This document shows, one piece after another, positions 1 to 64,000 of a stretch of 64,000 nt of DNA (within the stretch, counting starts at the first letter, position 1; each line of letters opens with the position of its first letter). The position numbers and the translations under genes are program-made. The stretch comes from Rhodococcus sp. SGAir0479. GTDB lineage: Bacteria > Actinomycetota > Actinomycetes > Mycobacteriales > Mycobacteriaceae. The stretch is from the NCBI RefSeq assembly GCF_005484805.1, contig NZ_CP039432.1, positions 3,162,001 through 3,226,000 of the forward strand, given 5' to 3'. The notes below the pieces were generated by a model, which made no database searches, had not been told where the DNA came from, and saw nothing but the letters and a program-made list of their open reading frames with translations.

Positions 1-2
1 CG

Positions 3-578
3 TCGACGAGTGCGCTCGGTGCGCACCGCGTGGTGATGCTGCACTACGCCGACTCCGGCATGGCGGGCACGGCGGCCAACGCGAACCCCGCCGCGTTCTG
101 CAACGTGGACGTCGATGCCGCGGCCGCCCGCCTCGCCGAGATCCTCGCCGAGGAGTCCGCGGACGTGCTGACGATCTACGACCCCAACGGCGGCTACGGT
201 CACCCCGACCACGTGCAGGTCCACCACGTCGGTGTCCGTGCGGCCGAGCTCGCGAACGTGCCGCACGTGTACGAGGCCGCAGTCAGCCGCGATCACATCC
301 GGCGACTGATGCAGGCCGACCCCGACTGGACCGCGGATGCCCAGCCGCCCGACCTCGAGACCTTCGGGCTGCCGGAGTCCGAGATCACCACGGTCGTCGA
401 CGTCACGGCCGCCCTCGGCGCCAAACGCGCCGCGATGCTCGCGCACGAGACGCAGATCGGCGACTTCGGCCCGTTCCTGCAGATGCCCGACGAGCAGTTG
501 CGGGCCGCGTTCGGCCAGGAGTGGTTCCGCCGCCGCGGCGCCCCGGCCGGATTCGCGGAGACCGCACTCCCGCTGTAA
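3..578 (+). CDS. PIG-L family deacetylase, 5' end outside window
   Basis: The reading frame is open from the left edge, so the N-terminus, including the usual AHPDDE metal-binding motif, is missing. What remains holds the second PIG-L signature (YGHPDH, about 60 residues after the first in-frame ATG at 30), followed by a C-terminal half typical of MshB/Mca-type N-acetylglucosaminyl deacetylases (AHETQIGDF near the end). This family are zinc amidases; in actinobacteria they act in mycothiol metabolism or on other GlcNAc-type conjugates. MshB/Mca assignment is not possible without the N-terminus. It ends 53 bases before the next gene, which has its own promoter. Confidence 0.85.
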   Translation, partial: STSALGAHRVVMLHYADSGMAGTAANANPAAFCNVDVDAAAARLAEILAEESADVLTIYDPNGGYGHPDHVQVHHVGVRAAELANVPHVYEAAVSRDHIRRLMQADPDWTADAQPPDLETFGLPESEITTVVDVTAALGAKRAAMLAHETQIGDFGPFLQMPDEQLRAAFGQEWFRRRGAPAGFAETALPL

Positions 579-619
579 CGGAAACCGTCAACTGCCTGCG
601 GATTCCCCGTCCGGGTGCC

Positions 620-625
620 TAGCAT
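620..625 (+). promoter_or_regulatory. -10 box of a leaderless promoter (TAGCAT)
   Basis: TAGCAT lies 6 bases before the ATG at 632, so transcription would begin at or next to the start codon. No Shine-Dalgarno sequence precedes that ATG. Confidence 0.6.
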
Positions 626-631
626 CGGCGC

Positions 632-1651
632 ATGGCCGGGCTTCTCGCGCGTTACCGCCGGATGGGCGCCGACGTCCCGTACGGCAACCTGCTCGCGGCG
701 CACGACGTCGCGATGGAGGGTTACTTCTGGCGGTTCACCCGGCGCGACACCGGCCGGGTGCTGATCGCGCTCGCCGGGATCAACCGCGCCGCGGACGGCA
801 CCTGGGCCACGCTCGGTCTCGGTGCCCATCCCGGCGGATCCCTGCGCACCGCAGCGTATCCGGTGGCACGCGCCGACCCAGTGCGTCTGGGTGCGTTCGC
901 GGGCGACGCCTTCCGGGGCACCGCGGATCGTCTGCAGGTCGACCTGGGACCGGACGCGCGGCTGGACGTGCGCATCGTCGACCCGGTGCCGTGGCCGCGG
1001 CGACGGCTGGGCGGATCGAGCATCTTCCATACCGTGCCCGCGCTCAACCAGTACTGGCACCCGTGGCTCCTCGGCGGGCGCGCGGTCGGCTGGGCCGAGG
1101 TGGACGGCGAACGATGGGACCTCGACGGCGCGCAGGTGTACGGCGAGAAGAACTGGGGCCGAGGCGGATTCCCCGACGCGTGGTGGTGGGGTCAGGCGCA
1201 GGGGTTCGACGACCCCCGGGTGTGCGTCGCGTTCGCCGGCGGGGTGGTGACGGCCGGCCCGCTGCGGACCGAGGTGACCGCGGTGGTCGTGGCGCTGCCG
1301 GACGGCACCGTCATCCGGGTGGGGAACCCGGTGGTGTCCCCGGTGCGGGCCCGGGTGACCGACCGGTCCTGGCGGCTGACCGGTGGCAGTCGGCGCTGGA
1401 CGGTGGAACTGGAGGGGGCGGCCGAACCCGGCGACGCGCACGTCCTGCCGGTGCCGCTGCCCGCCGAGCGGCGCAACGTTCCCGGCGCGTTGGAACACCT
1501 CGGTGGCCGGTTGTCTGTGACGGTGCGTCACAATGGCCGGTGTGTGCTGTCGGGTGAATCCCATCTGGCGGGGCTCGAGTGGGGTGGGATCTCTCGGGCG
1601 CACACCGAACTCCGGCGGCGCGCAACGCTCCTCGGAGACGATCAGAACTGA
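632..1651 (+). CDS. Tocopherol cyclase-like protein
   Basis: 339 residues. The segment YGEKNWGRGGFPDAWWWGQ (about residues 170-190) is the hallmark of the tocopherol cyclase-like fold, also found in many actinobacterial proteins of unknown substrate. There is no signal peptide. In plants and cyanobacteria the family closes the chromanol ring of vitamin E; actinobacteria do not make tocopherol, so the substrate here is unknown and a lipocalin-like ligand-binding role is equally possible. The start is chosen because a -10 box sits 6 bases upstream. It is followed 18 bases later by the lipase-like gene, which has its own ribosome binding site. Confidence 0.7.
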   Translation: MAGLLARYRRMGADVPYGNLLAAHDVAMEGYFWRFTRRDTGRVLIALAGINRAADGTWATLGLGAHPGGSLRTAAYPVARADPVRLGAFAGDAFRGTADRLQVDLGPDARLDVRIVDPVPWPRRRLGGSSIFHTVPALNQYWHPWLLGGRAVGWAEVDGERWDLDGAQVYGEKNWGRGGFPDAWWWGQAQGFDDPRVCVAFAGGVVTAGPLRTEVTAVVVALPDGTVIRVGNPVVSPVRARVTDRSWRLTGGSRRWTVELEGAAEPGDAHVLPVPLPAERRNVPGALEHLGGRLSVTVRHNGRCVLSGESHLAGLEWGGISRAHTELRRRATLLGDDQN

Positions 1652-1669
1652 ACATTCGAGGGGGGATCC

Positions 1670-2983
1670 TTGCATAGGCTTCGATCGACATTTGCGGTCG
1701 CCGCGGCGGCCGCGGCGGTGCTGCTGGTCGGTACAGCGACCGCGGCGGCGGCACCGGCCACCGTCGACATCAACGACGTGTTCGGACCGTTCGTGCTCAG
1801 CACGTTCCGGGACGGCCGAATCGCGCCGCCCGAGCAGTGGGCGCCCCGGCACCCCGCTGCCGACCCGTGGTTCCAGGCGCCCCCGGTCGCCGACCTCGCT
1901 CCGGGCACGCTGCTGAAGGCACGACCGGTGACCATCCAGGTGTACGGCGTCCAGCCGGCACACGTGCGCGCGCACCAACTGATGTACGTCACAACGGACT
2001 TCGACGGTTCCCGGGTGGTGAGCACGGGCATCCTGATGATCCCCGAGGACGGCACCGCGCCCGGAGACCGCAAGCTGATCGGCTACTCCGAGGCCAACGA
2101 CAGTCTCGGTCCCGGCTGTATGCCGAGCGCCCAATGGACCGGCACCGACCAGGACGACCCGTCGCTGTTCTCCGCGCTGGGGCCGGTGGCACAGATGTTC
2201 GGCAACGGCTGGGCGGTGATGATGAGCGACACCGCGAACGACGGGGATTCGGCCCCGAACGGCTTCTCGATCGGCCAGTTCTCCGGTGCCGCAACGCTGG
2301 ACGGTCTGCGCGCCGCGCTCGCGCTGCCCGACGGCGGTTTCGCCCCCGACACCCCGATCGGCATCTACGGCATCGCCGGTGGCGGTGTGGCCGCCGGATT
2401 CGCCGCCGAGAAGCAGGCCACGTATGCGCCGGACCTCAACGTGGTCGGTACCGTGCTGCAGGCGATGGTGGTCGACAGCGCCACCTTCGAACGCAAGGCC
2501 GACGGCGGGATCGGTGCGGGTTTCGTGTTCGCGAACTCGCTCGGATACGCCGCGCGGTACCCCGAGATCGATCTGGACGCGGAACTGACGCCGCTCGGCA
2601 AGCAGATCGCGGACGTCTTCAACCGCACGTGCCAGCAGACCTACCTGTACATGCCGTTCGTGCCGCTGTCGGCGCTGTACGTGAACGGCCGTCCCGCGGA
2701 CAATCCCGCCTTCGCGCGGGCGTACGCCGAGAACCGGATGGGCCGGCAGGCCCCGCAGGCCCCGGTGTTGATCACCTCCTGCCGCGACGACTTCCTGGTG
2801 CCCTACACCGACGTCGAGACCCTGATCGCGGCGTACCGCGCGGGCGGCACCGACGTCACCGTCGAGCCGAGCCACTGCGGCGTGAGCGACGTCCTGACCG
2901 ACCCGTACCGGGTGGGCACGGAGTTGCTCGGCATGCAGAACGTCGACTGGTTCGTCGGCAAGTTCGAGGAGAGCGCGCGATGA
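1670..2983 (+). CDS. Secreted lipase-fold protein (LIP family) with catalytic serine replaced
   Basis: 437 residues starting at a TTG with a strong GAGGGGGGA ribosome binding site. Residues 1-33 are a classical signal peptide ending AAAAP. The body matches the secretory lipase family (Candida-type/Rhodococcus triacylglycerol lipases): a YSEANDS segment, a nucleophile elbow, an SCRDDFLVPY segment carrying the acidic residue and a C-terminal SHCG histidine. The elbow, normally GYSGGG or similar, reads GIAGGG here, so the nucleophilic serine is alanine (codon gcc near 2384). Asp and His remain. Either it is a non-catalytic binding protein or the assignment of the nucleophile is wrong. Its stop overlaps the next start (ATGA), so the two are translationally coupled. 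Confidence 0.8.
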   Translation: MHRLRSTFAVAAAAAAVLLVGTATAAAAPATVDINDVFGPFVLSTFRDGRIAPPEQWAPRHPAADPWFQAPPVADLAPGTLLKARPVTIQVYGVQPAHVRAHQLMYVTTDFDGSRVVSTGILMIPEDGTAPGDRKLIGYSEANDSLGPGCMPSAQWTGTDQDDPSLFSALGPVAQMFGNGWAVMMSDTANDGDSAPNGFSIGQFSGAATLDGLRAALALPDGGFAPDTPIGIYGIAGGGVAAGFAAEKQATYAPDLNVVGTVLQAMVVDSATFERKADGGIGAGFVFANSLGYAARYPEIDLDAELTPLGKQIADVFNRTCQQTYLYMPFVPLSALYVNGRPADNPAFARAYAENRMGRQAPQAPVLITSCRDDFLVPYTDVETLIAAYRAGGTDVTVEPSHCGVSDVLTDPYRVGTELLGMQNVDWFVGKFEESAR

Positions 2984-4233
2984 GAAGACTGCTCACCGGC
3001 GCACTCGCCGCCGCACTCCTACTGGTGCCCACCACGATCGCCGCCGCGGACCCCGCGCTGGACGCGACGCTCGACCGCTACCTCGACGCGCCGCTGGTGA
3101 ACGAGAACGGCGAGGCGAACGGCGGCGTCGAGCCGTCGTTGTCGACGAACCCGGACGAACTGCGTGATCTGCTCGATCGGGCGCGCTCGCGAGGCGTCGA
3201 ACCGACGCGGTACCGGGCTCTGCTGCAACAGTTCTGGCTCACCACGGCCACCCGCAAGGCGGGACTGGACCTGAACGCGTGGGACCCGAATCTGGGCCTG
3301 GCGGCCAACCAGCACAACTTGGCGAACACGTTCGCCTACTACGAGCGTCTGCAGCTCGAGAACCCGAACTTCCTGTGGACCGGGCAGGGCGGAATGGCGG
3401 GCCCGTCGTTCGCGGCCGGGATCATGGACGTCGATCTGGGGCGGGTGGTGCTCGACGTGCGCGCGGCCCGGGACGCGATCGCCGCGATCGTCGGCACGCT
3501 GGACGCGGCGGCCGCTCCGGCGACCTCCCACCTGCCCGACGACCTGCGAGCGGTGCTCGCGGTCGGCGCGGTCATCACCGCCGAGGACGTCGCGCACTTC
3601 CAGACGCAGGTGATCGCGATGAGCAAGCACATCTTCATGGACCTGATCCCGCAGCACGAGGCGTTCCTGGCGGGCGGGATGACCGCGATCGACGAATACC
3701 GCGACGCGGGACTCGTCGACGAGGCCGCGTACCGAGCGTGGCAGAACCTCGCGACCGGCGAGCGCGACAAGGTGGTCGCCGGCAACCTGGATCTGCTCCA
3801 CCGCGAGCAGTACCGGTCCATCGGCGACCAGTGGGACTCCGCGCGGAACTACCGCGGGGCGGTGGGCCGCGCACTCACGTATCTGAGCACGGTGGCCGCC
3901 GATCCGGCGATCCCCGGCGTCGTCCCACCGCGCGAGGCGAATCCGCTGGTGCTCACCGCCGGGCATCTCACCGGCACGGACGCCGCCGGCCCGCAGTGGC
4001 GGCTGCAGACCCCGCTGCCCGCGTTCAACTGGTCCGATCGCGACGCCCGCTGGCAGTACATCACCGAACAGATGGTGCCGAAGTACCTGGCGCTGAAGGA
4101 GACCCGACCGGAATTGTGGCGGGCCACGTTGTCGAAACCGATGCCGCAGCAGATCGACGACCAGCGGGCGTTGTCCCGGCTGCCGCAGATGCTCACGTCG
4201 ATGGCCCGCACCCTGCAGCCCCGATACGCCTGA
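2980..4233 (+). CDS. Exported protein of unknown function, coupled to the lipase-like gene
   Basis: 417 residues; ATG overlaps the upstream stop by 4 bases. Residues 1-25 form a signal peptide (RRLLTG start, hydrophobic core, cleavage near AAADP). The mature protein is helical and charged, rich in Asp/Glu/Arg/Gln, with no transmembrane segment after the signal and no catalytic motif I recognise. Its coupling to a secreted lipase-fold protein suggests a partner or chaperone outside the membrane, but that is inference from position only. The gene ends just before a 13-bp terminator hairpin shared with the convergent ROK regulator. Confidence 0.75.
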   Translation: MRRLLTGALAAALLLVPTTIAAADPALDATLDRYLDAPLVNENGEANGGVEPSLSTNPDELRDLLDRARSRGVEPTRYRALLQQFWLTTATRKAGLDLNAWDPNLGLAANQHNLANTFAYYERLQLENPNFLWTGQGGMAGPSFAAGIMDVDLGRVVLDVRAARDAIAAIVGTLDAAAAPATSHLPDDLRAVLAVGAVITAEDVAHFQTQVIAMSKHIFMDLIPQHEAFLAGGMTAIDEYRDAGLVDEAAYRAWQNLATGERDKVVAGNLDLLHREQYRSIGDQWDSARNYRGAVGRALTYLSTVAADPAIPGVVPPREANPLVLTAGHLTGTDAAGPQWRLQTPLPAFNWSDRDARWQYITEQMVPKYLALKETRPELWRATLSKPMPQQIDDQRALSRLPQMLTSMARTLQPRYA

Positions 4234-4251
4234 ACGGGACCGAACCCCGGG

Positions 4252-4283
4252 GCGACCGTGCGGGCTCACACCCGCACGGTCGC
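4252..4283. terminator. Bidirectional terminator hairpin
   Basis: Two perfect 13-base arms (4252-4264 and 4271-4283) enclose a 6-base loop, followed on the plus strand by cctttc. It serves the exported protein (plus) and the ROK regulator (minus) and overlaps the last codons of the latter. Confidence 0.75.
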
Positions 4284-5555
4284 CTTTCGCATGGCCGCCA
4301 GCGGATTCGCGTACAGCGAGCTGAGCGAGACCACCGCGCCCGCGTGCTCCTGGACGCGTCCGCCGAATCCCGTGATGCGCACGTCGGCGCTGCCGACCCG
4401 GGACGCCCGGGACAGGGCCTGCGACACCTGCGGAACGGCCTCGGGATAGTCGGTGAACGCCTGCCCGCCGAGCGTCACCCGGTCCGGGTTGAACAGGTCG
4501 CGCAGCATCGCGACGGCGCGGCCCAGACGCTGCGCACGGTCGGCGAGGATCTGCTGCGCCGCACTCGATCCCGCGCGCGCCTCCCGGTACAGCGCGGCGA
4601 TCGGAGGGACGGCGCCGTCGGCCGGCAGCACCCCGACCCGCTGCGCCTCCAGCAGTACGCCCCGATCGCTCACCGCGGTCTCGAGGCAGCCGACCGCACC
4701 GCAGTCGCACCGCACCCCGGAGTCGGTGGGCAGATGCGCGACGGAACCGGGCCCGGCCGTGGGAGTGTGCACCTTGCCGTCCAGAGAGACTGCCAGACCG
4801 ACGGTTTCACGCGCGTAGAAGTACAGGCCGCTCCCCCGGGCCTCGGCATTGTCCGCGCGCTGCGGGGTGAGCAGCAACTCCGACGCGGCCATCGCCTCGA
4901 CGTGCGCGGCCACCGAAACCGGCAGACCGAAGCCGGCACCGACGACCTCACCGACCCGGGCCTCCGTCCACCCCAGCCGGGCGTGATCGACCACACCCGT
5001 CTCAGGATCGACACGGCCGCCCAGTGCGACACCCACCCACAGCGGCCGCCGCCGGTGCCACCGCGCCACGAAGCTGCGGGCACTGGCCGCGATCGTCGCC
5101 AGCGCGGCGTCGGAAGCGCCCTGCGGCGTGGAGATCTCCGCCGCCCCGAGGATCCGTCCGCGCAGGTCGGACGCGACCACGCTGGTGACGACGGCACCGA
5201 TGTGGATACCGATGGTCAGGTACGGCTCATGGTTCACCTCGAACGGGATGCGAGGACGCCCGATCGCGCCGGACGCCGCCAGATCGGGGCGCTCACGCAG
5301 CAGACCCGCCGACAGCATCGCGGTCACGTGCCGGTTGACGGTGGCGACACTGGCACCCGACGCGCGGGTCGCGTCGTCGCGGTAGATCGGGCCGCCGGCG
5401 GCCGCGGCGCGGAACACCGCGGCCGCCGGGCTGTCGGAGATCGCGAGAACGGGAGGAACGATCCGGGGGCGGGACGCGGACCGCGCCGGTCGGGCAGTGG
5501 CGGGGCGGGCGGTCCCGGGTCTGGTGCGGGCGGCGTGCGGGAGGGTCGTGAGCAT
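4266..5555 (-). CDS. ROK family transcriptional regulator
   Basis: 429 residues. A proline/arginine-rich N-terminus is followed by a winged helix (about 40-90) and a ROK sugar-kinase-like domain (IGIHIGAV... onward). The zinc motif CDCGAVGCLE is present; the preceding GH of the ROK consensus is AH. ROK regulators sense sugars or sugar phosphates and repress transport or catabolic genes. I chose the ATG at 5555 because AAGGAC lies 7-8 bases upstream; an open frame extends 25 codons further without a ribosome binding site. No sugar genes are next to it, so the target is unknown. Confidence 0.85.
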   Translation of the reverse strand: MLTTLPHAARTRPGTARPATARPARSASRPRIVPPVLAISDSPAAAVFRAAAAGGPIYRDDATRASGASVATVNRHVTAMLSAGLLRERPDLAASGAIGRPRIPFEVNHEPYLTIGIHIGAVVTSVVASDLRGRILGAAEISTPQGASDAALATIAASARSFVARWHRRRPLWVGVALGGRVDPETGVVDHARLGWTEARVGEVVGAGFGLPVSVAAHVEAMAASELLLTPQRADNAEARGSGLYFYARETVGLAVSLDGKVHTPTAGPGSVAHLPTDSGVRCDCGAVGCLETAVSDRGVLLEAQRVGVLPADGAVPPIAALYREARAGSSAAQQILADRAQRLGRAVAMLRDLFNPDRVTLGGQAFTDYPEAVPQVSQALSRASRVGSADVRITGFGGRVQEHAGAVVSLSSLYANPLAAMRKATVRV

Positions 5556-5693
5556 GGCGGTGTCCTTGCCTCGTCCCGGCTGGGACGGCTGTCGACGCGG
5601 TCGGGGGACGCGCTGCCGACGGGCGATCACTACCGACCGGAACCGACGGGACGTCGGACGATCAGCGTGACGGAGAGTGCGTGCAGCGCTGGA

Positions 5694-5807
5694 TCAGCGG
5701 CGAGAGATACGGCAGGGACAACAGAGTTCCCGCGGGTGCGGCAGCCGTGAGCCCAGCGCGGCGGTCACGTAGGTGACCCGCGGGGCGGAGGTGGCGCCGG
5801 ACGACAT
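5694..5807 (-). CDS. Possible leaderless cysteine-containing small ORF
   Basis: 37 codons from an ATG that sits 7 bases behind a minus-strand TACCTT box (5820-5815), the same geometry as the leaderless genes of this window. The product ends with an LCCPC cluster and arginines. It lies upstream of the ROK regulator with a gap of about 140 bases. Leaderless cysteine-rich small ORFs act as attenuators in mycobacteria, but no cysteine-related gene is downstream, so the function is open. Chance occurrence in GC-rich DNA is a real alternative. Confidence 0.25.
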   Translation of the reverse strand: MSSGATSAPRVTYVTAALGSRLPHPRELCCPCRISRR

Positions 5808-5898
5808 GCCGATCAAGGTAGCATCCGCCGGCCCGGTCGTCCCACCCGTTCCCCCGGACGCGGCCGGGCGGGTACCGGTGACGTCCGGACGGCGGCAC

Positions 5899-5904
5899 TA
5901 CGAT
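5899..5904 (+). promoter_or_regulatory. -10 box of a leaderless promoter (TACGAT)
   Basis: TACGAT is 6 bases before the SDR ATG at 5911; there is no ribosome binding site. Confidence 0.6.
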
Positions 5905-5910
5905 CGGGGC

Positions 5911-6660
5911 ATGAGCCTGTCACCGGACACCCGCGTCGCCGTCGTCACCGGAGCCAGCTCCGGCATCGGCGAGGCCACCGCCCGCACCCTGGCCCAGCAG
6001 GGTTTCCACGTCGTCCTCGGCGCCCGGCGCGTCGACCGTCTCGAGGCCATCGCCGCCGAGATCGGCGGGACCGCCCTGGAACTGGACGTGACCGACGAGG
6101 ACTCGGTGGACGCGTTCTGCGCCGTCCTGCCCCGCGTCGACGTGCTCGTCAACAACGCCGGCGGCGCCAAGGGTCTCGCACCGGTGGCCGAGGCCGACCT
6201 CGACGACTGGCGCTGGATGTGGGAGACCAACGTCCTGGGCACGCTGCGCATGACGAAGGCGTTGCTGCCCAAGCTCATCGCCTCCGGTGACGGCCTGATC
6301 GTGACCGTCACGTCGGTGGCCGCGTTCACCGCGTACGACAACGGGGCCGGCTACACGTCGGCCAAGCACGCGCAGGCCGTGCTGCACCGCACGCTGCGCG
6401 GAGAGCTGCTGGGTCAACCCGTGCGGCTCACCGAGATCGCACCCGGAGCGGTGGAGACCGAGTTCTCGCTCGTACGTTTCGAGGGCGACGAGGAGCGGGC
6501 CGCGAAGGTGTACGAGGGCATCACCCCGCTCGTGGCGCAGGACATCGCCGAGATCGTCGGATTCGTCGCATCGCGCCCGCCGCACGTCAATCTGGACCAG
6601 ATCATCGTCAAGCCCCGCGACCAGGCCGATACCGGACGTTTCCACCGGACCACCGGTTAA
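5911..6660 (+). CDS. Short-chain dehydrogenase/reductase
   Basis: 249 residues, the classical SDR length. The cofactor motif TGASSGIG is at residues 13-20, NNAG near 85, the catalytic serine in TVTSVAAF and YTSAK for the Tyr/Lys pair. An arginine after the second strand (GARR) favours NADP(H). The sequence resembles the NADP-dependent serine/3-hydroxy acid dehydrogenase (YdfG-like) branch, but the substrate cannot be read from sequence. The start at 5911 follows from the -10 box and the position of the first Rossmann strand. Its stop codon overlaps the -10 box of the next gene. Confidence 0.85.
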   Translation: MSLSPDTRVAVVTGASSGIGEATARTLAQQGFHVVLGARRVDRLEAIAAEIGGTALELDVTDEDSVDAFCAVLPRVDVLVNNAGGAKGLAPVAEADLDDWRWMWETNVLGTLRMTKALLPKLIASGDGLIVTVTSVAAFTAYDNGAGYTSAKHAQAVLHRTLRGELLGQPVRLTEIAPGAVETEFSLVRFEGDEERAAKVYEGITPLVAQDIAEIVGFVASRPPHVNLDQIIVKPRDQADTGRFHRTTG

Positions 6661-6663
6661 CCT
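6658..6663 (+). promoter_or_regulatory. -10 box of a leaderless promoter (TAACCT)
   Basis: TAACCT overlaps the SDR stop codon TAA and is 6 bases before the ATG at 6670. Confidence 0.6.
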
Positions 6664-6669
6664 CGCGTC

Positions 6670-7716
6670 ATGCAGCACCGCTTGCAACCGGGAGAACTGC
6701 TCGACGCCCACGGCCGCCTCGCCGAGGCCGGATGGTCCGACGCGGAGGTCCGCCGCTACGACCGTGCGGCCGTCGCGGCCCCGTCGTGGCGGATCAAGGA
6801 GTGGGACTACTACTGCGTCCTCACCCCCGACCACGGGCTCGCGCTGACGGTCGCCGACAACGGCTACATGGGCCTGCTCGGCGTCTCGTGGCTCGATCTC
6901 GGCGCCCGCCGGGAATGCACCGAGAACGTGATGCTGCCCTTCCCGATGGGGCGCATGGCGCTGCCGCCCAGCGCCGACACCGGCGACGTCGTCGTCGAGC
7001 ACCGGAAGATGCGGATCGCATTCCGGCATCGCGGCGGCGAACGCCTGCTGTCGATCGACCACCCGGGCTTCGACGGCGGCCGCGGCCTGCGCGGCGACCT
7101 GCGACTCACCCAGCCCGCCACCTCGGGTCACTCCGCAGGCTCCGCTCCCGCCCGCATGGTGATCGCCACCCCCTTTCCCGACGCGCCCATAGCCTTCTAC
7201 TACAACCAGAAGATCAACTGTCTGGCCGCGGCCGGCGAGATCACCGTCGGTACAGAGACTTTCGAGTTCTCACCGGACAGCGCCTTCGGAGTGTTCGACT
7301 GGGGCCGGGGCGTGTGGACCTACGACAACCTCTGGTACTGGGGGTCTGCGTCGGGCGTCGTCGGCGGCCGCCCCTTCGGCTTCAACATCGGCTACGGATT
7401 CGGGGACACGTCCGCGGCGAGCGAGAACATGGTGTTCGTCGACGGCATCGCGCACAAGCTCGACCGCGTGACGTTCCACCTCCCCGAGGGCACCTACGAC
7501 GGCGCCCCGTGGAAATTCACCAGCAACGACGGCCGATTCGAGATGACGTTCGAGCCGATCCTCGACCGGGCGGCCGCGGTGGATCTGAAGGTTCTGCGAT
7601 CGATCCAGCACCAGGTGTTCGGGCGGTTCACCGGGCACGTGGTCCTCGACGACGGTCGCCGGCTGGAGGTCGTCGACCTTCTCGGGTTCGCCGAGGAGGT
7701 CCGCAACCGCTGGTGA
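6670..7716 (+). CDS. DUF2804 family protein
   Basis: 348 residues. The layout matches DUF2804: an N-terminal QHRLQPGELLDAHGRL segment, a central IKEWDYYCVL, and FDWGRGVWTYDNLWYWGSA with many aromatic residues. No signal peptide and no transmembrane helix. The family is widespread in actinobacteria and some fungi and has no assigned reaction. It has its own leaderless promoter, so it need not be co-regulated with the SDR. Confidence 0.8.
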   Translation: MQHRLQPGELLDAHGRLAEAGWSDAEVRRYDRAAVAAPSWRIKEWDYYCVLTPDHGLALTVADNGYMGLLGVSWLDLGARRECTENVMLPFPMGRMALPPSADTGDVVVEHRKMRIAFRHRGGERLLSIDHPGFDGGRGLRGDLRLTQPATSGHSAGSAPARMVIATPFPDAPIAFYYNQKINCLAAAGEITVGTETFEFSPDSAFGVFDWGRGVWTYDNLWYWGSASGVVGGRPFGFNIGYGFGDTSAASENMVFVDGIAHKLDRVTFHLPEGTYDGAPWKFTSNDGRFEMTFEPILDRAAAVDLKVLRSIQHQVFGRFTGHVVLDDGRRLEVVDLLGFAEEVRNRW

Positions 7717-7737
7717 GGGCGGCGCTCTCCCGCTCGG

Positions 7738-8568
7738 TCAGTTCATGTTCAGTGAGCTCGTTCCGTCGGGCTTCCGGTCGCCGGCCGGTGCCGGCGAGAG
7801 CGCACCCTTGGCGTCCTCGCCCAGCCGTCCGCCGACCGCCCCGGTCACCAGGCCGACCGCCTCGTCTCCGAACTCCTGGCCCACCGCGGCGCCGAGATCT
7901 CCCGCCACGGCCCGGGCCACCGGCAGTGTCGAGAGCCCGAACGACGTGGACGACGCCACCGCGGACCCGTACACGTCCTTTCCCAGTGTGGCCCAGTCGA
8001 ATCCGGCCCGGTTACCCTCGGCCATCTGGAAGACCTGCAGAGCGCTCGAGATCGCGCCGTCCTCGAGGACACTCCGCCCGACGTTCGCTCCGAGCTTCAG
8101 GACCAGGTCACGCAGGATGATCCGGACCGCGACCTGCGTCGCCGCCTCCGCGGCGGGGATACCCGCTCCCGCGACGCCTCCGGTGGCCACGGCAGCCGCC
8201 ATCAGGGTCGCGATCTCGCCGGCGAGCAGCGCCAGGGCCGTGATGATGGACAGCTTCGCGTGCTCGACATCTGTTGCCGCCGTGTCGCACTCGTCGGCAA
8301 GTCCACGGCAGACGGCAACTAGTTCATCGGTGGACGCCGAGACGTTCTCCCACCGGCCGGCGATGGCCTCGTTCACGACACCGGCGATCGCGTCGAGCGC
8401 GGGAGCGATCGCCCGCTCGGCATCGGCGCCGGCGCGGTCGACCTGGACGGCGGCCAGTTCCCACGCGTCGGCGACGCGCCGCAGGGACGTCTCGTCACAC
8501 TCCGGCCAGTCCTGCCCGAGGGCGACCGACGACACCGAGCGCAGCCACCCCGGCAACTGGATCCCCAT
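7738..8568 (-). CDS. WXG100-like protein resembling the CpnT N-terminal domain, no toxin domain
   Basis: 276 residues. The opening (GIQLPGWLRSV then DWPECDE) is the signature of the CpnT-like N-terminal domain found in ESX-secreted polymorphic toxins. A helical region (about 20-110) leads to a hydrophobic, glycine/alanine-rich stretch (about 108-150) and then a short C-terminus rich in Pro/Asp that ends without any toxin fold. Full CpnT-like toxins carry a C-terminal nuclease or NADase; here it is absent, so this is either a stand-alone channel/substrate domain or a toxin that lost its end. Start and upstream stop overlap (TGATG). Confidence 0.7.
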   Translation of the reverse strand: MGIQLPGWLRSVSSVALGQDWPECDETSLRRVADAWELAAVQVDRAGADAERAIAPALDAIAGVVNEAIAGRWENVSASTDELVAVCRGLADECDTAATDVEHAKLSIITALALLAGEIATLMAAAVATGGVAGAGIPAAEAATQVAVRIILRDLVLKLGANVGRSVLEDGAISSALQVFQMAEGNRAGFDWATLGKDVYGSAVASSTSFGLSTLPVARAVAGDLGAAVGQEFGDEAVGLVTGAVGGRLGEDAKGALSPAPAGDRKPDGTSSLNMN

Positions 8569-8882
8569 CAGCTGCCTCCCCCGAGCGTTCCGGCGAACCC
8601 GGTGTCGGCACGTTCGAACGCGGCCGCGGTGTCACGGAGCCCGGCGGCGATGGCCGCGAGCGTGTCGGCGAGCCCACGGACCGCGGGAGTGGCGGCGTCC
8701 CGTCCGGGCACGTACTGCGCGGCGAATGCCGTTCCGGGAGAGTCACTTCCCCAGCAGTCCCCCTCCGCGGCCAGGGCGCCCTCGAGGGCCGACAGCGCGG
8801 CGGCGACCCGGCCGGACAGTTCGTCGAACGCCGGCGCCGCGCCCGCCACCCGATCCGGGTCGATCCGCATCTCGTCACCCAC
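8568..8882 (-). CDS. WXG100/ESX-like small protein
   Basis: 104 residues in a helix-turn-helix arrangement with DCWGSDSPG at the turn, the WxG position of the WXG100 family; length and lack of signal peptide also fit. The GTG at 8882 has GGGAGG 6 bases upstream; a second possible start is the ATG at 8870. WXG100 proteins are secreted as dimers by type VII systems. It overlaps YbaB-like and CpnT-like neighbours, so all three are probably one transcript. Confidence 0.75.
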   Translation of the reverse strand: MGDEMRIDPDRVAGAAPAFDELSGRVAAALSALEGALAAEGDCWGSDSPGTAFAAQYVPGRDAATPAVRGLADTLAAIAAGLRDTAAAFERADTGFAGTLGGGS

Positions 8883-9393
8883 GGTGCGCCTCCCGCAGAA
8901 TCGGGGCGCGCCAGTCGTGCAGGTCGTCGGTGTCCGGATCCTGGCGGTCCGGCGGCGTGAACTCGGTCGCCTCCGTCGGGACCAGGTTCCGCAGCGACGG
9001 TGCGCCGGGGACGAAGTCGGGAAGGTCCGGCAGGTCGGCGGACAGTGCGGTGACCGGTGCCAGGATCTCCGCGACCCGGGCCCGGACCTCCGCCGTGGCG
9101 GTCCGCGCGGCCGCGGTGAACGCCTCCGCCAGCCGTGCCGGCGTGGTCCGCCCGAATGCGGACGCGTCCACCTCGACCGACGTCACCGCCCCCGCGGCAT
9201 CGACGGTGACCCGGACCAGACCGTCCGCGGATTCGGCCTGCGCCGTGGTACCGGCGACGGCCCCCTGCGCCGCCGCGAGTGCCTCGGTCTGGGTCCGCAG
9301 CCCGTCGAGCAGTGTGTCCACCTGCGCCTGCAGCGTGGCGTTGCCGCGCCGCAGTTGCCGACGCGCGTCCTCTCGAGTCCCGGTGTCGGTCAT
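8875..9393 (-). CDS. YbaB/EbfC-family nucleoid protein-like
   Basis: 172 residues: an N-terminal coiled coil, then LVRVTVDAAGAVTSVEVDAS, the beta-sheet typical of YbaB/EbfC proteins, and a proline/aspartate-rich tail unlike the housekeeping YbaB. In actinobacteria YbaB-like genes commonly sit beside WXG100 and EspG genes, where their role is unknown. I chose the ATG at 9393 (preceded by GGGAGGGG); an upstream in-frame ATG at 9420 lacks a ribosome binding site. Confidence 0.75.
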   Translation of the reverse strand: MTDTGTREDARRQLRRGNATLQAQVDTLLDGLRTQTEALAAAQGAVAGTTAQAESADGLVRVTVDAAGAVTSVEVDASAFGRTTPARLAEAFTAAARTATAEVRARVAEILAPVTALSADLPDLPDFVPGAPSLRNLVPTEATEFTPPDRQDPDTDDLHDWRAPILREAHRG

Positions 9394-9497
9394 CGCTCCC
9401 CTCCCGTGTTTCCCCTTCACCGGAGTAGACGCCGGTGGGCCCGGTTCGGTTCCGTTCGATCCGGAGCGGGTCCGGTCCCGGACCGGTCGGGCCGCGG

Positions 9498-10280
9498 TCA
9501 GCGTGCCGGGTCCCGGGCCGCGACGAGCGCCACCAGCTGCCGGATGTCCGCTGCCAACTGCGTCTCCGAGGCCGGTGTCACGGCGATGTCGGTGGCCTCG
9601 CGGAAGGTGTAGCGGCCGTCGTCGGCGTAGTCCATCCAGTGCAGCGCGACCCCGTCGTCCGTCGGCCGGCTGTCGTACGCGGCGCCCGCGAACGCGGTGA
9701 TCTCCCCCAGCCCGGTCCGCGGCCGTTTCAGCAGCGCGAGCGCATCGTGCCGGATTCCGGTCGCCCCGGCGGGCGCCAGCACGGTGCCCCGCCCGGCCTG
9801 GAGATCGGACCGGCGAAAGCGCAGCGGCGCCATCGCTCCCGGCGGCACGGCGGGCAGGGCCGCCGCGATCGCGTCCGGGATCCGGGACGCGCCGGCAGCG
9901 TGCAGCACGACGTCGCCGCCGGTGTCGGTGTCCGGGCCCGGGACCTGCACGGCGAGCACCCCGCGGCCGCCGCCGATCCCGGCGTGCATGCGGACCGGCG
10001 TGCGCTGTGCTCCCGTGAAACCGAAGACCTCGACACGTACCGTCGGTTCGGCGAGTACCGCGAGCTGCAGGTACAGCGTGTCGGTGACGCGTGCGAGCGC
10101 CGACGTCGCGGCCTCACGCCGGCGACGGTCCAGTTCGTCCTGCGTCTCGGCGGCCGGCCGGTAGCGCAGCGGGTAGGGCAGACGATCGAGCCCGAGGTGC
10201 CGCCACAGGACCTGGAACTCGAGGCCGGTGAACCGCCATCGATCCCCGGCTACCGAACCACGCGTCGAATACTCAGCCAC
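9498..10280 (-). CDS. EspG family ESX-associated protein
   Basis: 260 residues. FTGLEFQVLWRHLGLDRLPYPL at the N-terminus and a central parallel beta/alpha arrangement match the EspG family, which in mycobacteria acts as a cytosolic chaperone for PE/PPE pairs before secretion by ESX. No PE or PPE gene is visible here, so its client is likely one of the downstream WXG proteins. The first gene of the minus-strand cluster EspG - YbaB - WXG100 - CpnT-like; the gap to the next gene is 104 bases. GTG start. Confidence 0.75.
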   Translation of the reverse strand: MAEYSTRGSVAGDRWRFTGLEFQVLWRHLGLDRLPYPLRYRPAAETQDELDRRRREAATSALARVTDTLYLQLAVLAEPTVRVEVFGFTGAQRTPVRMHAGIGGGRGVLAVQVPGPDTDTGGDVVLHAAGASRIPDAIAAALPAVPPGAMAPLRFRRSDLQAGRGTVLAPAGATGIRHDALALLKRPRTGLGEITAFAGAAYDSRPTDDGVALHWMDYADDGRYTFREATDIAVTPASETQLAADIRQLVALVAARDPAR

Positions 10281-10360
10281 GCAGGGATAGACGCAGCCGG
10301 GCCGCGTTCGGTTCCGTCGACCGGCAATCGTGCCGGCGTCCGTCGCGAAGGCTCGACTGC

Positions 10361-11178
10361 TCAGACCTGCGTGGCCGCGGCGGTGATGGCGTCCGCCACC
10401 CGCCCCGGTTGCGACACCAGCACTGCGTGCGAGGCCCCCGGGATCTCGGTGATCTGTGCGCCTGCCCGTTCCGCCATGAAACGTTCGGACGCGGGCGGGA
10501 TGACACGGTCCTGGTCGGGGATGACGGCCCAGGTCGGCAGGTTTCGCCAGGACGGGTCCTGTGTCGGTTCGAGGTTCGCTGCCAACGCTATGGACCGCTG
10601 ATGGGCGAGCATGTCGGCGGCCGTGACGTCGGAGACGTCCTGACAGAACGCCTCGTGGAAGCTGTCCGCGGCGATGTAGCCGTCGAGGTTCTTACCGATC
10701 GGGGTGGTCGGGTCGTCGACCACCCCTACTTGCAGCACCGGCGGCAGCAGCTGGCTGCCGGGGAACGTGATCGGGTTGAGCGCCGCCTGCGCGGGCTCGC
10801 CCTGATCGGGGACGAAGGCGGCGACGTACACCATGCCGACCACATTGGGGGCATGGGTGTTCGTGATGACGACACCGCCGTACGAGTGCCCGACCAGCAG
10901 CACCGGCCCCGGGATGTCGGCGAGCGCCTTCTCGATCGCAGCCGAGTCGTAGCCGGGTCCGCGCACCGGGTTCGACGGCACGACCACGTCGTGACCGCGG
11001 CCGCGAAGTTCGGCGGCGACAGAGTCCCAGCTGGTGGTGTCGGCGAACGCGCCGTGCACGAGCACGATCGTGGGCACCGGGTTTGCGGCGGCCGGGGACA
11101 CGGACACCCCCACCGTCAGCACCGCGCGAGGGCCAGTACGCACATCGCCGTCAAGGTCCGAATCCTGCGCATTTTCAT
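10361..11178 (-). CDS. Secreted alpha/beta hydrolase with a frameshift inside the signal peptide
   Basis: The hydrolase body is intact: VHGAF oxyanion region, VGHSYGG nucleophile elbow, IPDQDRV acidic residue and GASHAV histidine, similar to small secreted alpha/beta hydrolases of streptomycetes and rhodococci. The natural start is the ATG at 11178 with GAGGAG upstream; it encodes MKMRRIRTLTAMCVLALA and then runs into a stop 20 codons in. The body frame continues as AVLTVGVSVSPAAANP. Adding one base near 11124-11130 (the cgcgcg run) joins the two into a perfect signal peptide. The body frame also opens at 11218, but with a hydrophilic, non-signal N-terminus. This is a one-base deletion in this strain or a sequence error. 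Confidence 0.7.
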
Positions 11179-11280
11179 GGCGGATCTCCTCGTGTGGGAA
11201 GTACCCGGATATTCCCACGCAGGTCGCACCCGTCAGTTCCGTTCGGGGCGGCCGAGACTCAGCTGTGCCTCAGTCGAGAC

Positions 11281-12447
11281 TCACACCAGCGCCGACATCG
11301 ACGTCCACGAGGGCCAGTCGACGGCCCAGTCGTAGAGGTCGCCGTCCGCCGCCGACAGATCGATCCGAGTGCCGGTGACCTCCACCGGGTCTCCGTACAT
11401 CGCGATGCCGAAGTACTCTTCGGCATCCGACAGCGACAGGTTGATGCAGCCGTTCGTCACGTTCGACGCGCCCTGCACGCCCACGGTCGCGGGGTTCGCG
11501 TGGATGAACTCGCCGTTGTTGGAGATGCGGACGGCCCACCGTTCGCGCACGTTCTCGTAGTACGGCGGATTCGACATCAGGAAGTCCTCGTGCTTTTCGG
11601 ACACGACGTGGATGCCGCTGCGGGTGACGTTGCGGTTCTCGTTGCCTTCGCCGTAGCTGACCGGGATGTCCATGACCGTGACGCCGTCGCGCACCACCTG
11701 CATCCGGTGACTCGGGGCATCGGCCTTGACGATCTGGCTCCGCCCGATCGTGAAGTTCAGCGAAACGTCGCCGGCGCCGTACGCACCGTCACCGAAGTCG
11801 ACGCCGTACAGGTCGGCGTTCACGTGGACGGCGGTGCCGGGCACCCAGTAGTTCTGCGGCCGCCAGTGCACGCGGGCGCCGTTGTCGTCGGGGAGCCACG
11901 CCCACGAGCCGACCGTCGGCGGATCGGTGGTGATGTGCAGGGCCTTCTCGACGGCCGCCTTGTCGGCGACCGGACCGTCGAACTGCAGGATGATCGGTGC
12001 GGCGACGCCCACCACCTGGCCGTCACCGACGTTGGTGCGGACCGATGTCTGCGTGTCGGGGTCGAGCGTGGTGAAACTGCCGGCCACCGGAACGGTCTTG
12101 CCGTCGGTGCCGAGCGCGCTGCCCGCCCACGTGTACTTCGCGTCGTAGCCCAGCGGTTCGGTGACCGTGAAGGCGGTCCGGTCCGGCGTGAGGGCACCCT
12201 GGACCGCCCGGCCCGCGGCATTGGTGAGGGTGACGTTCTCGAGGGTGCCCTGGGTCACCCGTACCGACACCGGTTCGACGGGGTTGACGTCGCGGGCTTC
12301 CGGCGCGGGGCTCTGAACCACCTGGGCGACGGGCCCGGCGGCCGCCGGATCCTCGTTCTCCGCTCCCCCGGTCGGGATGGTGCACCCCGCCAGCAGGGCC
12401 GTTCCCAACAACGCGGCCACCACCATCAGTAGCCGCGTCCGATTCAC
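11281..12447 (-). CDS. lprQ: L,D-transpeptidase lipoprotein, LprQ/LdtMt5-like
   Basis: 388 residues. A lipobox (LLAGC, about 21 residues in) marks a lipoprotein. Two immunoglobulin-like domains (about 60-210) precede a YkuD catalytic domain with the active-site segment [10 protein letters not shown]...[10 protein letters not shown]. It makes 3-3 crosslinks in peptidoglycan. The usual SHGC is TNGC, with Asn in place of the second histidine; as far as I recall the mycobacterial LprQ/LdtMt5 enzymes share that change. The GTG at 12447 has GGGGA 6-7 bases upstream. In M. tuberculosis the same gene sits next to murB, as here. Confidence 0.85.
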
Positions 12448-12552
12448 CCGAATCCCCAGTTCACGCACGAAAACCACGGTACTCGCAGTGCGGCAGTGGC
12501 TTTCGTCACACAGAGACGATAGGGGCACGATCGGGGAACGATCTCGGGCCGC

Positions 12553-13647
12553 TCAGATCGTGCAACCCACCGTCACCGGCTCCGGCACGAGCCGCACCCC
12601 GAAGGCGTGCTCGACGCCGTCACGCACCGTGCGCGCGAGTTCCACCAGGTCGCTCGTCCGCGCCTCGCCCCGATTCGTCAGCGCCAGGGTGTGCTTGGTG
12701 GACAGGCGAACCCGGGACTCGGCACCCGGGAAGCCCTTGCCGAATCCGGCGCGTTCGATGAGCCATCCCGCCGACAGCTTGGTCCCGGTGTCGCCGGGGA
12801 ACTGCGGGATCCGCACGTCCGCACCGACCTTCGCCCGAATCGCGTCGAGCACGGTGGGCAGGCTCACGTCGGGAATCACCGGATTGGTGAAGAACGAGCC
12901 GGCGCTCCACGTGTCGTGGTCGCCCGTGTCGAGCACCATGCCCTTGCCGCGACGCAACCGCAGGACGGTGTCGCGGACCTCGCCGGTGGGGCGGCGCTCA
13001 CCTTCCTGCGCTCCGAGCGCGGACGCGAGCTCGCGGTATCCGAGCGGCGCGCTCGTACCGTCGGGCCGCACCTCCATCTCCACCGCGAGGACCAGCGCGT
13101 CGTCGCGGTGCTTGAGGACACTGGTCCGGTAGCCGAGCCCGAGCGCGGACGGCTCCACCCAGCACACCTCGCCGCTGGTGCGGTCGAGCAGTTGCACCCG
13201 GCGCAGCAGCGATCCCACCTCGACGCCGTACGCGCCGACGTTCTGCACGGGCGTCGCGCCCGTCGAACCGGGGATCCCGGACAGGCACTCGAGGCCGCCC
13301 AGGCCGGCGGCGACCGTCTCGGCGACGACGTCGTCCCACACCGCACCGGCCTGGGCCAGCACCGTGTCGGCACCGAGTTCGACCGCGGCATCGGCAACCC
13401 GGACGACCACGCCGTCGAAGCCGTCGTCGGAGATCACCAGGTTGGAACCGCCGCCGAGGATCAGCGTCGGGACGCGGGCGTCGTCGAGCGCCCGGACCAC
13501 GTCGACGAGGGTGGAGGTGGACGGGCACTCGGCCAGCACGGCCGCGGGCCCCCCGAGCCGCAACGTGGTCAGGCTCGCGAGCCGCACACGCTCGGACAAC
13601 TGCGCGCCGGCTTGTTCGAGGCGGCCCCGGATGAGTGGATCCAACAC
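12553..13647 (-). CDS. murB: UDP-N-acetylmuramate dehydrogenase
   Basis: 364 residues. MurB reduces UDP-GlcNAc-enolpyruvate to UDP-MurNAc with NADPH and FAD. FAD-binding segments GGGSNLVISDDGF and GIPGSTGATPVQNVGAYG, the catalytic serine in SAGSFFTNPV and the C-terminal glutamate in VPEPVTVG are all present. The GTG at 13647 is supported by a minus-strand -10 box TACCGT 6 bases upstream, so the mRNA should be leaderless. Only 23 bases separate its start from the divergent DUF2505 gene. Confidence 0.93.
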   Translation of the reverse strand: MLDPLIRGRLEQAGAQLSERVRLASLTTLRLGGPAAVLAECPSTSTLVDVVRALDDARVPTLILGGGSNLVISDDGFDGVVVRVADAAVELGADTVLAQAGAVWDDVVAETVAAGLGGLECLSGIPGSTGATPVQNVGAYGVEVGSLLRRVQLLDRTSGEVCWVEPSALGLGYRTSVLKHRDDALVLAVEMEVRPDGTSAPLGYRELASALGAQEGERRPTGEVRDTVLRLRRGKGMVLDTGDHDTWSAGSFFTNPVIPDVSLPTVLDAIRAKVGADVRIPQFPGDTGTKLSAGWLIERAGFGKGFPGAESRVRLSTKHTLALTNRGEARTSDLVELARTVRDGVEHAFGVRLVPEPVTVGCTI

Positions 13648-13653
13648 GGGGAA

Positions 13654-13663
13654 ACGGTAGCGT
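13654..13663. promoter_or_regulatory. Overlapping divergent -10 boxes for murB and the DUF2505 gene
   Basis: The ten bases acggtagcgt read TAGCGT on the plus strand (13658-13663, 7 bases before the ATG at 13671) and TACCGT on the minus strand (13659-13654, 6 bases before the GTG at 13647). The two boxes share two base pairs, so the two leaderless start sites face away from one shared element. Confidence 0.6.
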
Positions 13664-13670
13664 GCCGTCC

Positions 13671-14174
13671 ATGGCCCGACACATCGAGCATTCCGCGCAT
13701 TACCCGCACTCGGTCGCGACTCTGCACGCCGCACTCACCGACGAGCACTACTGGCAGAGCCGGCTCCAGCAGGTCGGCGGCCCCGGCGCGAAGCTCGACA
13801 GCGTGCAGGTGGGCGACGGCACGATCGACGTCGTGATGACGCAGGCGGTGCCCGCCGAGCACCTGCCGTCTGTGGTCACCAAGATCCGTCCGGGTGACCT
13901 GATCATCAAGCGGACCGAATCGTGGGGTCCGCTACAGGGTGACCGGGCCGAGGGCACCTTCTCCGCCGAGGTCGAGGGCGCGCCCGGACAACTGCGCGGC
14001 ACCATGGTCCTCACCGCCGACAGCGGAGGATCGCTGCTGGTCATGGATGGTGATGTGGAGGTCAAGCTGCCGATCTTCGGCAGCAAGGTCGAGTCCGTGA
14101 TCGCGGGCCAGGTCCTGGAACTGCTCGACGCCGAGGAGGACTTCACCGGGCAGTGGACGGCGCAGGCCCGGTGA
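13671..14174 (+). CDS. DUF2505 family protein (Rv0481c-like), copy 1
   Basis: 167 residues with the DUF2505 opening ARHIEHSAHYPHSVATLHAALTDEHYW and a mixed beta/alpha body, most likely the START/SRPBCC helix-grip fold that binds hydrophobic ligands. No signal peptide. In M. tuberculosis one such gene (Rv0481c) sits beside murB; here it is followed by a second copy. Function unknown. Start set by the leaderless promoter; an in-frame ATG 12 codons upstream would overlap murB's promoter. Confidence 0.8.
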   Translation: MARHIEHSAHYPHSVATLHAALTDEHYWQSRLQQVGGPGAKLDSVQVGDGTIDVVMTQAVPAEHLPSVVTKIRPGDLIIKRTESWGPLQGDRAEGTFSAEVEGAPGQLRGTMVLTADSGGSLLVMDGDVEVKLPIFGSKVESVIAGQVLELLDAEEDFTGQWTAQAR

Positions 14175-14206
14175 CCTCTTTCACCGACGCGACGGGCGCG
14201 GGCCGG

Positions 14207-14212
14207 TAACCT
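14207..14212 (+). promoter_or_regulatory. -10 box of a leaderless promoter (TAACCT)
   Basis: TAACCT lies 7 bases before the ATG at 14220. Confidence 0.55.
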
Positions 14213-14219
14213 GCCGGTC

Positions 14220-14720
14220 ATGGCCCGTCGCATCGACTACTCCGCCAGGTTCGACCATCCCGCCGAGAAGGTGTACGCCGCGCTGAGCGACCCGGACCAC
14301 TGGGAGGCGCGGATGGAGGAGATGCGCAAGTACAGCGAGAACCACCTCGAGAGCCTGAAGGTGACCGACGACGGGATCGATCTGGTGCTCCACCACGTGC
14401 TGCCCCGCCGGGACCTGCCGGACATCGCGCAGGCCGTGCTGAAAAAGGACCTGGTCATCACCCGCAAGGAGCGGTACACGCCGTTCGGGGAGCCGGTCAC
14501 CGGCACCTACGAGGCGTCCATTCCGGCCGGTCCGGGCAGCCTGACCGGCACCATGGAACTGTTCAGCACCGATACCGGCTGCACGCTGCGCACGACGTCC
14601 GAGGCGAAGGTGTTCCTGCCGTTCGTCGGCGGCAAGCTCGAGCAGTTGATGCTGGCGAATCTGGTCGACCTGTTCCGGAACGAGGCCGCGATCACCGCCG
14701 CCTGGCTCGCCCAGCAGTAA
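14220..14720 (+). CDS. DUF2505 family protein, copy 2
   Basis: 166 residues, a paralogue of the preceding gene: same length, same opening (ARRIDYSARFDHPAEKVYAALSD) and matching segments (GTYEASIPAGPGSLTGTM versus GTFSAEVEGAPGQLRGTM). The copies have diverged to roughly a third identity, so the duplication is old. Each has its own leaderless promoter, which suggests separate regulation. Probably a ligand-binding helix-grip protein; ligand unknown. Confidence 0.8.
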   Translation: MARRIDYSARFDHPAEKVYAALSDPDHWEARMEEMRKYSENHLESLKVTDDGIDLVLHHVLPRRDLPDIAQAVLKKDLVITRKERYTPFGEPVTGTYEASIPAGPGSLTGTMELFSTDTGCTLRTTSEAKVFLPFVGGKLEQLMLANLVDLFRNEAAITAAWLAQQ

Positions 14721-14725
14721 CCGGA

Positions 14726-15514
14726 GTGCGTGAGAACAAACCCGTCGGCGTCATCACCCGCGGAACCACCGGCATCAACCGGCTGCGCCGCAGCGACCGC
14801 TGGCTGGTGCACAGCCCGGACGTCCGCCGCACCCTCCGGGACGCGCCCGACCCGCTGATCGTCGACCTGGGCTACGGCGCGATGCCGGTCACGACGTACG
14901 AGCTGGCGGCCCGGATGCGCACCGTGCGGCCCGACATCCGGGTGGTGGGACTCGAGATCGATCCCGACCGCGTGGTCGAGGGCCGCGACGGCGTCCGCTT
15001 CGCGCGTGGCGGGTTCGAGCTGGCCGGCCTGCGGCCGACCCTCATCCGCGCGTTCAACGTGCTGCGGCAGTACCCCGAGGACGCCGTCGACCAGGCGTGG
15101 GGGCGGCTGCGCAGCGGGTTGGCGCCCGGCGGCCTGATCGTGGACGGCACGTGTGACGAGTTGGGCCGGCGCTGCGCGTGGGTGCTGCTCGACAGCGACG
15201 GCCCGCGCTCGCTCACACTGGCGTGGGACCCCTTCGCCACGGATCGGCCGAGCGACATCGCCGAGCGGCTGCCCAAGGCGCTCATCCACCGCAATGTCGA
15301 GGGCGAGCGGATCCACGAATTGCTGGTGACCGCCGACCGGGCGTGGGCCACCTGCGCGGCTCTGGCCCCGTTCGGTCCCCGCATCCGGTGGCGGGAAACC
15401 GTGCGCCAGCTCGCCGCGCAGGGGCTGCCGGTCGCCCCTCAGCGCCGCCGGATCCGCGACTGCGTGCTCACCGTTCCGTGGAGTCACGTCCGTCCGAGTC
15501 CCTCGCCGACGTGA
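14726..15514 (+). CDS. Class I SAM-dependent methyltransferase-like protein
   Basis: 262 residues. VDLGYGAMPVTTYELA followed about 25 residues later by VVGLEIDPDRV is the SAM-binding strand-loop and acidic residue of class I methyltransferases. The second half lacks a recognisable substrate motif. GTG start 5 bases after the DUF2505 stop; the stop overlaps the start of the CoA-transferase by 37 bases. Context (murB, DUF2505, CoA-transferase, amidohydrolase) does not reveal a substrate. Confidence 0.65.
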   Translation: MRENKPVGVITRGTTGINRLRRSDRWLVHSPDVRRTLRDAPDPLIVDLGYGAMPVTTYELAARMRTVRPDIRVVGLEIDPDRVVEGRDGVRFARGGFELAGLRPTLIRAFNVLRQYPEDAVDQAWGRLRSGLAPGGLIVDGTCDELGRRCAWVLLDSDGPRSLTLAWDPFATDRPSDIAERLPKALIHRNVEGERIHELLVTADRAWATCAALAPFGPRIRWRETVRQLAAQGLPVAPQRRRIRDCVLTVPWSHVRPSPSPT

Positions 15515-16701
15515 GACGCACGTCCGCAGCGGCCCACCGCGTACGCGACTGGGCCGAAAGCGGAATCCCCCTGCTCACCGGGCATTCCGACGGCCCGAGC
15601 CTCGTTCCGCCCGGTGCCGCGGCGTCGCTGGCCCGCGCCCACACCGACCGGATCGCGGCCGCCACGGGTGGCCGGGTGCGGCTCGACGGCGCCCGACTGC
15701 TGTCCGAGCGTGCCGCGTTCACCGGCTTCCGCCGCGGGGGCCCGACATCGGCCGGCCGGCACGCTCGGCTGCTGCCGACCGCGGACGGGTGGGCCGCGGT
15801 CAGCTGCGCCCGCCCCGACGACCCCCCGCTGCTCGGGGCGCTCGTGGGCCGCGACGTGGGCGACGACCCCTGGCCGGCCGTGACCGACTGGGTGCGGACG
15901 CACTCCGGCGCCGAGTTGGCCGACCGCGCGGAACTACTGGGCCTGGCGGCGGGCCCGATCGCATCGGTGCCGACCCCGGCGCCGACTCCGCTGCAACCCC
16001 GTCCGGTCGAGGGACTGCGCGTGGTCGACTTCAGTGCGCTGTGGGCCGGTCCGCTGTGCGCGCACATCCTGGGGCTGGCCGGCGCCCGGGTGATCAAGGT
16101 CGAGACGCCGCATCGCCCGGACGGTGCGCGCCGCGGAAATCCCGACTTCTACCGCCTGTTGCACGGCGGCCACGAATCCGTGGTGCTCGACCCGGACGTG
16201 CCGGACCAGCGCCGCGCTCTCGGTGCGCTGGTCGCGTCGGCGGACATCGTCATCGAGGCGTCGCGGCCCCGGGCACTGGCCGCCTTCGGGCTCGACGCGC
16301 AGCGGTTCGCCGACACCGGGGGCACGTGGATCTCGATCACAGCGCACGGTCGCGCTTCGAACCGGATCGGATTCGGCGACGACGTCGCGGCCACCGCCGG
16401 GCTGGTCGCCCATGACGCGGAGGGCGCGCCGGTGTTCGTGGGTGACGCCATCGCCGATCCGCTCACCGGCGTGACGGCGGCAGCCCTGGCGTTGTCCGCT
16501 CCCCCCGACGGCGGCGGACAGCTGTGGGACGTGGCGATGGCGTCGGTGGTGGCCGGCACCCTCGACCCCTACTCCCGCACGACCGTCGCCGACGAGTCGA
16601 CCGTCGTCCCACCGAGCCGGCGGGACCCGGCCGGCACCGCCCCGGACAGTGGCCGTGACACCGCGGCGGTGCTTGCCGAACTGGGTGTGCGCATCCGATG
16701 A
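15478..16701 (+). CDS. CoA-transferase family III (CaiB/BaiF) with rearranged halves
   Basis: 407 residues. LRVVDFSALWAGPLCAHILG...GARVIKVETP is the CaiB/BaiF N-terminal signature, but it begins at about residue 180 instead of 5-10. The first 175 residues look like the other half of the fold, so this protein is permuted or carries a degenerate first copy. The catalytic aspartate is probably within GFGDDVAATAGL. Family members move CoA between carboxylic acids. GTG start inside the methyltransferase end; ATGA overlap with the amidohydrolase. Confidence 0.7.
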   Translation: MESRPSESLADVRRTSAAAHRVRDWAESGIPLLTGHSDGPSLVPPGAAASLARAHTDRIAAATGGRVRLDGARLLSERAAFTGFRRGGPTSAGRHARLLPTADGWAAVSCARPDDPPLLGALVGRDVGDDPWPAVTDWVRTHSGAELADRAELLGLAAGPIASVPTPAPTPLQPRPVEGLRVVDFSALWAGPLCAHILGLAGARVIKVETPHRPDGARRGNPDFYRLLHGGHESVVLDPDVPDQRRALGALVASADIVIEASRPRALAAFGLDAQRFADTGGTWISITAHGRASNRIGFGDDVAATAGLVAHDAEGAPVFVGDAIADPLTGVTAAALALSAPPDGGGQLWDVAMASVVAGTLDPYSRTTVADESTVVPPSRRDPAGTAPDSGRDTAAVLAELGVRIR

Positions 16702-18095
16702 CCGGCCTGCTCATCCGCGGTGCGGAGGTCGCCGGCCGCCCCGGTGTCGACGTGCTCGTCGAGGGCGAACGGATCGTCGCGGTCGGCGCCGAACTCCCCA
16801 CGGTCGGCCACACCGTCGTCGACGCGGACGGCGGCGCCCTGCTGCCGGGTCTGCACGACCACCACCTGCATCTGCACGCGCTCGCCGCGGATGCCGACTC
16901 GGTGCGGTGCGGTCCCCCGCACGTCCGCGACGGTGCCGCACTCGCGGCGGCGTTGGCCACAGCACCCGGTGACGGGTGGATCCGCGGCGTCGGGTACGTC
17001 GAAACCGTTGCCGGGGAACTGGACTCGGCGGGCCTCGACGCGCTGTGCCGGGACCGTCCGGTCCGGGTGCAGCACCGCAGTGGAGCCGTGTGGATCCTCA
17101 ACTCGGCGGCCGCCGCCCTCGTGGGACTCGACTCGGCCGTGCATCCCGGGGTGGAGCGCGACCATCACGGCCGGGCGACCGGTCGGGTGTGGCGGGCCGA
17201 TACGTGGCTGCGTTCGCGCCTGCCGGAGACCGGACCGCCGGACCTCACGGCGATCGGCGACGAGCTCGCCCGCTACGGGATCACCGGAATCACCGACGCC
17301 ACACCGGATCTGAGTGAAACGTCCCTGGCCGCCCTCCTCGCCGCGGCGGCGTCGCGGGCGATCCCGCAGCGTCTCAACCTGCTCGGTGTCGCGCTGGACG
17401 CCGCCGTGGAGCCCGTGTCCGGGGTGACGGTCGGCGCCTACAAGATCGTGCTGGCCGATTCGGGGCTGCCCGACATCGACGCCCTGATCGCCACGGTTGC
17501 CCGCGCCCACGCGGCCGACCGCCCCGTCGCGGTGCACTGCGTGAGCCGGGAAGCGTTGCTGATCCTGCTGGCCGTGTTCGCCGAGACCGGAAACGTTCCC
17601 GGCGACCGCATCGAACACGGCGCCCTCATTCCCGTCGAAACCCTGGGCACTCTCCGCGGTCTCGGTCTCCGGGTGGTGACGCAGCCGGGCTTCGTGGCCC
17701 ACCGCGGTGACGACTACCTGCAGCGGGTCGACGCCGCCGATCTCGGCGACCTGTACCGCTGCCGGAGTCTGTGCGACGCCGGCATCGGGCTCGCACTCTC
17801 CAGCGACGCCCCGTACGGGCCGCTCGATCCCTGGCGGGTGATCGCGGCGGCCGCCGACCGGCGCGCCCCCGACGGTCGCCGCGTCGGCCCGGCCGAACGC
17901 ATCACCACGCGGGCGGCCCTCGACCTCTACCTCGCCCCGTTGGACGATCCGGGCGCCGCGCCCCGGGTCGTCGGCCGGGGGGCGCGCGCAGATCTGGTCC
18001 TGCTGGACCGATCCGTCGCCGACCAGTGCGCCGCGCCGACCGCGGGTGCGGTTCGCGCCACCGTCATCGGTGGACGCGTCGCCTATGCGCGCTGA
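16698..18095 (+). CDS. Amidohydrolase family protein (YtcJ-like)
   Basis: 465 residues. Metal-dependent hydrolase with DHHLHLHA near the N-terminus (HxH ligands), AVHCVSREALL, RIEHGAL and SSDAPYGPLDPW, the metal ligand and catalytic aspartate of the amidohydrolase TIM barrel; the last 60 residues complete the small beta-sandwich. Closest in style to YtcJ-type exoenzymes that hydrolyse N-acyl or formyl groups. ATGA overlap puts it in the same operon as the CoA-transferase. Substrate unknown. Confidence 0.75.
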   Translation: MTGLLIRGAEVAGRPGVDVLVEGERIVAVGAELPTVGHTVVDADGGALLPGLHDHHLHLHALAADADSVRCGPPHVRDGAALAAALATAPGDGWIRGVGYVETVAGELDSAGLDALCRDRPVRVQHRSGAVWILNSAAAALVGLDSAVHPGVERDHHGRATGRVWRADTWLRSRLPETGPPDLTAIGDELARYGITGITDATPDLSETSLAALLAAAASRAIPQRLNLLGVALDAAVEPVSGVTVGAYKIVLADSGLPDIDALIATVARAHAADRPVAVHCVSREALLILLAVFAETGNVPGDRIEHGALIPVETLGTLRGLGLRVVTQPGFVAHRGDDYLQRVDAADLGDLYRCRSLCDAGIGLALSSDAPYGPLDPWRVIAAAADRRAPDGRRVGPAERITTRAALDLYLAPLDDPGAAPRVVGRGARADLVLLDRSVADQCAAPTAGAVRATVIGGRVAYAR

Positions 18096-18110
18096 CGTCG
18101 CCGCCTCGGT

Positions 18111-18722
18111 CTACGTCGCCCCGTCCAGCGCGTGCTCGATGCGCTCGGCGACCTGCTGGGGGCGGCCGATGCACTCGGCGCGCAGCTTCTCGCGGTCGAT
18201 CCGTCCGATCGCGATGCCGTCGCTGACGACCTCGTCGAACAGGTCCTGGGCGATCCCGCCGGACGCGAGGTCGAGCGCGGTGCACAGCGGCGTGGTGACG
18301 CCGAAGGTGCCGACCAGTTCGTAGTCCTCGGCACGCAGTTCGCGGCGGTGCAGGGCCAGCCGGCGAGTGGGCGCGGGCGCGGGTGCCTGCGTGGACAGGT
18401 GCACGAAACTCGGATGCAGGTGACCCAGACCGTGCAGCTCCGCGGCGCTCTGGTGGGAGACGACGGCCGCCCCCTCGAACCAGGCGCACCACTTGGCGTA
18501 CTCCTCGAGGTCGCTGCGCGGGAACGCCGCCAGCCGGAACAGATCCCGTTCGATGCGGAGCCAGGCTCCCTCGGACAGGCGACTGCCGATGTCCTCGGCC
18601 GTGAGGCCGAGACGCTGCGCCTGCCGGGTCGTGAAATACCCCGCCTGTCGGAGCGCGAGTCGACGCAGATCCGCCCCCGCTTCCGGGGTCGGTTCGCGTC
18701 GCGGATCGGTCCAGCCCGCCAT
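18111..18722 (-). CDS. AbiEi antitoxin-domain-like protein, orphan
   Basis: 203 residues. The winged-helix opening (LRRLALRQAGYFTTRQAQRLGLTAEDI...WLRIERDLFRL) followed by a C-terminal domain with SHQSAAELHGLG and TPLCTALDL is the layout of AbiEi-type type IV antitoxins and of many actinobacterial stand-alone relatives. No AbiEii nucleotidyltransferase toxin is nearby, so it may be an orphan regulator. A minus-strand TAGGGT box 6 bases before the ATG indicates leaderless transcription. Confidence 0.65.
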   Translation of the reverse strand: MAGWTDPRREPTPEAGADLRRLALRQAGYFTTRQAQRLGLTAEDIGSRLSEGAWLRIERDLFRLAAFPRSDLEEYAKWCAWFEGAAVVSHQSAAELHGLGHLHPSFVHLSTQAPAPAPTRRLALHRRELRAEDYELVGTFGVTTPLCTALDLASGGIAQDLFDEVVSDGIAIGRIDREKLRAECIGRPQQVAERIEHALDGAT

Positions 18723-18728
18723 GCAGAC

Positions 18729-18734
18729 ACCCTA
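18729..18734 (-). promoter_or_regulatory. -10 box of a leaderless promoter (TAGGGT)
   Basis: Minus-strand TAGGGT, 6 bases before the ATG at 18722. Confidence 0.55.
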
Positions 18735-18833
18735 CGTCGAGCAGTGGCGCAGGTCACAGTTTTCCGGTCGCGGTGTCCATACCGAGTCCTCATTCACAGA
18801 AACCGCTCAGAGTCTTCGGGAAGAATCCCTGCC

Positions 18834-19601
18834 ATGTCGGCACCAGTGAACGCACCCCAGATGCCCGCAGCCCCGAAGCCCAAGCGACGCAAGGCGCTCG
18901 TGATCACGCTGGTCGTGGTCGCGGCGCTCGTCGTCGCACTGGTCGGCGGCGAGCTGTTCGTCCGGCAGCGCGCCACCAGCTGCATGGAGTCGCAGTTCCA
19001 GAGCCAGCTCGGCACCCCCGTGGATGTCGGGCTCAGCTGGAAGCCGGTGCTGCTGCAGCTGGCCGACAAGAGCATCCCGTACGTGACGATCGACAGCTCC
19101 GGCTCCACGTTCGGCCCCGCGCAGGGCATGCAGGTCAACGCCCGCGCCAACGACATCGAGGTGACCGACTCTCCCGACAGCAGCGGCACCATCGGCAGCT
19201 CCACCGCCGACGTCACGTGGAAGACCGACGGCATCCTCGCCACCCTGCAGTCGCAGCCGCTCGGCGGCATGGTGAGCGCGGTGACGACGGACCCCGCCGC
19301 GGGCACGCTGAAGATCTCGGTCGGCGGCTTCGCGGACCTCACGGTCCGCCCGACGGTGCAGGACGGGCAGGTGAAGGTGGAGACGGTCAGCGCCGAGATC
19401 CTCGGGCTGGGTCTGCCCACCGCGCTCGTCGACGGTGTGGTCCAGACCCTGACCGAGGGCCTGCAGCAGTATCCGCTGGACATGGCGCCGACGTCGTTGA
19501 CGCTCACCGACGACGCGGTGGACGTGCACCTCGAGGGCGGTCAGTACGTGATGCCGCCGCAGGATCCGAACGCGCCGAAGTCCGGCTGCAGCATCCTCTG
19601 A
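18834..19601 (+). CDS. LmeA family phospholipid-binding protein (DUF2993)
   Basis: 255 residues: a proline/lysine-rich cytoplasmic start (about 1-22), one transmembrane helix (about 23-45) and a mature domain with RQRATSCMESQFQSQLG, the pattern of DUF2993/LmeA, a periplasmic phospholipid-binding protein needed for lipomannan elongation in mycobacteria. The C-terminal GCSIL carries a second cysteine that may pair with Cys near 53. In M. tuberculosis the neighbour of deoC, Rv0479c, has the same make-up. No ribosome binding site of standard strength is seen. Confidence 0.75.
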   Translation: MSAPVNAPQMPAAPKPKRRKALVITLVVVAALVVALVGGELFVRQRATSCMESQFQSQLGTPVDVGLSWKPVLLQLADKSIPYVTIDSSGSTFGPAQGMQVNARANDIEVTDSPDSSGTIGSSTADVTWKTDGILATLQSQPLGGMVSAVTTDPAAGTLKISVGGFADLTVRPTVQDGQVKVETVSAEILGLGLPTALVDGVVQTLTEGLQQYPLDMAPTSLTLTDDAVDVHLEGGQYVMPPQDPNAPKSGCSIL

Positions 19602-19613
19602 CGCACCGCAGCC

Positions 19614-20318
19614 TCAGGACTGGTCCGGGAGCCCGTCCAGGACCTGCCGGGTGCGCGAGAGCCCCAGCCGGGTGGCGCCGGCGTCGATCATCGCCAGCGC
19701 GTCGTCCGCGGTGCGGATGCCGCCGCTGGCCTTGACGCCGAGCCGGTCGCCGACCGTCTGCGCCATGAGCCGCACCGCGTGCGGGCTCGCCCCGCCCGCG
19801 GGATGGAAGCCGGTGGAGGTCTTCACGAAGTTCGCGCCCGCGCGTTCGGCGGCGCGGCACGCCGCCACGATCGCGTCGTCCGACAGCGCCGCCGACTCGA
19901 TGATCACCTTGAGGACCGCGTCGGCGCCGATCGCCTCGCGGACCGCGAGGATGTCGGCGTGTACGGCATTGAACTCCCCGGCCACCGCGGCCCCGAGGTC
20001 GATCACCATGTCGACCTCGGCGGCGCCCTGGTCGACCGCGAGCCGCGCCTCCGTGGCCTTCACGAGCGAATGGTGCTTGCCCGACGGAAACCCCACGACG
20101 GTCGCGACCACCGGCCCCGTCGCAGATTGCGACCGCGGCCGCTGTGCCTCGACGTCAGCGAGCGGCAGCATCGACGGCGAGACACACACCGCGAACGCAC
20201 CCAACTCCCGGGCGTCGTCCACGAGCGCCCGGACGTCGGCGTCCGACGCGGTCGGATCGAGCAGCGTGTGGTCGACCATGGCGGCGACCCGGGTACGGCA
20301 CACAGCGTTGTCGGACAT
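19614..20318 (-). CDS. deoC: Deoxyribose-phosphate aldolase
   Basis: 234 residues. DeoC splits 2-deoxyribose 5-phosphate to glyceraldehyde 3-phosphate and acetaldehyde. Conserved segments: [45 protein letters not shown], and FVKTSTGF with the Schiff-base lysine, then VKASGGIRT. Convergent with the LmeA gene (12-base gap). The ATG at 20318 is favoured because the family begins there and a weaker CAAGCT box lies 7 bases upstream; an open frame of 70 codons further upstream looks non-coding. Confidence 0.92.
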
Positions 20319-20466
20319 GCCCCGAAGCTTGGCACAGCTCGCCGTCGTCGACGCGATCGAGTCGACGACGCTTTCCAGGGCTACCCGTGCACCACGGAAC
20401 GATCGACCGTCCACGTAGTGTGCGCACCGCAGGAACGCAGTGCCGCAGCGAAACATGGAGAACGAA

Positions 20467-20910
20467 ATGCTCTCGAGCAAGTTGGTCGACCACCTGAAGA
20501 GCAGAGGCTGGTGGTTCGACGACGTCACGGAGGATTACCGAAACGCGTTGTCGGATCTCGACGTGGACGAGTCCTCCGATTTTGCGCAGTTCTATCTACA
20601 CGCCGAGGACGGGCCAACTTTCGTGAGTAGAAACCGGGAGATCTACCAAATCTGCTGGTTCCTGGTGAACAGCAAGGACTACTCGGCGAGCCTGGACAGG
20701 ACGCACGGTGGGTTGAACCTGCCCGACGAATACATGCCGCTGGACAACTTCCAGGGTGAGTACGGATATTTCTACGACAAGAACAGCGAAGCGGTGTTGC
20801 GCCTGGGGCTGGGTACCGAATGGCAAGAATTCCACGAAGGAACGTTGACGCCGCAGTGGCCCGACTTCAACTCTTTCCTCGAATGGTACTTCGAACTCAC
20901 GGACCATTAG
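20467..20910 (+). CDS. SMI1/KNR4 (SUKH)-like protein, probable orphan immunity protein
   Basis: 147 residues from an ATG with GGAG 6 bases upstream (earlier in-frame starts at 20440 and 20455 lack it). It is acidic and rich in Trp, Tyr and Phe: [11 protein letters not shown], the [12 protein letters not shown] loop and [17 protein letters not shown] then [10 protein letters not shown], the general SUKH pattern of contact-dependent immunity proteins. Base composition is clearly lower in GC than the neighbours, with AAA, GAA, TTT and AAT codons, so it was probably acquired by transfer. No cognate toxin is adjacent. SUKH assignment is moderate. Confidence 0.55.
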
Positions 20911-21001
20911 AGGGGGACAGCTGCGCCGGGACTCACCGCCGCCGGGACGGCGGCGGGCACGCGAAGGTTGTCGGCTTCCGGGGACCTGAGAGACTGGATC
21001 C

Positions 21002-21889
21002 ATGAGTTCAGCTGCCTCGACCGACGACCGTCGTTACGTCCTCTCTCTGGGTTGCCCCGACCGCACCGGCATCGTGGCACGCATCTCGGCGTTCCTGGCC
21101 GAGATCGGCGGTTGGATCGTCGAGGCCGCGTACCACGCCGACGCCGACACCAACTGGTTCTTCACGCGGCAGGCGGTCCGGGCGTCGTCGATCAGCCTGA
21201 GCCTCGAGGAGATGCGGGAGAAGTTCGCGGCCGTCGCCGAGGAGCTGGGCCCGGAGACGGAGTGGACGCTCACCGACACCGGCGAGCGCAAGCGCGTCGT
21301 GCTGCTGGTCAGCAAGGAGGGCCACTGCCTGCACGACATCCTCGGCCGCGTCTCGGCGGGTGAGCTGCAGTGCGAGGTGGCCGCCGTCATCGGCAACCAC
21401 CCGGACCTCGAGCGGGTGACCAAGCGGCACGGCGTCGACTTCCACTACGTGTCGTTCCCCAAGGACCCGGCCGAGCGCGGGCCCGCGTTCGAGCAGGTCC
21501 GCAAGCTCGTCGACGCGCACGACCCGCACGCCGTGGTGCTGGCCCGCTTCATGCAGGTGCTGCCGGCCGAACTGTGCGAGCACTGGGCCGGCCGCGCGAT
21601 CAACATCCACCACAGCTTCCTGCCGTCGTTCATCGGTGCCCGCCCGTACCACCAGGCGTTCGCGCGGGGTGTGAAGCTGATCGGCGCGACGTGCCACTAC
21701 GTGACCGCCGAGTTGGACGCCGGGCCGATCATCGAGCAGGACGTCATCCGCGTCGACCACACCGATCAGGTCGCCGACATGGTCCGGCAGGGCCGGGACA
21801 TCGAGAAGCTGGTGCTGGCCCGCGGCCTGCGGTGGCACCTGGAGGATCGCGTCCAGGTGCACGGCCGCAAGACCGTCGTCTTCAGCTGA
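21002..21889 (+). CDS. purU: Formyltetrahydrofolate deformylase
   Basis: 295 residues. PurU hydrolyses 10-formyl-THF to formate and THF. An N-terminal ACT domain (YVLSLGCPDRTGIVARISAFL, about 10-85) is followed by a formyltransferase-like domain with AVIGNHPDL, INIHHSFLPSFIGA (catalytic histidine) and ELDAGPIIEQD (catalytic aspartate). Length and motif order match the family. It stands alone between a transferred SUKH-like gene and a convergent hydrolase. Confidence 0.93.
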   Translation: MSSAASTDDRRYVLSLGCPDRTGIVARISAFLAEIGGWIVEAAYHADADTNWFFTRQAVRASSISLSLEEMREKFAAVAEELGPETEWTLTDTGERKRVVLLVSKEGHCLHDILGRVSAGELQCEVAAVIGNHPDLERVTKRHGVDFHYVSFPKDPAERGPAFEQVRKLVDAHDPHAVVLARFMQVLPAELCEHWAGRAINIHHSFLPSFIGARPYHQAFARGVKLIGATCHYVTAELDAGPIIEQDVIRVDHTDQVADMVRQGRDIEKLVLARGLRWHLEDRVQVHGRKTVVFS

Positions 21890-21895
21890 CGGACG

Positions 21896-22930
21896 TCAGT
21901 TCAGCGCGCGGAGCCGCTCGACCTCGGCGTTGAAGTCGTCGACGGCCTCGACCGACGACATGTGCCCGATGCCGCGGAGCACGATCAGCCGCTCGAGGTT
22001 GTCGGCGTCGTCGAGCAGCTGCGCGACGCGGCGGGCGTGTGACGGCGGCGTGAGGCGGTCGGCGGTGCCGACCAGCACGGTGGTCGGCACCGTGAGGTTC
22101 TTCAGTCCGTCCCTGATGTCGAGGGTGCTCAGCGCCGCACCCCAGCCGCCGCGGGTGCGCGGGTGGCACTGGCTGACGATCCGCTCGCAGAAGGCGACCT
22201 CGGCGGGTGAGGAGCCGGGTGCCATCGCGACGTACTTGATGGCGCGGGCGGTCATCGGGCTGGCCGGCATCGGCAGCGCCGACCCCAGCACGGCCCGGCC
22301 CACCGGCACCGGCACCCGCGGAAAACGTTGCGGCAGTGGGATGACGGTGGTCTCGGCGACCAGGCTGTCGGTGCCGGTGCTGGCCAGCAGCACCGAGCTC
22401 GCGTACCGGTCCACCTGCTCCGGGTACTTGCCGGCCCACGCGACGATGCTCATGCCGCCCATGCTGTGCCCGACGATCTCCGCCTTCCGTCCGTCGCGCA
22501 CGGTGGCGGCGAGGACAGCCGAGAGGTCGTCGGCCAGGACGTCGGGGCTCAGCGGGGTGGCGCCGATGCCGCTGCGGCCGTGGCCGCGCTGGTCGTAGGT
22601 GATGACGCGGTACTTGTCGGCGAGCGCGTTGACCTGCGGATACCAGAAGTCGGCCGAACACGTCCACCCGTGGCTGAACACGATCGGCGGCGCGTCGGGG
22701 TCGCCGTAGGCGCGCACGTGCAGTTCCGCACCGTCGGCCGAGACGACGGGAACGATCTCCGGCTCCCGTCGCGGCGTCTCGAACAGGTCGGTCCGGTCGC
22801 GGTCGGGCGTCGAGCCCCCCGCCGAGTCCGCCGCCGCCGATCGCCGTCGGGCCACCGCCACGGCGACACCCGCCGCGCCGACGACACCGACCGCCGTCCA
22901 CAGCCCCTTGCGGGACTTCCGTGCACTCAC
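21896..22930 (-). CDS. Membrane-anchored alpha/beta hydrolase
   Basis: 344 residues. Residues 8-26 form an N-terminal hydrophobic anchor after a basic start (SARKSRKGLW). The hydrolase fold has FSHGWTCSADFW, GHSMGGMS (nucleophile serine), TADRLTPP (acid) and GIGHMSSVE (histidine). Similar to mycobacterial lipase/esterase or epoxide-hydrolase-like anchored proteins of unknown substrate. The GTG at 22930 has AGGGGA 6 bases upstream; another GTG two codons earlier overlaps that site. Confidence 0.8.
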   Translation of the reverse strand: MSARKSRKGLWTAVGVVGAAGVAVAVARRRSAAADSAGGSTPDRDRTDLFETPRREPEIVPVVSADGAELHVRAYGDPDAPPIVFSHGWTCSADFWYPQVNALADKYRVITYDQRGHGRSGIGATPLSPDVLADDLSAVLAATVRDGRKAEIVGHSMGGMSIVAWAGKYPEQVDRYASSVLLASTGTDSLVAETTVIPLPQRFPRVPVPVGRAVLGSALPMPASPMTARAIKYVAMAPGSSPAEVAFCERIVSQCHPRTRGGWGAALSTLDIRDGLKNLTVPTTVLVGTADRLTPPSHARRVAQLLDDADNLERLIVLRGIGHMSSVEAVDDFNAEVERLRALN

Positions 22931-22946
22931 TCTCACTCCCCTGTTC

Positions 22947-23708
22947 CTACCCTGCGCGCGGCGAGTCCGCCTCGGGCGCAGCCTGTTCGAGCTGACTCGC
23001 GGCCTTCGCGAGGGCTTTCGAGATCTGTTCTTCCACCGCCTCGGCGAACAGCGCGTGCACCGCGTCGTACGCGAGCGGGCGAACCTGGTTCACCACCGCC
23101 GCCACCTCGGAGATCGTCGCCTCGTCGAGTTCGAGCGTCTCGCCCTCGCGGGCCAGGTAGCGATCGGAGACCAATTCGACGAAACTCGCCGCGACGGCGC
23201 CGAGGTCGCGGCGCGCCGACTCGGTCTTCTCGAGGATGTCGGCCAGCGGGATGCCGGCGTCGACAAGGACCTGCGCGGCCTCGATCAGCCGCGGATTCGT
23301 CACCGAGTATTCCGTTCCGGCCTTCGCGAGCACGCCCAGACGGGTGCCCAGCGCGATGTCCGCCTCGGTGGTCTGGTCACCGAACATGCGCCGCAACTCC
23401 GAGAGCGTGAGCTTGGCCGCCCGGCGATACTTCTTCCACCGTCCGCCCGGATCGTCGGTCTCCAGGACGTCGCGCACGTGGAGTCCGTACTGCGCCGCCG
23501 TGAGCAGTTCACTGATGGTCGCGAAGGTGTACCCGCGATCGAGCATCCGGCCGATGAGATTGAGTCGCGCGAGGTGCGACTCGTTGTACCAACCGGCGCG
23601 GCCCTCCTTGCGTGGCGGCGGCAGCAGACCCCGATCCTGGTAGACCCGCACGTTGCGCACGCTCACGCCGGCCTCGCGCGCGAGGTCGTCGATGCGGTAC
23701 TCCTTCAT
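22947..23708 (-). CDS. MerR family transcriptional regulator
   Basis: 253 residues. EYRIDDLAREAGVSVRNVRVYQDRGLLPPPRKEGRAGWYNESHLARL is the MerR winged helix (residues 2-50); the effector region is a long helical domain without metal-binding cysteines. It lies 90 bases downstream of the AurF-like gene on the same strand and is the obvious candidate to regulate it. Start supported by GAAGG before the ATG. Confidence 0.85.
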   Translation of the reverse strand: MKEYRIDDLAREAGVSVRNVRVYQDRGLLPPPRKEGRAGWYNESHLARLNLIGRMLDRGYTFATISELLTAAQYGLHVRDVLETDDPGGRWKKYRRAAKLTLSELRRMFGDQTTEADIALGTRLGVLAKAGTEYSVTNPRLIEAAQVLVDAGIPLADILEKTESARRDLGAVAASFVELVSDRYLAREGETLELDEATISEVAAVVNQVRPLAYDAVHALFAEAVEEQISKALAKAASQLEQAAPEADSPRAG

Positions 23709-23797
23709 GTTCCGCCTTCCCCACTGGTACCGCGACGGCGTCGGCGATTCCGGCGCGGTCGACGGTGCGGGAAAGTCTATCGCGGTGAGCGTGGGCA

Positions 23798-24730
23798 CTA
23801 GATGATGTGCGCCCGGCGCAGCAGCGCCTTCGACGGGCCACCGATGAGGCCGCACTCGTCGAGGAATTCGACGGTCTTGCGGCACCCCTCACGAATCATC
23901 TCCTGGTAGTGCACGTTGTTGCGTGCGGCCTCCTTGGCCTCCTCGACGTCGAGGCCGGCGGCGGCGTAGACCTGCTCGTTCACGAGGCACGTGACGACGA
24001 AGTAGGCGGTAACACCCAGCACCACGCGCTGGTACGCGAGCTTGGACCGGGAGAGGGACCTGACCCGGCGCACCGTCTCCTCGCGGGCGAACTTGATGTG
24101 CCGAGCCTCCTCGAGCACGTGGATCTTGCTCACGGTGCGGGTGATGGGCTGCACGCGCGCGTCCTTCATGAAGTCGCGCTGCATCATGTCGAGAATCTCC
24201 TCGGCGAACAGCGTGCCGCCGTACGCGAGGGAGCCGGAGGCCGTGGACTTGAACAGCCGCGCCGTGTTGAGGATCCACCGCTTGGGCCGGTACGACGGGA
24301 TCCCGAACCGCTGCGCGGACCGCGCGAACATCGTCGAATGACGGCACTCGTCGGCAATCTCGTTGAGCGCGAACTGGACGTGCGGAGTGGCCGGGTCGTG
24401 CGAGTAGATGTCGCGCAACAGCATCTGCATCAGGATCATCTCGAACCAGATGCCGGTGCCGGCGACGCTCGCGGCCTCGTGCTTGGTGAGCGTGATGCGC
24501 TGCTCCTCGGTCATCCGCTCCCACAACTCGGTGCCGTACAGGCTGCACCATTCCGGCGTCATGCCGTAGAGGCCCTCGGGGATGGGCGCCTCCCAGTCGA
24601 CCTCGACGAGGGGGTCGTACGACTTGCGGGCGGCGGACGCGAGCAGACGTGAGGCGGTGTCCTGCCGATCTCCCGCCCGCAGGTGGCGAGACGGCTGGGC
24701 CGCGACGGGCTCCCGGTGGATGATCGACAT
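23798..24730 (-). CDS. AurF-type diiron oxygenase
   Basis: 310 residues. The AurF/p-aminobenzoate N-oxygenase family ligands are visible: a glutamate in HEAASVAGTGIWFEM, EIADECRHSTMF, EEILDMM and HVLEEARHIKF. A hydrophobic segment (YQRVVLGVTAYFVVTCLV) may dip into the membrane. AurF oxidises aryl amines to nitro compounds; mycobacterial relatives have unknown substrates. ATG at 24730 with AGGAG upstream, and a near-consensus promoter above it. Confidence 0.8.
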   Translation of the reverse strand: MSIIHREPVAAQPSRHLRAGDRQDTASRLLASAARKSYDPLVEVDWEAPIPEGLYGMTPEWCSLYGTELWERMTEEQRITLTKHEAASVAGTGIWFEMILMQMLLRDIYSHDPATPHVQFALNEIADECRHSTMFARSAQRFGIPSYRPKRWILNTARLFKSTASGSLAYGGTLFAEEILDMMQRDFMKDARVQPITRTVSKIHVLEEARHIKFAREETVRRVRSLSRSKLAYQRVVLGVTAYFVVTCLVNEQVYAAAGLDVEEAKEAARNNVHYQEMIREGCRKTVEFLDECGLIGGPSKALLRRAHII

Positions 24731-24800
24731 CGTCAACTCCTGCCCACGGACATTCACGTGACGTTCACGCAGGTCATGCCTGTTTCAGGCGTATTTCGAC

Positions 24801-24829
24801 GATAACACCGTCACAATGAGCGTTGTCAA
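24801..24829 (-). promoter_or_regulatory. Promoter of the AurF-like gene (TTGACA, 17, GTTATC)
   Basis: Minus strand: TTGACA (24829-24824), 17-base spacer, GTTATC (24806-24801), about 70 bases before the ATG at 24730. A second TTGACA word lies 24 bases further upstream (24853-24848), giving a direct repeat that could be a regulator site. Confidence 0.65.
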
Positions 24830-24884
24830 GGATTATCTGTAACTGTTTGTCAACAGATGCCCGGGACGACCGATGTGCGCGGAA

Positions 24885-25178
24885 CTACCAGCGCGGACCG
24901 CGTTGGACGTCGTCGACCCGCGGACGGACGTCGACGAGGTACACGCACACCGCGACCACCGCGATGAGTCCGAGCATGTGGACCGCCCCGAACAGGAAGA
25001 TCACGAGCAGTGAGGCGATCAGGATGCCGAGCCAGATCGGCTTGGTCAGCTTGTCCACGGCAGTGAAGGCATCCTTGCGCTGACGTACCGCATGGAAGAT
25101 CGCGAACACCGCGGCGGCGAGAGCGAGCAACTGCAGCGCGAGCAGGATCAGACCGGTGATGCCGTGAGGATTGAACAC
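24885..25178 (-). CDS. DUF2516 membrane protein (Rv0476-like)
   Basis: 97 residues with three hydrophobic segments (about 8-30, 46-64 and 66-86) and short polar ends. Matches the DUF2516 family, which follows hbhA in mycobacteria (Rv0476). GTG start with a minus-strand TAGGAT box 6 bases upstream, thus leaderless and independently transcribed from hbhA. Confidence 0.75.
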   Translation of the reverse strand: MFNPHGITGLILLALQLLALAAAVFAIFHAVRQRKDAFTAVDKLTKPIWLGILIASLLVIFLFGAVHMLGLIAVVAVCVYLVDVRPRVDDVQRGPRW

Positions 25179-25184
25179 GTTTCC

Positions 25185-25190
25185 ATCCTA
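25185..25190 (-). promoter_or_regulatory. -10 box of a leaderless promoter (TAGGAT)
   Basis: Minus-strand TAGGAT, 6 bases before the GTG at 25178. Confidence 0.55.
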
Positions 25191-25213
25191 CGAAGCCGTG
25201 GACGAAACGCGCA

Positions 25214-25243
25214 GGCCCCCACGCAACGGATTGCGCGGGGGCC
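25214..25243 (-). terminator. Terminator-like hairpin after the HbhA-like gene
   Basis: Arms 25214-25224 and 25233-25243 pair over 11 positions with one mismatch around an 8-base loop, about 35 bases beyond the stop codon. No T-run. Confidence 0.5.
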
Positions 25244-25278
25244 GATCCCCGATGGTGGTGCGCGTGGTCAGGCGCCGG

Positions 25279-26190
25279 TCAGTCGGTGGCCTTCTTCGGC
25301 GCAGCCTTCTTGACGGGAGCCGCCTTCTTGGCCGCCGCGGCAGCCGGATTCGGCGGGGTGGCCGGGGTGGCCTTGGTCGACGCGGGCTTGGGCGGAGCAG
25401 CCTTCTTCGCGACCGGTGCATCCTTCTTGGGAGCCGTGGGCTCGGCAGTCACCTTGGGAGCCGCCGGCTCCGCGCTCGCCTTGGGAGCCGCCGCCTCGAC
25501 GCGCTCGGCGGCCGCCTCGGTCGTGGCCTCCGCGCGCTCGCCCACGGCCTCGACGCGCTCGGCCACCGAGTCTCCGGTCTCGGCCAGGCGCTCGACCACG
25601 GTGTCGGTCGTCTCCGACAGCACGACGGCTGCCCCGTCGGCGACGTCACTGATGCGGCCGGCCGCCCGGCCGGCGAACTTCGCGGCCTGCTCACCGACGG
25701 CACGGGTCTGGCGCGCCACGGTGCCGAGCGCCTCCTCGGTGAGCTCGACGGCGTCGCCGAACACGGCCTCGGCCCGTCCCAGCTGCTCCTCGACGGCCGG
25801 CTGCTTGCGGAGCCGCTCCACCGCTTCCTCGCCGCGCTCGGCGAGCGCGACGTACAGATCGGACGCGACCTTGAGGTACGCCTCGGCGACCTTGCGCAGC
25901 TCGTCGGAGTTGAACCGCTCGCGCAGCTCGGCGAGTTCCTCCGGCAGCTCGGCCGGCAGCGCGGTCAGCCGCTCCCGCAGCTGCTCGACGCCCTCCGACA
26001 CCTCGGTGGGCAGGTTGGCCCAGCGCTCGCGGGCCTCGTCGATGCGGCCGGACACGTCGGTGTTGGCGTTCTCGGCGCGGGCCCGGACCTGGGACACGAC
26101 GTCGGCGACGGCCTGGACGACCAGGTCGCCGGTGCCGACGGCGGCAAAGAACGGCGTCTTCACGTTCTCGATGAACTTCGGATCAGTCAT
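25279..26190 (-). CDS. hbhA: Heparin-binding hemagglutinin-like protein
   Basis: 303 residues. The N-terminus (TDPKFIENVKTPFFAAVGTGDLVVQ) is a short hydrophobic helix like that of HbhA, followed by a long alpha-helical, coiled-coil region (about 30-225) rich in Glu/Arg/Ala, and a C-terminal tail of Lys/Ala/Pro repeats (KKAAP) that in mycobacteria binds heparan sulfate and is methylated. It is longer than M. tuberculosis HbhA (199 residues) because the coiled coil is extended. Role in adhesion is known for mycobacteria; in rhodococci a cell-envelope or lipid-body role is also discussed. The start overlaps the upstream HTH gene by 8 bases. Confidence 0.85.
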   Translation of the reverse strand: MTDPKFIENVKTPFFAAVGTGDLVVQAVADVVSQVRARAENANTDVSGRIDEARERWANLPTEVSEGVEQLRERLTALPAELPEELAELRERFNSDELRKVAEAYLKVASDLYVALAERGEEAVERLRKQPAVEEQLGRAEAVFGDAVELTEEALGTVARQTRAVGEQAAKFAGRAAGRISDVADGAAVVLSETTDTVVERLAETGDSVAERVEAVGERAEATTEAAAERVEAAAPKASAEPAAPKVTAEPTAPKKDAPVAKKAAPPKPASTKATPATPPNPAAAAAKKAAPVKKAAPKKATD

Positions 26191-26674
26191 TGTCGGAACT
26201 CCTGTCGAGTGGATCTGCGATCTCGTGCTCTTCTTCGTCCGCGGTAGCCGTACCCCCCGGGGACTGATCGGCCGTGTCGGACTGGGCGGACTTGTCGGCG
26301 TCGTTCTCCCGACAGAACGACTCGTAGATCTCGAGCAGCACCTGCTTCTGTCGCTCGGTGATGGCACCGTCGGCGAGCAGCGCGTCCCGAACCGGGCTGT
26401 GCGGGCGCTTCTCGAGAATCCCGGCCTGCATGTACAGAACCTCGGACGAGACCCGCAACCCCTTCGCGATCTGCGCGAGGACGTCGGCGGACGGCTTGCG
26501 CAGCCCGCGTTCGATCTGACTCAGGTAGGGATTGCTGACGCCGGCGAGTTGCGCGAGCTGGCGCAGAGACACCTGCGCCGCTTCGCGCTGCGAGCGGATG
26601 AAACCGCCGATGTCGTGGGCGGCACCCGCGACGACGCGCGCCGCACCACCCATGTCGTCGGGCTCGTCGACCAT
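26183..26674 (-). CDS. XRE-type HTH regulator (Rv0474-like)
   Basis: 163 residues. GGFIRSQREAAQVSLRQLAQLAGVSNPYLSQIERGLRKPS is a textbook XRE helix-turn-helix (about 24-80), followed by a helical region and an acidic, disordered tail. In M. tuberculosis the orthologue (Rv0474) is directly upstream of hbhA; as I recall it has been reported to be copper-responsive. AGGGAG is 5 bases before the ATG at 26674. Overlap with the hbhA start makes them one operon. Upstream palindromes (26719-26748) are likely its own operator. Confidence 0.85.
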   Translation of the reverse strand: MVDEPDDMGGAARVVAGAAHDIGGFIRSQREAAQVSLRQLAQLAGVSNPYLSQIERGLRKPSADVLAQIAKGLRVSSEVLYMQAGILEKRPHSPVRDALLADGAITERQKQVLLEIYESFCRENDADKSAQSDTADQSPGGTATADEEEHEIADPLDRSSDND

Positions 26675-26718
26675 CAGCACTCCCTGCTTCTGTACGCAGG
26701 ATCCACCGTAGGACAGGG

Positions 26719-26748
26719 TGCTAACTATTGCAAGCACTCTGCTAGCAG
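26719..26748. promoter_or_regulatory. Palindromic operator region of the HTH-hbhA operon
   Basis: Contains TGCTAAC (26719-26725), TTGCAA (26728-26733) and the perfect 10-base palindrome CTGCTAGCAG (26739-26748), 45-75 bases upstream of the ATG at 26674. The TGCTAAC word is shared with the ramB and, as TGCTAAT, with the aceA upstream region. Confidence 0.5.
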
Positions 26749-26759
26749 GCGTGGGTGGC

Positions 26760-28115
26760 TCACGCGAACAGCAGCTGCGAGAACGTGTAGATCGCCAGGC
26801 CCGCGAGCGCGCCGACGACGGTGCCGTTGATCCGGATGAACTGGAGATCGCGGCCCACCTGCAATTCGATCTTGCGGCTCGCCTCCTCCGCGTCCCACCG
26901 CTGCACGGTCTCGGTGATGACCGCGGTGATCTCGTCGGTGTAGTTCGAGGCGACGTAGCGCGTGCCCGCCAGCAGCCAGCCGTCCACCTTCGAGCGCAAC
27001 TCCGTGTCGTCGCGCAGCCGCACCCCCAACGTCGCGACGTTCTCGGCGATCTTGCGGCGCAGCGTGCTGTTCGGGTCGTCGACCGACTCCATGATCAGCC
27101 GCTTGGCCACCCGCCACGTGGCCGCGGCGAGGCCGGTGATCTCCTCGCGGCCCATGATCTCGGTCTTGATCGCCTCGGCCTTCGCGATGGTCGCGGGATC
27201 GTTCTGGAGATCGTCCGCGAAATCGACGAGGAACCGGTTGGCCGCCAGTCGCACCTCGTGCTCGGGGTTGGAGCGGACCTTCCACGTGAACTCCACGAGT
27301 TCGCGATAGATCTTCTCGCCCAGCATCGCGTCGACGAACTTCGGCGACCAGCTCGGCGAGTCCCGGCTGATGATCCGGTCGATCGTGTCCTGGCTGTTCA
27401 GCGCCCACTGGTGCGCGCGCTCGGCCAGCAGATCCAGCAGCGGCAACTGCCGATTCTCGCGCAGCAGTTCGGCCAGCACCTTGCCGATGGGCGGCCCCCA
27501 GTCCGGCTCGGCGATCCGCCGGACGATGGTGTTGTCGATGATCGCGGTGATGTCGTCGTCCTGCAGGACCTCGACCACCCCGCGCAGCAGCGTCGACGTC
27601 TCGGCTGCGACCCGTTGCGCGTGCACGGGCTCGGCCATCCACGTGCCCACCCGCAACGGGATCTGCGCGCTGCTCACCTTCGCCGACACCACCTCGGGCG
27701 CCAGGAAGTTGTCGCCGACGAAGCTGCTCAGGCTTTCGCCGAGCTGGTCCTTCTTGCGCTTGATGATCGCGGTGTGCGGGATCTTGATCCCGAGCGGGTG
27801 CCGGAACAGGGCGGTCACCGCGAACCAGTCGGCCAGTGCGCCCACCATGCCGGCTTCGGACGCGGCGCGCACGTACCCGACCCAGCCGCCGGCGCCGCGG
27901 GTCTCCTGCCATCGGCAGAAGAGGTAGACGACGGTCGCGACCACGAGGAACCCCGTCGCGACCGCCTTCATCTTCCGCAGTTCGCGACGTTTGGCGTCGT
28001 CGTCGAAGACGCCCGCGAAGGACGTCGGAGCGTCGGCCCGGGGCGACTGCGACCGGGACCGGCTCGTGGGCTGCGCGGACGGCTGTTCTGACTGCACGGG
28101 CTGCACACCCGACAT
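26760..28115 (-). CDS. DUF445 family membrane protein (Rv0473-like)
   Basis: 451 residues. Proline/serine/glutamine-rich start, one transmembrane helix (about 51-68), a long helical domain with GMVGALADWFAVTALFRHPLGIKIPHTAII (the DUF445 signature) and a C-terminal hydrophobic helix (about 432-450). Both ends anchored in the membrane, with the helical domain between. Function unknown. It is followed by the HTH-hbhA operon after 85 bases. Confidence 0.85.
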   Translation of the reverse strand: MSGVQPVQSEQPSAQPTSRSRSQSPRADAPTSFAGVFDDDAKRRELRKMKAVATGFLVVATVVYLFCRWQETRGAGGWVGYVRAASEAGMVGALADWFAVTALFRHPLGIKIPHTAIIKRKKDQLGESLSSFVGDNFLAPEVVSAKVSSAQIPLRVGTWMAEPVHAQRVAAETSTLLRGVVEVLQDDDITAIIDNTIVRRIAEPDWGPPIGKVLAELLRENRQLPLLDLLAERAHQWALNSQDTIDRIISRDSPSWSPKFVDAMLGEKIYRELVEFTWKVRSNPEHEVRLAANRFLVDFADDLQNDPATIAKAEAIKTEIMGREEITGLAAATWRVAKRLIMESVDDPNSTLRRKIAENVATLGVRLRDDTELRSKVDGWLLAGTRYVASNYTDEITAVITETVQRWDAEEASRKIELQVGRDLQFIRINGTVVGALAGLAIYTFSQLLFA

Positions 28116-28188
28116 TGTGCCGAAATCCGCGGTCGACGCGGTGGTACCGCGAGATAGACGTCACTTACGCCGGACTCGCCCACTAAGC

Positions 28189-28203
28189 TGATCTTCTGGA
28201 TCA
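28189..28203. promoter_or_regulatory. Small inverted repeat in the DUF445/TetR divergent region
   Basis: TGATC and GATCA flank a 5-base centre, 12 bases before the ATG of the TetR gene; a TAAGCT box (28184-28189) abuts it. A possible autoregulatory site. Confidence 0.35.
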
Positions 28204-28214
28204 ACCCCGAACGG

Positions 28215-28958
28215 ATGTGGCGAAACCCAGTGCCGAAGCAAAGCGCAGATCTGCAGCAGACAACCGAAGAGACGATCGCTCCCGCGGCGAAACCCGACGG
28301 CCGCAAGCGACGTTGGCGCGAACACAAGATCGCGCGCCGTGAGGAACTCGTCGACGGCACCATCGCGGCGATCCGGGCGCGGGGCCGCGACGTCGGCATG
28401 GACGACATCGCATCCGAGATCGGCGTCTCCAAGACCGTGCTGTACCGGTACTTCACCGACAAGAACGACCTGACGAGCGCGACCATGATGCGCTACGTGG
28501 AGACCATCCTGGCGCCGCGTATGTACGAGGCGATCGGCGAGGACCTCGACGAGTACGAGCTCACTCGGGTCGCGATCTCGGCGTACGTGGAGACGGTCGC
28601 CGCGGACCCCGAGGTCTACCTGTACGTGATGGCGAACAGTGCCGGCCCCAACCGCGACGTCGTCGCGGACTCCGAGCGCATGATCGCGGAGCTGCTCGCG
28701 ACGGTCCTCGGGGAACGCCTGCGCAGCATGGAGATGGACTCCGGCGGCTCGGTGCCGTGGGCGTACGGCGTGGTGGGCGCGGTGCAGCTGGCGACGCACT
28801 GGTGGATCTCCAACCAGTCGATGTCGACCGAGGACCTCATCGACTACCTGGTGATGATGACGTGGGGCGGCATCTCCGGCATCGCGGCCTCCAACGGTTC
28901 CCCGACGCGCTTCAAGGCGGTGCCGCACCCGCTGCGCGAGCAGGGCGCCGACGACTGA
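28215..28958 (+). CDS. TetR family transcriptional regulator (Rv0472c-like)
   Basis: 247 residues. GMDDIASEIGVSKTVLYRYFTDKNDL is the TetR helix-turn-helix (about 60-90 after a charged N-terminal extension). The ligand domain is helical with several aromatic residues (WWISNQSM). In M. tuberculosis the orthologue is the divergent neighbour of Rv0473, as here. A second start, GTG at 28230, is possible. Ligand unknown. Confidence 0.85.
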   Translation: MWRNPVPKQSADLQQTTEETIAPAAKPDGRKRRWREHKIARREELVDGTIAAIRARGRDVGMDDIASEIGVSKTVLYRYFTDKNDLTSATMMRYVETILAPRMYEAIGEDLDEYELTRVAISAYVETVAADPEVYLYVMANSAGPNRDVVADSERMIAELLATVLGERLRSMEMDSGGSVPWAYGVVGAVQLATHWWISNQSMSTEDLIDYLVMMTWGGISGIAASNGSPTRFKAVPHPLREQGADD

Positions 28959-28972
28959 TCACCTGGCACAGC

Positions 28973-29000
28973 TTGTGTGACCGCGAGTAACAAGTATTCT
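28973..29000 (+). promoter_or_regulatory. Leaderless promoter (TTGTGT, 16, TATTCT)
   Basis: TTGTGT (28973-28978) and TATTCT (28995-29000), spacer 16; the box ends 6 bases before the GTG at 29007. Confidence 0.65.
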
Positions 29001-29006
29001 GGCGGT

Positions 29007-29336
29007 GTGACCGAATTCACCGACGAGCCCGACGGCTACCGCGGGCCCGCACACATCACCGTCGAGGGGCACGCGCCCGTGATCGTCGACGTCGAGCTGT
29101 CCGGCAACTTCGAGCCCATCAGCGGGCGATTCGTGTGGCGGGGCCGCGTCCGCGAACTCACCCGCGCCCTGGGCGCCGAGACCGAGGTGACCGCGGGAAC
29201 GGAGCTGACGATCGCGACCCCCGAGGGGTCCGGTGTCGCGCGGGTCAGCGGACTGGACCTGTGGGGAAGTCACATGGTCGACGGCGTCACCCGCCCGCCC
29301 TTCCCGGTCATGGAGGACACCGAGGGACTGCTCTAG
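29007..29336 (+). CDS. DUF4873 family protein
   Basis: 109 residues from a GTG positioned by the leaderless promoter (an upstream in-frame GTG at 28977 lies inside that promoter). GPAHITVEGHAPVIVDVELSG and FEPISGRFVWRGRV match DUF4873, a small beta-rich domain that in some actinobacteria is fused to flavin monooxygenases. Stand-alone here; function unknown. Confidence 0.7.
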   Translation: MTEFTDEPDGYRGPAHITVEGHAPVIVDVELSGNFEPISGRFVWRGRVRELTRALGAETEVTAGTELTIATPEGSGVARVSGLDLWGSHMVDGVTRPPFPVMEDTEGLL

Positions 29337-29414
29337 TGTGATGTGATCTGCGGCACGTGACGCAGCGTGTCCGTGCTCCCAGTCCGTCGTCACTCCCGCA
29401 CCCGGAGGTCTTCG

Positions 29415-30791
29415 TTGGCCGACAAGGTCCCCACGTCCCGTCTCGTGCGGGGCTCGAAACTCGGCCAGGTCGCGGCCGGCCGGGCAATCCGCACCGCCGG
29501 CACCAGGGTGTCGATGATCGGTCGGTCGGAGGAGGTGCGCGCCCGGCTGGCGGAGAAGTCCTCGATCGCCGCGGCCGAGCAGTTGGTCACCGTCCTCGGC
29601 AGCATGAAGGGCGTGGCGATGAAGCTCGGCCAGATGCTGTCGATCCTCGATCTCGACCTGGTTCCCGAGGAACACCGCGCGGACTTCCAACGCAAACTGG
29701 CCGCGCTCCGGGACCAGGCTCCGACGACGTCGTTCGAGTCGATGCGGGCAGTGATCGAGTCGGACTACGGGCGTCCGATCGCGGAGGTGTTCGCGGATTT
29801 CGATCCCGAACCGGTCGCGGCCGCGTCGATCGGTCAGGTGTACCGGGCAAGGCTGCACGACGGCCGGGAAGTCGCCGTCAAGGTGCAGTATCCCGGCATC
29901 GACGCGGCGATCCGCGCCGACCTGAAGAACCTCACGATGTTCCTCAAGATCTGGAAGTCGACGGTGCCGACCCTGTCGACCCCGGCGCTCCTCAACGAGC
30001 TGCGCCTGAATTTCGAGGGCGAACTCGACTACGAGCGCGAGGCCCGCACGCAGCACGAGATCGCGCGCCTGTACGCCGGCCACCCGTTCATCGCGATCCC
30101 CGACAGCATGCCGGAGCTGAGCACGCGGCGGGTGTTGGTGAGCGAGTTCTTCGGCGGCACCGGTTTCGCCGGGATTCGCGCGCTCCCCCAGGCCGAGCGG
30201 AACCGCGTCGGCGAGATCATCTTCCGCTTCTACATCGGGTCGCTGTACCGCCACCACGAGTTCTGCGGCGATCCGCATCCCGGGAACGTCTTGCTGGGCG
30301 CCGACGGCCGGGTCGGGTTCGTCGACTTCGGCTTGTTCAATCGCATGGATCCCGTGCACGTCGAGTTCGAGAAGCGGTGTCTGCGCGCGGCCACCGAGGG
30401 ACGCCGGGACGACCTGTACGCGCTCATGGTCGAGCGCGGGGTCATCGCGCCCGGCGCCGACGTCACGCCCGACGAGTGCTTCGAGTACGTGTGCGCCGCG
30501 GCCGAGTGGAACCTGGTGGACGAGGAGATCGCGATCACGCCCGAGATGGCGAGCACCGGTTTCCTGCTGGCGATCGATCCGCGCGCCTCGGAGTTCTCCG
30601 GAATGAAGAGCCAGAACCTGCCGCCCGAGCATCTCTTCTCGCGCCGCGCGGACTTCCTCACTTTCGGCGTCCTGGGACAGCTGGACGCGAGCGCCAACTG
30701 GCACCGGATCGGCCGCGAATGGGTGTACGACGCGGCGCCCGCGACGGAGCTCGGCGCCGCCGAGGAGAAGTGGCGGTCCGGTCGCAGCTGA
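29415..30791 (+). CDS. ABC1/AarF (UbiB-type) atypical kinase
   Basis: 458 residues. Motifs in order: the KxGQ motif in MKLGQMLS, the alanine-rich loop AAASIGQVYRA that replaces the glycine-rich loop, VAVKVQYPG with the ATP-binding lysine, CGDPHPGNVLL and VDFGLF for the catalytic and metal residues. Members support quinone and lipid metabolism. I chose the TTG at 29415 because GGAGG is 6 bases upstream; a GTG 16 codons earlier has none. Followed by a hairpin and then ppk2. Confidence 0.85.
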   Translation: MADKVPTSRLVRGSKLGQVAAGRAIRTAGTRVSMIGRSEEVRARLAEKSSIAAAEQLVTVLGSMKGVAMKLGQMLSILDLDLVPEEHRADFQRKLAALRDQAPTTSFESMRAVIESDYGRPIAEVFADFDPEPVAAASIGQVYRARLHDGREVAVKVQYPGIDAAIRADLKNLTMFLKIWKSTVPTLSTPALLNELRLNFEGELDYEREARTQHEIARLYAGHPFIAIPDSMPELSTRRVLVSEFFGGTGFAGIRALPQAERNRVGEIIFRFYIGSLYRHHEFCGDPHPGNVLLGADGRVGFVDFGLFNRMDPVHVEFEKRCLRAATEGRRDDLYALMVERGVIAPGADVTPDECFEYVCAAAEWNLVDEEIAITPEMASTGFLLAIDPRASEFSGMKSQNLPPEHLFSRRADFLTFGVLGQLDASANWHRIGREWVYDAAPATELGAAEEKWRSGRS

Positions 30792-30793
30792 GG

Positions 30794-30818
30794 CGTCCGG
30801 CCGGGCGATGCCCGGACG
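30794..30818 (+). terminator. Hairpin after the ABC1 kinase
   Basis: Arms cgtccgg (30794-30800) and ccggacg (30812-30818), with an alternative inner ccgggc/gcccgg stem. No T-run; a weak terminator. Confidence 0.4.
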
Positions 30819-30848
30819 AACGTACTGCGTTGTGGCACAGTTCTGTCC

Positions 30849-31709
30849 ATGGCTGCGGACGCGAACGACCTGTGGACCACCCCCGCCGTCGAGGCCCTGC
30901 GGGCGGGTCCGCACACCAAGGTGGCGGACATCGATCCGCGGGCCACGCCCGGGTTCGTGGGCAACAAGTCCGACGGCGAGCGCCTGCTCGAGGAACGAGG
31001 CGCGGTGCTGTCCGCGCTGCAGGAGAAGTTGTACGCCAACGGCCGGTCCGGAGATCAGCGCGCGGTCCTGCTGATCCTGCAGGGCATGGACACCGCCGGT
31101 AAGGGCGGAATGGTTCGGCACGTCATCGGACACGTGGATCCGCAGGGCGTCGATCACGCCGCGTTCGGGGTGCCGACCGAGGAGGAGAAGCGCCATCACT
31201 ACCTGTGGCGCATCAACAAGGCGCTGCCCCGCGGCGGGCAGCTCGGGGTGTTCGACCGCTCGCACTACGAGGACGTGCTGGTGGTGCGGGTGCACGACCT
31301 GGTGCCGCCGACCGTGTGGAGCGGCCGCTACGCCGAGATCAACCAGTTCGAGCGCGAACTGGTGGACAACGGGACGACGCTGGTGAAGGTCGCGATGTTC
31401 GTCTCCCTGGACGAGCAGAAGCGCCGACTGGCCGAGCGCCTCGACCGCCGCGACAAGTACTGGAAGTACAACCCCGGCGACGTCACCGAACGGGCGCTGT
31501 GGCCGCAGTACCAGGAGGCGTACCAAGCCATGCTGGACCGCACGTCGACCGACCACGCGCCGTGGTACGTCGTGCCGTGTGATCGCAAGTGGTACAGCCG
31601 GATCGCGGTGACCGAACTGTTGATCGACGCGCTCACCCGGCTCGATCTGGACTGGCCGCCCGCCGAGTTCGACATCGAGGTCGAGAAGCAGCGCCTGGCC
31701 CGCTCCTGA
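30849..31709 (+). CDS. Polyphosphate kinase 2 family phosphotransferase
   Basis: 286 residues. Walker A-like GMDTAGKGGMVRHV, the PPK2 GVDHAAFGVPTEEEKRHHYLWR region, Walker B FDRSHYEDVLV and the lid. Single-domain PPK2 enzymes use polyphosphate to phosphorylate nucleoside mono- or diphosphates. Class (AMP or ADP) is not safely read. The segment DKYWKYNPGDVTERALWPQY is typical of the actinobacterial branch. Confidence 0.9.
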   Translation: MAADANDLWTTPAVEALRAGPHTKVADIDPRATPGFVGNKSDGERLLEERGAVLSALQEKLYANGRSGDQRAVLLILQGMDTAGKGGMVRHVIGHVDPQGVDHAAFGVPTEEEKRHHYLWRINKALPRGGQLGVFDRSHYEDVLVVRVHDLVPPTVWSGRYAEINQFERELVDNGTTLVKVAMFVSLDEQKRRLAERLDRRDKYWKYNPGDVTERALWPQYQEAYQAMLDRTSTDHAPWYVVPCDRKWYSRIAVTELLIDALTRLDLDWPPAEFDIEVEKQRLARS

Positions 31710-31733
31710 ACCGGGCGCGACCGCCCCCGCCGA

Positions 31734-31955
31734 TCACAGCATGTGCGGGGTGCTGTGGTGCAGCTTGTGGTCGTGCCGGGTCACGCCGCCGAAGATCGCG
31801 GCGGACAGCGCGAACGCCGTGAACGCCGCCAGCCCGGCAACCAGCGCCCACCCGGCGAAACCGCCTCCGGCGGCCACCAGGAACAGGCCTGTCAGCGCGA
31901 TACCGACGAGTGCCAGCCCGTAGCCGGCCCATCCGGCGAAGTCGTTGATCGTCAT
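31734..31955 (-). CDS. Small two-helix membrane protein
   Basis: 73 residues: two transmembrane segments (about 10-32 and 34-56) and a histidine-rich C-terminus (THDHKLHHSTPHML type). Ribosome binding site GGGAG before the ATG. Unknown function; the histidines could bind metal. Convergent with ppk2. Confidence 0.6.
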   Translation of the reverse strand: MTINDFAGWAGYGLALVGIALTGLFLVAAGGGFAGWALVAGLAAFTAFALSAAIFGGVTRHDHKLHHSTPHML

Positions 31956-32052
31956 CTCCCGGCTCCCTCCTCGAAGGCGGCGTAGAGGTCCGTGACCCGA
32001 AACTACGCCGCGTCGAGGAGGGAGGGCAGAGACCGGAGATACCGGACGGATA

Positions 32053-33093
32053 TCAGAACGTGGCGGCGTCGATCACGAATCGGTAGCGCACGTCGCTGCC
32101 GACGACGCGGTCGTAGGCCTCGTTGATCCGATCGGCGGAGATCAGTTCGATCTCCGCGCCGATGCCGTGCTCGGCACAGAAGTCCAGCATCTCCTGGGTC
32201 TGCGGGATGCCGCCGACGAGCGATCCGGCCAGGCTGCGCCGATTCTTGAGCAGCGAGAAGCCCCGCACGGAGATCGGGTTCTCCGGCAGCCCCAGTTCGA
32301 CGAGCGTGCCGTCGAGCGCGAGCATCGACAGGTAGCGGTCCATGTCCAGGTTGACCGAGACGGTGTTGAGGATCAGGTCGAACCGGCCGCGCAGCGCCTT
32401 GAAGGTCTCCTTCTCGGCGGTCGCGTAGTAGTGGTCCGCCCCGAAGCGCAGGCCGTCGTCTTTCTTGCTCAGCGACTGGCTCAGCACGGTGACCTCGGCG
32501 CCCATCGCGTGCGCGATCTTGACGCCGACGTGTCCCAGGCCGCCCATCCCGACGATCGCGACCTTCTTGCCCGGGCCGGCGCCCCAGTGCGCGAGCGGCG
32601 AGTACAACGTGATGCCGGCGCACAGCAGCGGCGCCGCGACGTCGAGCTCGAGCCCGTCCGGGACCGACAGCACGAAGTCCTCGTCGACGACGATGTGTGT
32701 GGAATACCCGCCCGCGGTGCGCTTCCCGTCGCGGCCGACGGTGTTGTAGGTGTCGACGACACCGTTCTGGCAGTACTGCTCCTCGCCGGCTTCGCAGCTG
32801 GCGCACGTGCGGCACGAGTCGACGAAACAGCCGACCCCGACCCGGTCACCGACGGCGTGCTTGGTGACGTCGGACCCGACCTGCGCGACGATGCCGGTGA
32901 TCTCGTGTCCCGGCACCACCGGGTAGCTGGTGCCGCCCCACTCGTTGCGGGCGGTGTGGATGTCGGAGTGGCAGATGCCGGCGTACTTGATGTCGATGAG
33001 CACGTCGCGCGGTCCCACGTCGCGGCGTTCGATGGTGGTTTTTTCGAGGGGCCCGTCTGCGGAGTTCGCTGCATAGGCGGAGACGTCGATCAT
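32053..33093 (-). CDS. Zinc-dependent NAD(P) alcohol dehydrogenase (AdhC/CAD-like)
   Basis: 346 residues. Catalytic zinc ligands in GICHSD, GHE and LLCAG; structural zinc site of four cysteines in [17 protein letters not shown]; cofactor motif GMGGLGHVG. The pattern is that of the cinnamyl-alcohol dehydrogenase branch (mycobacterial AdhC), which prefers NADP and aldehydes. Monocistronic, start ATG at 33093. Confidence 0.9.
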
Positions 33094-33157
33094 GTCTGTA
33101 TGCCTACTCCCCTTCCCGAAGTGAACGCAACGAACGACCGCTCACGTGCGAGGGGAC

Positions 33158-33206
33158 GCAGCACGCCGAGACCGGATCCGCAGACGATTCGGTCCCGGCG
33201 TGCTGC
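33158..33206 (-). terminator. Terminator hairpin after metE
   Basis: Arms 33158-33168 and 33196-33206 pair perfectly over 11 bases; four further pairs inside after one mismatch. It starts 15 bases beyond the metE stop. Confidence 0.65.
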
Positions 33207-33220
33207 ACAGGCCGGCGTGC

Positions 33221-35509
33221 CTACCCCTGCGCGGCACGCCGCCGCAAACGCCGAGCCGCCGCGACCAGATTGCGCAGCGACGGCTCGAGCTGCCAGTAGT
33301 GGCGGGTCTTGAGGCCGCCGTCGGGGTTCGCCCACAACCGGTCGAGTTCCACCGATTCGGCGGCCTCCGTCAGCAGGGCGTCGAGTTCGTCGATGTCGGG
33401 GATACGCGCCGACCGGCTCTCGTACACGCCGGGCCCGACGCCGTGCGTGAGAGCCTTCTCCTTGATCGCCTCGAGCACCCAGCTGATCGACCGCGTCGCG
33501 ACGATCGCGGTGACGTCGGCGTCGAGTCGTTCGATGGCGTCCACGACGGACCGCTGACCGGAATAGGTCAGGTGCGTGTGGATCTGCGTCGCCGGCTTGG
33601 CCCCGCCGGTGGCCAGACGGAACGCGTCGACGGCCCAGTCCAGGTACTCCTTGCGCCCGGTCTTCCGCAGCGGCAGCAGTTCCCGGATGGCCGGCTCGTC
33701 GACCTGGATGATCGCGATACCGGCGGCCTCGAGGTCGGCGATCTCGTCCCGGATCGCGAGCGCCAACTGGTCGGCGGTCTCGTGCAGCGGCTGGTCCTGA
33801 CGCACGAACGAGCGCGCCAGCATCGTGACCGGACCGGTGAGCATGCCCTTGACCGGCTTGTCGGTCAGGGACTGCGCGTACGTGATCCACTCGACGGTCA
33901 TCGGCTTCGGGCGACGGACGTCGCCGTACAGCACCGGCGGACGGGTGCACCGTGAGCCGTACGCCTGCACCCAGCCGTTGTGGGTGAACGCGTAGCCCTC
34001 GAGCAGTTCCGCGAAGTACTGCACCATGTCGTTGCGCTCGTGCTCGCCGTGAACGAAGACGTCCAGGCCGATGTCCTCCTGCAGCGCGATCGTCTTGGCG
34101 ATCTCGTCCTGGATCCGCTTGTAGTACTCGTCCCAGTCCAGGCGACCCTCGCCCAGTTCGTAACGGGCCTGGCGGATCTCGTCCGTCTGCGGGAACGACC
34201 CGAGCGTGGTCGCGGGCACCGGCGGGAGGTTCAGCCGCGCCTGCTGCGCGATCCGGCGCTCCTCGTACGGCGCGCGCACACGATGCTCGGGACGGATGGC
34301 GTTGACCCGGGCGCGGACGTCGTGCTTCTGCTTGAAATGCACGGACGTCGGCTTCTTGCGCCACCGCTCGGACGGTCCCTCGGTGAGGGCGCGCGCGAGC
34401 GAGACCACCTCGCCCACCTTCTGTTTCGCGAACGCGAGCCGGTCCGCGACGTCCCCGGGCATGTCGTACTCCATGAGCACGTCGTACGGCACGTGCAGCA
34501 GCGAGCACGAGGTGGAGACCACCAGGTCCGGGGTGACGTCCTTGATCTGGTTCAGGTAGGTGAGCGTGTTGAACCGGTCGACGCGCCACACGTTGCGGCC
34601 GTCGACGATGCCGGCGTAGATCCGCTTGCGCCGGATCCCGGGGATCTTCGCCAGATCCTCGGCGGTGATGCGGCCGTTGACCAGGTCCAACCCCAGGGCC
34701 TCGACGGGGGTCGCGGCCAAAATCGGCAGCGCCTCCCCCAGCGAGCCGTACGGCCCGGTGACGAGGATGCGCGGGCGCAGCGGAGCGTGCGCGAGCTTCT
34801 CGTAGGCGCGGCCGAGCGCCGCCAGCTCCTCCGGGGTGCGATCCTCGGTGAAGCACGGCTCGTCCAGCTGGACGCACGTCGCGCCGGCCTTCGCGAGCTG
34901 CGCGAACAACTTCTCGTACTCCGGCAGCAGCCGGTCGAGCAGGTCGAGTGTCGCGAATCCTTCGGCAGTGGAGCCGGGCGCGACCTTCGACAGCAGCAGC
35001 AGCGACACCGGTCCGAGAACGACCGGACGCAGTTCGATACCCCGCGCCTTGGCCCGCTCGAACTCGTCGAGCACTGTCGCCGAACGCAATTCGAACGTCG
35101 AGTTCTCCGACAGTTCGGGCTGGCGGTAGTGGTAGTTGGTCCCGAAGAACCGCACCAGTTCGAGCGGAGGGAAGTCGGGCCGGCCGCGGGCCAACGTGAA
35201 GTAGAAGTCGAGGGGATCGAGTTCGCTCTCGAGCGGTGCGAACCGCTCGGGCACCGCACCGAAGAGCAGCGCGTTGTCGAGCACGTGGTCGTAGTAGGAG
35301 AACGTGTTTCCGGGAACCTGGGTCAACCCGGTCGCGGCCAGCTCACTCCACGTCTGCTCCTGCAGTTCCCGTGCCACGGAGACGAGTTGGGACTGGGAGC
35401 CGGTGCCGTGCCAGTAGGCCTCGAGGGCCCGCTTGAGTTCACGGCGGGGCCCGATGCGCGGGTATCCGAGGACACTGGATCCGTACCCGGCGGTGTTTGC
35501 GGCGGACAT
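33221..35509 (-). CDS. metE: Cobalamin-independent methionine synthase, zinc ligands replaced
   Basis: 762 residues, full family length, both barrels present (LGYPRIGPRRELKRALE at the N-terminus, LGSFPQTDEIR at the start of the second). The folate/substrate residues are kept (HGEHERNDM, IIQVDEPAIRELLPLR). Compared with E. coli MetE from memory, of the zinc ligands only His641 remains (THLTYS instead of THMCYC): Cys643 is Thr, Glu665 is Val (AIVATRS for TIETSRS) and Cys726 is Gly (NPDGGLKTR for NPDCGLKTR). The DNA supports these codons. Either the enzyme uses another chemistry or it is not a methionine synthase. A long hairpin forms in its leader. Confidence 0.85.
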   Translation of the reverse strand: MSAANTAGYGSSVLGYPRIGPRRELKRALEAYWHGTGSQSQLVSVARELQEQTWSELAATGLTQVPGNTFSYYDHVLDNALLFGAVPERFAPLESELDPLDFYFTLARGRPDFPPLELVRFFGTNYHYRQPELSENSTFELRSATVLDEFERAKARGIELRPVVLGPVSLLLLSKVAPGSTAEGFATLDLLDRLLPEYEKLFAQLAKAGATCVQLDEPCFTEDRTPEELAALGRAYEKLAHAPLRPRILVTGPYGSLGEALPILAATPVEALGLDLVNGRITAEDLAKIPGIRRKRIYAGIVDGRNVWRVDRFNTLTYLNQIKDVTPDLVVSTSCSLLHVPYDVLMEYDMPGDVADRLAFAKQKVGEVVSLARALTEGPSERWRKKPTSVHFKQKHDVRARVNAIRPEHRVRAPYEERRIAQQARLNLPPVPATTLGSFPQTDEIRQARYELGEGRLDWDEYYKRIQDEIAKTIALQEDIGLDVFVHGEHERNDMVQYFAELLEGYAFTHNGWVQAYGSRCTRPPVLYGDVRRPKPMTVEWITYAQSLTDKPVKGMLTGPVTMLARSFVRQDQPLHETADQLALAIRDEIADLEAAGIAIIQVDEPAIRELLPLRKTGRKEYLDWAVDAFRLATGGAKPATQIHTHLTYSGQRSVVDAIERLDADVTAIVATRSISWVLEAIKEKALTHGVGPGVYESRSARIPDIDELDALLTEAAESVELDRLWANPDGGLKTRHYWQLEPSLRNLVAAARRLRRRAAQG

Positions 35510-35534
35510 GCGGATCGACCTTTCCCTTCAAGCG

Positions 35535-35595
35535 CCTCGCGCCCGTGCACCCTGTCCGCTGCCGAGAGTGCGGACAAGGCACACGGGCGCCGAGG
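35535..35595 (-). promoter_or_regulatory. Long hairpin in the metE leader
   Basis: Arms 35539-35559 and 35570-35590 pair along 21 positions (three G-U pairs on the minus-strand RNA) around a 10-base loop; four more pairs (35535-35538 with 35592-35595) follow a one-base bulge. It ends 25 bases before the metE ATG and lies after the fadB2 stop. No T-run follows, so it may be a leader structure or the end of the fadB2 transcript. Confidence 0.65.
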
Positions 35596-35624
35596 AGCTG
35601 GCTGGTGTTGCCGTAAAGTGCTGT

Positions 35625-36521
35625 CTAGCTTGCCTTCTTGGTGGCACGGCCGTTGTCGGCGTATTCGTAGAAGCCGGCACCCGACTTCTTGCCGACGAGC
35701 CCTGCCTCGACCATCCGCAGCAGCAGTGGCGGGGCCGAGTACAGCGGCTCCTTGAACTCCTCGTACATCGAGTCGGCGATCGACTTGACGGTGTCAAGTC
35801 CCACCAGATCGGTCAGCGCGAGCGGACCCATCGGGTGCGCACATCCGAGCACCATCGCCTTGTCGACGTCTTCCTTGGTGGCGAAACCGGACTCCACCAT
35901 GCGGATCGCGGAGAGCAGGTACGGCACCAGCAGCGCGTTGACGACGAAACCGGACCGGTCCGCCGACCGCACCACCTGCTTGCCGAGCAACTCGCTCGCG
36001 AACGTCTCCGCCCGCGCGGACACCGCGGGGCTGGTCTTGAGCGTCGTGACCAGCTCGACGAGCGGGAGGACGGGAACCGGATTGAAGAAGTGCATCCCGA
36101 TCACGCGCTCCGGCGCCTTGGTCGCGATACCCAGCTTCATGATCGGGATCGAGGACGTGTTCGATGCGAGCACCGCGTCCGGATCCGTCACGATCTCGTC
36201 GAGTTCGGTGAAGATCTCGCTCTTGATCTTCTCGTCCTCGACGACGGCCTCCACTACGAGCTGCCGGTCTGCGAAGTCACCGAGGTCGGAGGTGAAGCGC
36301 AGCCGCCAGGCGGCCTGCTCCCGCTCGCGTTCGGTGATCTTGCCACTGCTCACTCCGCGATCGAGCGAGCGCAGGATGCGCGAGCGTCCCGCCGCAGCGA
36401 GCTCGCGGGTCTGCTCGAACACCAGCACGTCGATGTGTGCACGAGCGCACACCTCGGCGATTCCGGAACCCATGATGCCGGCGCCGATCACGCCGACGCG
36501 CTGAATCTTTTCGCTGGTCAC
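35625..36521 (-). CDS. fadB2: 3-hydroxybutyryl-CoA dehydrogenase
   Basis: 298 residues. Rossmann motif VIGAGIMGSGIAEV, NTSSIPI, the catalytic histidine/glutamate in GMHFFNPVPVLPLVE and the C-terminal GKKSGAGFYEY. Reversible oxidation of 3-hydroxybutyryl-CoA with NAD(P). GTG start with AGGAG upstream. Directly downstream of aceA on the same strand, as icl1-fadB2 in M. tuberculosis, which links it to fatty acid and C2 metabolism. Confidence 0.92.
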   Translation of the reverse strand: MTSEKIQRVGVIGAGIMGSGIAEVCARAHIDVLVFEQTRELAAAGRSRILRSLDRGVSSGKITEREREQAAWRLRFTSDLGDFADRQLVVEAVVEDEKIKSEIFTELDEIVTDPDAVLASNTSSIPIMKLGIATKAPERVIGMHFFNPVPVLPLVELVTTLKTSPAVSARAETFASELLGKQVVRSADRSGFVVNALLVPYLLSAIRMVESGFATKEDVDKAMVLGCAHPMGPLALTDLVGLDTVKSIADSMYEEFKEPLYSAPPLLLRMVEAGLVGKKSGAGFYEYADNGRATKKAS

Positions 36522-36556
36522 GTCAGCTCCTTTTCGAAGTGGAGGTCGGGTTCCCC

Positions 36557-36595
36557 GGAGGGGTCGGCGTAGGAGGACACCCCACCGACCCCTCC
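36557..36595 (-). terminator. Hairpin between aceA and fadB2
   Basis: Perfect 11-base arms (36557-36567, 36585-36595) and a 17-base loop in the 90-base gap. It may reduce read-through from aceA or protect the aceA 3' end. Confidence 0.6.
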
Positions 36596-36611
36596 CGAGA
36601 GGTCGAGAGGC

Positions 36612-37901
<1,290 letters not shown>

Positions 37902-38349
37902 CGAAAGCTCCACTTCTTCTCTGCTGCTACGGCCGGTACGGGCGTACTGCTTCGCACCATTGCCAGGCCGTTCGGATGTACCAACCGACAATGGCACAGA
38001 CGAAAACGGTCGTCTACCTGTTGCTAATGCCAATCTTCGCTAGGTTTTCATTTCAATCTGCGAAGCTTGCTAATTATCAAGCGGCCAAGCATGCGCTTGG
38101 GTTACCGATCGGTAGGAAACGAAGTTACCGGCAAGTAGGCTTCTACCTCGGCGTTCGCCCGAAAATCGGACATCGGCACGAAAGGTGAAATCGGACACGC
38201 CGGACAGGGCGTCGCAACACTCGCCCGCCGGCGGACACGGAGCACTTGTGAGGGCAATCACAAGACCGTGCGGTGGTTCCGCACACCGGAACGAACGGCA
38301 CGGCGGGTCACAGACACCTCGAGGCGGCCCCGAGAGGGCGGCCGGGCAC
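37902..38349. promoter_or_regulatory. 448-base aceA upstream region with several operator-like elements
   Basis: Lower in GC than the rest of the window. Contains two TTGCTAAT words (38021-38028 and 38067-38074), a RamB-like element reading AAGCTTCGCAGA on the minus strand (38068-38057; RamB sites in C. glutamicum contain CTTTGCAAA), an interrupted palindrome CCAAGC/GCTTGG (38085-38100) and the perfect palindrome TACCGATCGGTA (38103-38114). No gene is visible; nothing further in 38180-38349. Confidence 0.55.
38103..38114. promoter_or_regulatory. Perfect 12-bp palindrome TACCGATCGGTA
   Basis: Resembles operators of TetR-type regulators of lipid metabolism, about 200 bases upstream of aceA. 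Confidence 0.5.
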
Positions 38350-39225
38350 CTATCGGCGGCCGACGATCGCCACGCGGGCGTAGCCGTAGCGGGCGTCGAG
38401 CGCGGCACCCTGCGCCGAGAGGTCGTAGGAGTGCGACCCGAACTCGGCGCATTCGACCACCGCCGAGCCGCTGACGATCGGCGACAGCCGCGTCACCTCC
38501 CATTGGGTGTGCACGAGCCCGGCGCCCTCGCCGTCGGGCTGTGCCCCTCCGTCGCTGCCGAAGTCGGAGCGCCACGACTGGCAGGCGAGCCAGTCCGGTG
38601 TCAACTGCACCGGTCCGGAACCGCATTCCTCCAGATCCACCCGGCCGACCACTCCACGGCCGGACCCGTCGGTCGGCGAGATCGAGAAGCCCATGCCGCC
38701 GACGCCGTTCACCAGGCTCAGCGACGTCTGCGGCAGGTCGGGCAGCCCGAACGGGTCGCGGTCTCCCTCGTCGAGGGGGGCGCCGACCAACAGGTCGGAG
38801 GTGAACGCGCTCTCGTCCTGCTCGCCCGGCAGCAGGCAACTGCACGACATCCCGGCGAACAAACGGCCGCTCGGCACGCCGACGGAGTCGGAGTCGGCCG
38901 ACAGCGGTTCGACGATCCACACGGCAAGCTGCGGGACGTCGGGCACTGCGCACGACTCGGGAAGCAACGCGCGGGCGAAACCGTGGGTGAGGTCGGTGGT
39001 GAGCACCAGCCACCGCGCGGTCACCGAGATAGCGTCGGGGTCGTCCTCGCGGCCGCCCCAGCCGACGTCGCCGTCGGAGCCCTCCGGGCGCGCCGGCGCC
39101 GCGTCCGCGTCCCCGCCGACGAGCGCGTCGTCGACCGTCTGGACCGTCTCGACCGACTCGGCGGGCGAGGAGAGCGTCGGGGAACGGAGTCCGCCGCGCG
39201 CGCGACGCCTCGACGTGAAGATCAT
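38350..39225 (-). CDS. Hypothetical protein
   Basis: 291 residues, not recognised. After a basic start (IFTSRRRARGG) there is a disordered Pro/Ser/Asp region to about 65, then a beta-rich acidic domain with four or five cysteines (SCAVPD, SCSCLLPGE, EECGSG, ACQSW, ECAEF). No signal peptide or membrane helix. Codon pattern is that of a real actinobacterial gene. It lies between aceA and ramB, divergent from the latter. Confidence 0.6.
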   Translation of the reverse strand: MIFTSRRRARGGLRSPTLSSPAESVETVQTVDDALVGGDADAAPARPEGSDGDVGWGGREDDPDAISVTARWLVLTTDLTHGFARALLPESCAVPDVPQLAVWIVEPLSADSDSVGVPSGRLFAGMSCSCLLPGEQDESAFTSDLLVGAPLDEGDRDPFGLPDLPQTSLSLVNGVGGMGFSISPTDGSGRGVVGRVDLEECGSGPVQLTPDWLACQSWRSDFGSDGGAQPDGEGAGLVHTQWEVTRLSPIVSGSAVVECAEFGSHSYDLSAQGAALDARYGYARVAIVGRR

Positions 39226-39578
39226 GGTGACCTCTGGCGAACCCTCGTCGTGTGACAGGTCGTGCTCGGTCCTGCTTCTGCTGCCACGGATGTCTGGGGA
39301 CGGACCGCGCTCGGGTCGGAGGGCAGCGCAGACCGGGGGTCCCGCCGTCCGGCGGCGGGTGCCCGCGTGTGTTCGCTCAGGACGCGTGAGCCCCCGCCGC
39401 GCGCCCCGAACTGCCTGGCAATCAATGTCTTACACAAAACGCACACTGACTGCCGCTCAGCATTTTCCACAGTCCCCGAGATGTCAAGACTTGTTCGCCA
39501 AACGTGACCGACGGTCGGTTCACGGGAACTGCTAACGAACCCTTTGCACGGTTAGCAGCACGCTCGTACCCTGGGTTC
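39226..39578. other. 353-base intergenic region between the hypothetical gene and ramB
   Basis: The right end holds the ramB promoter and operator (below). The left two thirds shows no gene; a short lower-GC segment (39421-39500) is present. Confidence 0.5.
39529..39572 (+). promoter_or_regulatory. ramB leaderless promoter and operator
   Basis: TTGCAC (39544-39549), spacer 17, TACCCT (39567-39572), which ends 6 bases before the ramB ATG. Around the -35 box is an inverted repeat CTGCTAAC/GTTAGCAG (39529-39536, 39551-39558), and CTTTGCA (the core of C. glutamicum RamB sites) overlaps the -35. This fits autorepression by RamB. Confidence 0.65.
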
Positions 39579-40988
39579 ATGTCCAAGACCTTCGTCGGCG
39601 CCCGTCTGCGTCAGCTCCGGACCGAGCGCGGCCTGAGCCAGGCGGCGCTCGCGAAGACGCTGGAGATCTCCGCGAGCTACCTCAATCAGATCGAGCACGA
39701 CGTCCGGCCGCTCACGGTGCCGGTGTTGCTGCGCATCAGCGAGGTGTTCGGGGTCGACACCACGTTCTTCTCGTCCCAGGACGACACCCGGCTGATCGCG
39801 GAACTGCGCGAGGTCGCGCTCGACAAGGACATGGGCATCGACGCCGACGCGCAGGAGATCGCCGAGATGGTCTCGTCGCACCCGGGTCTGGCGAAGGCGC
39901 TGGTGAACATGCACCGCCGCTACCGCAACACGTCCGCGCAGCTGGCCGCGGCCACCGAGGACCGGTTCAGCGACGGCAGCGGCAGCGGGTCCATCACGAT
40001 GCCGCACGAGGAAGTGCGCGACTACTTCTATCAACGGCAGAACTACATCCACGACCTCGACACCGCCGCCGAGGAGCTCACCGCCCGTCTGCGCTTCCAC
40101 CGCGGCGACATCGCCGAGGGCATCGCACGCCGGCTCGAGAACCTGCACGACGTGCAGATCGTGCGCCGCATCGATCTGGGCGAGAACGTGCTGCACCGCT
40201 ACGACCCGGAGACCCGGCTGCTCGAGATCTCGCCGGCCCTGTCCGGTGGGCAGCAGGTGTTCAAGTTCGCGACCGAACTCGCGTACCTCGAATGCGGGGA
40301 CCTGCTGCGCAAGTTGGTGGACGAGGGCAACTTCACGTCCGACGAGGCGCGGTCGCTGGCGATGCTCGGCCTGGCCAACTACTTCGCGGCGGCGACCGTG
40401 CTGCCCTACGGCCAGTTCCACGAGATCGCGGAGGACTTCCGGTACGACATCGAACGGCTGTCCGCGTTCTACGCGATCAGCTACGAGACCATCTGTCACC
40501 GGCTCTCGACGCTGCAGCGCCCCAAGCAGCGGGGCGTGCCGTGGTCGTTCGTCCGGGTCGACCGTGCCGGAAACATGTCGAAGCGTCAGTCCGCCACGGG
40601 CTTCCACTTCTCGTCGAGTGGCGGCACCTGCCCGCTGTGGAACGTGTACGAGACCTTCGCCTACCCGGGCAAGATCATGACGCAGATCGCGCAGATGCCC
40701 GACGGCCGCAACTACCTGTGGGTGGCGCGCACCGTCGAGCGCCGCGCGCAGCGGTACGGCCAGCCCGGCAAGACGTTCGCGATCGGTCTGGGCTGCGAAC
40801 TGCGGCACGCACCGCGGGTGGTGTACGCCGACGGCCTGGACCTCGGCGGCAGCACCGCCACCCCGATCGGCGCCGGCTGCCGCGTGTGCGAGCGGATCAA
40901 CTGCCCGCAGCGGGCGTTCCCGCCGCTGGGCAAGGAACTCGACATCAACGAGCACCGCAGCTCGGTGTCGCCCTACACCGTGCGCTGA
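39579..40988 (+). CDS. ramB: RamB-like transcriptional regulator of acetate/glyoxylate metabolism
   Basis: 469 residues. XRE helix-turn-helix at 7-60 (RLRQLRTERGLSQAALAKTLEISASYLNQIE), a central region with degenerate IrrE-like FATELAYLE, and a C-terminal domain with SGGTCPLWNVYETF and CRVCERINCPQRAFPP, as in the RamB/ScfR family. In C. glutamicum and M. tuberculosis it represses aceA, aceB and its own gene. The orthologue sits beside icl1 in M. tuberculosis. Confidence 0.9.
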   Translation: MSKTFVGARLRQLRTERGLSQAALAKTLEISASYLNQIEHDVRPLTVPVLLRISEVFGVDTTFFSSQDDTRLIAELREVALDKDMGIDADAQEIAEMVSSHPGLAKALVNMHRRYRNTSAQLAAATEDRFSDGSGSGSITMPHEEVRDYFYQRQNYIHDLDTAAEELTARLRFHRGDIAEGIARRLENLHDVQIVRRIDLGENVLHRYDPETRLLEISPALSGGQQVFKFATELAYLECGDLLRKLVDEGNFTSDEARSLAMLGLANYFAAATVLPYGQFHEIAEDFRYDIERLSAFYAISYETICHRLSTLQRPKQRGVPWSFVRVDRAGNMSKRQSATGFHFSSSGGTCPLWNVYETFAYPGKIMTQIAQMPDGRNYLWVARTVERRAQRYGQPGKTFAIGLGCELRHAPRVVYADGLDLGGSTATPIGAGCRVCERINCPQRAFPPLGKELDINEHRSSVSPYTVR

Positions 40989-41193
40989 CCCCGCGCACCT
41001 TCTCCCCCACCCGAACCTCGTCCGTCGAGGCGTGTGAGCTCCTGTTCATGCGTGCGTAATACGCGACACCAACTCGTGACGCACAGACATTCCGGCGCAA
41101 CAACTTCCGCCTACTGTCTCCAGTCACGGATACAGCGTCGTATACGTACCTCCGCGCAGCTCAGCGCCGTTCTCTCGACGGAAAGGCTCGTCC

Positions 41194-42462
41194 ATGCCCA
41201 CGTTCTCGAAGCGTGCTCTCACCGCCCCTGCCGCGCTGGCGGCGCTCGGCCTGGTCCTCACCGCCTGCGGCAGCAAGGCGTCCGACACCTCGGCCGCCGG
41301 GGCGACGTCCGCCGCCTCCTGCGTCGACACGTCGGGCGACACGATCAAGGTCGGGTCCCTCAATTCGCTCTCGGGCACGATGGCGATCAGCGAGGTCACC
41401 GTCCGCGACTCGATCGCGCTGGCGGTCGAGGAGATCAACGCGGCCGGCGGGGTGCTCGGCAAGCAGATCCGCATCGTCGCCGAGGACGGCGCGTCCGAGC
41501 CGACGGTCTTCGCCGAGAAGGCCGAGAAGCTCATCAGCAGCGATTGTGTCGCAGCGGTTTTCGGCGGCTGGACGTCGTCGAGCCGCAAGGCCATGCTACC
41601 GGTGTTCGAGGATGCGGGCGCGCTGCTGTACTACCCCGTCCAGTACGAGGGCCTCGAGGATTCGCCCAACATCTTCTACACCGGCGCCACCACCAACCAG
41701 CAGATCGTCCCGGCCCTGGACTACCTGAAGGAGAAGGGCGTCAAGTCGCTGTACCTGGTGGGCAGCGACTACGTGTTCCCGCAGACCGCGAACCGCATCA
41801 TCAAGGCGTACGCCGCCGCCAACGGCATCGAGATCAAGGGCGAGGACTACACCCCGCTGGGCTCCACCGACTTCTCGACGATCGTCAACAAGGTCCGGGC
41901 CGCCGACGCCGACGCCGTCTTCAACACGCTCAACGGCGACTCCAACGTCGCATTCTTCCGCGAGTACGCGAACGTTGGCCTGAAAGCCGCTGACATGCCG
42001 GTGGTCTCGGTGTCGATCGCCGAGGAGGAGGTCGGCGGCATCGGCGCGCAGAACGTCACCGGCCAGCTCACCGCGTGGAACTACTACCAGACCGTCGACT
42101 CGCCCGAGAACACGAAGTTCGTCGCGGCGTACAAGGCGAAGTACGGCGCGAACAAGCCCACGTCGGATCCGATGGAGGCCGCGTACACGTCGGTGTACCT
42201 GTGGAAGAACACCGTCGAGAAGGCGAATTCGTTCGCCGTGCCGGACGTGCAGGCCGCGGCCGACGGCGTCACCTTCCAGGCGCCCGAGGGCCCGGTCACG
42301 ATCGACGGCGACAATCACCACATCACCAAGACCGCCCGCATCGGCGAGATCCGCGGCGACGGCCTGATCTACACCGTGTGGGAGTCCGACGGCCCGATCC
42401 AGCCGGACCCGTACCTCGAGAGCTACGACTGGGCGAAAGGCCTGTCCGGCTCGGGTAGCTGA
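41194..42462 (+). CDS. urtA: Urea-type ABC transporter substrate-binding lipoprotein
   Basis: 422 residues. Signal peptide with lipobox LTAC (Cys about 26). The type 1 periplasmic binding fold with [34 protein letters not shown] and [22 protein letters not shown] is specific for UrtA-type receptors of urea or short amides. First gene of urtABCDE and a carboxylase. AAAGG precedes the ATG. I see no riboswitch in the 205-base upstream gap. Confidence 0.9.
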
Positions 42463-42495
42463 CTCACGAAAGACGACGAGGAAGGGCGGGCCCCT

Positions 42496-43380
42496 ATGGA
42501 TGTGGTTGTCGGGCAGCTGTTCACCGGCCTGAGCATCGGGTCGATCCTGTTGTTGGCGGCACTGGGCCTGTCGCTGACGTTCGGCCAGATGGGCGTGATC
42601 AACATGGCCCACGGCGAGTTCATCATGGCCGGCTCGTACACCGCGTACGTGGTGCAGCAGGTGGTGTCGAGTGCCGGCGCCTCCCTGGTGCTCTCGCTGC
42701 TGGTGGGGTTCGTGGTGGGCGGCCTGATGGGGGTGCTGCTCGAGGCCACGCTGATCCGGCGCATGTACCACCGTCCGCTCGACACGCTGCTGGTGACGTT
42801 CGGCGTGGGCCTGGTGCTGCAGCAGTTGGCGCGTGACATCTTCGGCGCCCCCGCCGTCAACGTCGTCGCCCCGTCGTGGCTGTCCGGGGGCGTCGAGATC
42901 CTCGGCGCCGTCGTACCGAAGACCCGCATCTTCATCCTGGTGCTCGCGGTCGTCGCGGTCGCGGCACTGTCCACCGTCCTGGCCAAGACGTCGACGGGCC
43001 GCCGGATCCGAGCCGTCGTGCAGAACCGCGACCTTGCCGAGACCAGCGGAATCTCCTCCCGCCGAACCGATGTCACGACGTTCTTCATCGGCTCGGGTCT
43101 CGCCGGCGTGGCCGGGGTGGCGCTGACGCTGATCGGCTCGACCAGTCCGACGATCGGGCAGTCGTATCTGATCGACGCGTTCCTGGTGGTCGTCATCGGC
43201 GGCCTCGGCCGGTTGGCCGGCGCGGTGATGGCCGCGTTCGCGCTGGGACTGCTCAATTCGTTCATCGAGTACTCGACCACCGCATCGATCGCGAAGGTGA
43301 TCGTGTTCGTGCTCATCGTCATCTTCCTGCAGGTGCGCCCGCAGGGGCTGTTCGTGGCCAAGACAAGGAGCCTCGTATGA
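42496..43380 (+). CDS. urtB: Urea-type ABC transporter permease UrtB
   Basis: 294 residues, about eight transmembrane segments, LivH-type permease. LTFGQMGVINMAHGEFIMAGSYTAYVVQ and VVIGGLGRLAGAVMAAFALG are characteristic of UrtB. Overlaps urtC by four bases (ATGA). Confidence 0.9.
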   Translation: MDVVVGQLFTGLSIGSILLLAALGLSLTFGQMGVINMAHGEFIMAGSYTAYVVQQVVSSAGASLVLSLLVGFVVGGLMGVLLEATLIRRMYHRPLDTLLVTFGVGLVLQQLARDIFGAPAVNVVAPSWLSGGVEILGAVVPKTRIFILVLAVVAVAALSTVLAKTSTGRRIRAVVQNRDLAETSGISSRRTDVTTFFIGSGLAGVAGVALTLIGSTSPTIGQSYLIDAFLVVVIGGLGRLAGAVMAAFALGLLNSFIEYSTTASIAKVIVFVLIVIFLQVRPQGLFVAKTRSLV

Positions 43381-44467
43381 CCGTGCTCAGTCGCTACCGG
43401 GCGTGGGCGGGATTCGCCGTCGCCGCGGTGGTCCTGTTCGGGCTCGCCCCGGCTCTGCTGTCGGACTTCCGTCTCAACCTGCTGGCCAAGTTCCTGTGCT
43501 TCGCGATCGTCGCGGTCGGCATCGGCCTGGCCTGGGGCCGCGGTGGCATGCTCACCCTCGGTCAGGGCGTGTTCTTCGGGCTCGGCGCCTACATCATGGC
43601 GATGCACCTGAAGATCGCGGACGCCGAGCTGCGTGGGGACGCGGTGCCCGACTTCATGCAGATCGCCGGCATCCGGGAACTCCCCGCGTACTGGACCCCG
43701 TTCGCGCACCCGTTCACGGCACTCGCCGCGGTACTCGTCGTGCCCGCCCTCGTCGCCTTCCTGTTGGGGCTCGGGGTCTTCAAACGTCGGGTCAAGGGCG
43801 CGTACTTCGCGATCCTGTCGCAGGCACTCGCGGCCGCGTTCGCGATCCTGCTCATCGGCCAGCAGTCGATCGGCGGGTCCAACGGGCTCAACCGGTTCCG
43901 CACGTTCTTCGGGTTCAATCTCGCCGATCCGGCGAACAAACGGATGCTCTTCTTCATCGCGGCCGGGGTGCTGTTGCTGGTGGTCGCGGCCACCCGGCAA
44001 CTGATGACCTCCCGCTACGGTGAGCTCCTGGTCGCGGTTCGCGACCAGGAGGAGCGGGTCCGCTTCCTCGGCTACGACCCCGCGAACGTCAAGGTGGTCG
44101 CGTACACGGTCGCGGCGTTCTTCGCCGGCATCGCGGGCGCGCTGTTCGTGCCGATCGTCGGCATCATCTCCCCCTCGGACGTCGGGATCGTGCCGTCGAT
44201 CGCGTTCCTCATCGGCGTCGCGATCGGCGGCCGCACCACGCTGCTCGGCCCGGTGCTGGGCGCGATCGGTGTCGCGTGGGCCCAGACGACACTGTCGGAG
44301 AACTTCCCGTCGGCGTGGACCTACGCGCAGGGCCTGCTGTTCATCGTCGTCATCGGGTTCTTCCCCGCCGGCATCGCCGGGCTGGGCCGGCTGCTGCGAC
44401 GACGACGCACCGTCGTCACCCCACCCGATCCGGAACCCGAACCCGCCCGTGAAATGGAGGTGGCGCG

Positions 44468-44471
<4 letters not shown>
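43377..44471 (+). CDS. urtC: Urea-type ABC transporter permease UrtC
   Basis: 364 residues, about ten transmembrane segments, LivM-type. WGRGGMLTLGQGVFFGLGAYIMAMH, GSNGLN and IGGRTTLLGPVLGA match UrtC. A charged C-terminal tail follows the last helix. Overlaps urtB and urtD. Confidence 0.9.
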
Positions 44472-45268
<797 letters not shown>

Positions 45269-45270
45269 CC

Positions 45271-45963
45271 ATGCTCGAACTCGTCGACATCCACACCGGG
45301 TACGGCCGCACCGAGATCGTCCACGGCGTCACCGTGACCGTCCCCACCGACGGCGTCGCGGCGGTGATGGGCCACAATGGCGCCGGTAAGACCACGCTGC
45401 TGCGGGCCGCCGTCGGCCTCGCGAAGACCACGTCGGGCAAGGTGCTCCTGGACGGCGCGGACGTCACCAGACTGCGGCCCAGCGCGCGCGTCGCCCGCGG
45501 CCTCGCGTACGTCCCCCAGGGCCAGCAGTCCTTCGGACAGCTCACGTGCCGCGAGAACCTGCAGGTGATCGCGGACGGCCGCAGACGAGGCAAGGCCCTC
45601 GTCGACCAGCAACTCGCGCTCTTCCCGGCCCTCGAGCCGCTGCTCGACCGGCGTGCCGGTCTGCTCTCCGGCGGCCAGCGCCAGCAACTGGCGATCGCGC
45701 GAGCGCTCATCACCGAACCGCGGGTCCTGGTCCTCGACGAGCCGACCGAGGGTATCCAGCCGTCGGTGGTGGCCGAGATCGAGGCCGCGATCGTCGAACT
45801 CACCCGCCGCGGCGGCCTCGGTGTCCTGTTGGTGGAACAGCACATCGGGTTCGCGCTGGACTCCGCCGAGCGCTACTACGTGCTCGAGTCCGGCCGGGTC
45901 ACGTCCTCGGGAACCGGCGGCGCCGGGGCCGAGGACGCCGTGCGCACCGCCATGGCCATCTGA
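45271..45963 (+). CDS. urtE: Urea-type ABC transporter ATPase UrtE
   Basis: 230 residues. Walker A GHNGAGKTTL, YVPQGQQSFGQLTCRENL (UrtE/LivF-type), signature LLSGGQRQQLAIAR, Walker B VLVLDEPTEGIQPS and LLVEQH. Two bases after urtD. Confidence 0.9.
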   Translation: MLELVDIHTGYGRTEIVHGVTVTVPTDGVAAVMGHNGAGKTTLLRAAVGLAKTTSGKVLLDGADVTRLRPSARVARGLAYVPQGQQSFGQLTCRENLQVIADGRRRGKALVDQQLALFPALEPLLDRRAGLLSGGQRQQLAIARALITEPRVLVLDEPTEGIQPSVVAEIEAAIVELTRRGGLGVLLVEQHIGFALDSAERYYVLESGRVTSSGTGGAGAEDAVRTAMAI

Positions 45964-46004
45964 CCCCCCTCCCCCATGCCTCCTCCCGATCGAAGGAGAC
46001 CTTC

Positions 46005-49000
46005 GTGTTCCCCGCTTTCGACACCCTCCTCGTCGCCAATCGCGGCGAGATCGCCTGCCGCATCATCCGTTCCGCGCGCGCGGCCGGCCTGAAGACCGTC
46101 GCCGTGTACTCCGATGCCGACGCGTCGGCGCGACACGTGGAGATGGCCGACACCGCGGTCCGTCTCGGCCCGGCGCCGGCCGTGGAGTCCTACCTGCGCG
46201 GCGACCTCGTGATCGACGCGGCCCTGTCCGCCGGCGCGGGCGCGATTCATCCCGGCTACGGATTCCTTTCGGAGAACGCGGCGTTCGCGACCGAGGCCGA
46301 GGCGGCAGGCATCGTGTTCGTCGGCCCCACCCCCGAGCAGCTGCGGGTGTTCGGCGACAAGCACACCGCCCGTGAGGCCGCACGCACGGTCGGAGTCCCC
46401 CTGGTCCCCGGCAGCGGACTCCTCGGCTCGGTCGCGGAGGCACTGGACGAGGCCGAGCGGATCGGTTACCCGGTGATGCTCAAGGCCGTCGGTGGGGGCG
46501 GCGGCATCGGGATGCAGGCGTGCTTCACCCCGGAGGCGCTGCGCGCGGCGTACGAAACGGTGCAACGCCTGGCCACCGCCAACTTCTCCTCGTCGGGCGT
46601 GTTCCTCGAGCGGTTCGTGGCCCGGGCCCGCCACATCGAGGTGCAGGTGTTCGGCGACGGCACCGGCCGTACCGTGAGCCTGGGCACCCGCGACTGCTCG
46701 CTGCAGCGCCGCAACCAGAAGGTGGTGGAGGAGGCGCCCGCCTCCGGCCTGCCCGACGCGGTGGTCGAGCAACTCCTGCGCGCGTCCCGGGATCTCGCGG
46801 CGTCGGTGCGATATCGGTCTGCAGGCACCGTCGAGTTCGTGTACGACGTCGACCGCGGCGAGGCGTCGTTCCTCGAGATGAACACCCGACTGCAGGTGGA
46901 ACATCCGGTGACCGAGGAGATCACCGGGGTCGACCTGGTGGAGTGGATGCTGCGGCTGGCCGCCGGCGACGCCTCGATGCTCGACGGGATGCCCGAGTCG
47001 GGTCCGGCGATCACCGGCTACGCCGTGGAGGCCCGCGTGTACGCCGAGGATCCCGGCCGCGACTACCGGCCCAGCGCCGGCACACTCACCGCGGTGGAGT
47101 TCCCGGCCGACGCCCGCGTGGAGGCCTGGGTCGAGACCGGTACCGAGGTGAGCGCGCACTACGATCCCATGCTCGCGAAGATCGTGTGCCGCGGCGACAC
47201 CCGCGAGCAGGCGCGGGCCCGCCTGGCGACGGCGCTCGCAGACACCCGCCTCTACGGCGTGCAGACCAACCTCCCGCAACTGCGCCACCTGTGCGCGGCC
47301 CCGCTCACCGAGTACACGACGTCCTCGCTCGCCGACGTCCCGGCCACCGGTCCGCGCATCGACGTGCTGCGGGCCGGCACGATGACCACGGTGCAGGACC
47401 TGCCCGGTCGGATCGGCTTGTGGGAGGTCGGTATTCCGCCGTCGGGACCGATGGACGACCTGTCGTTCCGGCTCGCGAACACCGCGGTCGGCAACCCGGT
47501 GGGCGCGCCCGGACTCGAATGCACGCTGCAGGGGCCGCGCCTCGAGTTCTCGGTGGCCACGATCGTGTGCGTGACGGGCGCGGACGTCCCCGTGACCGTC
47601 GACGGGCTCGCCGCCCCCATGTGGGAGCCGATCGCGGTCCCGGCCGGGTCCGTCCTCGACATCGGCTCCCCCGCCGGCACCGGACTGCGCACCTACCTCG
47701 CGGTGCGCGGCGGTCTGGACGTCCCGCAGTTCCACGGCAGCGCTTCGACGTTCACGCTCGGCGGGTTCGGCGGCGTCACCGGCCGGGCCGTCGCGACCGG
47801 GGACGTGCTCGGCATGCTTCCGGACACCGGTGGCCTCGCGGCACCGGCGCCCGTCCCCGGCGGCGCCCGGCCCGAGTTCACGCACACGTGGCACCTCGCG
47901 GTCACCGAAGGCCCCCAGCCGGCACCGGCCTACTTCACCGACGCCGACATGACGCAGTTCTACGAGACCACCTGGACCACCGCCAGTCACGCCAACCGCA
48001 CCGGGATCCGGCTGGACGGCCCCAAGCCGACGTGGTCGCGGCCCGACGGCGGCGAGGCGGGGCTGCACCCGTCGAACCTGCACGACAACCCGTACAGCGT
48101 GGGCGCCCTCAACGTCTCGGGCGACACCCCGATCCTTCTCGGCCCCGACGGCCCCAGTCTGGGCGGCTTCGCGTGCCCGCTCACGGTGGTGAGCGCGCAC
48201 CGCTGGAAGATGGGACAGATCCGCCCCGGCGACGCGGTCCGGTTCGTCCCGGTGCCCGAGGTCGACGCGGACGCCCTGCGCCGCGACGACCACGCCCGAT
48301 CGAAGGATGTTCCGGCCGTGCGTATCTCACGCGGCGACGGCGGCGTGCTGGCGCGCACCGATGCCGGCGACGACCGGCCCGCCGTGGCCTACCTGCGCGG
48401 CGGCGACGACAACGTCCTCGTCGAGTACGGCCCGATGGCGCTCGATCTGGGTCTGCGGATGCGGGTGCACGCGTTGTCGGAGGCGTTGGCCGCGCTCCGC
48501 ATCCCCGGGCTGGTGGACGTCACTCCCGGGGTGCGGTCGTTGCACCTGCACGTCGATCCCGACGTGCTGCCGCAGCGGCGCCTGCTGGGCCTGCTGCAGG
48601 AGCTCGAACAGGATCTGCCCGCCACCCACGACCTGGTGGTGCCGAGCCGGACCGTCCGGTTGCCGCTGTCGTTCGACGACCCGTCGATCGCGGACGCCCT
48701 CGACCGCTACCGCAGCGGCGTCCGCGATACCGCGCCGTGGCTGCCGTCGAACACCGAGTTCATCCGCCGCATCAACGGCCTGGATTCGGTCGCCGATGTA
48801 CGCGACACGGTGTTCGACGCGGAGTACCTCGTGCTGGGTCTGGGTGACGTGTACCTCGGTGCCCCGCTGGCGGTTCCGCTCGACCCGCGGCACCGGTTGG
48901 TGACCACCAAGTACAACCCGGCGCGGACGTGGACGCCGTCGGACGCGGTGGGGATCGGTGGTAAGTACCTGTGCGTGTACGGCATGGAGTCGCCCGGCGG

Positions 49001-49616
49001 CTACCAGCTGATCGGGCGGACGGTGCCGATCTGGTCGGGCTACCGGCAACGGGCGCCGTTCGCGGCCGGCACGCCGTGGCTGTTCCGGTTCTTCGACCGC
49101 ATCGTGTGGGAGCCGGTCACGGCCGAGCAGCTCACCGAGGCGCGGGCGCAGTCGCGGGCCGGCCGGTTCGACGCCGACATCAGCGACGGCACGTTCGCGC
49201 TGGCCGACCACCTGCGGTTCCTGGACGAGAACGCCGAGTCGATCGCGGCCTTCGAGCAGCGGCAGCAGGCGGCGTTCGAGGCGGAGAAGCGGGCGTGGCA
49301 CGCGTCCGGCGAGTTCGACCGGACCGACACCGCACCGTCCCCCGCTCCCGAGCGGGCCCCGTTCGACGTGCCACCCGGCGCCGTCGTGGTGGAGGCACCC
49401 ATGGTGGGCAACGTATGGCGCATCGAACTCGAACCGGGACAGCAGGTCTCGGCGGGGCAACCGGCGGTGGTCCTCGAGGCGATGAAACTCGAGATGCCGG
49501 TGCCCTGCCCGCACTCCGGAACGGTGCTGCGTGTCCTCGCCGTGCCGGGCGCGAAGGTCGCCCCCGGCACGCCGCTCGCGATCATCGGCCCAGGCGCTCC
49601 TGCGCCAGCCGCTTGA
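46005..49616 (+). CDS. Urea (or guanidine) carboxylase
   Basis: 1203 residues, the standard length. Domains in order: biotin carboxylase (1-450; KAVGGGGGIGMQ, EMNTRLQVEHPVTE), KipA-like/AHS2 (about 455-740; TTVQDLPGRIGLWEVGIPPSGPMD), KipI-like/AHS1 (about 770-1000), a C-terminal segment and a biotinyl domain with EAMKLEM (Lys about 1160). Carboxylates urea to allophanate or guanidine to carboxyguanidine. The GTG at 46005 has AGGAG 6 bases upstream. The partner allophanate hydrolase and the UAAP/CgdAB subunits are not in this window. The urt context favours urea. The 3' end overlaps the convergent ligase gene by 35 bases. Confidence 0.9.
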   Translation: MFPAFDTLLVANRGEIACRIIRSARAAGLKTVAVYSDADASARHVEMADTAVRLGPAPAVESYLRGDLVIDAALSAGAGAIHPGYGFLSENAAFATEAEAAGIVFVGPTPEQLRVFGDKHTAREAARTVGVPLVPGSGLLGSVAEALDEAERIGYPVMLKAVGGGGGIGMQACFTPEALRAAYETVQRLATANFSSSGVFLERFVARARHIEVQVFGDGTGRTVSLGTRDCSLQRRNQKVVEEAPASGLPDAVVEQLLRASRDLAASVRYRSAGTVEFVYDVDRGEASFLEMNTRLQVEHPVTEEITGVDLVEWMLRLAAGDASMLDGMPESGPAITGYAVEARVYAEDPGRDYRPSAGTLTAVEFPADARVEAWVETGTEVSAHYDPMLAKIVCRGDTREQARARLATALADTRLYGVQTNLPQLRHLCAAPLTEYTTSSLADVPATGPRIDVLRAGTMTTVQDLPGRIGLWEVGIPPSGPMDDLSFRLANTAVGNPVGAPGLECTLQGPRLEFSVATIVCVTGADVPVTVDGLAAPMWEPIAVPAGSVLDIGSPAGTGLRTYLAVRGGLDVPQFHGSASTFTLGGFGGVTGRAVATGDVLGMLPDTGGLAAPAPVPGGARPEFTHTWHLAVTEGPQPAPAYFTDADMTQFYETTWTTASHANRTGIRLDGPKPTWSRPDGGEAGLHPSNLHDNPYSVGALNVSGDTPILLGPDGPSLGGFACPLTVVSAHRWKMGQIRPGDAVRFVPVPEVDADALRRDDHARSKDVPAVRISRGDGGVLARTDAGDDRPAVAYLRGGDDNVLVEYGPMALDLGLRMRVHALSEALAALRIPGLVDVTPGVRSLHLHVDPDVLPQRRLLGLLQELEQDLPATHDLVVPSRTVRLPLSFDDPSIADALDRYRSGVRDTAPWLPSNTEFIRRINGLDSVADVRDTVFDAEYLVLGLGDVYLGAPLAVPLDPRHRLVTTKYNPARTWTPSDAVGIGGKYLCVYGMESPGGYQLIGRTVPIWSGYRQRAPFAAGTPWLFRFFDRIVWEPVTAEQLTEARAQSRAGRFDADISDGTFALADHLRFLDENAESIAAFEQRQQAAFEAEKRAWHASGEFDRTDTAPSPAPERAPFDVPPGAVVVEAPMVGNVWRIELEPGQQVSAGQPAVVLEAMKLEMPVPCPHSGTVLRVLAVPGAKVAPGTPLAIIGPGAPAPAA

Positions 49617-51231
49617 CCGCCCCCTTGGCGACCTTCCCACCGGGCGCCAGGGGGAGGTCGTCGACGGCGACGACGTGCTCGGGAAGGTACTCGCGGGTGG
49701 CGCCGTGCTCGGTGAGCCACGCGGCCAACGCGCGCGCGGTCGGCGCGGCGCCGCCCACCGGGACGACGACGGCGCACACCCTCTCCCCGAACAACTCGTC
49801 GGGCACGCCGACGACGGACACCAGCTCCACCGCCGGGTGCGCGCGCACCAGTTCCTCGACCTCCACCGCCGAGATGTTCTTGCCGCCGCGGATGATGATG
49901 TCGGCCTTGCGGCCGACGACGCGGACCCGGCCGGCGGCGTCGATCTCCACGATGTCGCCGAGGAGCATCCACCCGTCGTCGGTGTACAGGTCGGCGTCGG
50001 CGGCCGGATCGTCCCAGTAACCGCGGCACATCAGCGGGCCGTGGACGCCGGGCTGCCCGCGCCGCACGTCGCCGACCACCTCGGCGCCGGCGTCGTCGAA
50101 CACCCGCACCCGCATGTGTTCGAGGAGGTGCCCGCACGTGCGCAGTCGGGTGTCCGGGTCGTCGTCGACGGTGGTGACGCTCACCGCACCGGTCTCGTTG
50201 GAGCCGTAGAACTGCAGTACCGCGGCGCCGGTCCGCCGCTCGAACGCGAGCGCCTCGGAGTACGGCACGGCCTCGCCGCCGGTGAACATCGCCCGCAGCG
50301 CGCCGAGGTCGGCGGTCCGGGCCCGCGCGGACCGCAGCAGCATCTTGAACTGTGTACTGACGCAGTGCAGCACGGTCACCCGTTCACGTTCGAGCAGGTC
50401 GATCATGGTGTCGACGTCGAAGCGCTCCAGCACGACGGTGGGGATGCCGAGCAGCGCCGGCAGGAAGTGCGCGGTCCACAGCCCGAACCCGAACGGCGCG
50501 GGCACGGCGCCCAGGAACACGTCGTCGCCGGTGATGCGTCCGGCGCGGACGGCCACCTCGGAGAACGCGATCCAGCGGTGCTCGGTCTGCGTCACCAGCT
50601 TGGGCAATCCGGTGGTGCCGGACGTGGAGTTGAGCATCGACACGTCGTGGACGGCGAACCGTCCACCGGCGGCGTCGAACCGGCGTCCGGCCACCGGCAC
50701 CGGGCGGCCGTCCGCGTCCTCGACCGTGACGCCACCGCACTCGTCGACGTACACGACATGCTCCAGGTGCGGGACGCGGTCGCGCAGTTCGGCGATCGAC
50801 CGCGCGGTGTCGGCGCCGCGCAGGGTCCGGGTGGTGACGAGCGTGCGCGCACCCGAGCGCGCAGCAAGGTGCGCGACTTCCGCGGTCCCCGACCGGGACC
50901 CGATCCCGACTGCGAGGCGCCCCACCCGGAATGCGGCACACAGCGCGGCGTGGAAGACCATGGTGTCCGGCAGGTGGATCGCCACGGCGGCGTCGGCGGC
51001 GTCCGGCCCGGTCGCCGCCAGCGCCGACGCGATCCGGTCCGTGGCCGCGTCGTACTCGCGCCAGCTCACGCGGGCGTCCACGGTGACGAAGGCGGTCCGG
51101 TCCGGCGTGGTGAGCGCCCAGTGCCGCACCATCTCGCTCACGCTCAGCCCGTCGAACGCCGCGCGCGAGGTCGCGAAGTCGCCCACCGTGATGCCGAGCC
51201 TGCCCGGCGCCGCGTCCTGACCGATCTCCAC
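49582..51231 (-). CDS. Acyl-CoA synthetase / AMP-dependent ligase
   Basis: 549 residues. ATP-binding STSGTTGLPKLV, FYGSNETGAVS, GYWDD...DGWMLLGDIVEID, GRKADIIIRGGKNISAVEVEELV and the C-terminal LPLAPGGKVAKGAVK lysine are all present, so it should form acyl-AMP and then acyl-CoA. Substrate not readable; resembles aromatic/short-chain acid ligases. GTG at 51231 has GGGAGG 5 bases upstream; an ATG at 51258 is an alternative. Tail overlaps the carboxylase tail. Confidence 0.85.
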   Translation of the reverse strand: MEIGQDAAPGRLGITVGDFATSRAAFDGLSVSEMVRHWALTTPDRTAFVTVDARVSWREYDAATDRIASALAATGPDAADAAVAIHLPDTMVFHAALCAAFRVGRLAVGIGSRSGTAEVAHLAARSGARTLVTTRTLRGADTARSIAELRDRVPHLEHVVYVDECGGVTVEDADGRPVPVAGRRFDAAGGRFAVHDVSMLNSTSGTTGLPKLVTQTEHRWIAFSEVAVRAGRITGDDVFLGAVPAPFGFGLWTAHFLPALLGIPTVVLERFDVDTMIDLLERERVTVLHCVSTQFKMLLRSARARTADLGALRAMFTGGEAVPYSEALAFERRTGAAVLQFYGSNETGAVSVTTVDDDPDTRLRTCGHLLEHMRVRVFDDAGAEVVGDVRRGQPGVHGPLMCRGYWDDPAADADLYTDDGWMLLGDIVEIDAAGRVRVVGRKADIIIRGGKNISAVEVEELVRAHPAVELVSVVGVPDELFGERVCAVVVPVGGAAPTARALAAWLTEHGATREYLPEHVVAVDDLPLAPGGKVAKGAVKRLAQERLGR

Positions 51232-51379
51232 CGACGCCTCCCGTTCGCCCCGACCCATCGAATGCGCGATCGGTTCGCGTGCAGTATGCCCCGGCCCCCG
51301 CCGGTCCGGGATCGAAGCCCTCGGCACGCGCCGGGGGCCTTCCGTATGCTGGCCGGACCGACGACTCGGGGGAGATCGC

Positions 51380-51949
51380 ATGAGCACGCACGACGAGCAG
51401 GCCGCAGACCGCACCACGCCGCGCGTGCCGCCGGGCCGCTTCCGGGAACTCGGGCCCGTCAACTGGGCCGCATGGCGGGTGATCTCGCGTGTCTCGGGCA
51501 CCTCCGACGCGAAGCTCTTCAGCACGTTCGGGCGCACCGGCGGGCTCTTCCGCGGCTGGCTGCACTACTCCGGGGTGCTGATGCTGCTGCCCGGCACCAA
51601 GCTGAAGCGATTCGAGATCGAACTGGTGGTCCTGCGGGTCGCGCACCTGCGCCAGTGCCGCTACGAGATGGGCCATCACATTCGTCTGGGCCGCCGGGCC
51701 GGGGTGACCCCGCAGATCCTCGACCGGATCCTGGCCGGTCCGGAGGACCCCGACTGGAGCCCCCGCCACCGCGCGATGCTCGCCGCTACCGACCAGCTGG
51801 TCACCACCGGCGACATCGACGACACCGCGTGGGCGGCGCTCGCGGAGCACCTCGACGAGCGCCGGCTCGTGGAGTTCTGTCTGCTGGTGACGCAGTACGA
51901 CGGACTGGCGACCACGATCGGCGTGCTGGGAATCCAGCCCGACTTCTGA
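51380..51949 (+). CDS. Carboxymuconolactone decarboxylase family protein
   Basis: 189 residues. ELVVLRVAHLRQCRYEMGHHIRLGRRAGVTPQ is the CMD/AhpD core, with the CxxxxxH arrangement of the proton relay rather than the CxxC of AhpD. Role: decarboxylase or peroxidase-like; unknown substrate. GGGGGAG precedes the ATG. Divergent from the ligase. Confidence 0.8.
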   Translation: MSTHDEQAADRTTPRVPPGRFRELGPVNWAAWRVISRVSGTSDAKLFSTFGRTGGLFRGWLHYSGVLMLLPGTKLKRFEIELVVLRVAHLRQCRYEMGHHIRLGRRAGVTPQILDRILAGPEDPDWSPRHRAMLAATDQLVTTGDIDDTAWAALAEHLDERRLVEFCLLVTQYDGLATTIGVLGIQPDF

Positions 51950-51976
51950 TCCGGCGCCGGTGGCACACTGGTGGCC

Positions 51977-52678
51977 GTGGACCCCGAGCAGCTCCGAACC
52001 GACTTCTCCCGTTTCATGATGACCTACCGGTTCGGTATCACCCAGTTGCTGACGAAGGTGAACATCCTCAAGGACGAGTTCACGCACATCAACCTCTACA
52101 GCCCGATCGAGCACGTGACCTCCCGGCTGAAGTCCCCCGAGAGCATCGTCCGCAAGGCGGACCGCATCGGCTGTCCGCTCACCCTCGACGACGTCCGCGA
52201 ACAGATCCTCGACATCGCCGGGGTGCGGATCACGTGCAGCTTCATCGCCGACACGTACCGCATCGCCGACATGATCACGAGCCAGCCCGACATCGAGGTA
52301 CGCGAGGTCGAGGACTACATCGCAACACCCAAGCCCAACGGGTACAAGAGTCTGCACCTCATCGTCGAGGTCCCCGTCTACCTCAGCGACCGGGTGCAGC
52401 GGGTCCCCATCGAGCTCCAGATCCGCACCATCGCAATGGATTTCTGGGCCAGCCTCGAGCACAAGATCTACTACAAGTTCAACCGGGAGGTGCCGGCCGA
52501 GCTGCTGGCCGAGCTCACCGAGGCCGCCGAGACCGCGCACCGGCTGGACGTCAAGATGGAACGGCTCAACGAGGAGTTCGCGAAACTCCGAGCGCAGGCG
52601 GGCGTCCCGGACGACGCACCCGAGCTCACGCTCCCGCCCCAACTGCTCGACGCGTTGCAGGCGCGCCTGCCGGACTGA
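51977..52678 (+). CDS. Small alarmone synthetase (GTP pyrophosphokinase family)
   Basis: 233 residues with only the RelA/SpoT synthetase domain: DIAGVRITCSFIADTYRIAD, IATPKPNGYKSLHLIVEVP and VPIELQIRTIAMDFWASLEHKIYYK, as in RelQ/YjbM. No hydrolase, TGS or ACT domain. Makes (p)ppGpp or pGpp from GDP/GTP and ATP. GTG at 51977 is preferred over 51971 because CACACT lies 7 bases upstream; this is a weak -10 box. Confidence 0.88.
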   Translation: MDPEQLRTDFSRFMMTYRFGITQLLTKVNILKDEFTHINLYSPIEHVTSRLKSPESIVRKADRIGCPLTLDDVREQILDIAGVRITCSFIADTYRIADMITSQPDIEVREVEDYIATPKPNGYKSLHLIVEVPVYLSDRVQRVPIELQIRTIAMDFWASLEHKIYYKFNREVPAELLAELTEAAETAHRLDVKMERLNEEFAKLRAQAGVPDDAPELTLPPQLLDALQARLPD

Positions 52679-52874
52679 CGGGCCGGGCCCCGGACGGGGC
52701 GACAATCGCCCGCCGCGGAGTGTTCACATCCCGCGGCCGGTTTCAAGTCCCGGGGCGCGGGTGTGATCATTCCGACGCTGCCGTCGAATTCGATTGCTGC
52801 AGGATCGAGTTCGCCGGTAGCGTCTCCACGTTCGGCCGTGACAGTCGTCCGTGCCCCCGATCCGTAGGAACTGC

Positions 52875-54482
52875 ATGTCCTCAGACGTCCAGGCGACCTC
52901 GCGTCCCGACGCCCCCGTCCACGACAATCCCAATCACGACCGCCGCTGGCTGGTGCTGTGCATCGTCGCGCTGGCGCAGCTGACCGTCGTGCTCGACGGC
53001 ACGATCGTGAGTATCGCGCTCCCCGACGCCCAGAAGGATCTGGGTATCAGCAACCTGGACCGGCAGTGGGTGGTGACCGCCTACGCGCTGGCGTTCGGTG
53101 CGCTGTTGCTGCTCGGTGGCCGCATCGCCGACTTCTGGGGCCGCAAGCGCTCGTTCATGGTCGGCATGGCCGGCTTCGCGGTGGCGTCGGCGGTCGGCGG
53201 GTTCGCGCAGACCGGGATGCAACTGTTCGTCGCGCGGGCCGGGCAGGGCGTGTTCGCCGCGCTGCTGGCGCCGGCCGCGCTCGCGATCCTCACCACGACC
53301 TTCGTCGGCGAGAAGGAGCGCGCCAAGGCGTTCGCGGTGTTCGGTGCGATCTCCGGCGGTGGCGCCGCCATCGGTTTGCTGCTCGGAGGCGTGCTGACCC
53401 AGTACGTCGACTGGCGCTGGTGCCTGCTGGTGAACATCCCGGTCGCGCTGTTCGCGATCGCGGTGACGCTGCCCATCGTCAAGGAGACCAAGGCGCACGG
53501 CGACACCAGCTACGACCTGCCCGGCACGGTGCTGGTCGCGGTGGGACTCGGGTCGCTGGTGTACGGCTTCACCAAGGCCGAGCACGGTTGGCTCGAGACC
53601 TCGACGCTGGTGTTCATCGGCATCGGTCTGCTCGCCCTCGTCGCGTTCGTCCTGGTCGAGAAGCGCAGCGCCAACCCGCTGCTACCCCTCAGCGTGCCGT
53701 GGCATCGCGACCGCGGCGCCGCCTTCCTCGGCTCGGCCCTGGTGGGCGCGGCGCTGCTCGGCGGCACCCTGTACCTGACGTTCTACCTGCAGATCGTGAT
53801 GGGCCTGAGCCCGGTGATGTCGGGTGTCGGCTCGCTGCCGATGGCCTTCTTCATCGTCATCGCGTCGACGATCGCGGCCCAGCTGAGCACCCGCATCGGC
53901 CCCAAGCCCCTCATGGTCGTCGGCCCCGTCTTCGCGGCGGCCGGCCTGTTCCTGCTCACCCAGATCGAGGTGGACAGCTCCTACTGGACGCACGTGTTCC
54001 CGGGTCTGGCGATCTTCGGCTTCGGCCTGGGTCTACTGATGGTGCCGATGCAGAACCTCGCGCTGCTGGGCGTCCCCAACCACGACGCCGGCGCGGCCAG
54101 CGCGCTCGCCAACGCGACCCTGCAGGTCGGCGGCGCGCTGGGCACCGCGCTGTTCACCACGGTGTACGCGTCGGCCAAGAACGCGTTCCAGGCGGACAAC
54201 CCGGCGCCCACGCCGCCGCCCGGGTTCCCCGCCGACGCCGTCCCCACCGATCTGGCGAACGCGACGCCGCTCACGTCCGAGCAGGTCGCGGCGCTGCCCG
54301 CACCCGCACAGGACTTCGTCGGCAAGGTCATGGACTGGGTGTTCGGCACCGAGGTGTCAGGTTACACGCACGCCTTCGGCTGGGCCGGGGCGCTGATCCT
54401 CGTCATCAGCCCCATCGTCGTGATCCTCGTCCGCGCCAAGAAGGGCGACCTGCCCGCCGAAGGCGCCGTCGGGATGCACTGA
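52875..54482 (+). CDS. MFS drug exporter, DHA2 family (14 helices)
   Basis: 535 residues, about 14 transmembrane segments. Motif A-like GGRIADFWGRKRSFMVG, the DHA2 start LTVVLDGTIVSIALPDAQKDL, motif C-like GGGAAIGLLLGG. Such EmrB/QacA-type exporters pump hydrophobic compounds out with protons. The ATG at 52875 has AGGA 7 bases upstream; an in-frame ATG 8 codons before has none. Ends at a long terminator. Confidence 0.9.
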   Translation: MSSDVQATSRPDAPVHDNPNHDRRWLVLCIVALAQLTVVLDGTIVSIALPDAQKDLGISNLDRQWVVTAYALAFGALLLLGGRIADFWGRKRSFMVGMAGFAVASAVGGFAQTGMQLFVARAGQGVFAALLAPAALAILTTTFVGEKERAKAFAVFGAISGGGAAIGLLLGGVLTQYVDWRWCLLVNIPVALFAIAVTLPIVKETKAHGDTSYDLPGTVLVAVGLGSLVYGFTKAEHGWLETSTLVFIGIGLLALVAFVLVEKRSANPLLPLSVPWHRDRGAAFLGSALVGAALLGGTLYLTFYLQIVMGLSPVMSGVGSLPMAFFIVIASTIAAQLSTRIGPKPLMVVGPVFAAAGLFLLTQIEVDSSYWTHVFPGLAIFGFGLGLLMVPMQNLALLGVPNHDAGAASALANATLQVGGALGTALFTTVYASAKNAFQADNPAPTPPPGFPADAVPTDLANATPLTSEQVAALPAPAQDFVGKVMDWVFGTEVSGYTHAFGWAGALILVISPIVVILVRAKKGDLPAEGAVGMH

Positions 54483-54501
54483 TCTCCCCCTCCCCCTCGG
54501 G

Positions 54502-54554
54502 AAGCTGAAGGGTCCCTTCGTGCGCTGGCAGCGTGTGAAGGGACCCTTCAGCTT
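54502..54554. terminator. Bidirectional terminator with nested palindromes
   Basis: Perfect 18-base arms (54502-54519, 54537-54554) and a 17-base loop, ending in ctttg on the plus strand. Each arm also contains gaagggNcccttc, itself a palindrome, so two small hairpins could form instead. Separates the convergent exporter and NAD(P)-binding genes. Confidence 0.8.
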
Positions 54555-54569
54555 TGTGGGCAACAGCCG

Positions 54570-55427
54570 TCAGAGCGCCGCGCGCAGGACCGACTCGAAC
54601 GGGGTGGACGGCCGGCCGATGAGCCGCTGCAGGTCGCCGCTGGTGACGTCGAGGACACCGGTCGCGACACCGGCGTCGGCGTCGGCGAGGACCGCGGCCA
54701 CCGGGGCGGGCAACCCGACGGACTCGAGCACACTCCGGTACTCCGCGACCGGCAGGTCCCGGTACTCGACGGGCTTACCGGTGACGTTCGAGATGGCCTC
54801 GGCCAGTTCGGGGTACGACAGGTGTTCGTCGCCGCCGAGCTCGTACACCGTGCCGGCCTGGTTCTCGTCGGCGGTGAGCACGACGGCGGCGGCCTCGGCG
54901 TAGTCGGCGCGGGCCGCACCGGCGACCCGGCCGTCTCCGGCGCTGCCGAGCAGGACGCCGCGTTGCGCGGTGCCCGCGAGATCGTTGGTGTAGTTCTCCC
55001 AGTACCAGCCATTGCGGAGCAGGGCGTGGTCGATGCCGGATTCGGCGAGCAGCCGCTCGGTGACCTGGTGTTCCTGCGCGAGCTGAAGTGTGTTGTTCGG
55101 CGCGTCCGGGATGGACGTGTACGCGATGAAGCCGACGCCGGCGGCCTTCGCGGCGTCGATGACGTTGGTGTGCTGCGGCACCCGTGCGCCCACCTCGCTG
55201 CCGGAGACCAGCAGCAGCTTGTCGACACCGGCCAGTGCGGCTTCGACGGCGGTCCGGTCGGCGTAGTCCGCGGTGCGCACCTGCACGCCACGGTCCGCCA
55301 GGCCGGCGGCCTTCTCCGGGTTACGGGCGACGGCGACGACGTCGGATGCGGGGACGCCGCGGCGCAGCAGGGCGTCGACGGCGAGGCGGCCGAGGTGCCC
55401 GGTGGCACCGGTGACGGCGATGGTCAT
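54570..55427 (-). CDS. NmrA/QorB-type NAD(P)-binding protein
   Basis: 285 residues. AVTGATGHLGRLAVDALL is the atypical-SDR cofactor motif; VVAVARNPEKA favours NADP. Overall like QtorB/NmrA quinone or redox-sensor proteins (SIPDAPNNTLQLAQEHQVTERLL region). ATG at 55427 with GGGAG upstream. Divergent from an HxlR regulator across an inverted repeat, the same pairing as QorR with its quinone reductase in C. glutamicum. Confidence 0.82.
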   Translation of the reverse strand: MTIAVTGATGHLGRLAVDALLRRGVPASDVVAVARNPEKAAGLADRGVQVRTADYADRTAVEAALAGVDKLLLVSGSEVGARVPQHTNVIDAAKAAGVGFIAYTSIPDAPNNTLQLAQEHQVTERLLAESGIDHALLRNGWYWENYTNDLAGTAQRGVLLGSAGDGRVAGAARADYAEAAAVVLTADENQAGTVYELGGDEHLSYPELAEAISNVTGKPVEYRDLPVAEYRSVLESVGLPAPVAAVLADADAGVATGVLDVTSGDLQRLIGRPSTPFESVLRAAL

Positions 55428-55473
55428 GAGAACTCCCGAGGTTGAACCTTCAATGTTTCGTGCCGTCTCCATC

Positions 55474-55498
55474 TTGCACTTATTTTTCGTAAGTGCAA
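55474..55498. promoter_or_regulatory. 25-bp inverted repeat, probable HxlR operator
   Basis: TTGCACTTA and TAAGTGCAA (9-base perfect arms) around a 7-base AT-rich centre, midway between the divergent NmrA-like and HxlR genes. Confidence 0.7.
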
Positions 55499-55532
55499 GC
55501 GTCGTCGTAAGCACTGCCTCCGGGGCCGGTAG

Positions 55533-55538
55533 TAGCCT
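55533..55538 (+). promoter_or_regulatory. -10 box of a leaderless promoter (TAGCCT)
   Basis: TAGCCT ends 7 bases before the GTG at 55546. Confidence 0.55.
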
Positions 55539-55545
55539 CGACGGC

Positions 55546-55935
55546 GTGAGCCCCGCCGATCAGCCCCTCGCCGACCCGACGCTCGAGGCCGACGTCTTCG
55601 CGCGCGGCTGCCACTCGCGAGACGTCCTGCTCGACGTCACCGGACGCTGGGGCACGCTCGCGCTCGCGGCCCTCGCGGAGGGGGCGTACCGGTTCGGGGC
55701 GCTGCGCCGGCGCGTGGACGGGGTGAGCGAGCGCATGCTGGCGCAGACGCTCCAGCAGCTCGAGCGCGACGGCCTGGTGCACCGCGAGGTGCGTGAGACG
55801 CTGCCCCCGCACGTCGAGTACAGCCTCACTCCGCTGGGCCGGGACATCGCCGAACGCCTCACGGGCCTGATCGTTCTGCTCGAATCGCGCATGCCGGACA
55901 TCCGGGCGGCGCAGACTCGGTACGACGCGCGCTGA
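55546..55935 (+). CDS. HxlR family transcriptional regulator
   Basis: 129 residues. DVFARGCHSRDVLLDVTGRWGTLALAALAEG and RRRVDGVSERMLAQTLQQLERDGLVHREV are the HxlR (DUF24) winged helix. The N-terminal cysteine (Cys22) is the position used for redox sensing in YodB/QorR. Likely represses the divergent NmrA-like gene through the inverted repeat. GTG set by the leaderless promoter. Confidence 0.85.
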   Translation: MSPADQPLADPTLEADVFARGCHSRDVLLDVTGRWGTLALAALAEGAYRFGALRRRVDGVSERMLAQTLQQLERDGLVHREVRETLPPHVEYSLTPLGRDIAERLTGLIVLLESRMPDIRAAQTRYDAR

Positions 55936-55969
55936 CCGCGCCGACCGGACGAGACGACGGGAGACGCCG

Positions 55970-56854
55970 GTGCCGAGCCTGTCCAGTAGGGCCATGCCGT
56001 TGGCGATCGCGCTCCTGGGCCGGCGGCGGCCCACGGCGGACGACATCCGGCGCGAGATCGGGGCCCTGCAGGTGAAGCCCCGGCCGTTCGCGCCGCCGTC
56101 GGCGCTCGGACGCACCCTCGACGTCACCGCCGCCACCTCGGCGGCCGGCTGGCCGGTGTTCACCGTCGCCCCGCGCGGCGCCGCCCCCACCGCGCGCGTG
56201 CTGTATCTGCACGGCGGCGCCTACATCCGCGAGATCACCCGGCACCACTGGAAACTGGTGGGGCAGTTGGCGACCGCGGGCGCCGCCGTCACGGTGCCGA
56301 TCTACCCGCTGGCGCCGCGCGGTACGGCGTCGCACGTGGTGGCCGGATCGGCCGACCTCGCCGAGCGGGTGGCGAAGCACGACGAGCCGCTGGTGCTCGC
56401 GGGCGACTCCGCCGGTGGCGGGCTGGCCCTCGCAGTGGCGCTCGCGCTGCGCGATCGCGGCACCGCTTCCCCAGCCCACACCGCGCTGATCTCCCCGTGG
56501 CTGGACGCGACCGGGTCGCACCCGGAGATCCTCGAGATCGCCCCGCGGGATCCGTGGCTGCACCCGGGCGGACTCACGGTGGCCGCCGACGCCTACCGCG
56601 GCGAACTCGATCGGGAGCACCCGTGGGTGAGCCCGCTGAGCGGCGACCCGGCCGGGCTGGGCCCGATCACGCTGTTCACCGGCACCCGGGACATCCTCAA
56701 CGTCGACGCCCGCCGCTTCCGCCCACTGGCGGCCGCGGCGGGCGTGTCACTCGATTTCCACGAGGCGCAGGAGATGATCCACGTCTACCCGCTGCTACCG
56801 ATCCCGGAGGGCAAGAAAGCCCGCACAGTACTGTGCGGGCTTCTCGCGAACTAG
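55970..56854 (+). CDS. Alpha/beta hydrolase, hormone-sensitive lipase family
   Basis: 294 residues. LHGGAY oxyanion motif, GDSAGGGLA nucleophile, FTGTRDIL acid and EMIHVYPLL histidine, which together define the HSL (LipN/NlhH-like) esterases for short acyl chains. GTG start with GGGAG. Its last dozen codons run through a perfect 26-base palindrome that is the terminator shared with lpd. Confidence 0.88.
   Translation: MPSLSSRAMPLAIALLGRRRPTADDIRREIGALQVKPRPFAPPSALGRTLDVTAATSAAGWPVFTVAPRGAAPTARVLYLHGGAYIREITRHHWKLVGQLATAGAAVTVPIYPLAPRGTASHVVAGSADLAERVAKHDEPLVLAGDSAGGGLALAVALALRDRGTASPAHTALISPWLDATGSHPEILEIAPRDPWLHPGGLTVAADAYRGELDREHPWVSPLSGDPAGLGPITLFTGTRDILNVDARRFRPLAAAAGVSLDFHEAQEMIHVYPLLPIPEGKKARTVLCGLLAN
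56817..56842. terminator. Bidirectional terminator inside the end of a CDS
   Basis: A perfect 26-base palindrome (13-base arms, no spacer) whose second arm ends in ctt ctc. It lies within the last codons of the hydrolase and 32 bases beyond the lpd stop. Confidence 0.75.
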
Positions 56855-56873
56855 CTCTTCCGGCGGCGGACCG

Positions 56874-58277
56874 TCAGAAGTTGATCATGTGGCCGGCGAG
56901 GCCGTGGATGGCCTCCTGCAGCGCCTCGCTGAGCGTCGGATGCGTGTGGACGTTGCGCGCGAGCTCGTTGACCGTGAGGTCCCACTTCTGCGCCAGCGTC
57001 AGCTCGGGCAGCAGCTCGGAGACGTCGGGGCCGATGAGGTGGCCGCCGAGCAGCTCGCCGTACTTCTTGTCGGCGATGAGCTTGACGAAGCCGTTGGGGT
57101 CGTTCAGGCCGTGCGCCTTGCCGTTCGCGGTGAACGGGAAGGTGGCGACCTTGATGTCGTAGCCCTCGGCCTTGGCCTGCGCCTCGGTGAGACCGAAGCT
57201 CGCGACCTGCGGCTGGCAGAACGTGGCGCGCGGCATCATCCGGTAGTCGCCCAGCTCCTGGGTCTCGGCGTCACCGATGGTCTCGGCGGCGACGACGCCC
57301 TGCGCCTCGGCGACGTGCGCGAGCTGCAGCTTGGCAGTCACGTCACCGATGGCGTAGATGCCGGAGACGTTGGTGCGCATGCGCTCGTCGATCGCGATGG
57401 CGCCGCGCTCGGTGAGCTCGACACCCGTGTTCTCGAGGCCGTAGCCCTCGACCCGCGGGGCGAAGCCGACGGACTGCATGACCTTGTCGACGGTGACCGT
57501 CTCGGTCTCACCGGACTTGTTGTCCTTGATGGCGACGGTGACGTCGGAGCCGTTGTCGACGATCGATTGGACCGCGGCACCGGTCTTGATCTTGACGCCG
57601 AGCTTCTTGTAGTGCTTGGCGATCTCCTTGGAGACGTCCTCGTCCTCGTTGGGCAGTGCCCGGTCGAGGAACTCGACGATGGTGACGTCGACGCCGTAGT
57701 TGGCGAGGACGTAACCGAACTCCATGCCGATGGCGCCGGCGCCGACGATGACGATCGAACCGGGCAGGTCGCGGGTGAGGATCTGCTCCTCGTAGGTGAC
57801 GACGTTCTTGCTGAGCGACGTGCCCGGCAGGAGCTTGGTCACCGACCCGGTCGCGATGATGACGTTGTCGAAGGTCACCGTCTCGGTCTCGCCCGAGCCG
57901 AGTGCGACCGAGATGGTCTTGGCATCGACGAACGTGCCGCGACCGTCGTACTCGGTGATCTTGTTCTTCTTCATCAGGAAGTGCACGCCCTTGACGCGGC
58001 CGTCCGCGACCTTGCGGCTGCGGTCGTACGCCGCGCCGAAGTCGAACGACACGTCTCCCGACATACCGAACGCCTTCGCCTCCTTGTGGAAGATGTGCGC
58101 GAGTTCGGCATTGCGGAGAAGCGCCTTCGAGGGGATGCAGCCCACGTTCAGGCAGACACCGCCCCAGTACTTCTCTTCGATGATGGCGGTCTTGAGGCCC
58201 AGCTGTGCCGCGCGGATAGCAGCGACGTACCCACCGGGACCGGCTCCGAGGACAACGACGTCATAGTGTGAGGTCAC
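56874..58277 (-). CDS. lpd: Dihydrolipoyl dehydrogenase
   Basis: 467 residues. E3 component of 2-oxoacid dehydrogenases. FAD motif [18 protein letters not shown], redox pair [19 protein letters not shown] motif [13 protein letters not shown] and the C-terminal [13 protein letters not shown] with the catalytic His-Glu pair. Orthologue of mycobacterial LpdC (Rv0462), which also serves peroxynitrite reductase. GTG start; a TACGCT box lies 8 bases upstream. Confidence 0.95.
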
Positions 58278-58382
58278 GAGGCCCTAGCGTAGCCCCGCCC
58301 CGATCGGCTGTCCCGGGTTGGTGCTTACTCCCGAGTAAGTTCGCGTTGGGCGAGGCCGACGGCGGCGCCCGAGCGCCGAACA

Positions 58383-58424
58383 CACCTGCGACCCCAGTCG
58401 CCGCGGCGACTGGGGTCGGAGGTG
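58383..58424 (-). terminator. Strong terminator after the small-peptide genes
   Basis: A perfect palindrome of 30 bases (58389-58418) extended by five more pairs beyond one mismatch on each side, 8 bases after the last small-peptide stop and upstream of lpd. Confidence 0.8.
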
Positions 58425-58431
58425 CGAATGC

Positions 58432-58584
58432 TCAACTGAACGAGATCGAGCTCCCGAGATCTCCGATGGTGCTACCACCGAAGACACTGCCGCGGCCGAG
58501 ACCGAGGAGGGTGTCGAGCAGGCCCGACAGGGATCCCGTTGCCGGCTCGACCGGGGAGCCGAGACCGATTGCGTTCAGATTCAT
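58432..58584 (-). CDS. Small peptide SP3 (50 aa)
   Basis: Glycine/serine/leucine-rich peptide that begins NLNAIGLGSPVEP; one Arg and no Lys, no signal peptide. Shares the MNLxAI start with SP2. RBS AGGAAGG 8 bases before the ATG; strong terminator just behind the stop. Alternating Leu/Gly segment SGLLDTLLGLG could be amphipathic. Function unknown; pore-peptide-like (see findings). Confidence 0.65.
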   Translation of the reverse strand: MNLNAIGLGSPVEPATGSLSGLLDTLLGLGRGSVFGGSTIGDLGSSISFS

Positions 58585-58610
58585 GGCAGTCGCCTTCCTA
58601 CTACTCCGGT

Positions 58611-58636
58611 GGGATCTCGCCCTGTTGCGAGATCCC
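58611..58636 (-). repeat. Hairpin between SP2 and SP3
   Basis: Perfect 9-base arms (58611-58619, 58628-58636) and an 8-base loop directly after the SP2 stop; may set relative amounts of the two transcripts. Confidence 0.6.
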
Positions 58637-58640
58637 GCGA

Positions 58641-58724
58641 TCAGCTGAGCTCGGTGACGGAACCGAAGTTCACGATGTTGCCGATGACGCCGATGAGAGC
58701 AGCGAAGATGGCATCGAGGTTCAT
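58641..58724 (-). CDS. Small peptide SP2 (27 aa), paralogue of SP1
   Basis: 27 residues, acidic (no Lys/Arg), with a central hydrophobic helix (AIFAALIGVIGNIVNF) and the C-terminus GSVTELS. AAGGAAG 4-5 bases before the ATG. Differs from SP1 at residues 3, 17 and 18 only, while nine other codons differ silently, showing selection on the peptide. No signal peptide. Confidence 0.75.
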   Translation of the reverse strand: MNLDAIFAALIGVIGNIVNFGSVTELS

Positions 58725-58777
58725 GGTTCTTCCTTACTTTCGTGGTGGTTGTGTCGATGTGTTGCAGGTGGGACGAA

Positions 58778-58861
58778 CTAGCTGAGCTCGGTCACGCTTC
58801 CGAAGTTGATCAGGTTTCCGATCACTCCGATGAGCGCGGCGAAGATGGCGTCAGCGTTCAT
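58778..58861 (-). CDS. Small peptide SP1 (27 aa)
   Basis: 27 residues: MNADAIFAALIGVIGN then LINFGSVTELS. Acidic with no basic residue, one hydrophobic helix, no signal peptide. AAAGG lies 8 bases before the ATG. It is the first of three small genes behind the acyltransferase. A membrane-active or mycomembrane peptide is likely from composition; function unproven. Confidence 0.75.
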   Translation of the reverse strand: MNADAIFAALIGVIGNLINFGSVTELS

Positions 58862-59191
58862 GTGTCTTGCCTTTCGGGGGAGATTCCGTGAACTGCTTGT
58901 GATTGGTGTGTGATCTTTTTCAGCCCGGGCTAGGAGCTGGTGTCGCCGGGGGACCCCGCTACCCCGGCTGAGCAAACTCCCTGTACAACCCGTCCGTTTG
59001 ACGCTGGGTGCGGTGCGGCCGTGGTGTGCCACTCCGCGAGCGTGGGATCGGGAGGACGATCGCGTTTATTCGACCGTGATGAAAAAGATAGACGACGTTG
59101 CCGGACCGTGTCTGCGTTTTCGCGATTCAGTTGGGCGCTCGTCCAACTTGTCGGGTTATTCATCCGCCGACTCACCCCGGCGGGCAGCCGG
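58862..59191. other. 330-base gap between the acyltransferase and SP1
   Basis: Comprises the leader of SP1 on the minus strand and probably its promoter, which I could not place with confidence. It includes lower-GC segments near 58890-58925 and 59060-59105. No further gene seen. Confidence 0.4.
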
Positions 59192-60661
59192 TCAGGCCGG
59201 TGTCGCCGCCGCGTCGGGGTCCGCGAAAGGCTCGGACCCGCGCGCACGCACCGCGTCGTGCAGTTCGCCCAGACTCGTGCGGATCACTTCGAGGTAGTGC
59301 GGCAGGTCCGGCATCACCTCGGGATCGGCGATGACGGTCAGGACGAGGTCGCCGCCGGACGCGGTCGTGACGAAGTGGCGCAACCGATCCCCGTCGATGG
59401 GTGGTTGCGAGCCGAGGACCGCGACCGCGCGGGCCCCACCGAAGGTGAGCCCGTCGACGGTCAGCGGAATGTTGCTGATCATCGTGTGGGAGGTGCGGGA
59501 GGTGTTGGATTCGTAGCGATTACGCCGGCGCAGGTATGCCGCCAGGCGCCAGATCAGGGGCGGAGCGGTGTCCATCGCGGCCACCTGTCGCCGCATCGCG
59601 GGATGCGACGTGCGCTTCTTCTCCAGACGCGAGGACGCCGAGACGGCCGTCAGGCGATCGACCGGATCGGCGACGTCCGTGTGCATGTCGACCGCGAGAA
59701 CGACCAGTTGATTGGCCGACTGCCACCGTTCCAGTCGCCGCATCGACCGCGGAACCATGGCCACCAGGGCGCCGTCCGGCCGCTCGCCGTGCTCACGCAG
59801 GTACCGATCGAGAGCACCGCCGACTGCCGCCAGCACGACGTCGTTGATGGTGATCCCCGGCGCAGCCGACCGGGTCGCCGCAACCTGCTTGCCCGGCAGC
59901 ACGATCGAGCGGAGACAGGCGCGGCCGCTGGCAACGGTGTTGAAGCGGGTTGCCGGCCGCCTCGGCAGGCGCGGCCAGTCCCCGGCGGCACAGGCCGCCT
60001 CGACGGCGCGCGCCGACGCGCGGTTCCCGGGGACGGAGCGGACCAGCGTCCGTGTCCGGCGGGGGATGTCGCGAACGGACCGGACGAGCATCCGGGTTCT
60101 CGGGAGACGAACGGGGGCGGCGGCCGGGGCCGGGAGCGGCGTCTCGGAGAACAGCTTGTGTGCCAGCTCCATGACCGCGAGCCCGTCGGCGGCGCTGTGG
60201 TGAAGCTTGAGCGCCACCGCGGTCACCGGCCCGTCGTGCAGGTCGAGACCGGTCACGCCGGTGATGACGTGCAGTTCCCACGGCGGCCGCGCCAGGTCGA
60301 CGCGGGAGGTGACCATTTCGCCCAGGAGCGGCCCGACGCCGTCCCAGCCCGGGCCCGGAGCCGCCCACACCCGGAGGTGGTGGCGCAGGTCGACGGTCTC
60401 GGTGGGAACCCAGTGCGGGTGGTCGATACCGAGGGGAGATCGTGTGATCACGGACGTGAATACCCGGTGGCTACCGAGCCTGGCATGCATCCATTCCCGT
60501 ACGCGTTCCTCGGTGAGGGACGTGGACGACGCCGACGTCTCGTCGAACAGATACACGGCCACCAGGTGCTCGAGATGTCCGTCGTGCTCGTTGTAGACAA
60601 ACTCGGCGTCTCGCGGTTCCAGCCGTGCACACCGTGACTCGAATCCCGGATCTGCGCGCAC
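59192..60661 (-). CDS. WS/DGAT-type acyltransferase
   Basis: 489 residues. LKLHHSAADGLAVMEL carries the HHxxxDG catalytic motif of wax ester synthase/diacylglycerol acyltransferases; VYLFDETSA...EWMHARLG and WVPTETVDLRHHLR match the N-terminal domain and SNIPLTVDGLTFGGARAVAV the C-terminal one. These enzymes move acyl chains from acyl-CoA to alcohols or diacylglycerol. The GTG at 60661 has GGAGGA 7-8 bases upstream. It is flanked on both sides by small-peptide genes on the same strand, which is not the usual context of a storage-lipid enzyme. Confidence 0.85.
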   Translation of the reverse strand: MRADPGFESRCARLEPRDAEFVYNEHDGHLEHLVAVYLFDETSASSTSLTEERVREWMHARLGSHRVFTSVITRSPLGIDHPHWVPTETVDLRHHLRVWAAPGPGWDGVGPLLGEMVTSRVDLARPPWELHVITGVTGLDLHDGPVTAVALKLHHSAADGLAVMELAHKLFSETPLPAPAAAPVRLPRTRMLVRSVRDIPRRTRTLVRSVPGNRASARAVEAACAAGDWPRLPRRPATRFNTVASGRACLRSIVLPGKQVAATRSAAPGITINDVVLAAVGGALDRYLREHGERPDGALVAMVPRSMRRLERWQSANQLVVLAVDMHTDVADPVDRLTAVSASSRLEKKRTSHPAMRRQVAAMDTAPPLIWRLAAYLRRRNRYESNTSRTSHTMISNIPLTVDGLTFGGARAVAVLGSQPPIDGDRLRHFVTTASGGDLVLTVIADPEVMPDLPHYLEVIRTSLGELHDAVRARGSEPFADPDAAATPA

Positions 60662-60706
60662 TCTGCATTCCTCCACGTTTTCGACGCCTACTCGACGAGA
60701 CGACAG

Positions 60707-60743
60707 CGAGACCGCAGGCACCCGCGGGGCGCCTGCGGTCTCG
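60707..60743 (-). terminator. Hairpin between SP4 and the acyltransferase
   Basis: Perfect 13-base arms (60707-60719, 60731-60743) and an 11-base loop, 16 bases after the SP4 stop; the acyltransferase start follows 46 bases later. Confidence 0.7.
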
Positions 60744-60758
60744 ATGGTCGTTCTGTGG

Positions 60759-60860
60759 TCACTTCTGAGGAGGGTTCTCCAGCATCTTGCTGCCGATACC
60801 GGTGAAGCCGACCAGGCCGCCGATATACGAGACGATCTGAACAATGTACTTCTGCAACAT
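60759..60860 (-). CDS. Small peptide SP4 (33 aa)
   Basis: 33 residues: a short amphipathic helix MLQKYIVQIVSYIGGLVGF followed by a polar, proline-containing tail. The only one of the set with several lysines; looks like a phenol-soluble-modulin-sized peptide. AAAGGGGA 6 bases before the ATG is a strong RBS. Confidence 0.7.
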   Translation of the reverse strand: MLQKYIVQIVSYIGGLVGFTGIGSKMLENPPQK

Positions 60861-60872
60861 CGTGGTTCCCCT

Positions 60873-60986
60873 TTACACCGGCGGCCGATTGAGGGACAGC
60901 GCATCGAGGTAGGACGCCAGCACCCCTACCAGGTCGATCGACCCGAAGTCGATCAGGTCGGAACTGTAGGTCAACGACAGGTCCAT
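60873..60986 (-). CDS. Small peptide SP5 (37 aa), PorH-like start
   Basis: 37 residues from the ATG that has AAAGGAG 7-8 bases upstream (an ATG two codons earlier is too close to it). Begins MDLSL, as C. glutamicum PorH does in my memory, then alternates hydrophobic and acidic/serine residues (SSDLIDFGSIDLVGVLASYL). No signal peptide, one Arg, no Lys. 12 bases before SP4. Confidence 0.7.
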   Translation of the reverse strand: MDLSLTYSSDLIDFGSIDLVGVLASYLDALSLNRPPV

Positions 60987-61004
60987 CTGCATTCTCCTTT
61001 GAAA

Positions 61005-61199
61005 TTACGTGCCGCTGGATCCGACGATGTCCTGGATGCTGCCCGCCGCACCCGACGAGCCGGCCGGCCAGAGCGCGATCACGTCGCCGACGACATCGAA
61101 CATCGAGTTGACGAGATTCACCACGGGGCCGAGGATGACTTCACTCCACGGCATTACGTCGACGCTGGTGAGAAGGTCGACGAGGCTACCTGTGTTCAC
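61005..61199 (-). CDS. Small peptide SP6 (64 aa)
   Basis: 64 residues with no Lys or Arg, several Asp/Glu, a hydrophobic helix region (VILGPVVNLVNSMFDVVGDV) and a Gly/Ser-rich end. GTG start with AAGGAG upstream. Similar in composition and length to PorH-type peptides; no signal peptide. 18 bases before SP5. Confidence 0.75.
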   Translation of the reverse strand: MNTGSLVDLLTSVDVMPWSEVILGPVVNLVNSMFDVVGDVIALWPAGSSGAAGSIQDIVGSSGT

Positions 61200-61227
61200 G
61201 ATTCTCCACTCCTTCTGCGAGATATTG

Positions 61228-61356
61228 TCAGCCCATGATCGGCGGCGGTTCCCAGCCGCCGTCCACCGAATAGGCGAAGGGCGAGAAGAGAAGCGTTGCC
61301 ACGATCTGCTGGATCGATGGATTCTGGAGCAGGGGCGCTAGCGACCCGAGTGTCAT
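61228..61356 (-). CDS. Small peptide SP7 (42 aa)
   Basis: 42 residues: MTLGSLAPLLQNPSIQQIVA, a hydrophobic core, then an aromatic/proline-rich end (YSVDGGWEPPP). No basic residue. AGGAG 6-7 bases before the ATG. Confidence 0.7.
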   Translation of the reverse strand: MTLGSLAPLLQNPSIQQIVATLLFSPFAYSVDGGWEPPPIMG

Positions 61357-61400
61357 TTCATTCTCCTAAGCTGGATGGATGCCCGAGCTGGCGCTGCGCG

Positions 61401-61532
61401 TCAGCTCTCGCTGATGACATCGGCGAGCGAGCCCAGTGCCGCGCCGGTGCCTGGTGTCACCGACCCCGAGTAGATGGCTTGGGCCAGGCCTTGAAAAAAT
61501 GCCGCCGTTGCCTGCAGGAACGACACACTCAT
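61401..61532 (-). CDS. Small peptide SP8 (43 aa)
   Basis: 43 residues: MSVSFLQATAAFFQGLAQAI, then a Gly/Ser/Thr-rich segment and acidic end. No Lys/Arg. AAAGGAAAGGA before the ATG. It is the first gene of the row SP8-SP7-SP6-SP5-SP4, all on the minus strand with gaps of 12-44 bases. Confidence 0.7.
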   Translation of the reverse strand: MSVSFLQATAAFFQGLAQAIYSGSVTPGTGAALGSLADVISES

Positions 61533-61998
61533 GTGTATTCCTTTCCTTTCATTGGTTGCTTTTTCGGTACCGCGTCCGCCCCGAATCGGTTACGCGAGCG
61601 CGAATCCGATTGCACTGAAGTTCCGATGGAGCATAACCACTCGAATCGCCCGTGGGAGCCCATTTCGGAAAAATTGCGGCGATCGCCTGTTCGACAATTC
61701 TGAAGAGTTGTTTCGACAGTCGAGCACAACCCATTGCCGAGAGGCTGCGCGTTCCCCGCCTTCCCCCTTCATTCCAACTTCGAGCCCCGAGCCTGGACGC
61801 GACACGTGCGATCGGGACACGAATCTATTGCACGAGGTCACGGTTCGGTGGCGTTTTCGCCGGGATCGAACGAATCCCCGAACAGTCCGCCTTCGATGAC
61901 AAATTGTTCGTTCGGCCCAGGCAGGAGGTGCCGCCCGGCACGAGCATTCCGGACCGCACCTCCGAGCTTTCGGAATCGATCCGAAGCGGCTCGTCGAA
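61533..61998. other. 466-base upstream region of the small-peptide cluster
   Basis: Lower in GC than the average. Should hold the promoter of SP8-SP4; I could not identify convincing boxes. Two inverted repeats lie near its right end: ggaggtgc/gcacctcc (61924-61931, 61956-61963) and ttcgga/tccgaa (61969-61985), likely the terminator of the exported protein. Confidence 0.45.
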
Positions 61999-62712
61999 CT
62001 AGTGCAGAGTGCCGGCGCCGGCGTTCAGCGTCGGAGTGCTCCCGACGGCACCGCCCGCGTCCGCAGGAATGCAGTTGGTCGCCGCGTTGGCAGGTCCGAA
62101 CGGGCCCGTCGCCTTCGAGACGAAGGTGAAGTAGTCAGCGGCGTTCCCGTACTTCGCCGCGTCACCCGCCGTGTTGAGTCTCACGTCGAAGTTGGTGTTC
62201 TTGGTGACGATTCGAACCTTCGGCAGCTGGTACGTCGTACTCACGCCGACCGCCAGCGGAGCAGCGCTCGTTCCACTCAACGTCAGCACAGAGCCCGACA
62301 CCGAGACCTGCGGTGTACCGCTGTAGCCGGACCCCGTGCCACTGACGATCGACGCGCTCACGAAGGTCGACGGGTCGATGCTGTAGTCGACGGCGATCTG
62401 GTCGAGCCCCGTGAACGAGTAGCCGGGAACACCCGTGCCACCGGCACCCGGCGTCGTCTGCGCGCCCATCTGGAGTTCGTAGGTGTTGTTCGATCCCGTG
62501 GGGGCCACCACGGTGTGGTTGACGGTCACCGAAGCCGGCTCGATCTTCTGTGAGCTGATCCCGAGGACCGAACCGATGCACGCGTTGTTGAAGTTCGTGG
62601 TAGTCGAGCCGGCGACTGCGCCGGCGGGTGCTCCGGCTGCCAGCAGCAAGCCGGCGGACGCTGCGGTGGCGGCGAGACCGACGGTGACGCGACGGGCGAG
62701 AGGTGTGCTCAT
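61999..62712 (-). CDS. Exported protein of unknown function
   Basis: 237 residues. Signal peptide 1-34 (STPLARRVTVGL then an Ala/Leu/Gly core, cleavage near GAVAGS). The mature part is Ser/Thr/Gly-rich, predicted mainly beta, with two cysteines (NNACIGS near its start, TNCIPAD near its end) that may form a disulfide tying the ends together. Not recognised. Position just upstream of the small-peptide cluster on the same strand suggests a shared envelope role. ATG with AGGA upstream. Confidence 0.75.
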   Translation of the reverse strand: MSTPLARRVTVGLAATAASAGLLLAAGAPAGAVAGSTTTNFNNACIGSVLGISSQKIEPASVTVNHTVVAPTGSNNTYELQMGAQTTPGAGGTGVPGYSFTGLDQIAVDYSIDPSTFVSASIVSGTGSGYSGTPQVSVSGSVLTLSGTSAAPLAVGVSTTYQLPKVRIVTKNTNFDVRLNTAGDAAKYGNAADYFTFVSKATGPFGPANAATNCIPADAGGAVGSTPTLNAGAGTLH

Positions 62713-63146
62713 GCTGTCCTGCTCCTTGTCTCCGCTCACTCCTGGCGAGCGGGCTGATGCCCTCGAGGTGGAGGGCGTTCGGAAGAGATCGACGAGCTGT
62801 ACTGCCTGGGTTCGATCGCGAGCGATCGGTCGGATCCGATACCCCGGAAGCTTGCGATCCGGACACGAATGTAGGGAGGCGGATCACGAAGGGATCGCGT
62901 CTCGGCAAAAGAACGGAAAGATTCGCACCGGAAGCGTCGGAACGGGACAGTTTCTTTCGTTGTACGGCAGTGCAATGAAAGATCGTTCGGACGCACCGGT
63001 GCGAATCCGAAGCGGTACTCCGAGTAACACTCGGAGGCGGCCTCCGCGGCGTCGTCGCCCCCCGACCGGCGGCCCGGTATCACCCGGTCGGCGAGTTTTC
63101 CGTCAAACGCCCCGTCAGCACAGGCCGATGAATTACTCTGTGCGCC
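62713..63146. promoter_or_regulatory. 434-base divergent intergenic region with palindromes
   Basis: Between the exported protein and the double-Lrp gene. Contains a spaced inverted repeat GATTCGCACCGG/CCGGTGCGAATC (62920-62931 and 62996-63007, perfect 12-base arms, 64 bases apart), the palindrome GCACCGGTGC (62993-63002) and CTCCGAGT/ACTCGGAG (63018-63036). Probable operators of the Lrp-like regulator. No gene seen. Confidence 0.55.
63134..63139 (+). promoter_or_regulatory. -10 box of a leaderless promoter (TACTCT)
   Basis: TACTCT ends 7 bases before the ATG at 63147. Confidence 0.6.
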
Positions 63147-64000
63147 ATGGGGAGAGCTTCGGGGATCTCGTCACCTGACGATGAGTCGTTGGGTCCGGTC
63201 GATCGCATTCTGGTCGACGCTCTCGTGGAGAACTGTCGAGTTTCCTTCACCGCGTTGGCAGCCAAGGTGGGCATGTCGGGATCAACGGTGTGTCGGCACA
63301 TTTCGGCCCTCGAACACCGCGGCATCATTCGCGGATACTTCGCCGTGATCGATCCCGGGGCGCTGGGCGAACCCACCACTGCCCTGTTCAGCATCAAGCC
63401 CCGGTCCGACACCCCTGCGCTGCGAATTGCCGAGCGGCTGTACGCGGTCCCGGAGATCACCGCGAGCTACACCCTGTCCGGAGACCGCCCCCACATCGCG
63501 GTCGGCCGCTTCGCGGGTCCCGACGCCGCCGAGGTCGCGGCCCGCCGTCTCGCCGACGACCTGTGCGCCCGGGTCAACATCGATTTCGTGCTGGAGACGC
63601 GGTTCGGTCGCATGGCCTGGTCCCCCGCCTCCGCCGTGGAACCGGTGGAGCGCGAGGCGGACCGCGTCATGCTCGACATCCTCATGACGGACGGGCGGGC
63701 CTCCCTCGACGCGTTGGCCAAACAGGCGAACCTGTCCAAATCCACGGTCCACAAACGGCTGCACGTCCTGCGGAATCGCGGCGTCATCCGCGGCTTCACC
63801 ACGCGGGTCGACGCCGCGGCACTCGGCCGCCCCGTCACCGCCGTCTTCGGCATCAAGTCCGACACCGGCGCCCCCGTCGACCCGGCGGCCTACGAGCGGC
63901 TCGGCGATTTTCCCGAGATCGCGACGTACTACACGCTGTCCGGCCACCGCCCGTCCGTTGCCGTGGGCGCGTACCGCGACATCACGGCCGCCCGCACCGC
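63147..64000 (+). CDS. Double Lrp/AsnC-family regulator (3' end outside window)
   Basis: The frame is open to the right edge (284 codons). Two complete Lrp/AsnC units in tandem: HTH 1 (DRILVDALVENCRVSFTALA, about 20-65) with ligand domain 1 (about 75-150), then HTH 2 (DRVMLDILMTDGRASLDALA, about 170-215) with ligand domain 2 to the edge. The copies share patterns such as YTLSGDRPHIAVGRF and YTLSGHRPSVAVGAY. Usual Lrp proteins have one unit and about 150 residues. Start set by the leaderless promoter. Confidence 0.85.
   Translation, partial: MGRASGISSPDDESLGPVDRILVDALVENCRVSFTALAAKVGMSGSTVCRHISALEHRGIIRGYFAVIDPGALGEPTTALFSIKPRSDTPALRIAERLYAVPEITASYTLSGDRPHIAVGRFAGPDAAEVAARRLADDLCARVNIDFVLETRFGRMAWSPASAVEPVEREADRVMLDILMTDGRASLDALAKQANLSKSTVHKRLHVLRNRGVIRGFTTRVDAAALGRPVTAVFGIKSDTGAPVDPAAYERLGDFPEIATYYTLSGHRPSVAVGAYRDITAART

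What the first reader, a model, noticed from the sequence alone, without database searches (positions are those of the whole stretch)
58432..61532. Cluster of at least eight tiny peptide genes around a WS/DGAT acyltransferase; candidate new mycomembrane peptide system
Seen: on the minus strand, SP8-SP7-SP6-SP5-SP4, then the acyltransferase, then SP1-SP2-SP3, each of 27-64 codons, almost all with a clear purine-rich ribosome binding site, spaced as in an operon, with hairpins between blocks and a strong terminator at the end. The peptides lack signal sequences, six of eight have at most one basic residue, and all are rich in Gly/Ser/aliphatic residues. Known: C. glutamicum PorA (45 aa) and PorH (57 aa) are signal-less, acidic, O-mycoloylated peptides that form outer-membrane channels. 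Inference: these peptides are pore or envelope peptides and the acyltransferase may modify them or make a co-functioning lipid.
Basis: partly seen in the sequence, partly recalled or inferred. Interest (0 to 1): 0.92.

Follow-up and report, generated by a model that had tools for sequence, protein, structure and literature searches.

The report
Conserved tiny-peptide clusters in Prescottella
A relative of Rhodococcus equi carries conserved clusters of very small, signal-less, glycine-serine peptides near lipid-transfer enzyme genes, probably outer-membrane peptides that work like the corynebacterial PorA/PorH porins although no relationship to them could be detected.

Summary
The eight peptide genes are real. 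The first five (61532-60759) recur in the same order in 12 of 14 Prescottella genomes, and the last three (58861-58432) in 14 of 14, always before lpd. For SP1-SP5 and SP8 third codon positions change most. In 10 of the 12 genomes with both, the two sets are separate loci; the window and Rhodococcus sp. OK519 have them side by side.

A second locus gives the best functional clue: a WS/DGAT paralogue beside similar peptides and a secreted mycoloyltransferase, in Prescottella and in two other genera of the family. The peptides are mostly acidic, partly amphipathic and strongly enriched in Gly-Ser.

Best reading: O-mycoloylated mycomembrane peptides that work like Corynebacterium PorA/PorH. No sequence relationship was detected (a weak test), so membership is not claimed. 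Acylation and pores are inferred. The acyltransferase is not required for the five-peptide set: it is broken in one genome and absent in another where the peptides persist.

Caveats: the second-locus mycoloyltransferase is not the closest Cmt1 match in the window genome, every Prescottella genome searched has an MspA-family porin gene, and nothing here shows expression. New variant of a known kind.

The parts
61401..61532 (-).
   Evidence: 43 aa in 12 of 12 loci
61228..61356 (-). SP2, 42 aa, N-terminal GS
   Evidence: tblastn in 10 of 11 related loci, the 11th (L031) by position
61005..61199 (-). SP3, 64 aa, GTG start, TGSLVDL...TSVD...LWPAGS
60873..60986 (-). SP4, 37 aa from the ATG at 60986 (an in-frame ATG at 60992 would give 39 aa), FGS(I/V)DLV
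60759..60860 (-). SP5, 33 aa, GSK...NPPQK; the only cationic one (net +2)
60690..60762 (-). long G+C-rich hairpin between SP5 and the acyltransferase
   Evidence: -47.2 kcal/mol, z -6.1
59192..60661 (-). WS/DGAT-type O-acyltransferase, 489 aa, HHSAADG motif (HHxxxDG, motif name recalled)
   Evidence: (TIGR02946 303.5 bits, just under its cut-off 309.95)
58862..58990 (-). conserved, partly structured leader upstream of SP6
   Evidence: weak: window stretch folds no better than shuffles, z +0.1
58778..58861 (-). SP6, 27 aa
58641..58724 (-). SP7, 27 aa, near-copy of SP6 (89% identical)
58432..58584 (-). SP8, 50 aa, Ser/Gly-rich C-terminus RGSVFGGST.GDLGS.ISFS
58385..58434 (-). 13-bp hairpin after SP8, no T-run found
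56874..58277 (-). neighbouring dihydrolipoyl dehydrogenase-like gene (lpd; name recalled from the sequence), downstream of SP6-SP8 in 14 of 14 genomes; neighbour, not proposed as part of the system

Best explanation
SP1-SP5 and SP6-SP8 encode signal-less alpha-helical peptides of the outer mycolic-acid membrane. They leave the cell by the unknown route that PorA/PorH also use, are O-mycoloylated on serines in the conserved Gly-Ser motifs by secreted mycoloyltransferases (encoded elsewhere for these two loci, next door for the paralogous second locus), and assemble as hetero-oligomers in the mycomembrane, perhaps as small channels or as wall-linked structural peptides. The linked WS/DGAT enzyme most likely makes a neutral lipid or ester that accompanies them; it is helpful, not required. 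Shown here: the genes, their conservation and selection, the locus architecture, and the co-location of such peptides with mycoloyltransferase and WS/DGAT genes across three genera. Inferred: export, acylation, membrane insertion, pore activity and the role of WS/DGAT.
For: Order and frames conserved in 12 of 14 genomes (SP1-SP5) and 14 of 14 (SP6-SP8). Purifying selection on SP1-SP5, SP8 and pA. Second locus WS/DGAT - pA - pB - mycoloyltransferase - more peptides in P. equi DSM 20307, OK519 and G013 and, with two peptides found, in the window's own genome; the same four parts in G033 and G324 of other genera. The P. equi enzyme matches Cmt1 (172 bits) better than Ag85C (94 bits); Cmt1 is the enzyme that mycoloylates PorA/PorH (PMC12632848 sections, PMC11066868 passages). 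Gly-Ser 38 observed against 14.3 expected and FGS 8 against 0.64 over 16 peptide families, reached by 0 of 5000 shuffles, while the reverse Ser-Gly is not enriched (10 against 14.4); mapped O-mycoloyl sites lie among Ser and small residues such as Gly and Ala, with no strict motif (PMC11066868, passages). Amphipathicity above shuffles as a set (mean z 1.65 over 16). AlphaFold2 gives helix - GS loop - helix for SP1 (pLDDT 69).
Against: No mycoloyltransferase gene is among the long ORFs next to SP1-SP8 in the window. The second-locus enzyme is not the closest Cmt1 match in the window genome: another scores 263 bits. All 14 Prescottella genomes have an MspA-family match. SP4 is not amphipathic (z -1.7) and SP2 hardly (z 0.3). 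Structure models are low-confidence (61 and 69). The pooled SP6/SP7/SP9 family shows weak constraint: pN/pS 0.75, first positions changing more than third. No expression or proteome data.
Confidence: 0.55

Rival explanations
1. The peptides are amphipathic coat or activator peptides of lipid droplets or of the WS/DGAT enzyme inside the cell; they work with triacylglycerol or wax ester storage, not in the outer membrane.
For: WS/DGAT genes lie beside such peptides at two paralogous loci; in a 17-row tree the enzymes of the two loci are parted by a 100/100 branch (with long-branch warnings, and the L021 enzyme left out). Amphipathic as a set. No evident signal peptides.
Against: SP1-SP5 intact where the enzyme is broken or absent, 2 of 12. 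The second locus includes a secreted mycoloyltransferase, kept in three genera. No WS/DGAT homologue in the 6.5-7.5 kb read around SP6-SP8 in 12 of 14 genomes.
Confidence: 0.2
2. They are secreted multi-peptide membrane-active agents, such as leaderless bacteriocins or phenol-soluble-modulin-like surfactants.
For: Several short leaderless peptides with separate ribosome binding sites, tandem copies (SP6/SP7), helical prediction.
Against: Seven of eight are net negative. Present in 12 or 14 of 14 genomes of the genus, unlike most bacteriocin loci (recalled). Exporter or immunity genes were not systematically searched for; of the window's neighbours only the WS/DGAT, the secreted protein and the Lrp-like gene were family-scanned.
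Confidence: 0.08
3. SP6/SP7 are small hydrophobic toxins of type I toxin-antitoxin pairs, or the ORFs are regulatory leader peptides; SP1-SP5 would then be a separate matter.
For: 27 aa, hydrophobic, tandem copies, weak constraint, conserved leader.
Against: Always followed by SP8 and then lpd, 14 of 14; invariant GS and C-terminal Ser; no Rfam match at a family's gathering score in window 56500-63500.
Confidence: 0.07
4. The peptides are mycomembrane proteins but not channels: O-mycoloylated wall-to-membrane linkers or surface coat, like the wall-linked ProtX, with MspA doing the porin work. This is a version of the favoured reading, not exclusive of it.
For: MspA-family match in 14 of 14 genomes; PorH and ProtX are wall-linked in C. 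glutamicum (PMC12632848, abstract and sections read); very Ser/Gly-rich SP8 C-terminus.
Against: No direct evidence either way; PorA/PorH, of like size and charge, do form channels.
Confidence: 0.3

Closest known systems
Corynebacterium PorA/PorH (two-gene operon, 45 and 57 aa, O-mycoloylated)
   Same: Small size, no evident signal sequence, mostly acidic, partly amphipathic, adjacent small genes with their own ribosome binding sites (PMC5310785, first part of the introduction read). Poor sequence conservation is usual for this kind even within Corynebacterium (PMC3792995, passages read).
   Different: No detectable sequence similarity (weak test); five- and three-gene sets instead of two; window neighbours are WS/DGAT and lpd, not groEL2 and a polyphosphate kinase; acylation and pores untested.
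Corynebacterium ProtX (O-mycoloylated, wall-linked small helical protein)
   Same: Small, signal-less, mycomembrane, required by phage Cog for adsorption (PMC9671496 passages, PMC12632848 sections); a possible functional parallel.
   Different: Its sequence was not compared here; that it is not part of a peptide cluster is recalled.
MspA-family porins (PF09203), e.g. PorARc of R. corynebacteroides, PorARr and PorBRr of R. ruber
   Same: Cell-wall channels of rhodococci identified by gene in PMC9233653 (abstract and passages read).
   Different: Genes of 540-702 bp with signal peptides. Prescottella has such genes as well.
WS/DGAT family O-acyltransferase (TIGR02946, PF03007/PF06974)
   Same: Both Pfam domains, HHxxxDG.
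   Different: TIGR02946 score just under its cut-off; linked to peptide genes at two loci.

Membership tests
PorA/PorH porins | sequence homology to PorA or PorH | tested here: inconclusive
   hhalign of seven peptide profiles against single PorA and PorH sequences (14 pairs): probabilities 0.1-3.6%; in 11 of 14 at least 1 of 10 column shuffles scored as well.
PorA/PorH porins | about 40-60 aa, no signal sequence, acidic | tested here: inconclusive
   27-64 aa; seven of eight net negative, SP5 +2; absence of a signal peptide judged by eye, no predictor run
PorA/PorH porins | amphipathic alpha-helix | tested here: inconclusive
   SP1 and SP3 yes, SP4 no; 16 families as a set above shuffles; low-confidence helical models
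PorA/PorH porins | two-gene operon between groEL2 and a polyphosphate kinase gene | tested here: not met
   window cluster lies between a secreted-protein gene and lpd; the groEL2 locus of this genome was not examined
PorA/PorH porins | O-mycoloylated serine | not testable with these tools
   Gly-Ser enrichment is suggestive only
PorA/PorH porins | channel formation in lipid bilayers | not testable with these tools
   needs purified peptide
Cmt1/MytC protein mycoloyltransferase (second-locus enzyme) | closest relative of Cmt1 in the genome | tested here: not met
   P. equi second-locus enzyme 172 bits to Cmt1; the window genome's copy (65% identical) could not be scored. Of the 10 matches in the window genome 5 were scored: L108 263 bits, L116 192, L110 180 (PS1 200), L112 166, L106 148
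Mycoloyltransferase family (PF00756, Ag85/Cmt/PS1 kind) | domain match | tested here: met
   PF00756 E 1.3e-31 to 1.7e-27 in 4 of 4 proteins scanned; Cmt1, PS1 and Ag85 are the best solved matches of the one scored. Secretion judged by eye from the N-terminus
WS/DGAT | both Pfam domains and HHxxxDG | tested here: met

The most novel reading that the evidence does not exclude
An independent, multi-component mycomembrane peptide system, unrelated in sequence to PorA/PorH, that pairs signal-less peptides with two kinds of acyltransferase: a secreted mycoloyltransferase and a cytosolic WS/DGAT. Its peptides may be acylated twice, inside by acyl-CoA-dependent WS/DGAT on serine (a new route of bacterial protein lipidation) and outside by mycoloyl transfer.
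Probability: 0.12. Interest if true: 0.93.

Novelty: new variant of a known kind. Interest (0 to 1): 0.78.

Why it matters
Protein O-mycoloylation and signal-less helical porins are known from Corynebacterium, and a 2017 paper states that it remains to be addressed whether mycoloylation exists in other Corynebacteriales (PMC5310785, introduction). These loci name concrete candidate substrates and a candidate enzyme in Prescottella (the genus of Rhodococcus equi) and in two other genera. Two cell-wall channels of R. equi, one of them anion-selective, were reported in 2003 (Riess et al., as cited in PMC9233653; the paper itself is not held; that their genes are unidentified is recalled); these peptides are candidates. 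They would also be candidate phage receptors, as ProtX and PorA serve phage Cog (PMC9671496, passages).

Tried and rejected
Homology to PorA/PorH: not found, weak test. Kinship among the SP families: suggestive only (best SP4-SP6/7 40.8% and SP1-SP3 32.7% hhalign probability, none of 10 shuffles as good), not claimed. Pfam/NCBIfam: nothing above a cut-off for SP1-SP5, SP7 and SP8; SP6 was not scanned, being SP7's near-copy; SP5 has four NCBIfam matches at E 0.028-0.056, bits 13.5-14.8 against cut-offs 70-85. Two weak glycine-zipper families among the 14 SP8 members, best E 0.04 and 0.3. Riboswitch idea for the SP6 leader: no Rfam match at gathering score. Sigma-70-type promoter scan over 58000-62800: none. 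Reach beyond the genus: SP4, SP6/7/9 and SP8 profiles gave, besides the window genome, only four marginal hits (E 0.004-0.04, in open frames of 176 to 4603 aa) in draws of 298, 397 and 397 genomes of the order; only pA crossed genera, in 2 of the 396 other genomes. The listed rows of those draws show no Prescottella genome but the window's. 'All eight as one operon' was rejected because the sets lie apart in 10 of the 12 genomes with both. The enzyme tree has a long branch at the window protein and lacks its closest homologue L021, so I draw no transfer history.

Selection of peptides: second-locus peptides pA-pH and pI were picked by filters on ribosome binding site, length and few basic residues or His, and also no Cys, so their low basic content, and for pI the lack of Cys, are partly by choice; the Gly-Ser test uses shuffles that keep composition. 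pI comes from one locus.
Full report
OBSERVATION. The window lies in a 4.97-Mb genome of two contigs. On the minus strand run SP1-SP5, a WS/DGAT acyltransferase, then SP6-SP8 and lpd. All eight peptides have a ribosome-binding run at normal spacing. Seven of eight have at most one Lys/Arg; SP5 has three. Strong hairpins follow SP5, SP7 and SP8, without the T-run of a classical terminator.

CONSERVATION. SP3 as a single sequence hit 11 of 13 other genomes of the genus and 0 of 47 genomes outside it. The SP4 profile gives E 1.5e-19 or better in 12 of 14 genus genomes (own included); G004 and G013 give only E 0.5-0.9. The five genes keep their order in the window and all 11 related loci; SP2 of L031 was not hit by tblastn and is assigned by position, start and ribosome binding site. 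SP1 is 43 aa in 12 of 12. Pooled pN/pS for SP1-SP5 is 0.17, 0.29, 0.28 and 0.39 in four close pairs and 0.50-0.52 in three distant pairs, with third positions changing most; single-gene values scatter, two of them near 1. Spacers and genes have similar raw identity in the four close pairs, so the codon pattern, not raw identity, is the evidence for coding. SP8 has ratio 0.37 and pA 0.43; the pooled SP6/SP7/SP9 family, paralogues included, only 0.75, with first positions changing more than third.

TWO LOCI. SP6-SP8 occur in 14 of 14 genus genomes, the SP6/SP7 type in one to three copies, always followed by lpd. SP8 of G007 is short (33 aa) and divergent. In 10 genomes SP1-SP5 lies elsewhere, in 2 it is missing, and only the window and OK519 have both sets side by side. 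In these two genomes the site that holds SP1-SP5 in most relatives has a WS/DGAT and no SP1-SP5-like peptide among the small ORFs that passed my filter (L093, L094).

THE ACYLTRANSFERASE IS DISPENSABLE. Of the 12 SP1-SP5 loci, the adjacent WS/DGAT is intact in 10, broken by frame changes and stops in G009 (OK519) and missing in G011, whose best match anywhere is 27% identical. OK519 has another homologue at 48%, so a substitute there is possible.

SECOND LOCUS. Following the WS/DGAT paralogues led to a second peptide locus. In P. equi DSM 20307 it runs WS/DGAT - pA (64 aa) - pB (38 aa) - secreted mycoloyltransferase - four more peptides. OK519 has two further peptides before the enzyme. In the window's own genome I found pA, pB and the enzyme. 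The enzyme carries PF00756 in 4 of 4 proteins scanned. The P. equi one matches Cmt1 at 172 bits, PS1 at 156 and Ag85C at 94. pA occurs in 10 of 14 genus genomes and in 2 of the 396 other genomes drawn from the order, E 5.7e-5 and 2.4e-4, both of the same family but other genera. In those two the set is WS/DGAT - pA - pB - mycoloyltransferase - mycoloyltransferase (G033) and pA - pB - mycoloyltransferase with a convergent WS/DGAT (G324) (tblastn). P. subtropica (G006) has WS/DGAT - pA - pB - mycoloyltransferase. Five further pA loci were read by ORF only: L126, L128 and L129 show pA, pB and an ORF of the enzyme's length; L130 shows four peptides and ends before any enzyme; in L131 the pA frame and the long ORF were seen but pB was not listed. 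The caution: the enzyme finds 10 matches in the window genome and 13 in P. equi, and the best Cmt1 match among the five scored in the window genome is another one, 263 bits. So the second-locus enzyme is a mycoloyltransferase beside peptides, not the Cmt1 counterpart.

CHEMISTRY. Taking one representative of 16 peptide families, Gly-Ser occurs 38 times against 14.3 in shuffles and FGS 8 times against 0.64, each reached by 0 of 5000 shuffles; 15 of 16 have Gly-Ser (7 of 5000); Ser-Gly is not enriched. Families may not be independent. None of the 16 has Cys or His, for the added peptides partly by my filters. As a set they are more amphipathic than shuffles (mean z 1.65), SP4 being an exception. 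AlphaFold2 gives helices at low confidence (SP1 69, SP3 61).

MECHANISM. In C. glutamicum, PorA (45 aa) and PorH (57 aa) lack signal sequences, are O-mycoloylated on Ser15 and Ser56, and need one of the two modifications to assemble; Cmt1 is the enzyme (PMC5310785, first part of the introduction; PMC12632848, abstract and three sections; PMC11066868, passages). A serine among small, flexible residues is typical of mapped sites (PMC11066868). The peptides here fit that description, and an enzyme of the class lies beside their kin. I therefore favour mycomembrane peptides acylated in trans (0.55). Pores are possible, but MspA-family genes are present in 14 of 14 genomes, so linker or coat roles are nearly as likely. 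The figures given to the rivals are not exclusive of one another: the linker reading is a version of the favoured one.

KNOWN OR NEW. Sequence comparison with PorA/PorH found nothing, with a test too weak to relate PorA to PorH either, so this is not filed as PorA/PorH; the kind diverges fast even within Corynebacterium (PMC3792995, passages). In the held library I searched for rhodococcal PorA/PorH, R. equi channels, mycoloylation in Rhodococcus, mycoloyltransferase with PorH and Nocardia, wax ester synthase with mycomembrane, and Prescottella small ORFs. I saw no report of these peptides in the listings, which show only the top rows, and most subscription papers are not held. Public annotation of these chromosomes was not available to check. 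Verdict: new variant of a known kind.

After holding the report against the calls I corrected how often the two sets lie apart, marked the PorA/PorH homology test as inconclusive because its own control failed, and added the weak SP6/SP7 constraint.

Noticed in passing
L056:4168-4254 minus (G000:C1 about 555167): SP9, a solitary 27-29 aa paralogue of SP6/SP7 at another chromosomal site, read in six loci: the window genome and five others.
   Followed up: partly
window 58862-58990 (minus): Leader before SP6 conserved in an alignment of 12 (window and 11 relatives); 3 of 12 predicted pairs have a double change, no Rfam match at gathering score.
   Followed up: partly
window 61999-62712 (minus): Secreted-looking 237-aa protein without Pfam or NCBIfam match; homologues upstream of SP6-SP8 in 4 of the 14 genomes.
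   Followed up: no
L109 (G010:C5 about 294747): A 46-aa Gly/Ser peptide on the strand opposite to another mycoloyltransferase-like gene in P. equi DSM 20307.
   Followed up: no
G000 and G010: Ten and thirteen mycoloyltransferase-like matches respectively; the R. equi genome paper names four Fbp/antigen 85 homologues (PMC2947987, passages).
   Followed up: partly
L093 and L094: WS/DGAT genes (48-49% identical to the window's) at the site where most relatives keep SP1-SP5, but without these peptides, in the window genome and OK519.
   Followed up: partly
window 63147-63998 (plus): Lrp/AsnC-type regulator with two HTH stretches, running off the window end, near the peptide region.
   Followed up: no
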